Assembly (NCBI GenBank): GCA_945861535.1
Contig: CAMAUZ010000072.1
Location: 1 to 40,791, forward strand
DNA: 40,791 nucleotides
Source of the DNA: Akkermansia muciniphila
Lineage (GTDB): Bacteria > Verrucomicrobiota > Verrucomicrobiia > Limisphaerales > BJHT01
Reading direction: 5' to 3'
Positions 1 through 40,791 of this stretch are shown here, one piece after another. The position numbers and the translations under genes are program-made. Within the stretch, counting starts at the first letter, position 1; each line of letters opens with the position of its first letter. Below the pieces are notes generated by a model that searched no databases, was not told the origin of the DNA, and saw only the letters and a list, made by a program, of their open reading frames with translations.

Positions 1-88
1 GCTGCGAGGCGGTGGGCCGATTGACGAGCCGTCGCAGCTCGGATCGCTGTTCGGGGGTGAGGGACAGGGTTTGAATGGGTCGAGCCAT
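1..88 (-). CDS. IS630-type transposase, N-terminal fragment cut by window edge
   Basis: Reading the minus strand from an ATG at 86-88 gives 29 codons before the window ends: MARPIQTLSLTPEQRSEL followed by RRLVNRPTASQ. This arrangement (MARP, then an LTxEQR motif, then RLVxRPTxxQR) is how many IS630-family transposases begin, just before their helix-turn-helix region. The rest of the gene lies to the left of the window, so neither the DDE catalytic residues nor the downstream terminal repeat can be seen. The DNA between the ATG and about position 160 would contain the other end of the element, but no terminal inverted repeat can be defined from one side. An unrelated HTH regulator is the main alternative. 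Confidence 0.55.
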   Translation of the reverse strand, partial: MARPIQTLSLTPEQRSELRRLVNRPTASQ

Positions 89-228
89 GCCGTGAGTTTA
101 TCGCCAAAACCTGTTATGTATAGTCAATTCGGAGACACTACACTAGATCGCCGATTTCCAAATCGACAGGGACTCGGTGTTTCGGGCGCGTGCGGCGGGT
201 CGAGGCGTTGCGGGTAGTCGGACCGTCC

Positions 229-275
229 GCGGGTTAGGAAACCCGCGATACAGCAGACTTGGAAGTCTGCGCTAC
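229..275. repeat. Dispersed double-hairpin repeat (family 'GTAGCGCAGG'), half copy
   Basis: Two adjacent hairpins: one formed by gcgggt/acccgc arms (229-246), one by cagactt/aagtctg arms (254-268), ending in gcgctac. The stretch is nearly identical to the reverse complement of 19131-19177, so this is one half of the 120-bp composite palindrome found intact at 19131-19250. It sits in the promoter region of the MNT/HEPN pair. Confidence 0.8.
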
Positions 276-378
276 GCGGAAGCAGGGCGCGTCCGGCGGA
301 CGAGCAGCACGAGCAGGCCCCCGCCCGCTGCATTTACCGGACTTCTCAAAGGCGACCGCCCACCCTAGTTTCGCAGCC

Positions 379-699
379 GTGAAAGTGATCCCGGCAGGAT
401 TGTTGGAGCAGGTCGTGGAACGGCTGAAGGTGGAATTTCAGCCGGAGGAGATTTTTTTGTTCGGATCACACGCATGGGGCACGCCTGATGAAGACAGCGA
501 CGTGGATTTGATGGTGATTGTCCGGGAGAGCGGCGAGCGGGCCATCCGACGAATGCAGCGTGCCCATCACTGCCTCGGAGATCTGGACCTGAGCAAGGAT
601 GTGTTTGTCCAAACGCGCGCCGAATTTGACCGCTACCGCCATTTGCGCGCCTCGATCCAGCACCAGATTTTGCAGCACGGGCGCAAACTCTATGGATAA
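379..699 (+). CDS. MNT-type nucleotidyltransferase (antitoxin-like)
   Basis: A 106-aa minimal nucleotidyltransferase of the polymerase-beta fold. The signature GSHAWGTPDEDSDVDL gives the G-S-x10-D-x-D arrangement, with Gly29-Ser30 and the metal-binding Asp41 and Asp43. GTG at 379 is taken as the start because the upstream in-frame codons run back into repeat DNA and translate to low-complexity sequence, while homology-like sequence begins here. The next gene overlaps its end by 8 bp, the usual coupling of MNT/HEPN pairs. In characterised MntA-HepT systems the MNT protein inactivates the HEPN toxin by AMPylation. That role is inferred here from family and context only. Confidence 0.85.
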   Translation: MKVIPAGLLEQVVERLKVEFQPEEIFLFGSHAWGTPDEDSDVDLMVIVRESGERAIRRMQRAHHCLGDLDLSKDVFVQTRAEFDRYRHLRASIQHQILQHGRKLYG

Positions 700-1111
700 C
701 TCGCAAGTCCGGCTCACCCGCGAGTGGCTGACCAAGGCGTTGCACGATCTGCAAACCGCACGCATCACCGCCAGTGCGGCGGATGGCCCGCTCGACACCG
801 CGATTTACCATTGCCAGCAAGCGGCGGAAAAGGGCCTGAAAGACTGGCTCACGTCCGAGGATGCCGCGTTCGAGAAAACCCACGACCTGCGGCGGCTCGT
901 CCGCCAGGCGGCGGAAATCCGGCCCGAATTCGCCGAGTTCGCCGACGCGGCCGAAATCCTCACGCCCTACGTGTCGGCGTTTCGCTATCCAGGACTCACG
1001 GACGAACCCATGCCATCGCGCGCGGAATTTGCTACGGCGTTGCAACACGCCCAAGCCATTTACGATTTCGTACTGAACCGGTTGCCCGTCGAGGCGCGAC
1101 CGCGGGGCTAA
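692..1111 (+). CDS. HEPN-domain protein, partner of the MNT gene
   Basis: A 139-aa all-helical HEPN (Pfam PF05168-like) protein. The sequence AIYHCQQAAEKGLKDWL near residues 31-47, followed by KTHDLRRLV, is the typical core of this family. ATG at 692 lies inside the last codons of the MNT gene (TAA at 697-699), so the two are translationally coupled. The R-x4-6-H ribonuclease motif of toxic HEPN proteins is not visible, so it may belong to the HEPN subgroup that pairs with nucleotidyltransferases without an obvious RNase site. Function as a toxin is therefore uncertain. No terminator is seen downstream. Confidence 0.85.
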   Translation: MDNSQVRLTREWLTKALHDLQTARITASAADGPLDTAIYHCQQAAEKGLKDWLTSEDAAFEKTHDLRRLVRQAAEIRPEFAEFADAAEILTPYVSAFRYPGLTDEPMPSRAEFATALQHAQAIYDFVLNRLPVEARPRG

Positions 1112-1390
1112 TGGCCCTGCCGCCGGCCCGTGTGGACCACGCTCCCGAACGCCAGATTTCCGCGGTGTTGCAAGGCCCGGCGCTCAATCCGAAACGGTGA
1201 TGGCGACGTTGGCGGAGCGGTCACCGGACCCATCGACCCTGTCGTGGAGCATTTGCCATTGCCTACTGTAGATGCCGGCGGTGACGGGGTGTGATTCGCG
1301 AAAGTCTTTCTCCTAATTCCAGCGGAATGTTTCGCCGTGGAGTGGCGTCGGTTACGCGGCAAAGCGGGAAACCAAACGGCGGACGATTTT

Positions 1391-2683
1391 ATGAAACTGA
1401 AAATGAACGGGTGCGGCGGAGTGGCGCTGGCGGCGCTGGTGGTGCTGGCGGCGGGGGCGGGCGGCGCGCTGGCCGCGGAGGACGCGAAGACCGAGAACTG
1501 GCCGCGCTGGCGGGGGCCGCGGGACAATGGGAGCACGGAGGCGGGACGTTATCCGGTGAAGTGGAGCGGGACGGAGAACCTGCTGTGGAAGGCCGCGCTG
1601 CCGGGCAAGGGATGTTCGACGCCGATTGTGTGGCAGCAGAAAATTTACGTAACGGCGCCGGTGGCAGGGCAGGATGCGCTGCTGGCGTTTGATTGGGCGG
1701 GGCAGCCGGTGTGGCAGACGCCGGTGGGGGCGGAACGTCCGGGGAAGCATCGCAACGGCTCGGGTTGCAATCCGTCGCCGACGACCGATGGCGTGAGTTT
1801 GTTTGCCTGTTACAAGAGCGGGAATCTGGCGGCGTTTGATCTGGCCGGGAAGGTTTTGTGGCGCACGAACCTGGTCGAGAAATATGGGAAGGACACGCTG
1901 TATTGGGATTACGGAATTTCGCCGGTGCTGACGGAGCAGCTCGTGGTGGTGACGATGATGCATCAGGGAGAATCATGGCTGGCGGGGTGGGACAAGCGAA
2001 CGGGGGAGCTGCGGTGGAAGGTCGCGCGCAACTACCAGACGCCGGTCGAGAACGATCACAGCTACGCGACGCCGATTGTGGTGCGGCACGCGGACGCGGA
2101 GGCGTTGCTGGTGTGGGGCGCGGAGCATCTCACGGCGCACGCGGCGGAGACGGGAGCGGTGCTGTGGTCGGCGGGGGATTTTAATCCGGGTAAGAACAAG
2201 AACTGGGTGGCCGTGTCGTCGCCGGTGCTGGCGGGGGATTTGGCGGTCGTGCCGTATGGGCGCGGCTCGCGCTTGCACGGGATCAAGCTGGGCGGCAGCG
2301 GGGATGTGACCGCGACGCATCGCGCGTGGAAACGCGAGGACACGGGGACGTTTGTGCCGACACCGGCGGAGTACAAAGGCAAGGTGTATCTCGTGCGCGA
2401 CCGCGGCGAGGTGGAGTGCATCGATCCGGTGTCGGGGAAGACGGAGTGGACCGGGCAGATGCCGAAGAATGCCGCGAACTATTATTCGTCGCCGACGATT
2501 GCCGACGGGAAGGTGTATGCGGCGCGCGAGGATGGCGTGGTGTTCGTGGCGCGAATCGAGGGGAAGTTCGAGGTGCTCGCGGAAAACAACATGGGCGAAC
2601 GGGTGATCGCCGCGCCGGTGCCGGTCGGGAACCGGTTGCTGCTCCGCGGAGAGAAGACGCTGTTTTGCATCGCGGCACCGTGA
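1391..2683 (+). CDS. Secreted PQQ-like beta-propeller protein
   Basis: A 430-aa protein starting at ATG 1391, chosen because it places a signal peptide (MKLKMNGCGGVALAALVVLAA, cleaved near ALAAED) at the N-terminus. The codons upstream (1337-1390) would only extend it with non-conserved sequence. The mature part opens with WPRWRGPRDNGSTEAG, the hallmark of the exported PQQ_2 propeller proteins abundant in Planctomycetota and Verrucomicrobiota, and continues with blades such as KIYVTAPVAGQDALLAFD and KVYAAREDGVVFVARI. These proteins resemble quinoprotein dehydrogenases (alcohol dehydrogenase fold, BamB-like) but usually lack experimentally shown cofactor or substrate. A paralogue lies at 37542-38849. 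No operon partner is adjacent. Confidence 0.85.
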   Translation: MKLKMNGCGGVALAALVVLAAGAGGALAAEDAKTENWPRWRGPRDNGSTEAGRYPVKWSGTENLLWKAALPGKGCSTPIVWQQKIYVTAPVAGQDALLAFDWAGQPVWQTPVGAERPGKHRNGSGCNPSPTTDGVSLFACYKSGNLAAFDLAGKVLWRTNLVEKYGKDTLYWDYGISPVLTEQLVVVTMMHQGESWLAGWDKRTGELRWKVARNYQTPVENDHSYATPIVVRHADAEALLVWGAEHLTAHAAETGAVLWSAGDFNPGKNKNWVAVSSPVLAGDLAVVPYGRGSRLHGIKLGGSGDVTATHRAWKREDTGTFVPTPAEYKGKVYLVRDRGEVECIDPVSGKTEWTGQMPKNAANYYSSPTIADGKVYAAREDGVVFVARIEGKFEVLAENNMGERVIAAPVPVGNRLLLRGEKTLFCIAAP

Positions 2684-2711
2684 GGAGCGGGGCGGCGGAG
2701 CCGCAACCCAA

Positions 2712-2824
2712 GGAGCACGGCTGTGTGCGCGGAGCACCAGCCGCAGCAGCCCCGAAACCTCGCCGGCACCCGCTAATCAAAGGCGTCCCCTGCGGCTGGT
2801 GCTCCGCGCACACAGCCGCGCTCC
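2712..2824. repeat. Composite inverted repeat, family 'GGAGCgCGGCTGTGTG', copy 1
   Basis: The left arm at 2712-2750 contains CTGTGTGCGCGGAGCACC, and the right arm at 2791-2824 is its near-perfect reverse complement. The arms (about 34 bp) flank roughly 40 bp of unrelated sequence. Related copies lie at 3702-3830 and 7672-7800, always between genes. Confidence 0.85.
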
Positions 2825-2913
2825 GGAAAAAATTTCGCGGCCCGCGAGGATTTCGGTGCTGCCGTGACCGCCGGCCGACGACCAAAGAATTGTTGCCAAT
2901 GCTTCGCTCTTCG

Positions 2914-3186
2914 TCCCGGAGGGACCCCGCAGGAAATTAGCCGGGGGCAAGCCCGCGCAGCGGGAGCGGCCCCCGGTTGCGCCGCCGAACGGGCCATGCC
3001 CCAGCGGGGCATCGAAGAAGTTTTTGGCGGCGTCCTCCCGCAGCATCTCCGCCACCTCTCGTCGCCTTGGGCCATTTTCTTCGATGCCCCGTTGGGGCAT
3101 GGATCCACTCGGCACGGTTTCCGGGGGCTGCGTCCGCCGGGGCGGACTTGCCCCCGGCTAATCTCCTCCGGCGTCCCTCCGGGACG
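2914..3186. repeat. Large nested inverted repeat with outer CCGGAGGGA arms and inner GCCCCAGCGGGGC hairpins
   Basis: The outer arms (2914-2950 and about 3145-3186) pair through tcccggaggg, attagccgggggcaag and their complements. Inside, two inverted copies of a short palindrome occur: atgccccagcggggcatcga at 2996-3015 and its mirror around 3080-3101. The right half recurs at 26362-26502. The structure is a palindrome built of palindromes, with no coding potential. Confidence 0.8.
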
Positions 3187-3286
3187 GGAACTGGGCGTCC
3201 CGTACGCAGTGCGTTCGCAGTGCGGAGGTCGTTAGAATATTCCGCCGCTCCCTTGCCGCACCATGCACTGCGACCGGGGACCGGTC

Positions 3287-3445
3287 GCGCTCCGCTTTGG
3301 TTGCGGCTCCCCCGCCCTGTACTACAACCCTGCAAAATCCTCGCGCGCCGCGAGGATTTTTCGGTGGCATGGACGGCCACTTCAGTCCGCTTCCAATTCT
3401 TCCCTTCCCATTCCCTTGCCCCAAATTCCCCTGCCAAATTCAACC
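3287..3445. repeat. Dispersed non-coding repeat shared with 7400-7548 (inverted)
   Basis: This stretch contains, in order, tcgcgctccg, ttggttgcgg, ctgtactacaaccctgc, a cgcgaggatttt block, and aaattcccctgccaaa. The reverse complement of 7400-7548 holds the same blocks in the same order with modest divergence (for example ctgtaccataaccctgc). It is therefore a dispersed element of at least 150 bp rather than chance similarity. Confidence 0.65.
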
Positions 3446-3701
3446 CTGCTTGCGGCGGCTCCGTCCCGCGCCGCCATCCCGATCTCCCCTGTCCCGCCAC
3501 GCCTTGAGCGCGCACCACGGGACCACCGGGTCGGAATACTCCGGCGTTCCTTGCCTCCGTCCCCCTCTGCGTTCCTTCCGATCTCTGCGGTGTTCCACTC
3601 CGCGCCACCACCATCGGGGCGTTTTCTCGAAACACCGCAGAGATCGGAAAGAACGCAGAGAAGAAGAGGGCGGAAGCGCCCGCGCCGCGAGGATTTTCCC
3701 C

Positions 3702-3830
3702 GGAGCGCGGCTGTGTGTGCGGAGCACCAGCCGCAGCAGCTTGGTCGCATGAGATGCCTCCGATTTCAACGGGTGCCTCTGAGGATTCGGGGCCGCTGCG
3801 GCTGGTCCTCGACGGACACAGCCGCGCTCC
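3702..3830. repeat. Composite inverted repeat, family 'GGAGCgCGGCTGTGTG', copy 2
   Basis: The arms ggagcgcggctgtgtgtg and cacagccgcgctcc enclose a spacer that is itself similar to the spacer of copy 3 at 7672-7800 (shared gatttcaa and gctgcggctggtcctc blocks). The whole unit, not only its arms, is therefore conserved between loci. Confidence 0.85.
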
Positions 3831-3906
3831 TTCGTTGGGGCTCCCCCGCGTTGTGTTCATCGCATCTCGGTGGTCCTCTCCGCATTTGCAACTGCGAGGC
3901 CCCAAC

Positions 3907-5478
3907 TTACTGCCGCGCGATATTCGGCCGCCCGCCGCGCAGGATGTATTTCTGAATCTTCCCCGTGGCGGTTTTGGGCAGTTCGGCGATGAACGTGAAG
4001 CCCTGCGGCACTTTGAAATGCGCGAGGTGCGCGCGCGCAAACTGCCGCAGTTCGCTCTCCGTCACGACCGCACCCGCCTTGAGCACGACGAACGCCTGCG
4101 GTGACTCGCCCCACTTCTCATTCGGCACGCCGACCACGGCCACTTCCTGCACGGCGGGATGCCGCAGCAGCAGGCCCTCGACTTCCACCGACGAAATATT
4201 TTCGCCGCCGCTGATGATGACATCCTTGAGCCGGTCGCGGACTTCGAGATAGCCGTCGGGATGCACCACCGCCGCGTCGCCGGTGTGGAACCAGCCGTCG
4301 CGAATCGCCTGGGCCATGCCTGCTTCATCGCGATAATAGCCGGCCATCACCGCGTTGCCGTGGACGACGATCTCACCCAGGGCCTGACCGTCGCGCGGGA
4401 CCTCGCGGCCCTGTTCGTCCACCACGCGCAGATCGCCGGAGGTGATCAGCTCGACACCTTGACGCGCCTTGATTTCGCCGCGGGCGCGGGCGTCGAGGGT
4501 CGCGTGTTCCGGGCGCGGTTCGCAGATGGAAATGAACGGCGACACCTCGGTCAGTCCATACACTTGCGTGATTTCCCAGCCCAGTTCCCCCTCAACGCGC
4601 TCGATGGTCGCCGCCGCCGGCGGTGCGCCCGCGGTCAACACCCGCAGCCCGCGCGGAGCCAACCGGCGCAGCTCGGCGGGTGCATTTGCGATGCCGATGA
4701 GCACCGTCGGCGCCGCACACAGCAGCGTGACGGCTTCGCGCGCGATGCTCTCGAAAATGGCCCGCGGCTCGGCCTTTCTCAGACAGATGTGCGCGCCACC
4801 CACCGCAGTGATGATCCAGACAAAGGTCCAGCCGTTGGCGTGAAACATCGGGACCGTCCAGAGATAGCGGTCGGCGCAGGTCAGGTGCAGATGCACGAGC
4901 GTGCCGATGACATTGAGCCAGGCGTTGCGGTGGGTGATCATCACGCCCTTGGGCCGCGCGGTCGTGCCGCTGGTGTAGTTGAGGGAAAGGAGGTCGCTCT
5001 CCTTGATCGCGGGCCGCACAAAGTCCGGCGGCGCGTACGCGAGGGTCGCTTCGTAATCCAGCCAGCCGGTCTTGCCGCCCTCCAACGCGACGAAGTGCTC
5101 GACGCCCGGCACTTGCTCCCGGATGCGATCCAACGTCTCGAGATAATCCGGGTGCGCGCACACCACGCGCGCGCCGCTGTGACCGATGATGTAGGCGAAA
5201 TCGTCGGCAGCCAGACGGTGGTTGATCGGCACCGTGACTGCGCCGATCTGCGGCACGGCATAGAAGGCCTCAAGCTGCGCATGAGTGTTCGGCCCGATGT
5301 AGGCCACGCGATCCCCGGGCCGTACTCCGAGACGTTGCAACGCCGCCGACCAGCGGTCGCAGCGCTCGAAGAACTGCCGATAAGTCAGCCGCAGCGGGCC
5401 ATCCACGACGGCGAGTCGGTCCGCGTAAAGCTTGCGCGCGCGGCGCGCGAATTCCAAGGGAGTGAGAGGTGATTCCAT
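3907..5478 (-). CDS. Acyl-CoA synthetase / AMP-dependent ligase
   Basis: A 523-aa cytoplasmic member of the ANL superfamily, near the normal family length. It activates a carboxylic acid with ATP to an acyl-adenylate and then forms the CoA thioester. Visible core motifs are the P-loop LNYTSGTTARPKGVMITH (near residue 168), VYGLTEVSP (A5-like), GWFHTGDAAVVHPDGY and DRLKDVIISGGENIS (hinge), and the catalytic lysine in LPKTATGKIQKYILR near the C-terminus. All key residues are present. The best overall match by eye is to medium- or long-chain fatty acid (or aryl) CoA ligases; the substrate cannot be deduced. ATG at 5478 gives a full N-terminus. It is monocistronic and diverges from the GSK-repeat gene across 256 bp. 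Confidence 0.9.
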   Translation of the reverse strand: MESPLTPLEFARRARKLYADRLAVVDGPLRLTYRQFFERCDRWSAALQRLGVRPGDRVAYIGPNTHAQLEAFYAVPQIGAVTVPINHRLAADDFAYIIGHSGARVVCAHPDYLETLDRIREQVPGVEHFVALEGGKTGWLDYEATLAYAPPDFVRPAIKESDLLSLNYTSGTTARPKGVMITHRNAWLNVIGTLVHLHLTCADRYLWTVPMFHANGWTFVWIITAVGGAHICLRKAEPRAIFESIAREAVTLLCAAPTVLIGIANAPAELRRLAPRGLRVLTAGAPPAAATIERVEGELGWEITQVYGLTEVSPFISICEPRPEHATLDARARGEIKARQGVELITSGDLRVVDEQGREVPRDGQALGEIVVHGNAVMAGYYRDEAGMAQAIRDGWFHTGDAAVVHPDGYLEVRDRLKDVIISGGENISSVEVEGLLLRHPAVQEVAVVGVPNEKWGESPQAFVVLKAGAVVTESELRQFARAHLAHFKVPQGFTFIAELPKTATGKIQKYILRGGRPNIARQ

Positions 5479-5649
5479 TCAGGGGTGTTGGTGTTGCGGC
5501 TGGTCTTACCCAAAAGTTTTCTCAGGCGCGAGCGTGAAGGAGAACCAGCATCCGATTGGACTCCACGCCCGGATTGCCGCCTTTTCCCGCCGGCCACCCC
5601 GTAAGTACGGCACCCTGCCCCGGCCGGGAAAAGAATCGTCCCTTACCTT

Positions 5650-5677
5650 TTGACGAACCGAAGTTCCGTGCTAGTTT
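5650..5677 (+). promoter_or_regulatory. Candidate sigma70-type promoter for the GSK-repeat gene
   Basis: TTGACG (5650-5655), a 16-bp spacer, then TAGTTT (5672-5677) preceded by GC. This would start transcription near 5684 and leave a leader of about 50 nt before ATG 5735. The -35 box is good and the -10 box weak. It is the only convincing -35/-10 pair in the divergent region. Confidence 0.4.
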
Positions 5678-5684
5678 CGGCGGG

Positions 5685-5699
5685 ATTCCCAAGGGGAAT
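5685..5699. promoter_or_regulatory. 15-bp perfect palindrome at the predicted transcription start
   Basis: ATTCCC-AAG-GGGAAT is a perfect 6-bp dyad around a 3-bp centre, immediately downstream of the candidate -10 box and next to a second short palindrome (GGAATTCC). Its position suits an operator for a dimeric repressor, but no regulator is linked and it may be fortuitous. Confidence 0.3.
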
Positions 5700-5734
5700 T
5701 CCTCAGAAAAACTCAAAACCATCACTCGGTAATT

Positions 5735-7207
5735 ATGAAGTACACCCGTTGTTTGGAAAACCTCCGCGCCCCCGTGCTCGGCGTCCTCTTTGGCGCCCTG
5801 GCCTTGGGCCTTTCAACGCCATCCGCTCGCGCCTTGGACGTCCAAGGCTGCATCAAGCTGGATGGCAAACTCACCAAAGGCGTGACCGTCGAAGCATTCG
5901 ACGTCCGGACCTGCACCTCGCTGCTGAGCACGGTAACGGATGCCAACGGGGACTTTGTCCTGTGGTCCGCCGCCGGACAGAACCGGAATCTCTACCTGCA
6001 GATCACCGCCCCGGATGGCTGCATCGAGATCGTGGACAACGCGACCGTCTGCAACAGCATCGTCACCGATCCGTCGGACCCCCGCTACCTCTGGGTCGCC
6101 CTGTGCGTCGATGTGAAGTGCGCCTGCGTCCCCTGCACCACCGGCATCTCCAAGGTGGTCCTCCAATACTTGGGCACGACCACGCAGCCCATCACGGCCT
6201 GGGCCACCGGCAGCACCACTGGCAGCAAGGCCGGCAGCAAGAAGGGCAGCAAAAAGACCTCCACCATCGGCACGATTGCCACGGCCACGACCTGTACGCT
6301 CTGGGGCAAGACGGGCCACAAGGCCGGACACAAGTGCATCGCCGCATGTCAACCCGTGTCCGGGAGCAAGGCCAAAGGATCCAAAGGATCCAAAAGCTCC
6401 AAGGGATCGAAAGGATCGAAAGGCTCCACCCCGATCACCCCGATCTTCGCCAGCGCGGTGCAACCCTGCACCACGTTTACCATCAACCTCCCGACCACCA
6501 CGGTCGCGGGCAGCAAAGGCAGCAAGGGCAGCAAAGGTATCAAGACTGGTAGCAAGAGCGGCACCAAGATTGGTAGCAAGAAGGGTAGCAAGAAGGGTAG
6601 CAAGAAGGGCAGCAAGAAGGGCACCAAGGGCACCGTCACCGGGCTTACTCTCTTCGTCGGCGCCAACGTCAACACCCGTCTCGACCTGAGTTGCGCCACC
6701 GGCATCAACGCGGGCCAGATCATCGGCATGTTCAAGGTTATCCGCGTGGAAAATGCCCGGGGTCAGCGCATCTGCTCCAATCCCAAGCCGCCCCAAACCG
6801 GCAACTGCTTCACCAAGACCCAACCCAATCAGATCACCTTCCAGTATGTCGGCGGCAACTGCAGCACGGCGGTGAACTCGCAGAAACGCGGCACCAAGTA
6901 TAACTGCACGGACTCCGGCTCCATCGCCGCCGGCCCGGTCCGCATCGTGGTCTGCAACAGCGCCACCCCGGCCACCACCGGCTTCTTCGCCGCCAACGTC
7001 ACTCGCGGCCAGACCTTCGTCGTCAAGGCGGGGGGCGCTGGTGCCAAGACCAAGACCGGCACCTTTGGTGCCAAAACCTACTGCTACATCTACTCCGGTG
7101 GCGTGCTCGTCGAACGCATTCAATTCGACAGCACCTGCCAGTCGCCCCTCATCCCCGGAGAGACCTGTGGTGCGCTTAAGCTCATCAGCTACGCCGTCGT
7201 GCCCTGA
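5735..7207 (+). CDS. Secreted GSK-repeat, cysteine-rich protein
   Basis: A 490-aa protein with a signal peptide (residues 1-34, cleavage likely after ARA). Residues 35-80 resemble a small carboxypeptidase-regulatory-like beta-sandwich (VTVEAFD, then TDANGDFVL). Three lysine-rich clusters of G-S-K and G-S-K-K units follow at about 159-174, 209-230 and 259-300, separated by Cys-containing segments. The C-terminal part (about 303-490) has paired motifs (ITFQYVGGNCS, VRIVVCNS, RIQFDSTCQSPL, CGALKLISY) resembling the extracellular domain family I recall as DUF7467; that name is from memory. The mature protein would be very basic and probably disulfide-bonded, so binding to a polyanion (exopolysaccharide, extracellular DNA, teichoic-like polymer) is a reasonable inference, not a demonstrated function. 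It has its own candidate promoter and a strong terminator, so it appears monocistronic. Confidence 0.8.
   Translation: MKYTRCLENLRAPVLGVLFGALALGLSTPSARALDVQGCIKLDGKLTKGVTVEAFDVRTCTSLLSTVTDANGDFVLWSAAGQNRNLYLQITAPDGCIEIVDNATVCNSIVTDPSDPRYLWVALCVDVKCACVPCTTGISKVVLQYLGTTTQPITAWATGSTTGSKAGSKKGSKKTSTIGTIATATTCTLWGKTGHKAGHKCIAACQPVSGSKAKGSKGSKSSKGSKGSKGSTPITPIFASAVQPCTTFTINLPTTTVAGSKGSKGSKGIKTGSKSGTKIGSKKGSKKGSKKGSKKGTKGTVTGLTLFVGANVNTRLDLSCATGINAGQIIGMFKVIRVENARGQRICSNPKPPQTGNCFTKTQPNQITFQYVGGNCSTAVNSQKRGTKYNCTDSGSIAAGPVRIVVCNSATPATTGFFAANVTRGQTFVVKAGGAGAKTKTGTFGAKTYCYIYSGGVLVERIQFDSTCQSPLIPGETCGALKLISYAVVP
6572..6619 (+). repeat. 12-bp tandem repeat encoding GSKK
   Basis: Four consecutive 12-bp units: three identical ggtagcaagaag and one ggcagcaagaag, within the third GSK cluster. 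Further degenerate 9-bp GSK units lie at about 6214-6258, 6361-6426 and 6508-6540. Exact 12-bp repetition allows copy-number change without a frameshift. Confidence 0.9.
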
Positions 7208-7228
7208 TACGGTCTGACCCCATCGCAC

Positions 7229-7260
7229 GGCGGGCAGTCGCAAGACCGCCCGCCTTTTTT
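7229..7260 (+). terminator. Rho-independent terminator after the GSK-repeat gene
   Basis: The stem GGCGGGC/GCCCGCC is extended by GTC/GAC around one A-C mismatch, with a GCAA tetraloop, followed directly by six T (7255-7260). It begins 21 bp after the TGA of the GSK-repeat gene. Confidence 0.9.
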
Positions 7261-7399
7261 ATTGCTCCCGAGTCGCGCCACCAGTTCCGAGCGGTTGATT
7301 CTCCCCTACCGACGCTCCGCACCGAACCGTCCCTTCCGCCCGAAAACAGCGGATGGGCGGCTGCCAGTGCGCGCCGCCGTCTTCGGGGGACACAACCGA

Positions 7400-7548
7400 G
7401 TTTGGCAGGGGAATTTCGGAGAGGGGACTGGGGAAGTGACGAACTGGGGACGGGGCGAGCGTGGCAGGAAAAATTCTCGCGGCACGCAAAGATTCTGCAG
7501 GGTTATGGTACAGCGCGGCGGGGCCGCAACCAACGGAGCGCGGCCGTC
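7400..7548. repeat. Inverted copy of the 3287-3445 dispersed repeat
   Basis: The blocks gggttatggtacagcg, ttggcaggggaattt and gagcgcgg appear here in the order expected for the reverse complement of 3287-3445. In both loci the element lies near a composite palindrome of the GGAGC family. Confidence 0.6.
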
Positions 7549-7671
7549 CCGGCCGCAGCGGCAACACCGAAGCCGGGGCGTTGGAGATTTGTTGCGCCCT
7601 CGCGGGTGCGTAGCGGCTGCGGGCGGGACGCCCGCGCTCCGGAATCCTCGGCGCGCGCGAGGATTTCTCCC

Positions 7672-7800
7672 GGACCGTGGCTGTGTGCGCGGAGCACCAG
7701 CCGCAGCAGGTTGGCCGCACGGGAGGCGTCTGATTTCAATGTGCGCCCATGACGTTTTGGGGCTGCTGCGGCTGGTCCTCGGTGGACACAGCCGCGCTCC
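7672..7800. repeat. Composite inverted repeat, family 'GGAGCgCGGCTGTGTG', copy 3
   Basis: Arms tggctgtgtgcgcggagcac and cacagccgcgctcc, with an internal segment homologous to that of copy 2 (gatttcaa, then gctgcggctggtcctc). It is preceded, as copy 2 is, by a cgcgaggattt block. Confidence 0.85.
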
Positions 7801-7882
7801 TTGGGTTGCGGCTTCGCCGCTCTGTGCTCATCGTGTCCCCGTGGTTCTCACAGCGGTTTTCACGGCATAGATACGGCTACGA

Positions 7883-8248
7883 TCAGATGCCTGACGCCTC
7901 GAAGCTTTGGTCGTAATTCATCAGGCGAAGAACTTCGCACATCCTTTTCAAATCCTTGGCCTGGAGTTTTCGCACATCCAGGTGGTAGCGGGCTGTGGTC
8001 GTCCTCAGTCGAACAGTCTGATGGGTCTCGGAGTACTCGACCGCCTTCAAGATTGCAGGATCTGCCACGCGATTCCGCTCGAAAGTCACGCGCACGCCAC
8101 GCTCCCATTCTTCCAGAAAAACCTCATACTTGGGCGTGCGGAGGAGAAGCAAACTCTTGATGCCAGCGAAGCTGTCCGGTGCCGAAATTGCAAAGGCCAC
8201 AATCAAGTCCTTGCCCGATTCGGTCGTGATGAAATCGACGGATTCCAT
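7883..8248 (-). CDS. Conserved-looking 121-aa protein of unknown function
   Basis: I do not recognise this family. ATG at 8248 (MESVDFITTESGKDLIVAFA) is preferred over upstream codons that translate a proline-rich tract copied from the antisense of the preceding gene. The protein has no signal peptide or membrane segment, alternating beta-rich and charged segments (KYEVFLEEWERGVRVTFER; TARYHLDVRKLQ), and the balanced composition of a real soluble protein, unlike the surrounding GC-biased frames. It starts 31 bp after the stop of the 1039-aa cytochrome/WD40 gene and is the last gene of the five-gene operon. Because it seems cytoplasmic while its operon partners are exported, a regulatory or chaperone-like role is conceivable but untested. 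Confidence 0.7.
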   Translation of the reverse strand: MESVDFITTESGKDLIVAFAISAPDSFAGIKSLLLLRTPKYEVFLEEWERGVRVTFERNRVADPAILKAVEYSETHQTVRLRTTTARYHLDVRKLQAKDLKRMCEVLRLMNYDQSFEASGI

Positions 8249-8279
8249 GCGAGGCGAAGGTTGCAGACCGGGTCGCTGC

Positions 8280-11200
8280 TCAAAGCTTGGCGGCTTTGGT
8301 GGCGGTGGCGGCGGGAGCGGCTGGGGCAGCGGGCGCAGCGGCGGCCGGGGGAGCAACGGGTTTGCCGGCGGATTTTAGTTTTTCGTATTCGCCGGTGAGT
8401 TTGTCCAACTGGGCTTTTTCGGTGGTGACGGGGGCGGTGAGTTGGTCGGCGGCGGCTTTGGTGGCGGCGGCTTGTTGGGCGGCGTCTTTGATCATGGCCT
8501 CGAGCTTCGTGATCTTGGCGGGGAGGCTGGCGAGTTCTTCCTTGGAGGCGGTGAGTTGTTGCTCGGCTTGCTTGACGGAGGCGGTGGCGGCTTCGGCTTC
8601 GTCGAGGAAGCGGTCCTGCACGAGCTTGTCGGCCAGGTATTTTTCGCGGGCGTGATAGACCTGCGTGAAGAACTGGCCGGCTTTGAGGCGGTCGATGGAG
8701 GTTTTGGTGAACGCGATTTCGGTCCGGGCCTTGGCGACAGCGGCCTTGGCGTCGGTTTCGGCTTTGGCGGCGGCCTCGGCCTGGGTGGCGAGGGTTTTGG
8801 CGGTGGCGGTGTCGCGCGTGGCGTTGGCGACGACGGCTTTGGCGGCGGTGTCGGCGTCGGTTTTGGCCTTGGTGGTGGCGAGGGTCGCGGCCGTCGCGGC
8901 GGCGGTGAGTTTGGCGACGGTGGCTTCGAGGGTGGTGAAGGCAGTCGCGGTGCGGGCGGCGGTGGCCTTGGCGGCGGCGAGTTCGGCACTGGCTTTGTCC
9001 GCAGCGGCCTTGGCGTCGGCTTCGGTCTTGGCGGCGGCGGCGAGTTGCGGGGCGAGGGCTTTGGTCGCGGCGGCGCTCGTGGCGGCGGCCTTGGTGGCGG
9101 CGTCAGCGTCGGCCTTGGTTTTGGCGGTCGCTTGCGCGGCGGCGGTGAGGGCGGCGGCGAGCTGGGTCGCGGCGGTTTCGACCGCGACGAGCCGGGTTTT
9201 GGCGGCGGCGGGGGCGGTTTTGGCAGCGGCGAGGTCGGCCTGAATTTTGTCGGCGGCAGTTTTGGCGGCGGCGGCGGCGTTGGCGCTGGCGGCGGCTTGT
9301 TCGAGCAGGGCTTTGGCCTTGGCGTCGTCGGGCGGGACGGACTTGCTCGCGGCGTCGGCCTCCGCCTTGAGCTTGGCTCCGGTTTGCGCGGCTTGGGTCA
9401 GGGTGGTGGCGAGCTGGGCGGCGGTGGCTTCGAGGGAGGCGAGGGCGGTCTGAGTGGTGGCGGCTGCGGCTTTCGCGGCGGCGAGGTCGGCCTGGGCTTT
9501 GTCGGCGGCGGCTTTCGCGGCGGCCTCGGCTTTGGTGCTGGCGGCTATGGCGTCGGTCAGTGACTTCACCTTGGCGTCGTCGGTGGCGGCGGTTTTGGCG
9601 GCGGCTTCGGAATCGGCTTTGAGCTTGGCGCCGGCCTGTGTGGCGGCGGTGAGCGCGGCGGTGAGTTTGGTGGCGGAAGCTTCGAGCGTGGTGACGGTGG
9701 CTTTGGCGGTGTCGGCGGCGGTCTTGGCGGCGGCGAGTTCGGCCTGGGCCTTGGTCACCGCGGCTTTGGCATCGGCTTCGGTTTTGGCCGCGGCTTCAGC
9801 CTGGGCGGCGAGGGTCTTGGCGGTGGCGGCGTCCTTGGCGGCGTTGGTGGCGAGGGCGTCGGTGTCGGCTTTGATTTTGGCGGAGTTTTGGCGGGCCTGG
9901 TCGGCGGCGGTTTGGAGCTTGGCGAGTTCGGCCTCGAGTTCGGCGAGGCGTTTTTGCGTGAGCGGGATTTGCTCGGCGATGGGGAGCGGATTCAGCGTGA
10001 GACCCGGGAGCGGGGTGCCGTCCTCGACTTTCCACGCGTGGACTCGGCCGGACCAGTCGGAGGCGATGACGCGGGAGCCGTCGTGGCTGAGGGTGACGCG
10101 GACGGGGAGATCGTCGGCGAGGGTGAAGGATTTGACCTTGGTGCCGGCGGCGTCCCAGACGGCGACGGTTTTGTCGCGGCCGCAGGTGGCCATGCGGCCA
10201 TCGGGGAGGGCTTTGGCGAAGAGCGTGCCGCCGGGGTGGGCGACGAGGTTTTTGACGGGGGCGCTTTCGGAGACATCCCAGGTTTTCACGGTGCCGTCTT
10301 CGCTGGAAGTGATGAGCACTTCGGGGCTGCGCCAACTGATCGAGGTGATGGGGCCTTTGTGGCCGACGAGGACTTGGAGTTCTTCGCCGGTGTCGGCTTC
10401 CCAGACGACGAGGCCGCCGCTGCGGTCGCCGGTGGCGAGGTAGGTGCTCGAGGGATTGAACTCGGCGGTGGTGACCCAGTCGGTGTGTTTCTTGCGTTTG
10501 TAGAGCTGCTCGCCGGTGGCGGTGGAATAGAATTTCACGAGCCGATCAGGGCCGCCGAGGGCGATCCATTTTTGATCGGAGGAGATGTCGGCGGCGAGGG
10601 CGACGTCGAGTTCCTCGCCGGCGGTGAGGATGCGTTCGCCGGTGGTGATGTCCCAGACGGCGGCGAGGCCTTTGTTCGCGCCGCGGCCGCCGCCGACGAT
10701 GAGGAGCTTGCCGCTGCGGCTGAATTTGGCGTCGTGGGGGAAGCCCTCGGGAAAGGGCAGGACGCCGGTGAGTTCAAAGGTCTCGGTGTTGTAGAGGAGA
10801 ATCTGGCGCTGGCCGCCGAGGGCGATGAGGGGCGCCCACGGGCTGGCGGCCATGGCGGTGGAAACGCTGGTGCGCTCGGTGCGGACGACGGGTTCGCGGA
10901 GGAGATCGCCGGGCATGGGCGGCGGGCCGGCGGGTTTGCCGAAGGAGGCGGAGCCGAGGGTGAGATTGGTCTTGGGTTTCTTGGAGACGAGGGCCTTGCT
11001 GCCGGAGTTTTCGAGGAGGCCGCCGGCGATCCAGGCCTTGATGAGATCGAGTTCCTTCACGGCCAGCTTGTTGTTCGGCGGCATGGTCGGGTCTTCCGTG
11101 TGCATGACGCTCTTGAAGAGCTTGCTGCCGTCGGGATCGCCGCCGAGGAGGACCACGCCGGAGCTGCCGCCTTTCATCGCGCCGCTGAAGGTCGAGAGAT

Positions 11201-11399
11201 CGAGGTCGCCCTTGGCCTTGTCCGGGTTGTGGCACTTGAGGCACTGGTTGCGGAGGATCGGGACGATGTGCTCGTCGTAGGTGACCTTCGCAGCCGCGGC
11301 GGCGGGCGCGGGCGCGGGGGTTTGCGCGGAGGCGAGGGCGAGGGTCGCGGCGAAAGCGGCGACGGCGGGGACGACGTGGAGGACGCGGGATGTTTTCAT
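8280..11399 (-). CDS. Exported cytochrome c-WD40-alanine-rich coiled-coil fusion
   Basis: A 1039-aa protein with three parts. Residues 1-26 are a signal peptide. Residues about 40-130 form a PSCyt1-type cytochrome domain with the heme motif CLKCH (53-57) and a likely Met ligand in PTMPPNN. Residues about 180-480 form a WD40 propeller (for example SWRSPEVLITSSEDGTVKTW and LATGDRSGGLVVWEAD). From about 490 to 960 it is almost entirely Ala/Lys/Asp/Thr, built of roughly five degenerate units of 70-75 residues (AAKTEADAKAAVTKAQAELA and similar) that should form a very long coiled coil, followed by a less repetitive coiled segment and a Pro/Ala tail. Cytochrome-WD40 fusions are common in this phylum; the 500-residue Ala-rich rod is unusual and may span the periplasm. 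It is fourth in the operon, 52 bp after the Big2-DUF1549-DUF1553 gene. Confidence 0.85.
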   Translation of the reverse strand: MKTSRVLHVVPAVAAFAATLALASAQTPAPAPAAAAAKVTYDEHIVPILRNQCLKCHNPDKAKGDLDLSTFSGAMKGGSSGVVLLGGDPDGSKLFKSVMHTEDPTMPPNNKLAVKELDLIKAWIAGGLLENSGSKALVSKKPKTNLTLGSASFGKPAGPPPMPGDLLREPVVRTERTSVSTAMAASPWAPLIALGGQRQILLYNTETFELTGVLPFPEGFPHDAKFSRSGKLLIVGGGRGANKGLAAVWDITTGERILTAGEELDVALAADISSDQKWIALGGPDRLVKFYSTATGEQLYKRKKHTDWVTTAEFNPSSTYLATGDRSGGLVVWEADTGEELQVLVGHKGPITSISWRSPEVLITSSEDGTVKTWDVSESAPVKNLVAHPGGTLFAKALPDGRMATCGRDKTVAVWDAAGTKVKSFTLADDLPVRVTLSHDGSRVIASDWSGRVHAWKVEDGTPLPGLTLNPLPIAEQIPLTQKRLAELEAELAKLQTAADQARQNSAKIKADTDALATNAAKDAATAKTLAAQAEAAAKTEADAKAAVTKAQAELAAAKTAADTAKATVTTLEASATKLTAALTAATQAGAKLKADSEAAAKTAATDDAKVKSLTDAIAASTKAEAAAKAAADKAQADLAAAKAAAATTQTALASLEATAAQLATTLTQAAQTGAKLKAEADAASKSVPPDDAKAKALLEQAAASANAAAAAKTAADKIQADLAAAKTAPAAAKTRLVAVETAATQLAAALTAAAQATAKTKADADAATKAAATSAAATKALAPQLAAAAKTEADAKAAADKASAELAAAKATAARTATAFTTLEATVAKLTAAATAATLATTKAKTDADTAAKAVVANATRDTATAKTLATQAEAAAKAETDAKAAVAKARTEIAFTKTSIDRLKAGQFFTQVYHAREKYLADKLVQDRFLDEAEAATASVKQAEQQLTASKEELASLPAKITKLEAMIKDAAQQAAATKAAADQLTAPVTTEKAQLDKLTGEYEKLKSAGKPVAPPAAAAPAAPAAPAATATKAAKL

Positions 11400-11451
11400 G
11401 GCGGCAGAGCGGCCCGGAGCGGCGTCCAGGTAGGGCCGCCGCTGCGGACGG

Positions 11452-13890
11452 TCAGTGGTTGAAGATGAATTCTTTGGAGTTCAAGACGGACCAGAAGAGA
11501 TCGTTGAGGACGGTTTCCTTGTCGGCACCGGGGGCGGTGGTGAAGGCGAGGAGTTTCTCCTGCTCGACCTTGGTCGGACCGCGGGAGAAGCAGCGCCAGT
11601 AGATGTCGTCGATGATTTGCGCGGGGATTTTGCCTTCCTTGAGCAGCGCCTTGGTGAGGCCGCCGGAAGTGATCTTGGTGTTGACGGTGTCGCCATTGAG
11701 GAGGTGCAGGGCCTGCGAGAGGTTCGGCTCCATTTTCACTTCGCACGAGCAGACGGTGTCGCGGCTGGCGCGGCCGAACGTGCTCAGGAAATAAGTGGTG
11801 GTGCGGCCGTCCACGATCTCGACGGCGCGCGCGCCGAGCGGCAGGCCGCGGAATTTATCTTTGGTGGTGGTGACCTGGTTGATGGCGTCGAGGAGGACCT
11901 CGGCGCGAAGACGGCGGATGCCGGCGTGGGCGAAGTTGCGGGTGTCGTCGGCGTTGGTGGGATTGGTCTTGGACGCGAGTTGGTAGGTGCGCGAGGTGCA
12001 GATGTCGCGGACGAGCTTCTTGAAGTTGTATTTGGAATCGGTGAAGCGGCGGCCAAGTTCCTCGATGAGTTCGGGATTGGAGGGCGGGTTGGAAATGCGG
12101 ACGTCATCGACTTCATCCACGATGCCCATGCCGAAGAAGTGCGCCCAGACGATGTTGGCGAGGTTGCGGGCGAAGAAGGGGTTCTCGGGGGACGCGAGCC
12201 ACTTGGCGAGGCTCTCGCGGCGGTCCGCACCGGATTCCAGCGTGGGCTTGGCACCGCCGAGATATTTCGGGGGCATGTCCTTGTTGCCGACGGGATGCGT
12301 GACGCCGCCGCTGGCGCGATTGAAGACGACGGTCTCGCGCTGGTCCTCGCCGGTCTTGCGGCCGATCTGCGCGAAGAAGGCGGCGAAACTGTAGTAGTCG
12401 TTCATGGTCCAGCGGTCGAAGGGATGGTTGTGGCATTGGGCGCACTGGATGCGCATGCCCATGAAAACCTGCGCGACGTTCTCGGTCATTTTCAGCATGT
12501 CGGTCTCGACCTTGTAGAAGTTCGCGGCGGGATTGGCGAAGGTGCCGCCGGTGGCGGTGAGGAGGTCCTGGACGAGCCGGTCGATGGGGACGTTCTGCGC
12601 GAACTGGTCCTCGAGCCAACTGTAGTATTGGAGGGCGGACTTGTATTGGAAGGTGTTGTTGTCGGTGCGGACCTGGAGCAGCTCGGCCCATTTCATCACC
12701 CAGATTTTGGTGAACTCGGGGCGCTCGAGGAGTTCGTCGATTTTCTTGTCGCGCTTCTTCGGATCGGTGCTGGCGAGGAAGGCGTGGGTCTCTTCGGCGG
12801 TGGGAAGGGCGCCGGCGATGTCGAGGGAGACGCGGCGGAGAAAGGTGCCGTCGTCGCAGACTTCGGAGGGCTTGATGCGGATTTTCTTGAGCTTCGCGTG
12901 GACGAGGGTGTCCACGTAGTTGTTCTCGGCGACGTTCGGGAATTCGTAGGTCGGGTCCTTCGGGATCGAGAGCACCTGCGAGCCGACGGTGTAGGCATCG
13001 AAGCGCGCCATGATGAAGGCTTCGCCGCGTTTGTCGGCGGTAACAAGGCCGGACTTGGTGACCTTGGCCGCGCCTTCGTTGTTGGTGATGAACGTGCAGA
13101 GGCGGGTGATGTCGCGGTCGGTGCCGTCGGTGTAGCGGGCGCGCACGGTGAACTGCTGCGACGCGCCGGCCCCTTCGAGCACGGCCTGGGTCGGATAAAT
13201 CTGCACGTCCACGACGGAGGCGACATCGCCGGCATCCTTGGGCGCGCCGGCCTTCAGCCACTGAATCACGGTCTGGTAAAGGTCGCCGTCGGGTTCGATG
13301 CACTTGCCGCCGGTGTGCTGCACGCGGGCGGTCGCCTTGTCGAGGAGGAGGCTGTCATCGGGGAGCGCGAGATTAATGCGGCGGCCGGGCTGTTCGCGCG
13401 TGATGCGGTGATAATCGCCGTCGGGATCGAAGCCGAAAACGGAGAGGCGGAAGCCGTCCTTGCCGCGCGCGGAACCGTGGCAGCTCCCGGTGTTGCAGCC
13501 GCCTTTGCCGAAGACGGGCATGACATCGAGCTGGAAGCTGATCGGCGGAGTGAAGGAGGATTTTTCAACGACGACGGGCACGGTGAGCGTGCGGCCTTCG
13601 AACTTGAGTTGCAGCTCGGTCTTGCCGTCGGCGAGCGGATAAACGGTGGCCTTGTCGAGCTTCGCGAGCTTCGGGTCGCCGAGCACCATCGTGGTCTGGG
13701 CGGTCACGTCGCGCGTGGTGCTGTCGGAGTAAACGGCCTGCACGACGACGGCCTGGTAGTCGATCTTGGAGGAGAGGTTGACGTCCTGGGGGAAGACCTT
13801 GACGGCGACCAACTCGGGGGCCTTGGCAAGCGCGACGAACGGCACGAGCAACGCCAGACCGGCGAGGAGACGGGGGGAGAACTTCTTCAT
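11452..13890 (-). CDS. Secreted Big2-DUF1549-DUF1553 (planctomycete-type cytochrome-associated) protein
   Basis: An 812-aa exported protein with signal peptide MKKFSPRLLAGLALLVPFVA. Two bacterial Ig-like (Big2) domains lie at about 25-110 and 226-312. Between them is a heme-like segment GCNTGSCHGSARGKDGF, in which the cysteines are four residues apart (C132, C137, H138), a CX4CH rather than CXXCH motif. DUF1549 (about 320-535) contains a canonical CAQCHNHPFDRW site (C483, C486, H487), and DUF1553 fills 565-800. Proteins of this architecture are characteristic of Planctomycetota and Verrucomicrobiota and nearly always neighbour DUF1501 genes, as here. The biochemical role is unknown; exported redox enzyme acting on a polymer is a common guess. 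It lies 72 bp after the PPC-domain gene and 52 bp before the cytochrome-WD40 gene. Confidence 0.9.
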   Translation of the reverse strand: MKKFSPRLLAGLALLVPFVALAKAPELVAVKVFPQDVNLSSKIDYQAVVVQAVYSDSTTRDVTAQTTMVLGDPKLAKLDKATVYPLADGKTELQLKFEGRTLTVPVVVEKSSFTPPISFQLDVMPVFGKGGCNTGSCHGSARGKDGFRLSVFGFDPDGDYHRITREQPGRRINLALPDDSLLLDKATARVQHTGGKCIEPDGDLYQTVIQWLKAGAPKDAGDVASVVDVQIYPTQAVLEGAGASQQFTVRARYTDGTDRDITRLCTFITNNEGAAKVTKSGLVTADKRGEAFIMARFDAYTVGSQVLSIPKDPTYEFPNVAENNYVDTLVHAKLKKIRIKPSEVCDDGTFLRRVSLDIAGALPTAEETHAFLASTDPKKRDKKIDELLERPEFTKIWVMKWAELLQVRTDNNTFQYKSALQYYSWLEDQFAQNVPIDRLVQDLLTATGGTFANPAANFYKVETDMLKMTENVAQVFMGMRIQCAQCHNHPFDRWTMNDYYSFAAFFAQIGRKTGEDQRETVVFNRASGGVTHPVGNKDMPPKYLGGAKPTLESGADRRESLAKWLASPENPFFARNLANIVWAHFFGMGIVDEVDDVRISNPPSNPELIEELGRRFTDSKYNFKKLVRDICTSRTYQLASKTNPTNADDTRNFAHAGIRRLRAEVLLDAINQVTTTKDKFRGLPLGARAVEIVDGRTTTYFLSTFGRASRDTVCSCEVKMEPNLSQALHLLNGDTVNTKITSGGLTKALLKEGKIPAQIIDDIYWRCFSRGPTKVEQEKLLAFTTAPGADKETVLNDLFWSVLNSKEFIFNH

Positions 13891-13962
13891 AGGCTTGAGG
13901 CGTTCGGAGTGAGCGAGAGCGGGATGAGTGAAAGGAGATGTGGGCGACAGGGGCGCGCGCGA

Positions 13963-16338
13963 TTACTTCGGCGAGGCTTCCGATTTTTTGAGCAGTTTCT
14001 TTGTCCCGCTGGTCGCGGCGGGTTTGGCGTCGGCGACGAGCGTGCGCGGAACGTCGATGCGGATCGCGCCGGCCGGGGCCAGCGTTTGCGCGACAGTCTG
14101 GCCGTTCAACGTGAGCGACATGCTGCAGAAGACGGAGCGGTGCATGCCCTTGGTGGCGTTGGTGGCGGTGGTGACGTCGAAGATGACGTTTTTGTCATCC
14201 TTGGTGAAAAACTTCGGCTCGGCGGTGACGCCGGAGGGCAGGCCGACGAGCTTGATCTCGGCCTTGCCGTCGAAGGGCGTCTTCTGTTCCAGCTCGCAGC
14301 GGAGTTTGAAGGAGGTGCCGACGAGGGCGTTGGTCTGCACGATTTTGCCGCTGACGAAGGCCGGCGCGACCTCGACGTCGGCGAGTTGCGTCGAGGCGTA
14401 GGCGGTGCCGCCGTTGATCGTCGCGGAGCCGAGCATGACGATTTTCCAGTTGCGGACCTGCGCGCTGGCGCTGGCGTTGAGCGTGTAGATGGCGGAGTTC
14501 TCGCCCTTCGCGATGGTGATGTCGGGCGTGGTGCCGACGCCGGGGGGATTGTAGAGCATCTGCACGCGGATGGGGTCGTCGAAACCGGCCTTGCGCTCGG
14601 CGACGATTTTCACGTCGAGCGTGCCGCTCTGGACGAGCGGGGCTTTCACGGGTTCGATACGGATTTTGAAGGGCAGTTCGTCCACCACCACGGCGGCGAT
14701 TTTGTCGGTCCAGACTTGGTAATAGATGCCGTCGTTGCCCTGTTGCACGAGGTCGTAGTTCTGCCAGATGCCGCCGGTGAGCGGAGCCTTGGCGTCCTTC
14801 GGAGTCTGCACCGTGATGTTGGCGAGCTTGCCCACCACGGGGGCGTCGGCTGCGGCCTCGAAGACCACGGGCCAGGTGGTTTGATCTTTGGGCATCAGGT
14901 CGGTGGTCAGGGTCACGCCCGAGGGGAAGTTTTCCATGCCGAACTCGACGTCGCCCGAGAAGTCCTTGCGGCGGACATTCATCAGCGAGGCGAAGCGGTT
15001 GCCGCGCGCGACGACGATGGATTTGCGGTTCTGCGTATCGTAGCGGGCGGTGTCGGCGATGTAGGTGGTGACTTCGGGTTCGACCAAGGTGAGTTCCACG
15101 CGGTAGGTGCAATCCGGGCCGCCATTGCCGAGGTGATCGGTGACTTTGAGCGTGTATTCGGCGTCGCTGGGGACGTTGAAACGGAGATAGCTGTCGGCCC
15201 CGCCCGAGTCGTCGTTACTGGTGATGGTTTTGCCGGTGGCGTCCGCAAGGATCAGGACGGTGTCGAGTTGGGAGCGGATGCGGCGGGCGTACACGTTGAT
15301 GTCAAGGGTCTGCCCTTTCTTGGCCTTGAAGCGAAACCAGTCGGCGTCGCCCTTTTTCGAGATGATCCCGTTAAACGCCAGCGGCGGCGCGATCGCGGCC
15401 AGCGTGGCATTCGTGGCAAGGTTGTTCGGCTCGTTCTCGATCACGTTCTGCAACTCGGTCACGCGGACAACATTGGCGGCCGGCGCAGTGAGGCCATTGC
15501 GCTCGGCAAAGACGCCGAACTTGTGCTTGGAAACTTGGGGCAACAAAAAGGTCTGCGTGAGCTCTCCCGCCGCATCGCCGATAAACTTCACCTCCAGCGA
15601 TTCCTCGGCTTTGCCACCAGCCGGGAACACCGCGGATGGACGCGGGAAACTGCCCACGTGCAGCCGGTAGGGATTGCCGGCGCCGCCGTACGAAGTCTCG
15701 CGCACCTCGATAATATACTCGCCGTCTTTCGGCGCCAGGAACGTCGCGTAAGTGTCCTGAACAAAGAGCGCCGTGTCGTCGGCCTTGACAAGCACCTTGC
15801 CGCCGACGTCGCGAATCGCCACGAACGGATCGAACATGGTCCGTCCGAGCCGCATCCCTTCGACTTCGACCGCGATGGGCTGCCCCTTTTTGGCTTCGAT
15901 CCGGTAATAGTCCACGTCCTCGTTCTGCGCGGTGCCGAGCACGGTGACGTTCATCGGAACCTTCTGCGCGGTCTCGATGGTCGAGTTCGGCTCCTTCTCG
16001 TCGAGCTGCGGAAACGGCCCGACATAGAACGTCCGCAAATCCGAAACCCCCGTCGCCGTGCGCACGCGGACCTTGTGCTCGCCCAGCGGGCTGTCGGCGG
16101 CAATCTTGACGCGTGCGACGACCACGGTGTCCTTGATTTCCTTCAGTTCAAGCACCTCGACGCCCGTTTCGTAAAACAGGATTTCCTTGGCGTCGGCCAA
16201 ACGCTGGCCGTTGAACTTCAACTCGGCCTCGGTGCCGCGTTGCAGGCCGGTGGGCGTGGTGGTTTGCAAGGTCGGCGCCACCGCACCCGCGGTCGCCACC
16301 GTCAATGCCAAAGCCAGAAGGGAAGGGATACTTTTCAT
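13963..16338 (-). CDS. Secreted protein with two PPC (pre-peptidase C-terminal) domains
   Basis: A 791-aa exported protein. ATG at 16338 gives a clean signal peptide (MKSIPSLLALALTVATAGAV); a GTG two codons upstream is the alternative. After an IPT/TIG-like N-terminal segment (LQTTTPTGLQRGTEAELKF) come two PPC-type beta-sandwiches beginning EPNSTIETAQKV and NEPNNLATNATL, each with the usual DVDYYRI or DADWFRFKAKKGQ strand and a terminal YRLHV/YRVEL strand. The C-terminal third is beta-rich without an assignable domain. Such PPC proteins have no catalytic domain and probably bind partners or polymer. Second gene of the operon, between DUF1501 and the Big2-DUF1549-DUF1553 gene. Confidence 0.85.
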   Translation of the reverse strand: MKSIPSLLALALTVATAGAVAPTLQTTTPTGLQRGTEAELKFNGQRLADAKEILFYETGVEVLELKEIKDTVVVARVKIAADSPLGEHKVRVRTATGVSDLRTFYVGPFPQLDEKEPNSTIETAQKVPMNVTVLGTAQNEDVDYYRIEAKKGQPIAVEVEGMRLGRTMFDPFVAIRDVGGKVLVKADDTALFVQDTYATFLAPKDGEYIIEVRETSYGGAGNPYRLHVGSFPRPSAVFPAGGKAEESLEVKFIGDAAGELTQTFLLPQVSKHKFGVFAERNGLTAPAANVVRVTELQNVIENEPNNLATNATLAAIAPPLAFNGIISKKGDADWFRFKAKKGQTLDINVYARRIRSQLDTVLILADATGKTITSNDDSGGADSYLRFNVPSDAEYTLKVTDHLGNGGPDCTYRVELTLVEPEVTTYIADTARYDTQNRKSIVVARGNRFASLMNVRRKDFSGDVEFGMENFPSGVTLTTDLMPKDQTTWPVVFEAAADAPVVGKLANITVQTPKDAKAPLTGGIWQNYDLVQQGNDGIYYQVWTDKIAAVVVDELPFKIRIEPVKAPLVQSGTLDVKIVAERKAGFDDPIRVQMLYNPPGVGTTPDITIAKGENSAIYTLNASASAQVRNWKIVMLGSATINGGTAYASTQLADVEVAPAFVSGKIVQTNALVGTSFKLRCELEQKTPFDGKAEIKLVGLPSGVTAEPKFFTKDDKNVIFDVTTATNATKGMHRSVFCSMSLTLNGQTVAQTLAPAGAIRIDVPRTLVADAKPAATSGTKKLLKKSEASPK

Positions 16339-16433
16339 ACGCACAGAAAAACTCGGGGCAATACCCGACTCGGATATTGCCCCGTAAACTTCAACCCGCT
16401 ATTTGCACCGATCCGTCATCGCCATCTTGAAAC

Positions 16434-17774
16434 TCAGGCGAGCAGATCCTTCTCCACATGCCCCTCGATGACGATGGACTGGGGCCGGCCGCCGGGCGAC
16501 ATGAGGCGCTTCTCCGGGTCAATGCCGATCAGGCTGTAAACCGTCGCCGAGTAATCGCTCACCGTCAGCGGATTCGCATCGGGTTCCGCACCGGTCGCGT
16601 CCGAGGAGCCGTGGATGTAGCCGCGCTTCACGCCGCCACCCGCGAACACCACACTGAACACCTTCGGCCAGTGATCGCGTCCCGCGGTGGCGTTGATCTT
16701 CGGCGTGCGGCCGAATTCCGAACTCACCAGCACCAGCGTCGAGTCGAGCAAACCGCGCTCGTCGAGATCGGTGATGAGCCGGGCAAACGCCTGATCGAAG
16801 CTCGGCATCTGGCCTTCCATCGCGCGCTTGATGTTGTCGTGGTGATCCCAGCCGCCGTAAGTCATCGAGACAAAACGCACGCCGGACTCGACCAACCGCC
16901 GCGCCAGCAACATGCGCTGCCCGGCGGCGTTCCGGCCGTATTCGTCGCGCAGCTTCGCCGACTCCTGTTCGATGTCGAACGCCGCGCGCGCCTTGTCAGA
17001 GCTGATGAGGCTGTAGGCGCGTTGATAAAACGTGTCCATGCCGTCGAGCACGTCGGCCTTTTCCAGACCGCTGAAGTGCGCATCCACCACGTCACGCATC
17101 GAACGGCGCGTGGCAAAGCGCTTGTCATCAATGCCGCCGGGCAGCGTGAGATCCTTGACCTTGAAACCAGCACTCGCCGGGTCCGCGCCGAGGCTGAACG
17201 CACCGAACGCCGAACCCAGATAACCCGTGCCACCGTAGCCACCCACCGACGGCACCGCGACATAGGGCGGCAGATTGTTCCGCGGTCCCAACTCGTGCGA
17301 CACCACGCTGCCGAAGCTCGGATATTGCAACGCCGGGCTGGGGCGCACACCGGTCATCATGTTGTGCGTGCCGCGCTCGTGCGCCGCTTCGCCGTGGGTC
17401 ATCGAGCGGACGACCGTGAGCTTGTCCGCGATCTTGGCGATGTGCTTGAGGTTCTCGGAGAAATGCACGCCGTCGAGCTTGGTCTTGATCGTGCCGAGCG
17501 GCCCGCGGTACTCGATGGGCGCGTACATCTTCGGGTCAAACGACTCCTGATGCGCCATGCCGCCGGGGAGATAAATCTGGATGACGGACTTGGCCTTGCC
17601 CTCCTTGCTGGGCTGCACGACGCCGGCCGGATTGGCCTGCGACTTCAGCCGAAACGCGTCACCCAACGTCAGCCCGAGGCCGCCGAGGGCGCCGACAAAA
17701 AGGAAATCCCGGCGATTCGGGTTCCAGCCGTGTTCCGTGCTCTTGCACCAGTTGAAATCAGTACTTTTCCGCAT
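16434..17774 (-). CDS. DUF1501 (sulfatase/alkaline-phosphatase-fold) protein, Tat-exported
   Basis: A 446-aa protein. ATG at 17774 is used; a TTG two codons upstream also fits. A twin-arginine signal is visible: NPNRRDFLFVGALGGLGLTL. The DUF1501 core follows, with IQIYLPGGMAHQESFDPK, SENLKHIAKIADKLTVVRSMTHGEAAHERGT (given as family landmarks), VRFVSMTYGGWDHHDN and LVLVSSEFGRTPKIN, then GRDHWPKVF. The family adopts an alkaline-phosphatase-like fold, and conserved Asp/His residues (for example in WDHHDN and GRDHW) suggest metal binding, but no reaction is established. It is the first gene of the five-gene operon that runs to 7883, so the promoter should lie in 17775-18158; no convincing box was identified there. 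A paralogue is at 31845-33299. Confidence 0.9.
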   Translation of the reverse strand: MRKSTDFNWCKSTEHGWNPNRRDFLFVGALGGLGLTLGDAFRLKSQANPAGVVQPSKEGKAKSVIQIYLPGGMAHQESFDPKMYAPIEYRGPLGTIKTKLDGVHFSENLKHIAKIADKLTVVRSMTHGEAAHERGTHNMMTGVRPSPALQYPSFGSVVSHELGPRNNLPPYVAVPSVGGYGGTGYLGSAFGAFSLGADPASAGFKVKDLTLPGGIDDKRFATRRSMRDVVDAHFSGLEKADVLDGMDTFYQRAYSLISSDKARAAFDIEQESAKLRDEYGRNAAGQRMLLARRLVESGVRFVSMTYGGWDHHDNIKRAMEGQMPSFDQAFARLITDLDERGLLDSTLVLVSSEFGRTPKINATAGRDHWPKVFSVVFAGGGVKRGYIHGSSDATGAEPDANPLTVSDYSATVYSLIGIDPEKRLMSPGGRPQSIVIEGHVEKDLLA

Positions 17775-18158
17775 AGCCAATGTTCGTGAGGTTGAAAATT
17801 AGAAGTGTTAGAACCGCGCTTTCCGACTCAGCGAGGCAACTCCTATTCACCCGCCCTCGGGATTTTTCTCCCTCTGCGTCCGCCCGTTCTGGCGGGGTCC
17901 GAAGTTCACGCTGGGACGCAGAACCGAGCGGCCCGCAGGCACGGATTCGGCACCCACCCCCGACGGGCGCGCGGCGTTCCCGCCGTCGGCGCGTGAACCG
18001 CCAGGCGAGCCGACAATTTACCCAGGACTTCCCCGCCCGGCGAACATCGGCGCGGCGTGAACGCCGCGCGCTGCGGGGCGGCGTCAAGATGCGCCGGCAA
18101 AACCGCGCGCCTGGAAAATGTGCTTGAGCGGCCGTTACCGTCAGGCTTAGTTCTTTTC
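17775..18158. other. Divergent intergenic region with inverted GCGGCGTT-type repeats
   Basis: No gene is seen. It contains palindromic patches such as gcggcgtgaacgccgc (around 18052-18067) related to the repeat at 33357-33463. It should carry the promoters of the DUF1501 operon (minus) and the Uma2-type gene (plus). TTGAGC (18124-18129), 17 bp and TTAGTT (18147-18152) is a weak plus-strand candidate that would give an almost leaderless transcript. Confidence 0.4.
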
Positions 18159-18731
18159 ATGCCGGCAATTGAAGCACCCCAGCCCGCCAGCCCCAGCCCG
18201 CCAGTCTGGCCGCTCGGCGTCAAAGCCTATCACGCGCTGGGCGAGTTGGGTCTCATCCCTGAGAAGACCGAACTGCTCTACGGCCAGGTGTTTCACAAGA
18301 TGCCCAAATCCCCCCTCCACCGGCTGCTCCTCATGCGACTTCTGGAACTGTTGCAACACTGCCTGCCGCCCGGACTGCATGTGCAGCCGGAACAACCCCT
18401 CGTCTGCGGCGACTCGGAGCCAGAGCCGGACCTTTCGGTCATCCGCGGCTCCATCAATGACTACCGGGCCGAGCATCCCCAAACCGCCGAACTGGTAATC
18501 GAGATTTGTGTGAGCAGCCACGATTACGACCGCGCCAAACTCCGCGCCTACGCCAGTGCCGGCGTGAAGGAATGCTGGCTCGTACTGGCCCCGGAGAAGC
18601 TGATCGAAGTCCACCGCCAGCCGCAGGGCGAGCACTTCGTCGAGCACGCCGTCCACGGGCCGGGCGGAACGCTCACGAGCGCGGCGGTTGCGGACCTCAC
18701 CGTCGGGCTGGACCGCCTCTTCGCACCCTGA
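18159..18731 (+). CDS. Uma2-family (DUF820) putative PD-(D/E)XK nuclease
   Basis: A 190-aa protein of the Uma2/DUF820 family, which has a restriction-endonuclease-like fold and is expanded in Cyanobacteria, Chloroflexota and Verrucomicrobiota. Family landmarks are GLIPEKTELLYGQVFHKM (early Glu), SEPEPDLSVIRG (the Asp of the PD motif), TAELVIEICVSSHDYDRAKL (E-x-C in place of the usual E-x-S, then the DRxxK segment) and YASAGVKECWLV. The putative catalytic Asp/Glu/Lys residues are retained. ATG 18159 is chosen because the in-frame upstream sequence (18057-18158) translates repeat DNA. No biological role is known; such genes move frequently and often stand alone, as here. Confidence 0.85.
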   Translation: MPAIEAPQPASPSPPVWPLGVKAYHALGELGLIPEKTELLYGQVFHKMPKSPLHRLLLMRLLELLQHCLPPGLHVQPEQPLVCGDSEPEPDLSVIRGSINDYRAEHPQTAELVIEICVSSHDYDRAKLRAYASAGVKECWLVLAPEKLIEVHRQPQGEHFVEHAVHGPGGTLTSAAVADLTVGLDRLFAP

Positions 18732-19459
18732 CCACCGCGAATAACGCGAGGGGCGCTCTCGCCGACGGACAGGCCATGGCGTTCCGGGCAGCCTATCCGC
18801 ACTCGTCCCGATGACGCCGCGCCGCTCATCCTCGAACCGGGTTCGTCTGGCAAAAACGCGTGTCATTCTTGGCCGATACGTACCGTCCCCACTCGCCGGG
18901 GCCAGAGCCGAGCCACCCCCCGTCCCCGCTCACGTTCTGACAGCAAAATTGGGAACGATTCAGCCTCGCCTGGTTCGCCGCCGGCGAGGTGTCGCGCCCA
19001 CCCAGCGAACAATCACTTCCGTTTTTTTGTGTTCGGCATGGTGGAAACAACAAGCAAGCGGCGGAGCAATTGGCGGGTTCCCAGATGGCGGGGCGTGGGA
19101 GCGTTCGCCGGGATATTTCATGCTCATTTTGTAGCGCAGGCTTCCAAGCCTGCTGTATCGCGGGTTTCTAAACCCGCCGCCCGCTCGGCGAGACCGACGC
19201 CCTGCCGACTTTGAAGTCGGCGACACAGCAGATTTGGAAACCTGCGCTACATGGGCGGACGGGCCGCGACTCCAATGGGACTATGAAATAACCGGGTTAG
19301 GACGTGTTCGATCTGCTGAGGATGACATCGAATGGGAATTGCCGAACTGCATCCAATGCCGGCACGTTGCCGCCCGGCCAATCGCAGCGCTGAAGCGCGG
19401 CGGTCACCCCGGGTGGACAGCCCGGCGACAGAAACACACACCGCAGCAGCACCAAATAC
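18732..19459. other. 730-bp non-coding spacer
   Basis: No coding region is supported. The only structure recognised is the 120-bp composite palindrome at 19131-19250. The stretch 18850-19100 is locally less GC-rich (it contains ttttttgtgtt at about 19022) and may hold a control region, but no motif was assigned. Confidence 0.5.
19131..19250. repeat. 120-bp composite palindrome (family 'GTAGCGCAGG'), complete copy
   Basis: It begins gtagcgcagg and ends cctgcgctac, an exact terminal inverted repeat. Inside are successive hairpins: cttccaag centred near 19144, gcgggttt/aaacccgc, and gccgact/agtcggc. A half copy lies inverted at 229-275. Confidence 0.9.
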
Positions 19460-19870
19460 ATGCCCATGAAACCCACCACCCAGACCGTTCTCCGCGCCGC
19501 CGCCGTTCTCGGCGTCGCCTTCGGATTGTGCGCCACCGCCCTCACGGCCGCCGATGCGCCGAACAATCCCATCAAGGAGGCGATGCAGAAATACATGAAG
19601 GCGCCCAAGGATGTGGATCCCATCTGCAAACGCGCCGGCGCCGGCCAGGCCACCAAAGAGGAGATCTCCGGCATGCTCGCCGCCTACAAGGCCATGGCCG
19701 CCACCAAGCCGCCGCAGGGCGACCCGGCCAAGTTTGCGAAACTCTGCGCCACCTTGGTGGAGGCCACCGCCGCCCTCGAAAAAGGCGAGGCCGGTGCCGC
19801 CGAGAAATTCAAGGCCGCAGTGAACTGCAAGGCCTGTCACGAGGAATTCAAGCCCAAGGCCAAGAAGTAG
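19460..19870 (+). CDS. Small exported c-type cytochrome-like protein
   Basis: A 136-aa periplasmic protein (ATG 19460; ATG 19466 is equally possible). The signal peptide runs through ALTAADAP. The mature part is helical and Lys-rich and ends with a single heme-binding motif near the C-terminus, VNCKACHEEF (C123, C126, H127). A C-terminal CXXCH after a helical bundle is the arrangement of cytochrome c' / class II cytochromes, and the length is close to that family. It probably binds one heme and carries electrons or gases. It is followed by a strong hairpin terminator, so it is probably monocistronic. Confidence 0.8.
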   Translation: MPMKPTTQTVLRAAAVLGVAFGLCATALTAADAPNNPIKEAMQKYMKAPKDVDPICKRAGAGQATKEEISGMLAAYKAMAATKPPQGDPAKFAKLCATLVEATAALEKGEAGAAEKFKAAVNCKACHEEFKPKAKK

Positions 19871-19891
19871 CCGCTGCGGTTCCCTTGCTCG

Positions 19892-19930
19892 CGCGCCGCG
19901 CCGGACCCGCTCCGGCGCGGCGCGATTCTT
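19892..19930 (+). terminator. Strong hairpin terminator after the cytochrome gene
   Basis: A perfect 14-bp stem, cgcgccgcgccgga with tccggcgcggcgcg, and a 5-nt loop (cccgc), starting 22 bp after the stop codon. It is followed by attcttt, a short T-rich tail. The tail is weak but the stem is very stable. Confidence 0.7.
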
Positions 19931-20156
19931 TGGAGCGCGGTGAGTGGTCACCACCTTGGAGCTGGTACATTTAGCGCCGGCGCAGGCTGCCCTCCGGAAC
20001 CATCGAGAACCTCGCGAAGCGCTGGATCGGCCACGCCGATTCTGGGCTGGCCGCCGCCGGCAGCACCCCGCGCGACCAGCGGCGCCATCGCTGCGTGCTG
20101 GAGGCACGACCCGGACGCGACGCTCGAATGCTAGGAACATTGTTTTCCCCCGCGCC

Positions 20157-21098
20157 ATGAATTTTGACCGCGCCCAACTCCAGACCCGCCTCGCCGAACT
20201 GGCGCGGCAGGGCGTGTTCATCGGCACGTCGTCGTGGAAATATCCGGGCTGGCGCGGGCTGCTCTACGACGAGGCACGCTATGTTTATCGCGGGAAAATT
20301 TCCGAGGCGCGCTTCGAGCGGGCGTGCCTGTCGGAATATGCGGAGGTCTTCAAGAGCGTCGGCGTGGACGCGGCCTACTATCAGTTCCCGACGGAGCGGT
20401 ATCTGACCGGCCTGGTCGACCAGGTGCCGGCGGATTTTCTATTTTCGTTCAAGGTCACGGACACGATCACGCTCAAGCATTTTCCCAACCTCCCGCGCTT
20501 CGGAAAACTCGCCGGACAAACCAACGATAGCTTCCTGAACGCCGAGCTTTTCAGCCGCGCCTTCCTTCAGCCGTGCGAGCCGTTTCGCGCGAACATCGGC
20601 CTGCTGATGTTCGAGTTCACACGGCTGTATCCGGCCGACTTCGCGCGCGGCCGGGATTTCGTCGAGGCGCTGGACCGCTTCCTCGCCGCGCTCCCGCAGG
20701 GCTGGCGGTACGGCGTGGAGATTCGCAACCGCGCGTTCCTGCAACCCGAGTATTTCGCCATGCTCGCGCGGCACGGCGTGGCGCATGTGTTCAACAGTTG
20801 GGAGGCCATGCCGTCCGTGACCGAGCAACTCGCCATGCCGGATGCTTTTCCCGTACCGGACTTTTTCGGCGCGCGGTTTCTGCTGAAGCCCGGGCGCAAA
20901 TACGAGGAGGCGGTGAAAGAGTTCAGCCCCTATCGCGAAGTCAAGGAAGTCAATGCCGAGGCCCGTGCCGCCGGGACGCAACTGATTCGCCAGGTCGTCG
21001 CCGCGGAGGGCCGGAGGAAAGGGTTCATCTACGTGAACAACCGGCTCGAGGGCAATGCGCTGGCGACGATTGCGGGAATGATCGGGGCGTTGGTTTGA
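20157..21098 (+). CDS. DUF72 family protein
   Basis: A 313-aa cytoplasmic protein of the DUF72 (YecE-like) TIM-barrel family, full length. Landmarks are FIGTSSWKYPGWRGLLY at the N-terminus, then FEFTRLYPADF, YGVEIRNRAFLQPEYF and, late in the protein, a segment GFIYVNNRLEGNALATI, the position where family members carry the conserved N-N-x-x-x-G-x-A. ATG 20157 is selected; the frame is open back to 19944, but that sequence is not conserved in character. The biochemical function of DUF72 is unknown. No operon partners. Confidence 0.88.
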   Translation: MNFDRAQLQTRLAELARQGVFIGTSSWKYPGWRGLLYDEARYVYRGKISEARFERACLSEYAEVFKSVGVDAAYYQFPTERYLTGLVDQVPADFLFSFKVTDTITLKHFPNLPRFGKLAGQTNDSFLNAELFSRAFLQPCEPFRANIGLLMFEFTRLYPADFARGRDFVEALDRFLAALPQGWRYGVEIRNRAFLQPEYFAMLARHGVAHVFNSWEAMPSVTEQLAMPDAFPVPDFFGARFLLKPGRKYEEAVKEFSPYREVKEVNAEARAAGTQLIRQVVAAEGRRKGFIYVNNRLEGNALATIAGMIGALV

Positions 21099-21272
21099 GG
21101 TGCGTGGACGTGCCCCGGCCGATTTCCGGCGGCGTTCCGACGGGACCAGGAGGACCTACCGGACCTTGGGAAGGCTGCGGGTTTCCCAGTCGCGTTTGCC
21201 TTCGAGGTGGAGCAGCCATTGCGCGCCGGCCTTGAGCAGATGGTGGGCGGGCCAGGAGGGCGCGCACCGCAC

Positions 21273-21413
21273 CTGTGGGGCAGGCATCCTTGCCTGCCAG
21301 TTCACGGGGCATCCCTGCCCCGTGTTCCCGTGCCCGCCGCGCCGCACGTCCGCCGTGGGAACGGGGGGCAAGGATGCCGCCCGAACTGTCAGGCATGGAT
21401 GCCTGACCCACAG
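21273..21413. repeat. Composite palindrome 'TGGGGCAGGCATCC', copy 1
   Basis: ctgtggggcaggcatccttg at the left and the approximate reverse complement (gcatggatgcctgacccacag, in part) at the right, with inner hairpins ggggcatccctgcccc and ggcaaggatgccgccc. It lies between the convergent DUF72 and LarA-type genes. Copies 2 and 3 are at 23084-23223 and 31688-31824. Confidence 0.9.
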
Positions 21414-21432
21414 GTCCGCGAGCGGTCCGTCG

Positions 21433-22725
21433 CTACCCTTTGTCCACACCCTTCTGCCACGCCGGCGGCGGCGAGAGTTTGAAAAGCAGCTCACCCGCCT
21501 TGCGCACCAGCAGCACGCCCTCGGCCTCGCGGTTGGCGAAAGACTCGATCTCGATGCTCTTGGGGTCGCGGTAGCCCATGTTGATGCGCTCGCAGACGTC
21601 GCGCGGGATGCCGGTGGCGAGGGTGACTTTGATGCGGCATTGCTCGACGCCGTTCTCGAAGGTGCCGATGCCGCGCACATGCGTGCTGTGTGCGAGCACG
21701 CCCCACGGGTAATGTTTGAATTTATCCCACTGTTTCAGGAAGTAGTCGCGGCAGTGGTAGCCGATGGCGAGCATCGTCTTGCCATGCGTCACGCTGACGG
21801 CGGTGACGTGCGGCGCATAGATGATGAGTTCGCCGCCGTCGGCGACGACCGGCTCCAGTTTGTACATCGCCTTCCCGGCGGTCCAAATGTCCTCATACAT
21901 TGCCGGTGCGCACGACAGGACCGTGCGAAAGGGGCGGTCGCGGAAAACGATGTGCTCGCCGCGCGACACGTCCGCCGCCGCATCCCACGCGGCCTCCGGC
22001 GAGCCGATGAACAGGCCCGCGAGTGATTTGTCCGGCCGCACGACGAGCGCGAGGCAGAGCTTCTCGACCGTCACCATCGCGCCGACGCGGTCCACGACGC
22101 GGCGCACCGGAGTCCACTTGTTGCCAATGGTCATGGGGTTGGTGACGCACCCGCCGAGCCAGTGGAAGAAGTTCAAAATCTCCGGCCCCGCGACGCCGGG
22201 GAAGAGATACTTGTTGCCGCCCGAGAAGCCGACAACCTCGTGCGGAAACACCGGGCCGATGATGATGATCTGGTCGTAATCGAAGAGGCGTTTGTTGATC
22301 GCGACCGGCACGTCCAGTTCCATACGGCCCTCGGACAACTCGCGCGTGTCGGCCTTGGTGAGCGTGCCGATGGTGCGCAGCGCGGCGGGGTTGTCCCATT
22401 CGTGGTTGAAGAAACGCACGCCCTGATAAGTGCTCGCCCGCTCGGCTTCCGAAATTTCCAGCCGCCCGCAAATCGCCGCCTCGCTCATCGGCTGATGCGT
22501 GCCGAGCGCGATGAGAATGTCGAACGCGCCCGTCACCGCCCCAATCTGCCGGTGCAAGGTCTGAAACATCAGCCCCACCGGCGCGGTGCGCGTGCCGTCG
22601 GGAATGATGAGCAGCACCTTCTTCCCGCGATACGCGGCGGCAGGACACGCCTGCGCGACGAGGTCGGCGACGGCGGCGGGGGAGACGGCGGACCCTTTCG
22701 GGGCGGCAGTGGCGAGCAATTTCAT
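21433..22725 (-). CDS. larA-like: LarA-type nickel-dependent racemase family protein
   Basis: A 430-aa member of the lactate racemase (LarA, DUF2088) family, full length. Residues corresponding to the nickel-pincer active site of Lactiplantibacillus LarA are visible: Arg46 in PDGTRTAP, His77 in GTHQPM, His162 and Lys172 in GPVFPHEVVGFSGGNKYLFP, and His188 in ILNFFHWLGG. Lys172 is the expected attachment point of the pincer cofactor and His188 a nickel ligand. The family racemises or epimerises diverse 2-hydroxy acids, so D/L-lactate is only one possible substrate. No larB, larC or larE cofactor genes are in the window. ATG at 22725; upstream is repeat DNA. Confidence 0.85.
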   Translation of the reverse strand: MKLLATAAPKGSAVSPAAVADLVAQACPAAAYRGKKVLLIIPDGTRTAPVGLMFQTLHRQIGAVTGAFDILIALGTHQPMSEAAICGRLEISEAERASTYQGVRFFNHEWDNPAALRTIGTLTKADTRELSEGRMELDVPVAINKRLFDYDQIIIIGPVFPHEVVGFSGGNKYLFPGVAGPEILNFFHWLGGCVTNPMTIGNKWTPVRRVVDRVGAMVTVEKLCLALVVRPDKSLAGLFIGSPEAAWDAAADVSRGEHIVFRDRPFRTVLSCAPAMYEDIWTAGKAMYKLEPVVADGGELIIYAPHVTAVSVTHGKTMLAIGYHCRDYFLKQWDKFKHYPWGVLAHSTHVRGIGTFENGVEQCRIKVTLATGIPRDVCERINMGYRDPKSIEIESFANREAEGVLLVRKAGELLFKLSPPPAWQKGVDKG

Positions 22726-23001
22726 GGGGTCATGCTAGGACGGCGCGGTCCCGCTGGCAACGGGCGCGTGCCGGGCACATCTCCCCGCCTGGCAACAATC
22801 CGTGGACGCTGGCGGTGGCCGCCGCCCCACGCGTCGGTCGGGCTGGCGGGGCCGGCCGAACTGGAGTTCAGCGCTCCGGCGTGGCGCCGGGATTCGCGTG
22901 GCGATGGCGGGTGCCGGCTGCCCCTGCGGAGCGCCGTTCTCCGATCCGGCGCGTTCCCCGCGGCTCGCGCTCCGGGGCCGTCCGCCACTGCGCCGGCATC
23001 G

Positions 23002-23270
23002 GGGCGCATCCCAGTTTCTTGCAACGATCGGTGCGGGTTGGTGCCATCCCGCAAGCATGACCCGGAGCGCGGCTGCGCCGGGACTGTGGGGCAGGCTTCC
23101 AGCCTGCCAGTTCGGGCGGCATCCTGCCGCCCGTTCCCATCGGCCGGCGGCGGGATGGTCACCACGGCGGAACACGGGGCAGTGATGCCCCGCGAACTGG
23201 CAGGCAAGGATGCCTGCCCCACACCCGCGGCTTGGGCACCGGACCGCGTGCAAGAAACTGAGATGCGCCC
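23002..23270. mobile_element. MITE-like element with 22-bp terminal inverted repeats
   Basis: Left end gggcgcatcccagtttcttg (continuing ca, 23002-23023) and right end 23249-23270 are reverse complements with one mismatch in 22. The interior is copy 2 of the TGGGGCAGG composite palindrome (23084-23223). The element is 269 bp, non-coding, and sits between the divergent LarA-type and STAND genes. A related left end is found next to copy 3 at 31638. The combination of terminal inverted repeats, small size and lack of a gene is MITE-like; no target-site duplication was confirmed. Confidence 0.55.
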
Positions 23271-23386
23271 CCGGCATCGCCGTGCTTCACCTTTTCCTCG
23301 CCACCGGCTCCCGCTTCGGTACCGTCCCGCCACCGGAAAACGCAGCACCCTGAAGTCACCATCACCGCCCTGAGTTCACCCCGCAC

Positions 23387-25993
23387 ATGCCCATCAAGCG
23401 CGAAGAACTGGCCAAACAAATTGCCGACCGGCTGAACGTCCTCGCCAACCAGTTGAAGACCCGCTCGCGCGCGAGCTTCACCGACGCCAATCACTCGCTC
23501 GAGTTCGTCATGGCGCGGTTCTTCAACGCCCTCTTCGCTTGGAACCTCACCGACCTCAATGCCGTGCAGGCCAACTTCCCCGCCGCCGACCTTGGTGATC
23601 GCGCCCGGCGCATCGCGATGCAGATCACGAACGAGGAGTCGTCGCAGAAAATCAGCGGCACCGCGACCAAGGCCGCCGAACATCGGCTCGGCCAGCACTT
23701 CGACCGCCTCATCATTTTCTTCCTGCTCCCGCGCAAGCCCGGCCTGCCGAAGAAATTCGCACGCCCGCACGGCGCGTCCGAAATCGAGTGCTGGGACCTG
23801 ACCGACCTGCTGAAGCAGATGACCAACCTGCCGGACGTGAGCGCGCTCGCGGCGGCGGCGAAGGTCTTGGATGAAGAGCTGGGAAACACGCCCGCCGCCC
23901 TCAGCACCCTCCACACCCTTCCGCCCAATCCCCTCCACGCAGGCTTCGTCGGCCGCACCACCGATCTCGCCAAGCTCCGCGCGCTTAATCCCGCCGCGGG
24001 CGCGCACCTCACCGGGTTGCGCGGGATGGGCGGCATCGGGAAGACCGCGCTCGCCGTCGTCCTTGCGCACGAATGGGCGCCGCGCTTCCCGGACGCGCAG
24101 TTCTTCCTCGATGCCCGCGGCACGCAGCCGGACCCGCCCAGCGCCGGCAAGCTCATGGAGCAGGTCATCCTCGCCTTCCATCCCACCGCGAAGCTGCCCG
24201 ACGACCCCGCCGCCATCGCGGGCATCTATCGCGACGTGCTCGGCGGGAAACAGGTGCTCCTCCTCCTCGACAATGCGCGCGACGCCACGCAGGCCGCGCC
24301 GCTCATCCCGCCGGCGGGCTGCGCGCTCATCGTCACCTCGCGCCACAGCTTCATGCTGGGCAAGACCGCGCCGCACGATGTCGGCCGGCTGCCAGCGGCG
24401 GAGGCCGTCGCGCTGCTGCGGGAATACCACGGCGCGCTCGGGGATGCGGAGGCCGCCGCGCTGGTGAAGCTCTGCGCCGGGCTGCCACTCGCGCTGCGTC
24501 TCGCCGGGGCGCACCTCGCGCTGGATGCCGCCGAGCGCGGCGGCACGCCGGATGTCGCGGGCTATCTGAAGCTGCTCGGCGGCGGACGGCTGCAGCATCT
24601 CGATGCCGAGGCAGCCGAAGCGGGCGAAGTCACCATCTCCGAGACCCTGCGCCTGAGCGAAGCGCAGCTCGCGGAGGCGGAGCGCGCGGCGTGGCGCGCG
24701 CTCGGCGTGTTCACGGCGAGCTTTGATGCCCGCGCGGCGGCGGCGGTAGCTCGCCCCGAAGTAGCTCGACATTCCAGTGTCGAGACGCAGCCCGCCGACT
24801 CGACATTGGAATGTCGAGCTACCGAGATGCTCGGCCACTTCGTCCGCCGCAGCCTGCTGGAGCGCGAGGGCGCGGAACGCTTCAAGGTCCACGACCTCGC
24901 CGCCGACTACGCCCGCACGCAGCTCGACAACCCCGCCCGCACCGCCCTGCACCTTGCCCATGCCCGGCACTACACCGCGGTCGGCGATGAAGCCGATACC
25001 ATTTACATGAAAGGCGATGCCGTGGGCGGCCTCGCGCTGTTCGACCGCGAGCGCGCGCAGCTCGAGGCCGCCTACGCGTGGCTGGATGCCGAGGTGGGGC
25101 GCGGTGTCCTCACCGCGCCGCCGCCCGGTAGGGCCGCGCTGCCGCGCGGCCGTGGCAACGAAGTAGGTGACGCCTCCGCAAGTTCGTGGCGGGGTGAGGA
25201 CAACCCGCCCTACCTGGCCGCCGCCCGCCAGCTCCTCGATCTCGTGAATGCCGTGGTCTATACCGGGCAAGAACTGCGCTTCCATCCGCGCCAGCGCATC
25301 GCCTGGCTGGAGAGCCAGCTCCGCGCCGCCCGTCTCGCGAAGCACCGCGAGGCGGAAGGCAGCGCGCTGGGCAACCTCGGCCTCGCCCACGCCGACTTGG
25401 GCGACGCGCGCAAGGCCATCGCGTATCACGAGCAGGCGCTGGTCGTCAGCCGCGAGATCGGCGACCGGCGCGGGGAAGGCAACGCGCTGGGCAACCTCGG
25501 CAGCGCCCACTTCGCCTTGGGCGACGCGCGCAAGGCCATCGAGTTTTACGAGCAGCAGTTGGTGATCGTCCGCGAGATCGGCAACCGGCGCGGGGAAGGT
25601 AACGCGCTGGGCAACCTCGGCAGCGCCCACGCCGCCTTGGGCAACGCGCGCAAGGCCATCGAGTTTTACGAGCAGCGCCTGGTCATCGCCCGCGAGATCG
25701 GCGACCGGCGCGGGGAAGGCAACGCACTGGGCAACCTCGGCATCGCCCACAAGAACGTGGGCGACGCGCGCAAGGCCATCGAGTTTTACGAGCAGCACGC
25801 GGGCATCGCCCGCGAGATCGGCGATCGGCGCGGGGAAGGCAACGCGCTGTTCAATTCCGCCGTCGCGCACGACTCGCTGGGGAATCGTCCCGAGGCCATC
25901 GCCCGCGCGGCGGCGGCGCTGGCGATTTACGAGGCCATCGAAAGCCCGGCCGCCGCGCAGGTGCGGGCGACGCTGGCGAAGTGGCGCGGGTAG
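23387..25993 (+). CDS. SMEK-NB-ARC-TPR STAND protein, putative conflict/immune NTPase
   Basis: An 868-aa protein starting at ATG 23387. Residues 1-150 match the SMEK domain in character (FFNALFAWNLTDLNAVQANF, DLGDRARRIAMQITNEESSQ, then FDRLIIFFLL). An NB-ARC NTPase follows: Walker A GMGGIGKTA (213-221), Walker B KQVLLLLDNA (288-297), LIVTSRHS (314-321) and GLPLAL (365-370). A winged-helix-like segment runs to about 510. Five 40-residue TPR units occupy 657-856. In STAND ATPases the repeat domain senses a trigger, the NTPase oligomerises, and the N-terminal domain is effector or adaptor; applied here this is inference. The reading frame contains two palindromic repeat insertions (459-479 and 570-609), and its stop codon lies in a third repeat copy. 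No second effector gene is adjacent, so it may be a single-gene system. Confidence 0.88.
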   Translation: MPIKREELAKQIADRLNVLANQLKTRSRASFTDANHSLEFVMARFFNALFAWNLTDLNAVQANFPAADLGDRARRIAMQITNEESSQKISGTATKAAEHRLGQHFDRLIIFFLLPRKPGLPKKFARPHGASEIECWDLTDLLKQMTNLPDVSALAAAAKVLDEELGNTPAALSTLHTLPPNPLHAGFVGRTTDLAKLRALNPAAGAHLTGLRGMGGIGKTALAVVLAHEWAPRFPDAQFFLDARGTQPDPPSAGKLMEQVILAFHPTAKLPDDPAAIAGIYRDVLGGKQVLLLLDNARDATQAAPLIPPAGCALIVTSRHSFMLGKTAPHDVGRLPAAEAVALLREYHGALGDAEAAALVKLCAGLPLALRLAGAHLALDAAERGGTPDVAGYLKLLGGGRLQHLDAEAAEAGEVTISETLRLSEAQLAEAERAAWRALGVFTASFDARAAAAVARPEVARHSSVETQPADSTLECRATEMLGHFVRRSLLEREGAERFKVHDLAADYARTQLDNPARTALHLAHARHYTAVGDEADTIYMKGDAVGGLALFDRERAQLEAAYAWLDAEVGRGVLTAPPPGRAALPRGRGNEVGDASASSWRGEDNPPYLAAARQLLDLVNAVVYTGQELRFHPRQRIAWLESQLRAARLAKHREAEGSALGNLGLAHADLGDARKAIAYHEQALVVSREIGDRRGEGNALGNLGSAHFALGDARKAIEFYEQQLVIVREIGNRRGEGNALGNLGSAHAALGNARKAIEFYEQRLVIAREIGDRRGEGNALGNLGIAHKNVGDARKAIEFYEQHAGIAREIGDRRGEGNALFNSAVAHDSLGNRPEAIARAAAALAIYEAIESPAAAQVRATLAKWRG
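24761..24822. repeat. In-frame palindromic insertion in the STAND gene (family 'GTAGCTCGACATTCC')
   Basis: The left arm at 24761-24784 and right arm at 24799-24822 are 24-bp reverse complements with one mismatch, around a 14-bp spacer. The arms begin gtagctcgacattcca and end tgtcgagctac. A partial extra copy of the arm start (gtagctcg) precedes it at 24746. It encodes a low-complexity linker (residues 459-479) between the NTPase and the TPR part. Confidence 0.9.
25094..25213. repeat. In-frame 120-bp composite palindrome in the STAND gene (family 'GTRGGGCGCGGTGTCC')
   Basis: Ends gtggggcgcggtgtcctcac and its approximate reverse complement (ggtgaggacaacccgcccta) at 25193-25213, with an inner gccgcgc/gcgcggc hairpin. 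It is exactly 120 bp (40 codons, residues 570-609), so the frame is preserved. The encoded stretch is Gly/Arg/Pro/Ser-rich and unlike the flanking helices. Confidence 0.75.
25355..25954 (+). repeat. Five tandem 120-bp units encoding TPRs
   Basis: Units start at 25355, 25475, 25595, 25715 and 25835. The middle three are nearly identical at the DNA level (gcgcgcaaggccatcgag, gagatcggcgaccggcg and gggaaggcaacgc recur in each); the first is slightly and the last strongly diverged. Consensus protein blocks are EGNALGNLGSAH, DARKAIEFYEQ and AREIGDRRG. Confidence 0.92.
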
Positions 25994-26011
25994 GGCGCGG
26001 TGTCCGCACCC
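25990..26011 (+). repeat. Repeat end 'GTAGGGCGCGGTGTCC' carrying the STAND stop codon
   Basis: gtagggcgcggtgtccgcac matches the left end of the in-frame element at 25094 (15 of the first 16 bases). The TAG at 25991-25993 is supplied by the repeat itself, so the present C-terminus of the STAND protein was probably set by insertion of this repeat. Confidence 0.65.
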
Positions 26012-26060
26012 ACCCGGGTGGCACAGGCTACCAGTCGGTGCCGTCCGGCGACGTAGGTGA

Positions 26061-26270
26061 TTAGCGCCAAAGGCGCGGCTCATCCCAGCCTGGGGCAACG
26101 CCCCAGGTCAGCTGCCAGCCAATGAATTCAGGGCTGAAAGCCCGTTCCATCTTCCTGCTGAAGGATGATCCGTCCCCGCGATGGACCGCGCTTTCAGCGC
26201 TCCACTGGTAAATGGCTCGTTTCCTGGGGCATTGCCCCAGGCTGGTATAAGTCCGCGCCGTTGGCGCTAA
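26061..26270. repeat. 210-bp composite palindrome (TTAGCGCCAAAGGCGCGG)
   Basis: Starts ttagcgccaaaggcgcgg and ends ccgcgccgttggcgctaa. It contains paired blocks cagcctggggcaacgcccca (26087-26106) and ctggggcattgccccagg (26224-26241), plus a gggctgaaagccc hairpin. Non-coding, between the STAND gene and the VWA gene. Confidence 0.85.
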
Positions 26271-26361
26271 ACAGATACCGGTGTCCGCCCCGCGCCGCCC
26301 GCGCGTCCGAGCCGTCGGCGCACTCGCAACGCAGCCGGCGACGAGCTTCCCGCTGCGCCGG

Positions 26362-26502
26362 AGGGGCACCAAAGGAAACGGCCCACTCCCATTTCTTCGA
26401 TGCCCCTCCGGGGCACGGCGTTCTTCCGCGCCCCAACCGGGGGCCGCGGTCCGCCCGGCGGACCTTGCCCCCGGCTAATCTCCGTTGGTGTCCCTCCGGG
26501 AC
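26362..26502. repeat. Half copy of the 2914-3186 nested repeat
   Basis: The blocks atttcttcgatgccc, ggggccgcgg-like, cttgcccccggctaatctcc and gtccctccgggac occur in the same order as in the right half of 2914-3186. Together with 26061-26270 it accounts for most of the 673-bp spacer 25994-26666; no gene is seen in the remainder. Confidence 0.75.
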
Positions 26503-26666
26503 CAAAGCTGGCAAACACCGCGCCGCCCGTGCGTCCGCGAGGTTTTGGACTGCGCCAGCCCTCTGGCGCTTTTTCCCGCCGGGCGGGAGCCAACCGCGAA
26601 TGTTTCTGGTGTGGCCGGACCTCCGCCCGCGCCGGTCACGGTCGCTTCACCCCAAACGTGGCCGGG

Positions 26667-28562
26667 TCACGGCTGGGGCGGTTTGGTTGGTTCCTGCCAG
26701 TGCAGCACGTAGTAGCCTTGCTCGTCGGTCTCGAGCCAGCGGGGTTTGCTCGACGCCTTCTCCACGCCGCGCCAGTGGGCGGCCAGGGTTTGCAAGGCTT
26801 GGTCGCCTTTCATTCCATGGCGCACGAGATAGCAGCCCAGCACGGTGCCCGTGCGCCCGGCTCCATCCCGGCCGTGGACGTAAACACACTGTCCGGCGAC
26901 CAGCGCCGTGTCGATGGCATCCAGAATCGCCGCCATGTCGCCGGGACTGTCGGGCACGCCCGCATACGGCAGGGGGAAGCGCCGGTGCTCGACGGTTATA
27001 CCGCGCCACGTGGCCAGCCCCCGCACTTCGGATTCATACGGGACGAGTTCGCCTTCCGCGGTCAGATCGATGAAGCAGGTGACGCCGCAAACGAGATACG
27101 CCGCGAGGCGGGTCAGGGCTTCATGGTGATCCATGGCCCCGGGATATTCGCCGGCCAACAGACGCTTGGGGTGCAGCCAGTAGCAGTTGCCATGCGGCCG
27201 GGGCACGGCCTCCGTCATCGGTGTCGAGCCACCGAGTTCCTGCTCGGCCATCGCCCGCGTCAGGTAGCTGGGCGAAGGCAGGTCGGAGGTCCACTTCTGG
27301 GACGAGCTCATCCTGCGATAGCTCGCGCTGAGGTAGCTGGACTGCTTGCGCGCACGGCTGTCCCAGCCGCGTTCGGCGATCTGCCGTTCCACGTCGTCGA
27401 TCGAGCGCAGCGCGTCCGCCAGCCCCGGACTGGGCGGATAGCTGCGAAACTCGGCCGCCGTCTCGCGCAGCAGGGCTTGGGCGGCGTCGGGTTGGCCCGC
27501 ATCCATCCGGCGTGTCACTTCCTGCAAGACCTTGCCGGCGCGTTGCACGGCCACCCAGCCGATGACTTCGCCGTTTTGTTTCACCGCGCCGGGATCCTGC
27601 GTGGCCTGGATGCGAATCTTTTGCGTGAAGGTGCGGGACACGACGCTGTCGGCGGTGAGTTCGTCGCAGACCACTTCGAGGGCGAGCAGGTCCTCGCCTT
27701 CCAAGGTGGTCACGGGCTGGTTGTTGATGCACGGGAGCGGCAGCACCTCGAGGGCGAAGCAGACCACGCGCTCCTCGTCGCTCACGAAATCGCCGAGCGC
27801 GAACTCGTAACTGCCGTCGGGGAGTTGGACGACCGGGTATTCGCCGAGCGCGACCAGGGATTCGCAGAAATCGAGGCGCTTCAGACGCAGGCGGACATTC
27901 TGCGCGGCCAGGCGCTGCAGGCCGTCGAGTTCCGCGGTGAAGATGGCGGGCAGTTTCTCCGGTGAATTGGCGTCGTAAAACGTGCCGTTGGTCGAGCGCG
28001 CGAGTTCGGCCATGAGGTCTTCGTTGTAGGTACTGCCGAAGCCGAGGCAGGCGGTGCGGATGGTGTCGTGTTCGAGACCGGCGGCGACGAGGCGCTGGAC
28101 GGCGGCGGGTTCGACGATGCCGGAATTGAGGTGGCCATCGCTGAGGAGCAACAGCCGCCGGGCCGCGTCCGCCGGGGCTTTGCGCAGTTCATCACGGCCG
28201 AGGAGCCAGCCGCCGGAGAGATTGGTGTTGCCGTCGGGACCGATATTCGCGATGGCACTTTGCACCGCCGGTTTGTCCTTCACGGTCTGGAGCGGCACGA
28301 CGACCTGGGCGTTGGTCTCGAACGTCACGAGGGCGAAGTGATCGCCGGCGCGCAGATGTTTCACGGCGAGCGCGGCGGCCTGCTTCGCGTGTTCGAGCGG
28401 CGGACCGGTCATCGAGCCGCTGCGGTCGAGCACGAGGCAGAAGGCGGCGGGACGCGGGCGGGGCGCGGCGAGGGCGTCCGCATTGATGCGTACGGCGAAG
28501 AACACGGGCCGGGCCTGGTTGGCGAGGACGGTCTGGTGGTCGAGATGGGTTTCAATTTTCAT
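26667..28562 (-). CDS. VWA-domain protein fused to an inactive tyrosine-phosphatase-like domain
   Basis: A 631-aa protein; ATG at 28562 (MKIETHLDHQ) is chosen since upstream codons run into non-conserved sequence. Residues about 35-220 form a von Willebrand A domain with an intact MIDAS: Asp46-x-Ser48-x-Ser50 (DRSGSM), the Thr in GNTNLSGG and the Asp in LLLSDGHLNSG. A beta-rich and helical middle follows. From about 465 to the end comes a dual-specificity/tyrosine phosphatase-like domain ending VYVHGRDGAGRTGTVLGCYL. The catalytic Cys of the H-C-x5-R loop is Gly564 (codon GGC at 26871-26873); Arg570 is kept, so catalysis by the usual mechanism is not expected. No signal peptide is evident. It lies 94 bp downstream of purD on the same strand. 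A phospho-ligand-binding or scaffold role is an inference. Confidence 0.85.
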   Translation of the reverse strand: MKIETHLDHQTVLANQARPVFFAVRINADALAAPRPRPAAFCLVLDRSGSMTGPPLEHAKQAAALAVKHLRAGDHFALVTFETNAQVVVPLQTVKDKPAVQSAIANIGPDGNTNLSGGWLLGRDELRKAPADAARRLLLLSDGHLNSGIVEPAAVQRLVAAGLEHDTIRTACLGFGSTYNEDLMAELARSTNGTFYDANSPEKLPAIFTAELDGLQRLAAQNVRLRLKRLDFCESLVALGEYPVVQLPDGSYEFALGDFVSDEERVVCFALEVLPLPCINNQPVTTLEGEDLLALEVVCDELTADSVVSRTFTQKIRIQATQDPGAVKQNGEVIGWVAVQRAGKVLQEVTRRMDAGQPDAAQALLRETAAEFRSYPPSPGLADALRSIDDVERQIAERGWDSRARKQSSYLSASYRRMSSSQKWTSDLPSPSYLTRAMAEQELGGSTPMTEAVPRPHGNCYWLHPKRLLAGEYPGAMDHHEALTRLAAYLVCGVTCFIDLTAEGELVPYESEVRGLATWRGITVEHRRFPLPYAGVPDSPGDMAAILDAIDTALVAGQCVYVHGRDGAGRTGTVLGCYLVRHGMKGDQALQTLAAHWRGVEKASSKPRWLETDEQGYYVLHWQEPTKPPQP

Positions 28563-28656
28563 GCGCGCAGTTTGGTGGAGGGGCTTCGGCGGCGACCGTG
28601 GCAGAGAGGCCGATTTTTCGCACCAAAGATCGAGACCCAATCGACCTCGACCATGC

Positions 28657-29949
28657 CTACGGCAAGGCCTTCGCCGCGATGTCCCGGCGGAACTGCGCGC
28701 CAGCGAAACTGATTCTCGCCACCGCCGCGTACGCCTTGTCGCGCGCCAGCGCCAGCGTTTCGGCCCACGCCGTCACGCCCAGCACGCGACCGCCGTTCGT
28801 CACCGTCTCGCCGCCGACGCGCGCGGTGCCGGCGTGGAAAACTTTCACGCCGGGCAATTGCGCCGCGTCCGCGAGGCCGTGGATAACCTGCCCCTTCGCA
28901 TAGCTGCCGGGATAACCGCCCGACGCCATCACCACGCATACGGAAGCGCACGGACTCCATTGGAGCTGCACCCGGTCGAGCGTCCCCGCCGCGCTCGCTT
29001 CGACGAGATCGACGAGATCGCTCTCCAGCCGCGGGAGATACACCTGCGTCTCGGGATCGCCGAAGCGCGCATTGAACTCGAGCACCTTCGGCCCGTCCGC
29101 CGTGAGCATCACGCCCGGATACAGGATGCCGCGAAAGTCGATCCCCTCCGCCGCGCACCCGCGCACCCACGGGTCCAAAATCTGCCGCCCCACCGCCGCC
29201 AGTTCGGTGTCGCTCAGGAACGGCGCGGGCGAATAAGTCCCCATGCCGCCCGTGTTCAAACCCTCATCGCCATCCAGCGCGCGCTTGTGATCCTGCGCCG
29301 TCGGGAACAGCAGCGCGCGCTGGCCGTCGCACAACGCGTGCAACGAAATCTCCATGCCCACCAGCAGTTCCTGAATCACCACGCACTGCCCCGCCGCGCC
29401 AAACGCCTTGCCCACCATGATCTCGTCAATCGCGCGCTCGGCCTCGGCCACCGTGTTCGTCAGCAGTACGCCCTTGCCCAGCGCGAGACCGTCCGCCTTC
29501 ACCGCGCAACGTCCGCCGAGGCTGGCCGCGAATTTCTTCGCCGCCAGCGGCTCCCAAAACGTCCCCGACTTCGCCGTCGGAATCCCATGCCGCTCCATGA
29601 AATCCTGCGAGAACGCCTTGGAACTCTCGAACTGCGCGGCCTTCCGGTTCGGCCCCCAAATCGGCAAACCCTGCGCCAGAAACAAATCCACGATCCCCGC
29701 CGCCAGCGGGGCGTCCGGCCCCACCACCGTCAGGTCCGGCCGCTCGCGCAGCGCGAACTCGAGCAGCTTCGGCAACTCCTCCGCGCCCAGCGCCACGCAC
29801 TCGACCGCCGCGCCAGTCGCCGCGAGCCGCTCCTCCGCGATGCCCGCGTTGCCCGGCGCGCACCACAGCCGCGCCACGCGCCGCGACTGCGCCAGCTTCC
29901 ACACCAGCGCGTGTTCCCGCCCGCCCGAACCGATCACCAGAAGTTTCAT
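28657..29949 (-). CDS. purD: Phosphoribosylamine-glycine ligase (GAR synthetase)
   Basis: A 430-aa protein of normal family length. It joins glycine to 5-phosphoribosylamine with ATP, the second step of de novo purine synthesis. Recognised features are the N-terminal MKLLVIGSGGREHALVWKL, VVGPDAPLAAGI, the ATP-grasp segments CAVKADGLALGKGV and FPTAQDHKRALDGDEGLNTG, GGMGTYSPAPF, and the metal-binding VLEFNARFGDPETQ. ATG at 29949 is used because it places the invariant VIGSGGREHA at the very start; a GTG six codons upstream is possible. It begins only 18 bp after the stop of a RelE-type toxin gene, so it is probably co-transcribed with that toxin-antitoxin pair. No other pur gene is in the window. 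Confidence 0.96.
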   Translation of the reverse strand: MKLLVIGSGGREHALVWKLAQSRRVARLWCAPGNAGIAEERLAATGAAVECVALGAEELPKLLEFALRERPDLTVVGPDAPLAAGIVDLFLAQGLPIWGPNRKAAQFESSKAFSQDFMERHGIPTAKSGTFWEPLAAKKFAASLGGRCAVKADGLALGKGVLLTNTVAEAERAIDEIMVGKAFGAAGQCVVIQELLVGMEISLHALCDGQRALLFPTAQDHKRALDGDEGLNTGGMGTYSPAPFLSDTELAAVGRQILDPWVRGCAAEGIDFRGILYPGVMLTADGPKVLEFNARFGDPETQVYLPRLESDLVDLVEASAAGTLDRVQLQWSPCASVCVVMASGGYPGSYAKGQVIHGLADAAQLPGVKVFHAGTARVGGETVTNGGRVLGVTAWAETLALARDKAYAAVARISFAGAQFRRDIAAKALP

Positions 29950-29967
29950 CGTCGCATCAAACCGCAC

Positions 29968-30249
29968 TCAATAGACCTCGTCGTGCTTGCCCACCGCTTC
30001 GAGCAGAATGGCGTCGTCCCCATCCTGCACCACCAGCCGAAACACGATCCGCAAATCGTACGCCACCGAGCAAGCCCATGATCCTGCCAGCGCCCCTTTG
30101 AGCTTGTGGGTGTGGAGGCTCGGATGCCAGGGATCCTCGGCGAGCAGCGCCAACACCGCATGCAAATCTTTCGCCACCTCGGGATTTTTGCGCGCCAATC
30201 GGCGGGCGGAGCGGATGAACGAGCTGGAAGGAAGCAGCGCCCGTTTCAC
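29968..30249 (-). CDS. RelE/ParE-superfamily toxin (YafQ-like mRNA interferase)
   Basis: A 93-aa protein of typical toxin length. Sequence marks are SFIRSARRLARKNPEVAKDL at the start, then HTHKLKGALAGSWACSVAYD, LRIVFRLV and the terminal LLEAVGKHDEVY; the RelE-fold pattern HkLkG...W..... dlRivF...G.HDevY is clear. GTG at 30249 is selected because it overlaps the antitoxin stop by 4 bp (GTGA); frames further upstream translate antitoxin DNA. It likely cleaves mRNA at the ribosome when free of antitoxin; this is family knowledge. The C-terminal Tyr/His region looks intact, so it is probably functional. Confidence 0.88.
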   Translation of the reverse strand: MKRALLPSSSFIRSARRLARKNPEVAKDLHAVLALLAEDPWHPSLHTHKLKGALAGSWACSVAYDLRIVFRLVVQDGDDAILLEAVGKHDEVY

Positions 30250-30452
30250 GCGAGAATCTTGCGGAGGATTTGGTCCGGCGAAGCGGCCCGGCATTTGCCA
30301 TCCTTAAACTCCTGTCGTGCCAGTTTGACCTCGGCGATCAACGCCTCGCGTCGCCGCGCCGCCAACCGACGCTGCACCAGCGCCACCAAACTCTCCTGCT
30401 CCTCCGGCGAAAGGTCATCCACCGAATCCACGATCTGCGCAAACATGCTCAT
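30246..30452 (-). CDS. Antitoxin partner of the RelE-type toxin
   Basis: A 68-aa acidic-to-mixed helical protein (MSMFAQIVDSVDDLSPEEQE onward, then LVALVQRRLAARRREALIAE), typical of the small antitoxins that precede RelE/YafQ toxins. ATG at 30452 or the second ATG at 30446 can start it. The gene ends within the toxin start codon, so translation is coupled. The toxin-wrapping C-terminal part is the segment around ARQEFKDGKCRAASP. A DNA-binding domain is not obvious. The 226-bp divergent region to the CoA-binding gene should carry its promoter; it holds a degenerate cctgtcccctgtctcctgtc tract but no clear box. Confidence 0.82.
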   Translation of the reverse strand: MSMFAQIVDSVDDLSPEEQESLVALVQRRLAARRREALIAEVKLARQEFKDGKCRAASPDQILRKILA

Positions 30453-30678
30453 GCCCGAAATCCTACCCAGCACTCGTGCAGAAACAAGCGCGCCGGACGG
30501 CCCGCTCACGCCCGCCAACGCAACATCACAACCCCCAGCCCGAACACACCCTTGTGAAGAGCGGAGCCGCTCGCCGCGCGAGACGGCAGACGTGTTCCGC
30601 ATTCGCCGTCCCCTCCTGTCCCCTGTCTCCTGTCCCCAAAGCTTGCGCACCGCCACCAGCACGAAATACTCCGCGCCC

Positions 30679-31047
30679 ATGAAGACTGTAGCCATCCTCG
30701 GCGCCTCCAACGACCGCAACAAATTCGGCAACAAAGCCGTCCGCGCCTTCCTTCAGCACGGCGACCGCGTCTGGCCGGTCAATCCCAAGGAGACCGTGGT
30801 CGAGGGCCTGCCGGCGTTCCCGTCGATCACCGCCGTGCCCGAACGTCCCGACCTGGTCAGCGTTTATTTGCCGCCGCCGGTGCTGCTCAAGGTGCTCCCG
30901 GACATTGCGGCGCGGGGTTGTGGGGAACTGTGGTTGAATCCGGGGACTGATTCCGCCGAAGTGATCGCCGCGGCAGAGGGGCTGGGTTTGAACGTCATCC
31001 GCGCGTGCAGCATCGTCGCGCTCGGCATCTCCCCGGCGACGCTGTAG
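30679..31047 (+). CDS. CoA-binding domain protein (YccU-like)
   Basis: A 122-aa stand-alone CoA-binding (Rossmann) domain. MKTVAILGASNDRNKFGNKA provides the nucleotide-binding loop, followed by VWPVNPKETVVEG, LVSVYLPPPVLLKVLPDIA and a final ACSIVALGI. ATG 30679 is chosen although the frame is open back to 30106, because the family fold begins exactly here. The domain equals the N-terminal CoA-binding part of succinyl-CoA synthetase alpha subunits; single-domain members bind CoA and lack a known reaction. It diverges from the toxin-antitoxin operon. Confidence 0.9.
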   Translation: MKTVAILGASNDRNKFGNKAVRAFLQHGDRVWPVNPKETVVEGLPAFPSITAVPERPDLVSVYLPPPVLLKVLPDIAARGCGELWLNPGTDSAEVIAAAEGLGLNVIRACSIVALGISPATL

Positions 31048-31054
31048 TCCGCTG

Positions 31055-31106
31055 GAAAGAGAAAGAAAAAGAAAACCCCGGGTCGGCCCAAAACCCCGAC
31101 CCGGGG
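31055..31106 (-). terminator. Minus-strand Rho-independent terminator
   Basis: An 11-bp perfect stem (CCCCGGGTCGG at 31076-31086 with its complement at 31096-31106) around a 9-nt loop. Read on the minus strand it is followed by a long T-rich tract (complement of gaaagagaaagaaaaagaaaa). It faces transcripts coming from the 93-aa gene at 31292-31573, 186 bp downstream of that stop. On the plus strand the hairpin lacks a T tail. Confidence 0.8.
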
Positions 31107-31291
31107 AACCCAAACAAGCACCGGGCAAAAAATGAAAAACCCGGCAAGGAGAATATCGGCGGACCCATCGGCGGGCTTTACGAAAAATTGCTGGAACAGA
31201 GCTCCGAAAATTGGGACCGCTCGGCCGTCGCCGAAACCATCTCCCGCCGCCAATCCTCACAACGGCGGAATCCCCGCCAGTGCTTCAACAG

Positions 31292-31573
31292 TCATTTGCC
31301 AGCGGGCTTTTCCTTAACGAACCGCCCCTCGTCATGCACCCGGCTCAGCCGGTCCATCCTCCGCCGAACCTCCGCCCAACCTTTTTCCACATCCGTCGTG
31401 CCCAACTGCCACATCGCGCCCTCGTGCATCCGGGCAAAGACCCCATTGGTCAGTTCCAGCGCCTCCGCCAGCCGCTGCTCCACCGTCAGCGTGCGCGAGC
31501 GCAGAATTTTCTCCCGGTAAATGTCATCCTGCAGCGCCTTCAACGCCGCCGGATCTTCGTGGATGTTGCCCAT
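31292..31573 (-). CDS. 93-aa protein of unknown function
   Basis: A small soluble charged helical protein starting at ATG 31573 (MGNIHEDPAALKALQDDIYR). The order RSRTLTVEQRLAEALELTNG, a central FARMHEGAMWQL, then EVRRRMDRLSRVHDEGRF recalls a family of small proteins frequent in Planctomycetota and Verrucomicrobiota (xxLTxEERLxxGxxL...RRRLxxxRRL) that often sit beside nucleotidyltransferase genes. That resemblance is from memory and weak, and no nucleotidyltransferase is next to it here. It has its own terminator at 31055-31106, which supports it being an expressed gene. Confidence 0.65.
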   Translation of the reverse strand: MGNIHEDPAALKALQDDIYREKILRSRTLTVEQRLAEALELTNGVFARMHEGAMWQLGTTDVEKGWAEVRRRMDRLSRVHDEGRFVKEKPAGK

Positions 31574-31637
31574 AGTGCGGTTGATCGTTCGAGGGTCGCC
31601 GGACCCGCGCCAGCAGCCGCTGAATTCTGACAATCAG

Positions 31638-31824
31638 CAGTGCGCATCTCCATTTCTTGCACGCGGTCTGGCGTCCGCGTCAGGCGGGTGGGGCAGGCAT
31701 CCTTGCCTGCCAGTTCGCGGGGCATCCCTGCCCCGTGTTTCCAGTTCCGTTGTGGGTTGTCCGCCAGGGAAACGGGCGGCAAGGATGCCGCCCGAACTGG
31801 CAGGCAAGGATGCCTGCCCCACAG
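31638..31824. repeat. Composite palindrome 'TGGGGCAGGCATCC', copy 3, with left MITE end
   Basis: The core 31688-31824 starts gtggggcaggcatccttg and ends atgcctgccccacag; inner hairpins match copies 1 and 2. The left flank gcgcatctccatttcttgca (from about 31641) corresponds to the 22-bp terminal repeat of the 23002-23270 element. The right terminal repeat is missing where the DUF1501 gene ends (31845), so this copy is truncated on that side. Confidence 0.85.
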
Positions 31825-31844
31825 CTCCGGCACCCGCCCCTCCT

Positions 31845-33299
31845 TCACCCTCGCAAAATCTCCGTCACCACCCGCGCCCGCGCATCCTCCACCAGCGTCT
31901 GGTCCGCGCCGTTGCGCTTGTACGCCAGTCCTTTCGCGTCCAGTCCGAACAGGTGCAGTAAGGTCGCGTGATAGTCGTAATGATTCACCACGTCCTTCAC
32001 CGCGCGATGGCCCCACTCGTCCGTCGCACCGTGGATGTGCCCGCCTTTGAAACCACCGCCCGCCACCCACATCGTGAAGCCGTACGTGTTGTGATCGCGC
32101 CCCACCTTCGCGCGGCCGGCGTCGTTCTGCACCACGGGCAGGCGGCCCATCTCGCCGCCCCAATGAACGATCGTGCTGTCGAGCAACCCGCGCGCCTTCA
32201 GGTCCGTGACCAGCGCCGCCGCCGGTTTGTCCACGTATTTGCACGACGCCGGCAGCGACGTGAGGATGCTCCCGTGGTGATCCCAATACTGGTTGCGCGT
32301 GTACACCGAAACAAACCGCACCCCGCGCTCGATCAACCGCCGCGCAATCAAACACCGCGTCCCGAACTCCGCCGTCGCCGGATCATCCACTCCGTAAAGC
32401 TTGCGCGTCGCCTCGCTCTCGCCCGTCAGTTCGAGCGCCTCGCGCGCCGAGGTCTGCATCCGCGCCGCCAGCTCGAAGCTCGCGATGCGCGCCTCCAAAT
32501 CCAGCTCGCCGGCGCGCTGCGCCAGATGCTCGCGGTTCAATTGATCCAGAAAACTCAGGTAATTCTCCTGCGCCGCACCGCGCAATTGCTCGGGCGGATC
32601 GAGATTCAAAATCCGCGGCTCGCGCGGCCGGATGACCGTCCCCTGAAACAGCGACGGCAACCAGCCATTGGACCAATTCCCGACGCCCAGCACCGGCAGC
32701 CCGCGCGGATCGGTGAGCGCGATGTAGGCCGGCAGATTGCGATTCTCCGCGCCCAGCCCATAGGCGAGCCAGCTCCCGAGCGTCGGCCGTCCACCGAGCA
32801 CGCGGCCCGTGTTCAGCGCGTTGATCGACTGCCCGTGATTGTTCACGCCCGTGTGCATCGAGCGGATGATCGTGAGGTCATCGACGATCCCCGCCAGATG
32901 CGGCAGCAACTCGGACACCTCCGCGCCGCACTGCCCGTGTTTCTGAAATTTCCACGGACTCGCCAACACCTTGGAACTCGCCTGCGCCGCGTTGTCGTAC
33001 TTGATCTCGCCGGGAAATTTCTGGCCGTCCCACTTCTCCAGCTCCGGCTTCGGATCGAGCAAATCCATGTGACTCGGCCCGCCCTGCATGAAGAGCGAAA
33101 TCATCGCCCGCGCGCGCGGTGTCGCGTGCGGCTGCTTCGGCGCGAGATCAAACGCCCGGCGCACGGCATCCGGTTTCACGGGCTTGGCGAGCAAACCCTG
33201 CTCGTTCAGCAGCCACGCCAGCGCCACCGAGCCGAGGCCCATGGAACTCGACGCGAGAAAATGCCGGCGGGTGGAGAGCGAATGGGAATCGGGGTTCAT
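31845..33299 (-). CDS. DUF1501 protein, Tat-exported (second copy)
   Basis: A 484-aa protein starting at ATG 33299 with a twin-arginine signal STRRHFLASSSMGLGSVALA. The DUF1501 body contains ISLFMQGGPSHMDLLDPKPE, DDLTIIRSMHTGVNNHGQS, ERGVRFVSVYTRNQYWDHHG, STIVHWGGEMGRLPVVQN and GRDHNTYGFTMWVAGGGFKG. This subtype (longer, with the SIDxxGQ-like and MGRxP segments) differs from the one at 16434-17774, and the two are paralogues rather than a recent duplication. It follows the PSCyt1-DUF1549-DUF1553 gene by 195 bp on the same strand, the standard arrangement of these partners. The substrate is unknown. Confidence 0.92.
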   Translation of the reverse strand: MNPDSHSLSTRRHFLASSSMGLGSVALAWLLNEQGLLAKPVKPDAVRRAFDLAPKQPHATPRARAMISLFMQGGPSHMDLLDPKPELEKWDGQKFPGEIKYDNAAQASSKVLASPWKFQKHGQCGAEVSELLPHLAGIVDDLTIIRSMHTGVNNHGQSINALNTGRVLGGRPTLGSWLAYGLGAENRNLPAYIALTDPRGLPVLGVGNWSNGWLPSLFQGTVIRPREPRILNLDPPEQLRGAAQENYLSFLDQLNREHLAQRAGELDLEARIASFELAARMQTSAREALELTGESEATRKLYGVDDPATAEFGTRCLIARRLIERGVRFVSVYTRNQYWDHHGSILTSLPASCKYVDKPAAALVTDLKARGLLDSTIVHWGGEMGRLPVVQNDAGRAKVGRDHNTYGFTMWVAGGGFKGGHIHGATDEWGHRAVKDVVNHYDYHATLLHLFGLDAKGLAYKRNGADQTLVEDARARVVTEILRG

Positions 33300-33356
33300 G
33301 CGCAGGTGTGGAGGTTGATGGACGAACAAAGCTGAATCGCCGGCGCGCCAGCGCCC

Positions 33357-33463
33357 GGAGCGCGGCGTTCACGCCGCAGAAACGTGCGCCAGGAAGGGAG
33401 CGTTAGATTTGCCCGACGCCCCTGTTCCATGCGGACGTCTCTGCGACGTAAACGCCGCGCTCC
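33357..33463. repeat. Inverted repeat 'GGAGCGCGGCGTTCACG' between PSCyt1 and DUF1501 genes
   Basis: The left arm ggagcgcggcgttcacgccg and right arm ending aacgccgcgctcc pair over about 29 bp with a few mismatches, around a 45-bp spacer. Related short palindromes occur in 17970-18075. It separates two genes expected to be co-transcribed. Confidence 0.75.
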
Positions 33464-33494
33464 GGACGCGTTCGGCCCGCCCGCCAAGCTCAGT

Positions 33495-36188
33495 TCAATC
33501 CACATACAAAAACCCATTCGCGCTCAAAAACGCGTGGCACAGGCTCGTCAACGCCGCCAGCTCCGGCTCCGGCGTTTTCGCCGCCTCGGCCACCTTCGCC
33601 TTCGCGCTCGCGCCCGCTCCCGTCGCGGTCGCCGCCGCCGCGACCGGCGTCACCGCCTTCGCCGCCTTCGCCGCCTGCGCGCGATAATGCGCGAGCTGCG
33701 CCGCCAGATGCCCAACCGCCGCGCGCGTCTGCACCTCACTCGGCCGCACCGAGAATGCCAGCCTCCACGCCCGCACCGCCTGCGCCCGCGGCTCCGCGCC
33801 TACCTCCGTCTGCACGCGCTGCGCGAGATGCTCCGCCAGCGCGAGCACCTGCTGGTTGTTCATCAGCATCAACGACTGCGGCGCGACGGTCGTCGCGTTC
33901 CGCGCCTCGCAGTTCGGCTCCATCACCGGCGCATCGAACGCCTCCAGCATCCCCAGCGGACGGCTCCGCTGCACGATCACATACAGGCTGCGGCGGAACT
34001 CCTCATTGTTCAGCGGAATCCACGCGCCCGGCTTCCCTTCGCCGTCCTTGTTCTCCTTGCCGATGATGATCTGCCCCACGTCGTCCTCCATCACCGGGAC
34101 CGGCGGACCGTAAAGCTTCGGATTCAATTTCCCGCCGACCGCCAGCATCGCATCGCGAATCGTCTCCGCCTCCAGCCGCCGGATGCTCATGCGCCCCAGC
34201 AACCGATTGTCCGGATCAATCCGGTCGCCCTCGGCCGTGCGCGTCGCGACCTGCTGCCACGCGTGCGACGTGAGGATGAGCTGATGCAGCTTCTTCAAAC
34301 TCCACCCCTGCGCGACAAACTCGCTCGCCAGCCAGTCGAGCAATTCGGGATGCGTCGGCCGCTCGCCGAGAAAACCAAAGTCGCCCGGCGTGCCGACCAG
34401 TCCGCGTCCGAAGTGGTGCATCCACACACGGTTCACCAGCACTCGCGCCGTCAGCGGATGCCCGCCGTCGGTGAGGCTTTTCGCCAAAGCCAGCCGGCGT
34501 CCGCTCGAAGTCAGCGCCGCGTCTTTCGCCGGAATCTTCGCCGGATGCGCCGCCGCCAGCACCACCGGCTCGCCCGGATCCACCGCCGCCTTCGGCTGAT
34601 CCGGATCACCGCGATGAAACAAATGCGTCGCCGGCAGCGGCCCCGCGCTCTCGGTGAGCACATGCAGAAAATCCTCCACTGGCTTGGTCGCGCGCTTGGC
34701 CGCGGCTTCCTCGGCGGCCTTCTTCAACTCCGCAGCCGCCTTGGAATCGTAGAGATACAGCGAGCCTGGCGACACGTTCAGGCTCGGATATTCCTTGAGC
34801 AATTTCTGCTGCGCCGGCGTGCGTTTGTCCGCGGCCGTCTTGCGCGCCTCGCGGGCCGGCTCGCGCAGGTCCTCGGCGAGTTTGGCGATCTCCTTCACCA
34901 GCGTGGCCTCGATGAATCCGTCCTCTTTCACCTTCCGCGCCGCATCGAGCTTGGCAGCCTCGGCCTCGACGCCGGCGGCCTTCGCGCGGTCGGCGTCGGT
35001 CTGGAGCGACAGCAGCCGCGCGGTCGGCGTGCGCCAGTTTTTCCAATCCAAGGCCGGCTCGAAGATCGCGCGGAAGCGGTAGTAATCCACCTGCGGAATC
35101 GGATCGTAGCGATGATCGTGACATTCGGCGCAGCCCATCGTCAGGCCGAGCAGCGAGGTCGAAACAATCTTGAGCGTGTCCGCGACCACGGCGTTGCGCG
35201 TGACCTTGGCCTCGATAGTCGTCGTGGCCGTCCCATCGGGCGCCATGCGGAGAAAGCCCGTGCCGGTGAGGGTTTCGATGGCGTCGGCGGGGAGATTTTT
35301 CAGCGGCGGTTTCACCAGTTCATCGCCCGCGAGTTGCTCGACGATGAAGCGGTCGAAGGGCTTGTCCGCATTGAACGAGCGGATGACGTAGTCGCGAAAT
35401 TTGTAGGCATAGTTGCGAACGGGATCGGCCTCCGTGTAGCCATCCGAGTCCGCGTAACCCGCCACATCGAGCCAGTGCCGGCCCCAGTGTTCACCGTAAT
35501 GCGGCGAGTCGAGCAGCCGCTGAATCAGCCGCTCGTAGGCGGATGGCGACTTGTCTGCGACAAACGCCTCGACCTCCTCCGGCGTGGGCGGCAGGCCGAG
35601 CAGATCGAACGACGCGCGCCGGATCAGCGTGCGCTTATCTGCCGTCGGCGAGAACCCCAGCCCGTTCGCGCGCAGCTTCGCGAGCAGGAAGGCGTCGATG
35701 GGATTGCGCCCGGGATCGCCTGGATTCCGCCGCGGCACCGGCGGACGCTTCACCGGTTGAAACGCCCAAAAGCCCCGTTCTTCCTCGGTGAAATACGGCT
35801 CCTTCCCCAACTGCTCCGGCTCGGCGCGCAACGTCCGCGCGCCGCCCGCGATCCAGCGCCCGATCGTCTGCACCTGCGCCGCGCTGAGCTTGTGTTCGCC
35901 CTTGGGCATCTCGCCTTTTTGGATCAACTCGAACAACCGGCTCGCCTCGGGCTTCCCCGGCACAATCGCCGGCCCGCTCTCGCCGCCCTTCACTAGCAGC
36001 CGCCGCAGACGCGCGTCGAGACCGCCCTTGGTCTTCTCACCCTCGCCGTGACATTGGAAACAATTCGCCTTGAGGATCGGCCGCACATCGCGCTCGAACG
36101 AAAGTTCCGCGCCCGCCGCCCCGCCGAGACCGGACGCCAACGCGGCAACCAAGACACTGAGGATACGCACCGCGCTCAGACACCGCAC
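33495..36188 (-). CDS. PSCyt1-DUF1549-DUF1553 exported protein
   Basis: An 897-aa exported protein. GTG at 36188 (or GTG at 36170) is proposed as the start because it gives a signal peptide ending GGAAGA; the upstream in-frame sequence to 36488 is repeat-like and not conserved in character. The PSCyt1 cytochrome domain (about 28-120) has the heme motif CFQCH (43-47) and a likely Met ligand in KGEMPKGEHKLS. DUF1549 (about 162-370) opens NPIDAFLLAKL and contains LLDSPHYGEHWGRHWLDVAG and GCAECHDHRYDPI. A Lys/Ala-rich helical insertion separates it from DUF1553 (about 620-870: VNRVWMHHFGRGLVGTPGDF, SIRRLEAETIRDAM). It is the canonical partner of DUF1501, 195 bp downstream. Confidence 0.9.
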   Translation of the reverse strand: MRCLSAVRILSVLVAALASGLGGAAGAELSFERDVRPILKANCFQCHGEGEKTKGGLDARLRRLLVKGGESGPAIVPGKPEASRLFELIQKGEMPKGEHKLSAAQVQTIGRWIAGGARTLRAEPEQLGKEPYFTEEERGFWAFQPVKRPPVPRRNPGDPGRNPIDAFLLAKLRANGLGFSPTADKRTLIRRASFDLLGLPPTPEEVEAFVADKSPSAYERLIQRLLDSPHYGEHWGRHWLDVAGYADSDGYTEADPVRNYAYKFRDYVIRSFNADKPFDRFIVEQLAGDELVKPPLKNLPADAIETLTGTGFLRMAPDGTATTTIEAKVTRNAVVADTLKIVSTSLLGLTMGCAECHDHRYDPIPQVDYYRFRAIFEPALDWKNWRTPTARLLSLQTDADRAKAAGVEAEAAKLDAARKVKEDGFIEATLVKEIAKLAEDLREPAREARKTAADKRTPAQQKLLKEYPSLNVSPGSLYLYDSKAAAELKKAAEEAAAKRATKPVEDFLHVLTESAGPLPATHLFHRGDPDQPKAAVDPGEPVVLAAAHPAKIPAKDAALTSSGRRLALAKSLTDGGHPLTARVLVNRVWMHHFGRGLVGTPGDFGFLGERPTHPELLDWLASEFVAQGWSLKKLHQLILTSHAWQQVATRTAEGDRIDPDNRLLGRMSIRRLEAETIRDAMLAVGGKLNPKLYGPPVPVMEDDVGQIIIGKENKDGEGKPGAWIPLNNEEFRRSLYVIVQRSRPLGMLEAFDAPVMEPNCEARNATTVAPQSLMLMNNQQVLALAEHLAQRVQTEVGAEPRAQAVRAWRLAFSVRPSEVQTRAAVGHLAAQLAHYRAQAAKAAKAVTPVAAAATATGAGASAKAKVAEAAKTPEPELAALTSLCHAFLSANGFLYVD

Positions 36189-36562
36189 CGCGCGGCCAGA
36201 GAAAAATTCGGGAAGCACGCGGAAGCTGACGATGCTCGGTGAGGGCGATTCACCGCCGCGCCGGAGCGCGGGCGGCCCGCCTGCGCTCGTGCGCCTGAGC
36301 AGACGGGAAGCCAACGCGGTGGCAATCCGCTCGGGCGCGGAGGGCCAGGCAAGGCTGAAATGAAAACGGCAGTTGAAACTGAGAATCCCCGCACAAAACC
36401 CGCTAAACACAGATGAAAACCGGCGTCCGTGGCTTCCCCTGCCGGGTGAATCAAAGTTTTCCAAATCGCGTTCCCGATCGGTGTCCATCCGTGTCCATCC
36501 GTGGATGAACCGCCGCTTCCCGGTTCAAACCCGTCTCCCTCCCCCGGTCTGCTGACCGGCGC
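36189..36562. other. Non-coding spacer with ATCCGTG heptad repeats
   Basis: No gene is supported. The tract gtgtccatccgtgtccatcc (from about 36480) is a short tandem repeat of the 'atccgtg' type seen scattered in many such genomes, with a diverged relative upstream (aacacagatgaaaaccgg). It should hold the promoter of the PSCyt1 gene on the minus strand. Confidence 0.5.
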
Positions 36563-37534
36563 TCACCGCTGATATTTGAACGCCGGCTTGCTCATCGTCG
36601 AGGCGTAGAAGATGTCCGCGTTCGGGTCCCAAGCGTAGTTGGGGCCGACGCGGCCGGCGCTGAAGCCCGCGGGCAGCGGCGCGGCGAGCTGCCACGTCTT
36701 GCCGCCGTCCTTCGTTTCCTGAAACCCGCTTCTGCCCACGACAACGAAGTGTTTCTCATCCTTGCCGAAATAGGGACCGAAGCTCGCATCCGCCGGCGCG
36801 CCCAGCGCGGACCACGTCGCGCCCTTGTCGGTGCTGACAATGAGGCCCTTGCCCGTGGCCCAGTAGCCCGTGCCGCCGAAGACCACGGGCACGGCGGCGG
36901 CGGGCGTGTTCGCCGAGACCTGCGTCCATGTCGCGCCCGTGTCGGTGCTGCGGAAGATGCCTTTCTCCTTCGCCTTGGTGGCGACGAAGGTCTTGCTGTC
37001 GAACACGCCACAGCCGCTGAAACCTTTCTCCAAATCTTTCCACGTCGCGCCGCCGTCGTCGCTGGTCGTGAGCATTCCGCCGGCCTCGTGCCGCAGCCCG
37101 AGCAGGCGCTTGCCGGTGTCGGCCCAGTCCACACCGCCGAAGTCGAGATGGCTCACCTTGGACTTCGCCCACGTCTTGCCGCCGTCGGCCGTGTAGGCGC
37201 TGCTGCCGTAAATCATGAAGCAAAACATCCGCTTGCCCGCCGGATCGAGTTGCAACGCCCAGCCCGTCTCGCAACGCCCGCCGATGGTCTTTTCGTCCAC
37301 GCGCGCGAAGGTCTTGCCGTGGTCGCTGCTTTTCCAAATGCCGTAATCCGCGGCGACCATGAACACATCGCCGCTCACGCGATCCACCGCGATGCCCGCG
37401 GCCGGGCCGTAAGTGCCGGGCTTGGGAAACGCAGTCGTGACGGCCTCGGAGATGTTCACCCACTCCGCCGCGGCGGTGAGGAACGGGGTGACGAGGGCGA
37501 GGGCAGTGAGGGCGCGGGACAGCTTAAGTTTCAT
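36563..37534 (-). CDS. Secreted Asp-box (BNR/sortilin-type) beta-propeller
   Basis: A 323-aa exported protein. ATG at 37534 yields the signal peptide MKLKLSRALTALALVTPFLT (cleavage near AAAEW). Six Asp-box motifs of the S-x-D-x-G-x-T-W kind follow: SSDHGKTF, TADGGKTW, TSDDGGATW, STDTGATW, STDKGATW and TKDGGKTW, which define a BNR/VPS10-type propeller. Catalytic residues of sialidases (arginine triad, nucleophile Tyr) are not apparent, so it is more likely a photosynthesis-assembly-like or binding propeller than an active glycosidase. It begins 7 bp after the end of the PQQ-like gene and is clearly co-transcribed with it. Confidence 0.87.
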   Translation of the reverse strand: MKLKLSRALTALALVTPFLTAAAEWVNISEAVTTAFPKPGTYGPAAGIAVDRVSGDVFMVAADYGIWKSSDHGKTFARVDEKTIGGRCETGWALQLDPAGKRMFCFMIYGSSAYTADGGKTWAKSKVSHLDFGGVDWADTGKRLLGLRHEAGGMLTTSDDGGATWKDLEKGFSGCGVFDSKTFVATKAKEKGIFRSTDTGATWTQVSANTPAAAVPVVFGGTGYWATGKGLIVSTDKGATWSALGAPADASFGPYFGKDEKHFVVVGRSGFQETKDGGKTWQLAAPLPAGFSAGRVGPNYAWDPNADIFYASTMSKPAFKYQR

Positions 37535-37541
37535 GCTGAGT

Positions 37542-38849
37542 TCAGTTTTTATTTCCGATGCAGTGGAGATTTTTCGTGCCGACGAGGAAGAGCTTGCCAC
37601 CCGCGATGGCGGCGGAGGCGTGGTTGTTGTCGCCGAGATCATTGACGGCGAGGACGCGGAATTCGGGGCCGACGGCGAGCACGACGCTCTTGCCGGCATT
37701 CGCAAAAAAGAGATGCCCCGCGCCGTCGGCAATCGGGCTGGCCCAGGTGGTCGTGAGGCCCTCGAGGCGCTCGGCGTAAACCTGTTTGCCGGTCGCGGCC
37801 TCGAAGCATTTCAGCACGCCCGGCGAGTGTAGGCGATAGACGTGCCCGCCGACAATGAGCGGCGAGCCGATGGCCTCGGGGAGTTGCGCGATGTTCCAGC
37901 GCACGCCGGTCGCGGTGATGTCGCCCTCGCCGCCGGGTGCCACGGCGACGCCCGCGCCGCCGCGACCACTGTCGAAATAAACCACGCCGGAAACGTATGT
38001 CGGCGAGGAGACATCGCCTGCGCCGCGGCACCACCAGAGCGCCCTGCCGGTGGCGGGGTCGAGGGCGCGGAGGGCGTTGGGCTTCACGCTGGCGCCGGAG
38101 GCGAGCACGAGGAGTTGCGGTTGGCCCTTCACGTCGATCAGCAGCGGCGTGCTGTGGCCGAAGCCCATGTCGGGAAACTTCACGCGCCACTTCTCATCGC
38201 CGGTGGTCTGGTCGAACGCGATGAGACACGAGTCGCTGGCCTTGGCCATGGAACACAAGATCAGCACCGTGTCGCGGAACAGCACCGGGCTGGTGCCGAT
38301 GGTGACATCGAAGGTGTGCGGGATGATTTCCTTCCGCCACACGATCTTCCCCTCGAAGTCCAACGCCGCGAGCACGGACGAAGCGAACAACGCATACACC
38401 CGGCGGCCGTCCGTCGCGGGCGTGGGCGCGGCGTACCCACCGCCGGGGCCGCTGCGAAAATCATTCCGCAGCCACGGGCCGGGCGGCACGAGCGTGTCCC
38501 ACATCTGCTGGCCGTCCGTCGTGCGGTAGCGGGTGACGTGATGCGCGGGCATGGACTTCTCGCGCGGGCCGCCATTGGTCGCCCACGCGACGGTGCAAAC
38601 GAACACCGAGTCGCCCGACACGATGGGACTGGCGTGGCCCTGGCCGTTGAGCGGCGACTGCCAGAGGACGTTCTCTTTTTCCCTCCCGCCCCATTTCACC
38701 GGCAGGTTTTTTTCGTCGCTGAGACCCTGTCCGGTCGGTCCGCGAAACTGCGGCCAGTCCGCGGCGGCGGATACGGCGGACAAGCCAAGCCATCCAACGA
38801 AGAAAGCGCTGAGCCAATTGGCAAGCCGGCGGGAGAAAGGCAAGTGCAT
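37542..38849 (-). CDS. Secreted PQQ-like beta-propeller protein (second copy)
   Basis: A 435-aa protein; ATG at 38849 gives signal peptide MHLPFSRRLANWLSAFFVGW with cleavage near VSAAADW. The mature start WPQFRGPTGQGLSDEKNLP is the diagnostic opening of exported PQQ_2 propellers, and blades such as SVFVCTVAWATNG, RALDPATGRALWWCRG and KQVYAERLEGLTTTW follow. It is a paralogue of 1391-2683, with about the same length and order of blades. It is the first gene of a two-gene operon with the Asp-box propeller, suggesting the two propellers act together in the periplasm, perhaps on a shared polymer or sugar ligand. Confidence 0.87.
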   Translation of the reverse strand: MHLPFSRRLANWLSAFFVGWLGLSAVSAAADWPQFRGPTGQGLSDEKNLPVKWGGREKENVLWQSPLNGQGHASPIVSGDSVFVCTVAWATNGGPREKSMPAHHVTRYRTTDGQQMWDTLVPPGPWLRNDFRSGPGGGYAAPTPATDGRRVYALFASSVLAALDFEGKIVWRKEIIPHTFDVTIGTSPVLFRDTVLILCSMAKASDSCLIAFDQTTGDEKWRVKFPDMGFGHSTPLLIDVKGQPQLLVLASGASVKPNALRALDPATGRALWWCRGAGDVSSPTYVSGVVYFDSGRGGAGVAVAPGGEGDITATGVRWNIAQLPEAIGSPLIVGGHVYRLHSPGVLKCFEAATGKQVYAERLEGLTTTWASPIADGAGHLFFANAGKSVVLAVGPEFRVLAVNDLGDNNHASAAIAGGKLFLVGTKNLHCIGNKN

Positions 38850-39294
38850 GGCGGGAAAACTAACGGACTGCGCGCGACGAAAGAAACACGAAACGACGGG
38901 CGAGGTGCGGTGGCAGGGCAGCTCCACCCCCCGGAGCTGCCCTTCCCAGCGCCAGGGGTTCCGAAGTGCCATGTGGAGCGCCGAGCATTGCTCGGCACGG
39001 GCGACTACGGACGATTCGTGCCGAGCGATGCTCGGCGCTCCAAACCCAAGCCCCCTACCCGACCCCATTGGTCACTCCCCATTCAACAGACACCATTCCG
39101 GGCCGAATCAGTTTCCCTCGGAGTCGTTACCAACGCTTGCCATCATTCCGCCCCGCGCGCTACGTTGCCGGTCGTGAGCAGCCGCCCGAACACCCCAAGG
39201 CGTCCGGTGCTTCCCCTAAAACTGCGACCTCGGCAAACCCTCAATCTCCGGGAGCCGGGTCGAATTGGGGCGAAGAGGCTGCCCGCTCTGGCCG
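38850..39294. other. Intergenic region upstream of the tRNA-Leu fragment
   Basis: It holds the palindrome 38975-39041 and, further right, a possible plus-strand promoter for the tRNA (ttgcca near 39137, 18 bp, tacgtt near 39161). No protein gene is supported. The region also contains the promoter side of the minus-strand propeller operon. Confidence 0.4.
38975..39041. repeat. Palindrome 'GGAGCGCCGAGCATTGCTCGGCAC'
   Basis: The arms at 38975-38998 and 39018-39041 (ggagcgccgagcattgctcg and its mirror) are 24-bp reverse complements with one or two mismatches, and each arm is itself a hairpin (ccgagcattgctcgg). Only one copy occurs in this window. Confidence 0.9.
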
Positions 39295-39333
39295 GCCGGC
39301 ATGGCGAAATGGCAGACGCACAGGACTTAAAAT
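39295..39333 (+). tRNA. 5' half of tRNA-Leu(UAA), broken in the anticodon arm
   Basis: The acceptor 5' strand GCCGGCA (39295-39301), TG, D-stem GCG/CGC (39304-39306 and 39317-39319) with a GG-containing loop, then the anticodon arm CAGGA-CTTAAAA (39321-39332) with anticodon TAA match a type II leucine tRNA position by position. An intact gene would continue TCCTG, a long variable arm, a T-arm and an acceptor TGCCGGC. Here the sequence continues TTCCA and no variable arm, GGTTCRA T-loop or acceptor strand is found downstream. It is therefore a truncated gene, and the break lies at an anticodon-loop site commonly used by tyrosine integrases. Confidence 0.75.
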
Positions 39334-39343
39334 TCCATTTTGG
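39324..39343. other. Candidate attachment-site junction (anticodon loop)
   Basis: Homology to tRNA-Leu(UAA) ends within GGACTTAAAAT (39323-39333). AAATTCCATTTTGG (39330-39343), spanning the junction, has a 13/14 inverted partner, CCAAAATGGGATTT, at 39406-39419, which could be an integrase-binding repeat of the element end. No integrase gene is visible in the window. Confidence 0.45.
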
Positions 39344-39761
39344 CCGGTTTCTCGGGGTTTCTTCTCGTTCCATCAAACATCAATTCCAACCTTGTGTTTA
39401 TTGGTCCAAAATGGGATTTATGGCGTCGATTCTGGCCGGGAGATTCCAACCGCAGAAGTGGCACAAAAAGTGGCACAACTGGCACAATCAAATTCTCAGC
39501 CTCGCGATCATGGCGGCGCAATTCTCGGGCCTCGGCCCTGTGGTCGTCACCACCGGTGGGGTTTGCGGCGTTGCAGGAACCGGACTTTGAAGTGTTGTGC
39601 CGGAAAATTGGCCAGCCCTGACTATCGCCAGCGTCGGCGCGTGATTCGCGGTGTGGCACCGACAGGGCAAAGCTCGTTGCACTACTTGGGCGGCACACCT
39701 TCGATTCTTGATCGCCGAAAACAGTCGCCAAATGATATAAAAACGGCAGACGTTCACCGCT
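39334..39761. other. Element-end region without a clear gene
   Basis: Sequence between the tRNA break and the GYF_2 gene. It contains three copies of gtggcacaa (39457-39485), translated in one frame as AEVAQKVAQLAQ, which resembles the C-terminal tails of some tyrosine integrases. The frame has no catalytic residues, so at most this is an integrase remnant. Base composition is less GC-rich than in the left part of the window. Confidence 0.35.
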
Positions 39762-40511
39762 ATGCACAGCATACTCAGCGACTACAATTTCTTCGATATG
39801 CTCGATGTCCTCACTCGATATTGTCAGCCGGGCGAGGTAGTCCTCCGTGATCCGACCGGCGACCATGCGCCATGCGATTTGCGGCGCAGCCTTTCGTCTG
39901 CCGGTGCATCTGTAAAGGGAGTCAATTTCACTTCGGGAGGTGGTCAACCGCAGGAGATAACCACGGTGATTTCCGGTCCCTTTCCGACTCGTGAAAGGCG
40001 TTTTCAAATTATCTGGTCGCGTAATCGACACGGCTGGGCGAACCCTGAAACAACTGGAAGCACGACGGTTCATTACTTCGTCCCTCGGGATTTGGTGCGG
40101 CAGCCTTTTTACGGATACGAAGACGGACTCGCTTCCCTTTGCCGACGGAATGGCATGTACCACGACAAGCCGTTTTGGCCCATCGACCCGAAGTACAAAT
40201 ACTGCAAAACGTGCCTCAAGCTGTATCAAGGTTTCATAAGCACCCTGACGCCACCACCTTTGCTGGCAGAATCAGGAGCGGCAACACAGACACCAACGGC
40301 GGCAACGCCGGAACCAAGCCTGGTAGTGCAATCCCCTGAGGAACGAGCGGTTTTCTATTACGCTGAAAACGGCATAAGCCGTGGCCCGTTCACCCTGACG
40401 GAAATGCGGGCATTTCTCGCCGATGGGATGTTCGATTCTGAGACGTTCATTTTTCGCGAAGGCGGAACCGACTGGCTTACGGTCCGGGATTTCCCCGAAT
40501 TGATTCAGTAG
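39762..40511 (+). CDS. GYF_2-domain protein
   Basis: A 249-aa protein (ATG 39762) ending in a GYF_2 domain: VFYYAENGISRGPFTLTEMR, then GMFDSETFIFREGGTDWLTV (residues about 195-246). The middle contains a small Cys/His cluster (CRRNGMYH and YCKTCLK) that might bind zinc. The N-terminal 150 residues are not recognised. There is no signal peptide or membrane helix. GYF_2 domains occur in bacteria as protein-interaction modules, usually attached to membrane or secretion proteins; here the architecture is soluble. The gene lies inside the putative integrated element and converges on the terminase-like gene, overlapping it by 35 bp at the 3' ends. Composition is less GC-rich than the chromosomal genes to the left, consistent with transfer. 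Confidence 0.75.
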   Translation: MHSILSDYNFFDMLDVLTRYCQPGEVVLRDPTGDHAPCDLRRSLSSAGASVKGVNFTSGGGQPQEITTVISGPFPTRERRFQIIWSRNRHGWANPETTGSTTVHYFVPRDLVRQPFYGYEDGLASLCRRNGMYHDKPFWPIDPKYKYCKTCLKLYQGFISTLTPPPLLAESGAATQTPTAATPEPSLVVQSPEERAVFYYAENGISRGPFTLTEMRAFLADGMFDSETFIFREGGTDWLTVRDFPELIQ

Positions 40512-40791
40512 CGGTTTCGTGGGCGTCCCGCTCGCCGGACGACTCGGGAGCGGTGTTGGCGTAGGCGCTGGGGGGAATATCCGTAATGGCGTCGAGGATT
40601 GCGTGGCGTTGGGCCTCGGGGAGCGGGAGGGCGAGGATTGTTCCCCGGACATTCAGCACCGCCGCAGACCAGCAGCGCAGCACGGCGTCGGCGTCGAGCA
40701 GTCGGTTTTCGGCTTCGTCCTTTCGCAGTTGGAGCAAGTCGCATTCGAGGCGGAGCTTGCGGAGCTTTTCGGCGTCAATGTCGCCGCCGTC
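40477..40791 (-). CDS. Terminase-small-subunit-like protein, partial (N-terminus beyond window)
   Basis: An open frame entering from the right edge and ending at 40477, giving 104 C-terminal residues: DGGDIDAEKLRKLRLECDLL, then QLRKDEAENRLLDADAVLRC and PLPEAQRHAILDAI. The pattern (charged helix LRxxxAxLxxxxxExxxxxLVxxxEV, then a segment with LALPLPxAxR) is that of phage DNA-packaging Nu1/terminase small subunit C-terminal halves. The HTH region that would clinch it lies outside the window. The acidic tail (SSGERDAHETATESI) is normal for the family. Its presence supports reading this end of the window as part of a prophage or phage-derived island. Confidence 0.5.
   Translation of the reverse strand, partial: DGGDIDAEKLRKLRLECDLLQLRKDEAENRLLDADAVLRCWSAAVLNVRGTILALPLPEAQRHAILDAITDIPPSAYANTAPESSGERDAHETATESIRGNPGP

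Follow-up and report, generated by a model that had tools for sequence, protein, structure and literature searches.

Which part of a probably exported bacterial protein carries repeated Gly-Ser-Lys clusters, and what might such clusters do outside the membrane? These questions arose from a first-pass annotation of a 40,791-nucleotide stretch of DNA (the window) from a probably lake-dwelling verrucomicrobial bacterium, which described a gene at 5735-7207 as encoding a signal-peptide-bearing, Cys-rich and polybasic protein with three GSK clusters and exact 12-bp repeats, transcribed as its own unit. We compared the gene with its relatives in a set of four sequences from two genomes, comprising the window gene, a paralogue in the same genome (C60:3885-5219) and the orthologue of each in a congener.

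The gene, its transcription unit and its probably exported product

The open reading frame has exactly the bounds 5735-7207 (+) and encodes a predicted exported protein of 490 aa, and the gene proved to be real on the basis of the reading frame, the alignment of the four relatives and purifying selection on the frame. An antisense ORF (5813-7243, minus strand) overlaps the gene; the selection signal is carried by the plus frame. The assignment to a transcription unit of its own also held, with a divergent AMP-binding ligase gene upstream (3907-5478, minus strand), a convergent gene for a PSCyt1/WD40 protein downstream (8280-11399, minus strand), and both a terminator and promoter-like boxes that are conserved. 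The boxes TTGACG-16 nt-TAGTTT, preceded by TGC (5650-5677, +), were recognised in the alignment of the four upstream regions and are kept in the orthologue and partly in the paralogues (TTTG...GTGCTA); conservation is the sole basis on which we term them promoter-like. The intrinsic terminator GGCGGGCAGTC-GCAA-GACCGCCCGCC-TTTTTT (7229-7260, +) lies directly 3' of the stop codon, is conserved in all four relatives and folds with -23.7 kcal/mol (z -2.8), and its pattern has one match within the window against 0.01 expected. While a consensus scanner called neither a promoter nor a terminator at the gene, the terminator is clear from folding and conservation. About 30-55 nt ahead of the start codon, the 5' leader is predicted to form a hairpin (5681-5705, +) of nine pairs, five of which are kept in the four-relative alignment through changes on both sides; these changes mostly split the two paralogue clades and may therefore be single events. 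Searched against the whole genome, the leader model matched only the window gene and its paralogue (E 8e-10 and 4e-9; next match 0.6).

A dispersed intergenic repeat begins directly behind the terminator (7260-7880) and recurs in the window at 2692-2859, 3268-3441 and 3671-3878. A genome search, in which 40 of 595 first-look candidates were scored, returned at least 168 matching pieces, many of them 80-90% identical across 200-500 bases, and one copy lies directly upstream of the paralogue (G000:C60:3257-3622). Elsewhere in the window, the genes at 8280-11399, 11452-13890 and 33495-36488 (all minus strand) encode PSCyt1/WD40 and PSCyt2/PSD1 (DUF1549/DUF1553) proteins, the first with a long Ala/Lys-rich, repetitive coiled-coil-like C-terminal part, and the gene at 23387-25993 (+) encodes a protein of 868 aa whose N-terminal SMEK domain (E 8e-31) precedes a set of tetratricopeptide repeats.

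The product begins with a putative signal peptide (residues 1-33; 5735-5833, +), consisting of an n-region with K/R, the hydrophobic stretch VLGVLFGALALGL and S-A-R-A preceding L34, with a probable Sec/SPase I cut after ARA. This call was made by visual judgement of the n-, h- and c-regions rather than by a predictor, together with conservation in all four proteins, and the protein is thus probably exported, in line with the initial description. As neither an anchor nor a secretion-system signal could be identified in the protein, periplasm, cell surface and medium are indistinguishable as destinations. Its description as Cys-rich and polybasic is equally apt: the protein holds 22 Cys, and the mature form has a computed pI of 9.7 and a charge of about +38. 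The four relatives contain 17-22 Cys each, many of them invariant, and the protein probably forms disulphides. Residues 34-125 (5834-6109, +) constitute an N-terminal domain that evolves slowly (dN/dS 0.09 to the orthologue) and weakly resembles CarboxypepD_reg (PF13620), with an E-value of 0.0054 for the domain alone and a score of 17.5 bits, below the curated cut-off of 32.3.

Two copies of the DUF7467 fold

The C-terminal part (residues 363-486; 6821-7192, +) is a canonical DUF7467 domain (PF24269), with a Pfam E-value of 3.3e-21 and a score of 76.6 bits (cut-off 27), and spans positions 1-116 of the 116-position profile. This agrees with the domain named in the first-pass annotation, which had called the family essentially uncharacterised; our literature search retrieved no paper on DUF7467. 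The protein as a whole had been pictured as GSK segments plus this one C-terminal domain, and while these parts are indeed present, the arrangement is a different one. Residues ~131-347 (6125-6775, +), which hold the GSK clusters, appear to form a first, diverged DUF7467-like copy. As Pfam does not recognise this copy, whether the loops are kept or removed, we term it homologous to DUF7467 and not a Pfam member. Profile comparison of copy 1 with copy 2 by hhalign gave an E-value of 0.0055 untrimmed and of 1.9e-5 (score 34.6) after trimming of the linkers at hand-chosen boundaries, and none of 200 column shuffles of the trimmed test scored as well (12.1 +/- 2.3, at most 20.2). The N-terminal domain matched neither copy in the same type of comparison. 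In a MAFFT alignment, all eight copies from the four proteins fall in register. Aligned with each other, copy 1 appears as 'QYLG ... ATPLF-A-V-PCTTFTI ... LTLFVG--VNTR-LDLSC--G---GQ-IGMFKVIR' and copy 2 (residues 363-490) as 'QYVGG ... SATP-TTGFFA-NV--G-TFVV ... YIYSGGVLVERI---SC--PLIPGE--GALKLISY'. The reading of the GSK clusters as insertions in two loops of a diverged DUF7467 copy, and not as joiners of two different domains, is thus well supported by these alignments.

An AlphaFold2 (AF2) model of copy 2, built from eight alignment rows, predicted an eight-stranded beta-sandwich (pLDDT 80.5, pTM 0.79), with poor prediction solely at model residues 72-79, which correspond to the loop that carries cluster 3 in copy 1; the better quality of this model is not credited to the extra alignment rows alone. 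The full-length model (pLDDT 40) is too poor for use by itself and places the strands of both halves in the same order at low confidence. Foldseek searches of the PDB and BFVD gave no match at E <= 0.001 for the copy 2 model, and a sequence search of the PDB gave no match. VIA-align ranked C2 domains first (Z 5.0-5.8, rmsd 2.7-3.6 over 83-95 residues). Such Z values lie inside the range of common arrangements, are often reached by unrelated sandwiches, and are not decisive for a relationship to C2 domains.

Lysine-rich loops and their turnover

The GSK clusters stand far above expectation, with 16 occurrences of the tripeptide, whereas 5000 shuffles of the same residues contained 0.49 on average and never more than 5, and all three described clusters are present (residues ~163-174, ~210-229 and ~259-299). 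Clusters 1 and 2 lie in loop A (residues 157-231; 6203-6427, +) and cluster 3 in loop B (residues 251-301; 6485-6637, +), and each of the two loops contains 15 Lys, no Arg and no acidic residue. The exact 12-bp repeats were found in loop B as tandem units, with GGTAGCAAGAAG at 6572, 6584 and 6596 followed by GGCAGCAAGAAG at 6608, and the length variation that they had been taken to imply was confirmed by comparison of the paralogues and orthologues.

In the four proteins taken together, the eight loops carry a net charge of +0.17 to +0.29 per residue with 0-2 acidic residues, and their Lys:Arg ratio is 86:1, compared with 54:52 in the rest of the mature proteins; this contrast is significant in each protein (Fisher p 5e-5 to 1e-3), with the repeat units being non-independent draws. 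At the DNA level, the loops differ. Loop B encodes serine mostly by AGC in all four proteins. In loop A, TCN codons prevail in both C60-type proteins and, within the window protein, in cluster 2. One copied DNA unit therefore does not explain the shared peptide motif, and since similar loop peptides come from different DNA units, the codon pattern argues for selection on the peptide, with selection for a lysine-rich flexible loop as the simpler reading.

Identity between the C60 and C222 orthologues amounts to 94-97% in the domains and to about 68% in the linkers, whose lengths are 41 versus 54 and 31 versus 43 residues. Orthologue comparisons gave dN/dS values of 0.07-0.09 for the N-terminal domain, of 0.08 in one pair and 0.46 in the other for DUF7467, and of about 0.35 for the linkers, whose alignment is uncertain. 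The most interesting feature of the locus is that the loops retain their charge and their choice of lysine while the underlying DNA repeat turns over fast. We also noted that the window DUF7467 (6821-7204; compared with L012:2763-3155) is 74-77% identical to the paralogues and 65% to the orthologue, the opposite trend to the N-terminal domain, which is 95% identical to the orthologue; this could reflect either rapid change in C546 or gene conversion among the paralogues.

That the loops are neutral low-complexity linkers, generated by replication slippage and tolerated at the surface, would fit the tandem 9- and 12-bp units and the fast turnover of length and sequence. We nevertheless regard this reading as unlikely, considering that all eight loops are high in Lys, nearly devoid of Arg and poor in acidic residues, and that loops A and B reach their GSK peptides from different serine codon families.

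The complete layout appears so far to be restricted to its own genus. All three relatives combine the signal peptide, GSK-type linkers and DUF7467, so that homologues with both parts, on whose existence the first-pass annotation had staked its proposal, do exist. A survey of 320 genomes of the order disclosed the full layout in none but the own genome and the congener ('Verrucomicrobiota bacterium LBMAG_Verrucomicrobia_hypo.bin2'), DUF7467 exceeded the cut-off in these two alone among 387 genomes of the phylum, and plasmids, phages and viral contigs yielded nothing convincing outside the genus. Weak DUF7467 matches in G255, G124 and G375 of the same phylum were rejected as unrelated large exported proteins or as below the cut-off, and a hybrid query against plasmids returned only chance matches to transposases (E 2-4). 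A GSK query identified no other GSK-rich protein in the genome, a type of low-complexity search that can miss members. In another genus of the same order, the protein of L006:1498-2349, which has no Pfam match, has only the signal peptide and N-terminal domain in common (E 5e-8) and continues into a C-terminal part of its own that contains the motif GYWRNHPEAWP.

Proposed function and relation to known systems

Starting from the observed architecture, loop placement, conserved charge, lysine preference and transcription unit, we propose, with about even confidence, a Sec-exported beta-sandwich protein whose lysine loops tie it to anionic material outside the membrane. The signal peptide would be followed by a small carboxypeptidase-regulatory-like domain, the diverged DUF7467-like domain and the canonical DUF7467, and two copy-1 loops would have grown through tandem repeats into flexible stretches of Gly, Ser, Thr and Lys. 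Probably stabilised by disulphides, the folded domains would then serve as a scaffold from which the 18-30 lysine amines of the loops project like an electrostatic brush, binding anionic polymers or surfaces via many weak contacts. Such a brush could fasten the protein, and with it the cell or its matrix, to acidic exopolysaccharide, lipopolysaccharide, DNA, mineral or silica surfaces, and the protein accordingly has a likely role in attachment, in organising the matrix or in binding anionic particles. Polyanion binding, already suggested in the first-pass annotation, is what we infer, as we do the ligand and the biological role; the gene neighbours suggest no binding partner. The gene illustrates how a domain of unknown function can acquire a polycationic surface through repeat expansion within its loops. 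Should anionic material prove to be what the loops bind or cross-link, the gene pair would offer a compact handle on particle attachment or matrix building in uncultured freshwater Verrucomicrobiota.

Simple charge binding would not require loops with lysine as practically their only basic residue, and two more specific readings remain, involving either mineral and silica or lysine-amine chemistry. The first is a silaffin-like binder, whose Lys/Ser/Gly loops would interact with, or help to precipitate, silica or another mineral at the cell surface. The R5 repeat of diatom silaffins, SSKKSGSYSGSKGSKRRIL, contains KK, SGSK and GSK as well (PMC3806462), the loops use lysine instead of arginine, and the name of the congener suggests a lake hypolimnion as habitat. 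We give this reading a slim chance, as the likeness is one of low-complexity sequence without homology, no modification enzymes lend it support, and R5 has arginine as well. The second is lysine-specific covalent cross-linking, in which the loops would act as amine donors into an extracellular matrix or sheath. Both the near-exclusion of arginine from the loops and their flexible Gly/Ser context fit an accessible donor of this kind; still, no transglutaminase, oxidase or sortase-like gene was seen beside the locus and no Lys-Asp/Asn-Glu isopeptide arrangement was identified, and we likewise consider it quite improbable. Equally low is the probability that we assign to a genus-private bacterial counterpart of silaffins, in which the lysine-only, arginine-excluding loops of an exported and folded scaffold would bind or template silica or some other mineral, or have their amines covalently modified or cross-linked. 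A cytoplasmic nucleic-acid-binding protein lacking a signal peptide, for which the high charge and the lysine-rich low complexity reminiscent of histone-like tails might speak, is very improbable given the conserved signal-peptide-like N-terminus with its SPase I-type site, the many invariant cysteines and beta-sandwich domains typical of exported proteins.

Returning to the proposed scaffold with its lysine brush, its closest points of comparison differ in kind. Diatom silaffins share the Lys-, Ser- and Gly-rich composition with KK, SGSK and GSK (PMC3806462), whereas the window protein is non-homologous and bacterial, has folded carrier domains and is nearly free of arginine in its loops. CarboxypepD_reg (PF13620) and related small beta-sandwiches are weakly similar to the N-terminal domain, which we treat as a lead only, given the score under the curated cut-off. 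A further lead, on which no claim is built, came from a DUF7467-type consensus that matches DUF7467 at 1e-17. It pointed to two haloarchaeal plasmid genes (L028:2308-3273 and L029:2272-3237) for camelysin-like exported proteins ending in a DUF7467-like domain, located immediately ahead of a signal peptidase I gene, with other SipW-dependent proteins in the vicinity. Their C-terminal domain shares the pattern V.PG.TF ... HISCSQPFGPG and a weak hhalign match to copy 2 (E 0.007), but it is sub-threshold in Pfam (E 0.22), follows a camelysin-like N-terminus in an unrelated neighbourhood and lacks lysine loops. Among known systems there is lastly DUF7467 (PF24269) itself, whose full profile copy 2 covers and for which it yields a beta-sandwich model, while the domain occurs here as a tandem pair, the first member having diverged past recognition by Pfam and been enlarged by Lys/Gly/Ser loops. 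We regard the finding as a variant within this known domain family, not as a new kind of system.
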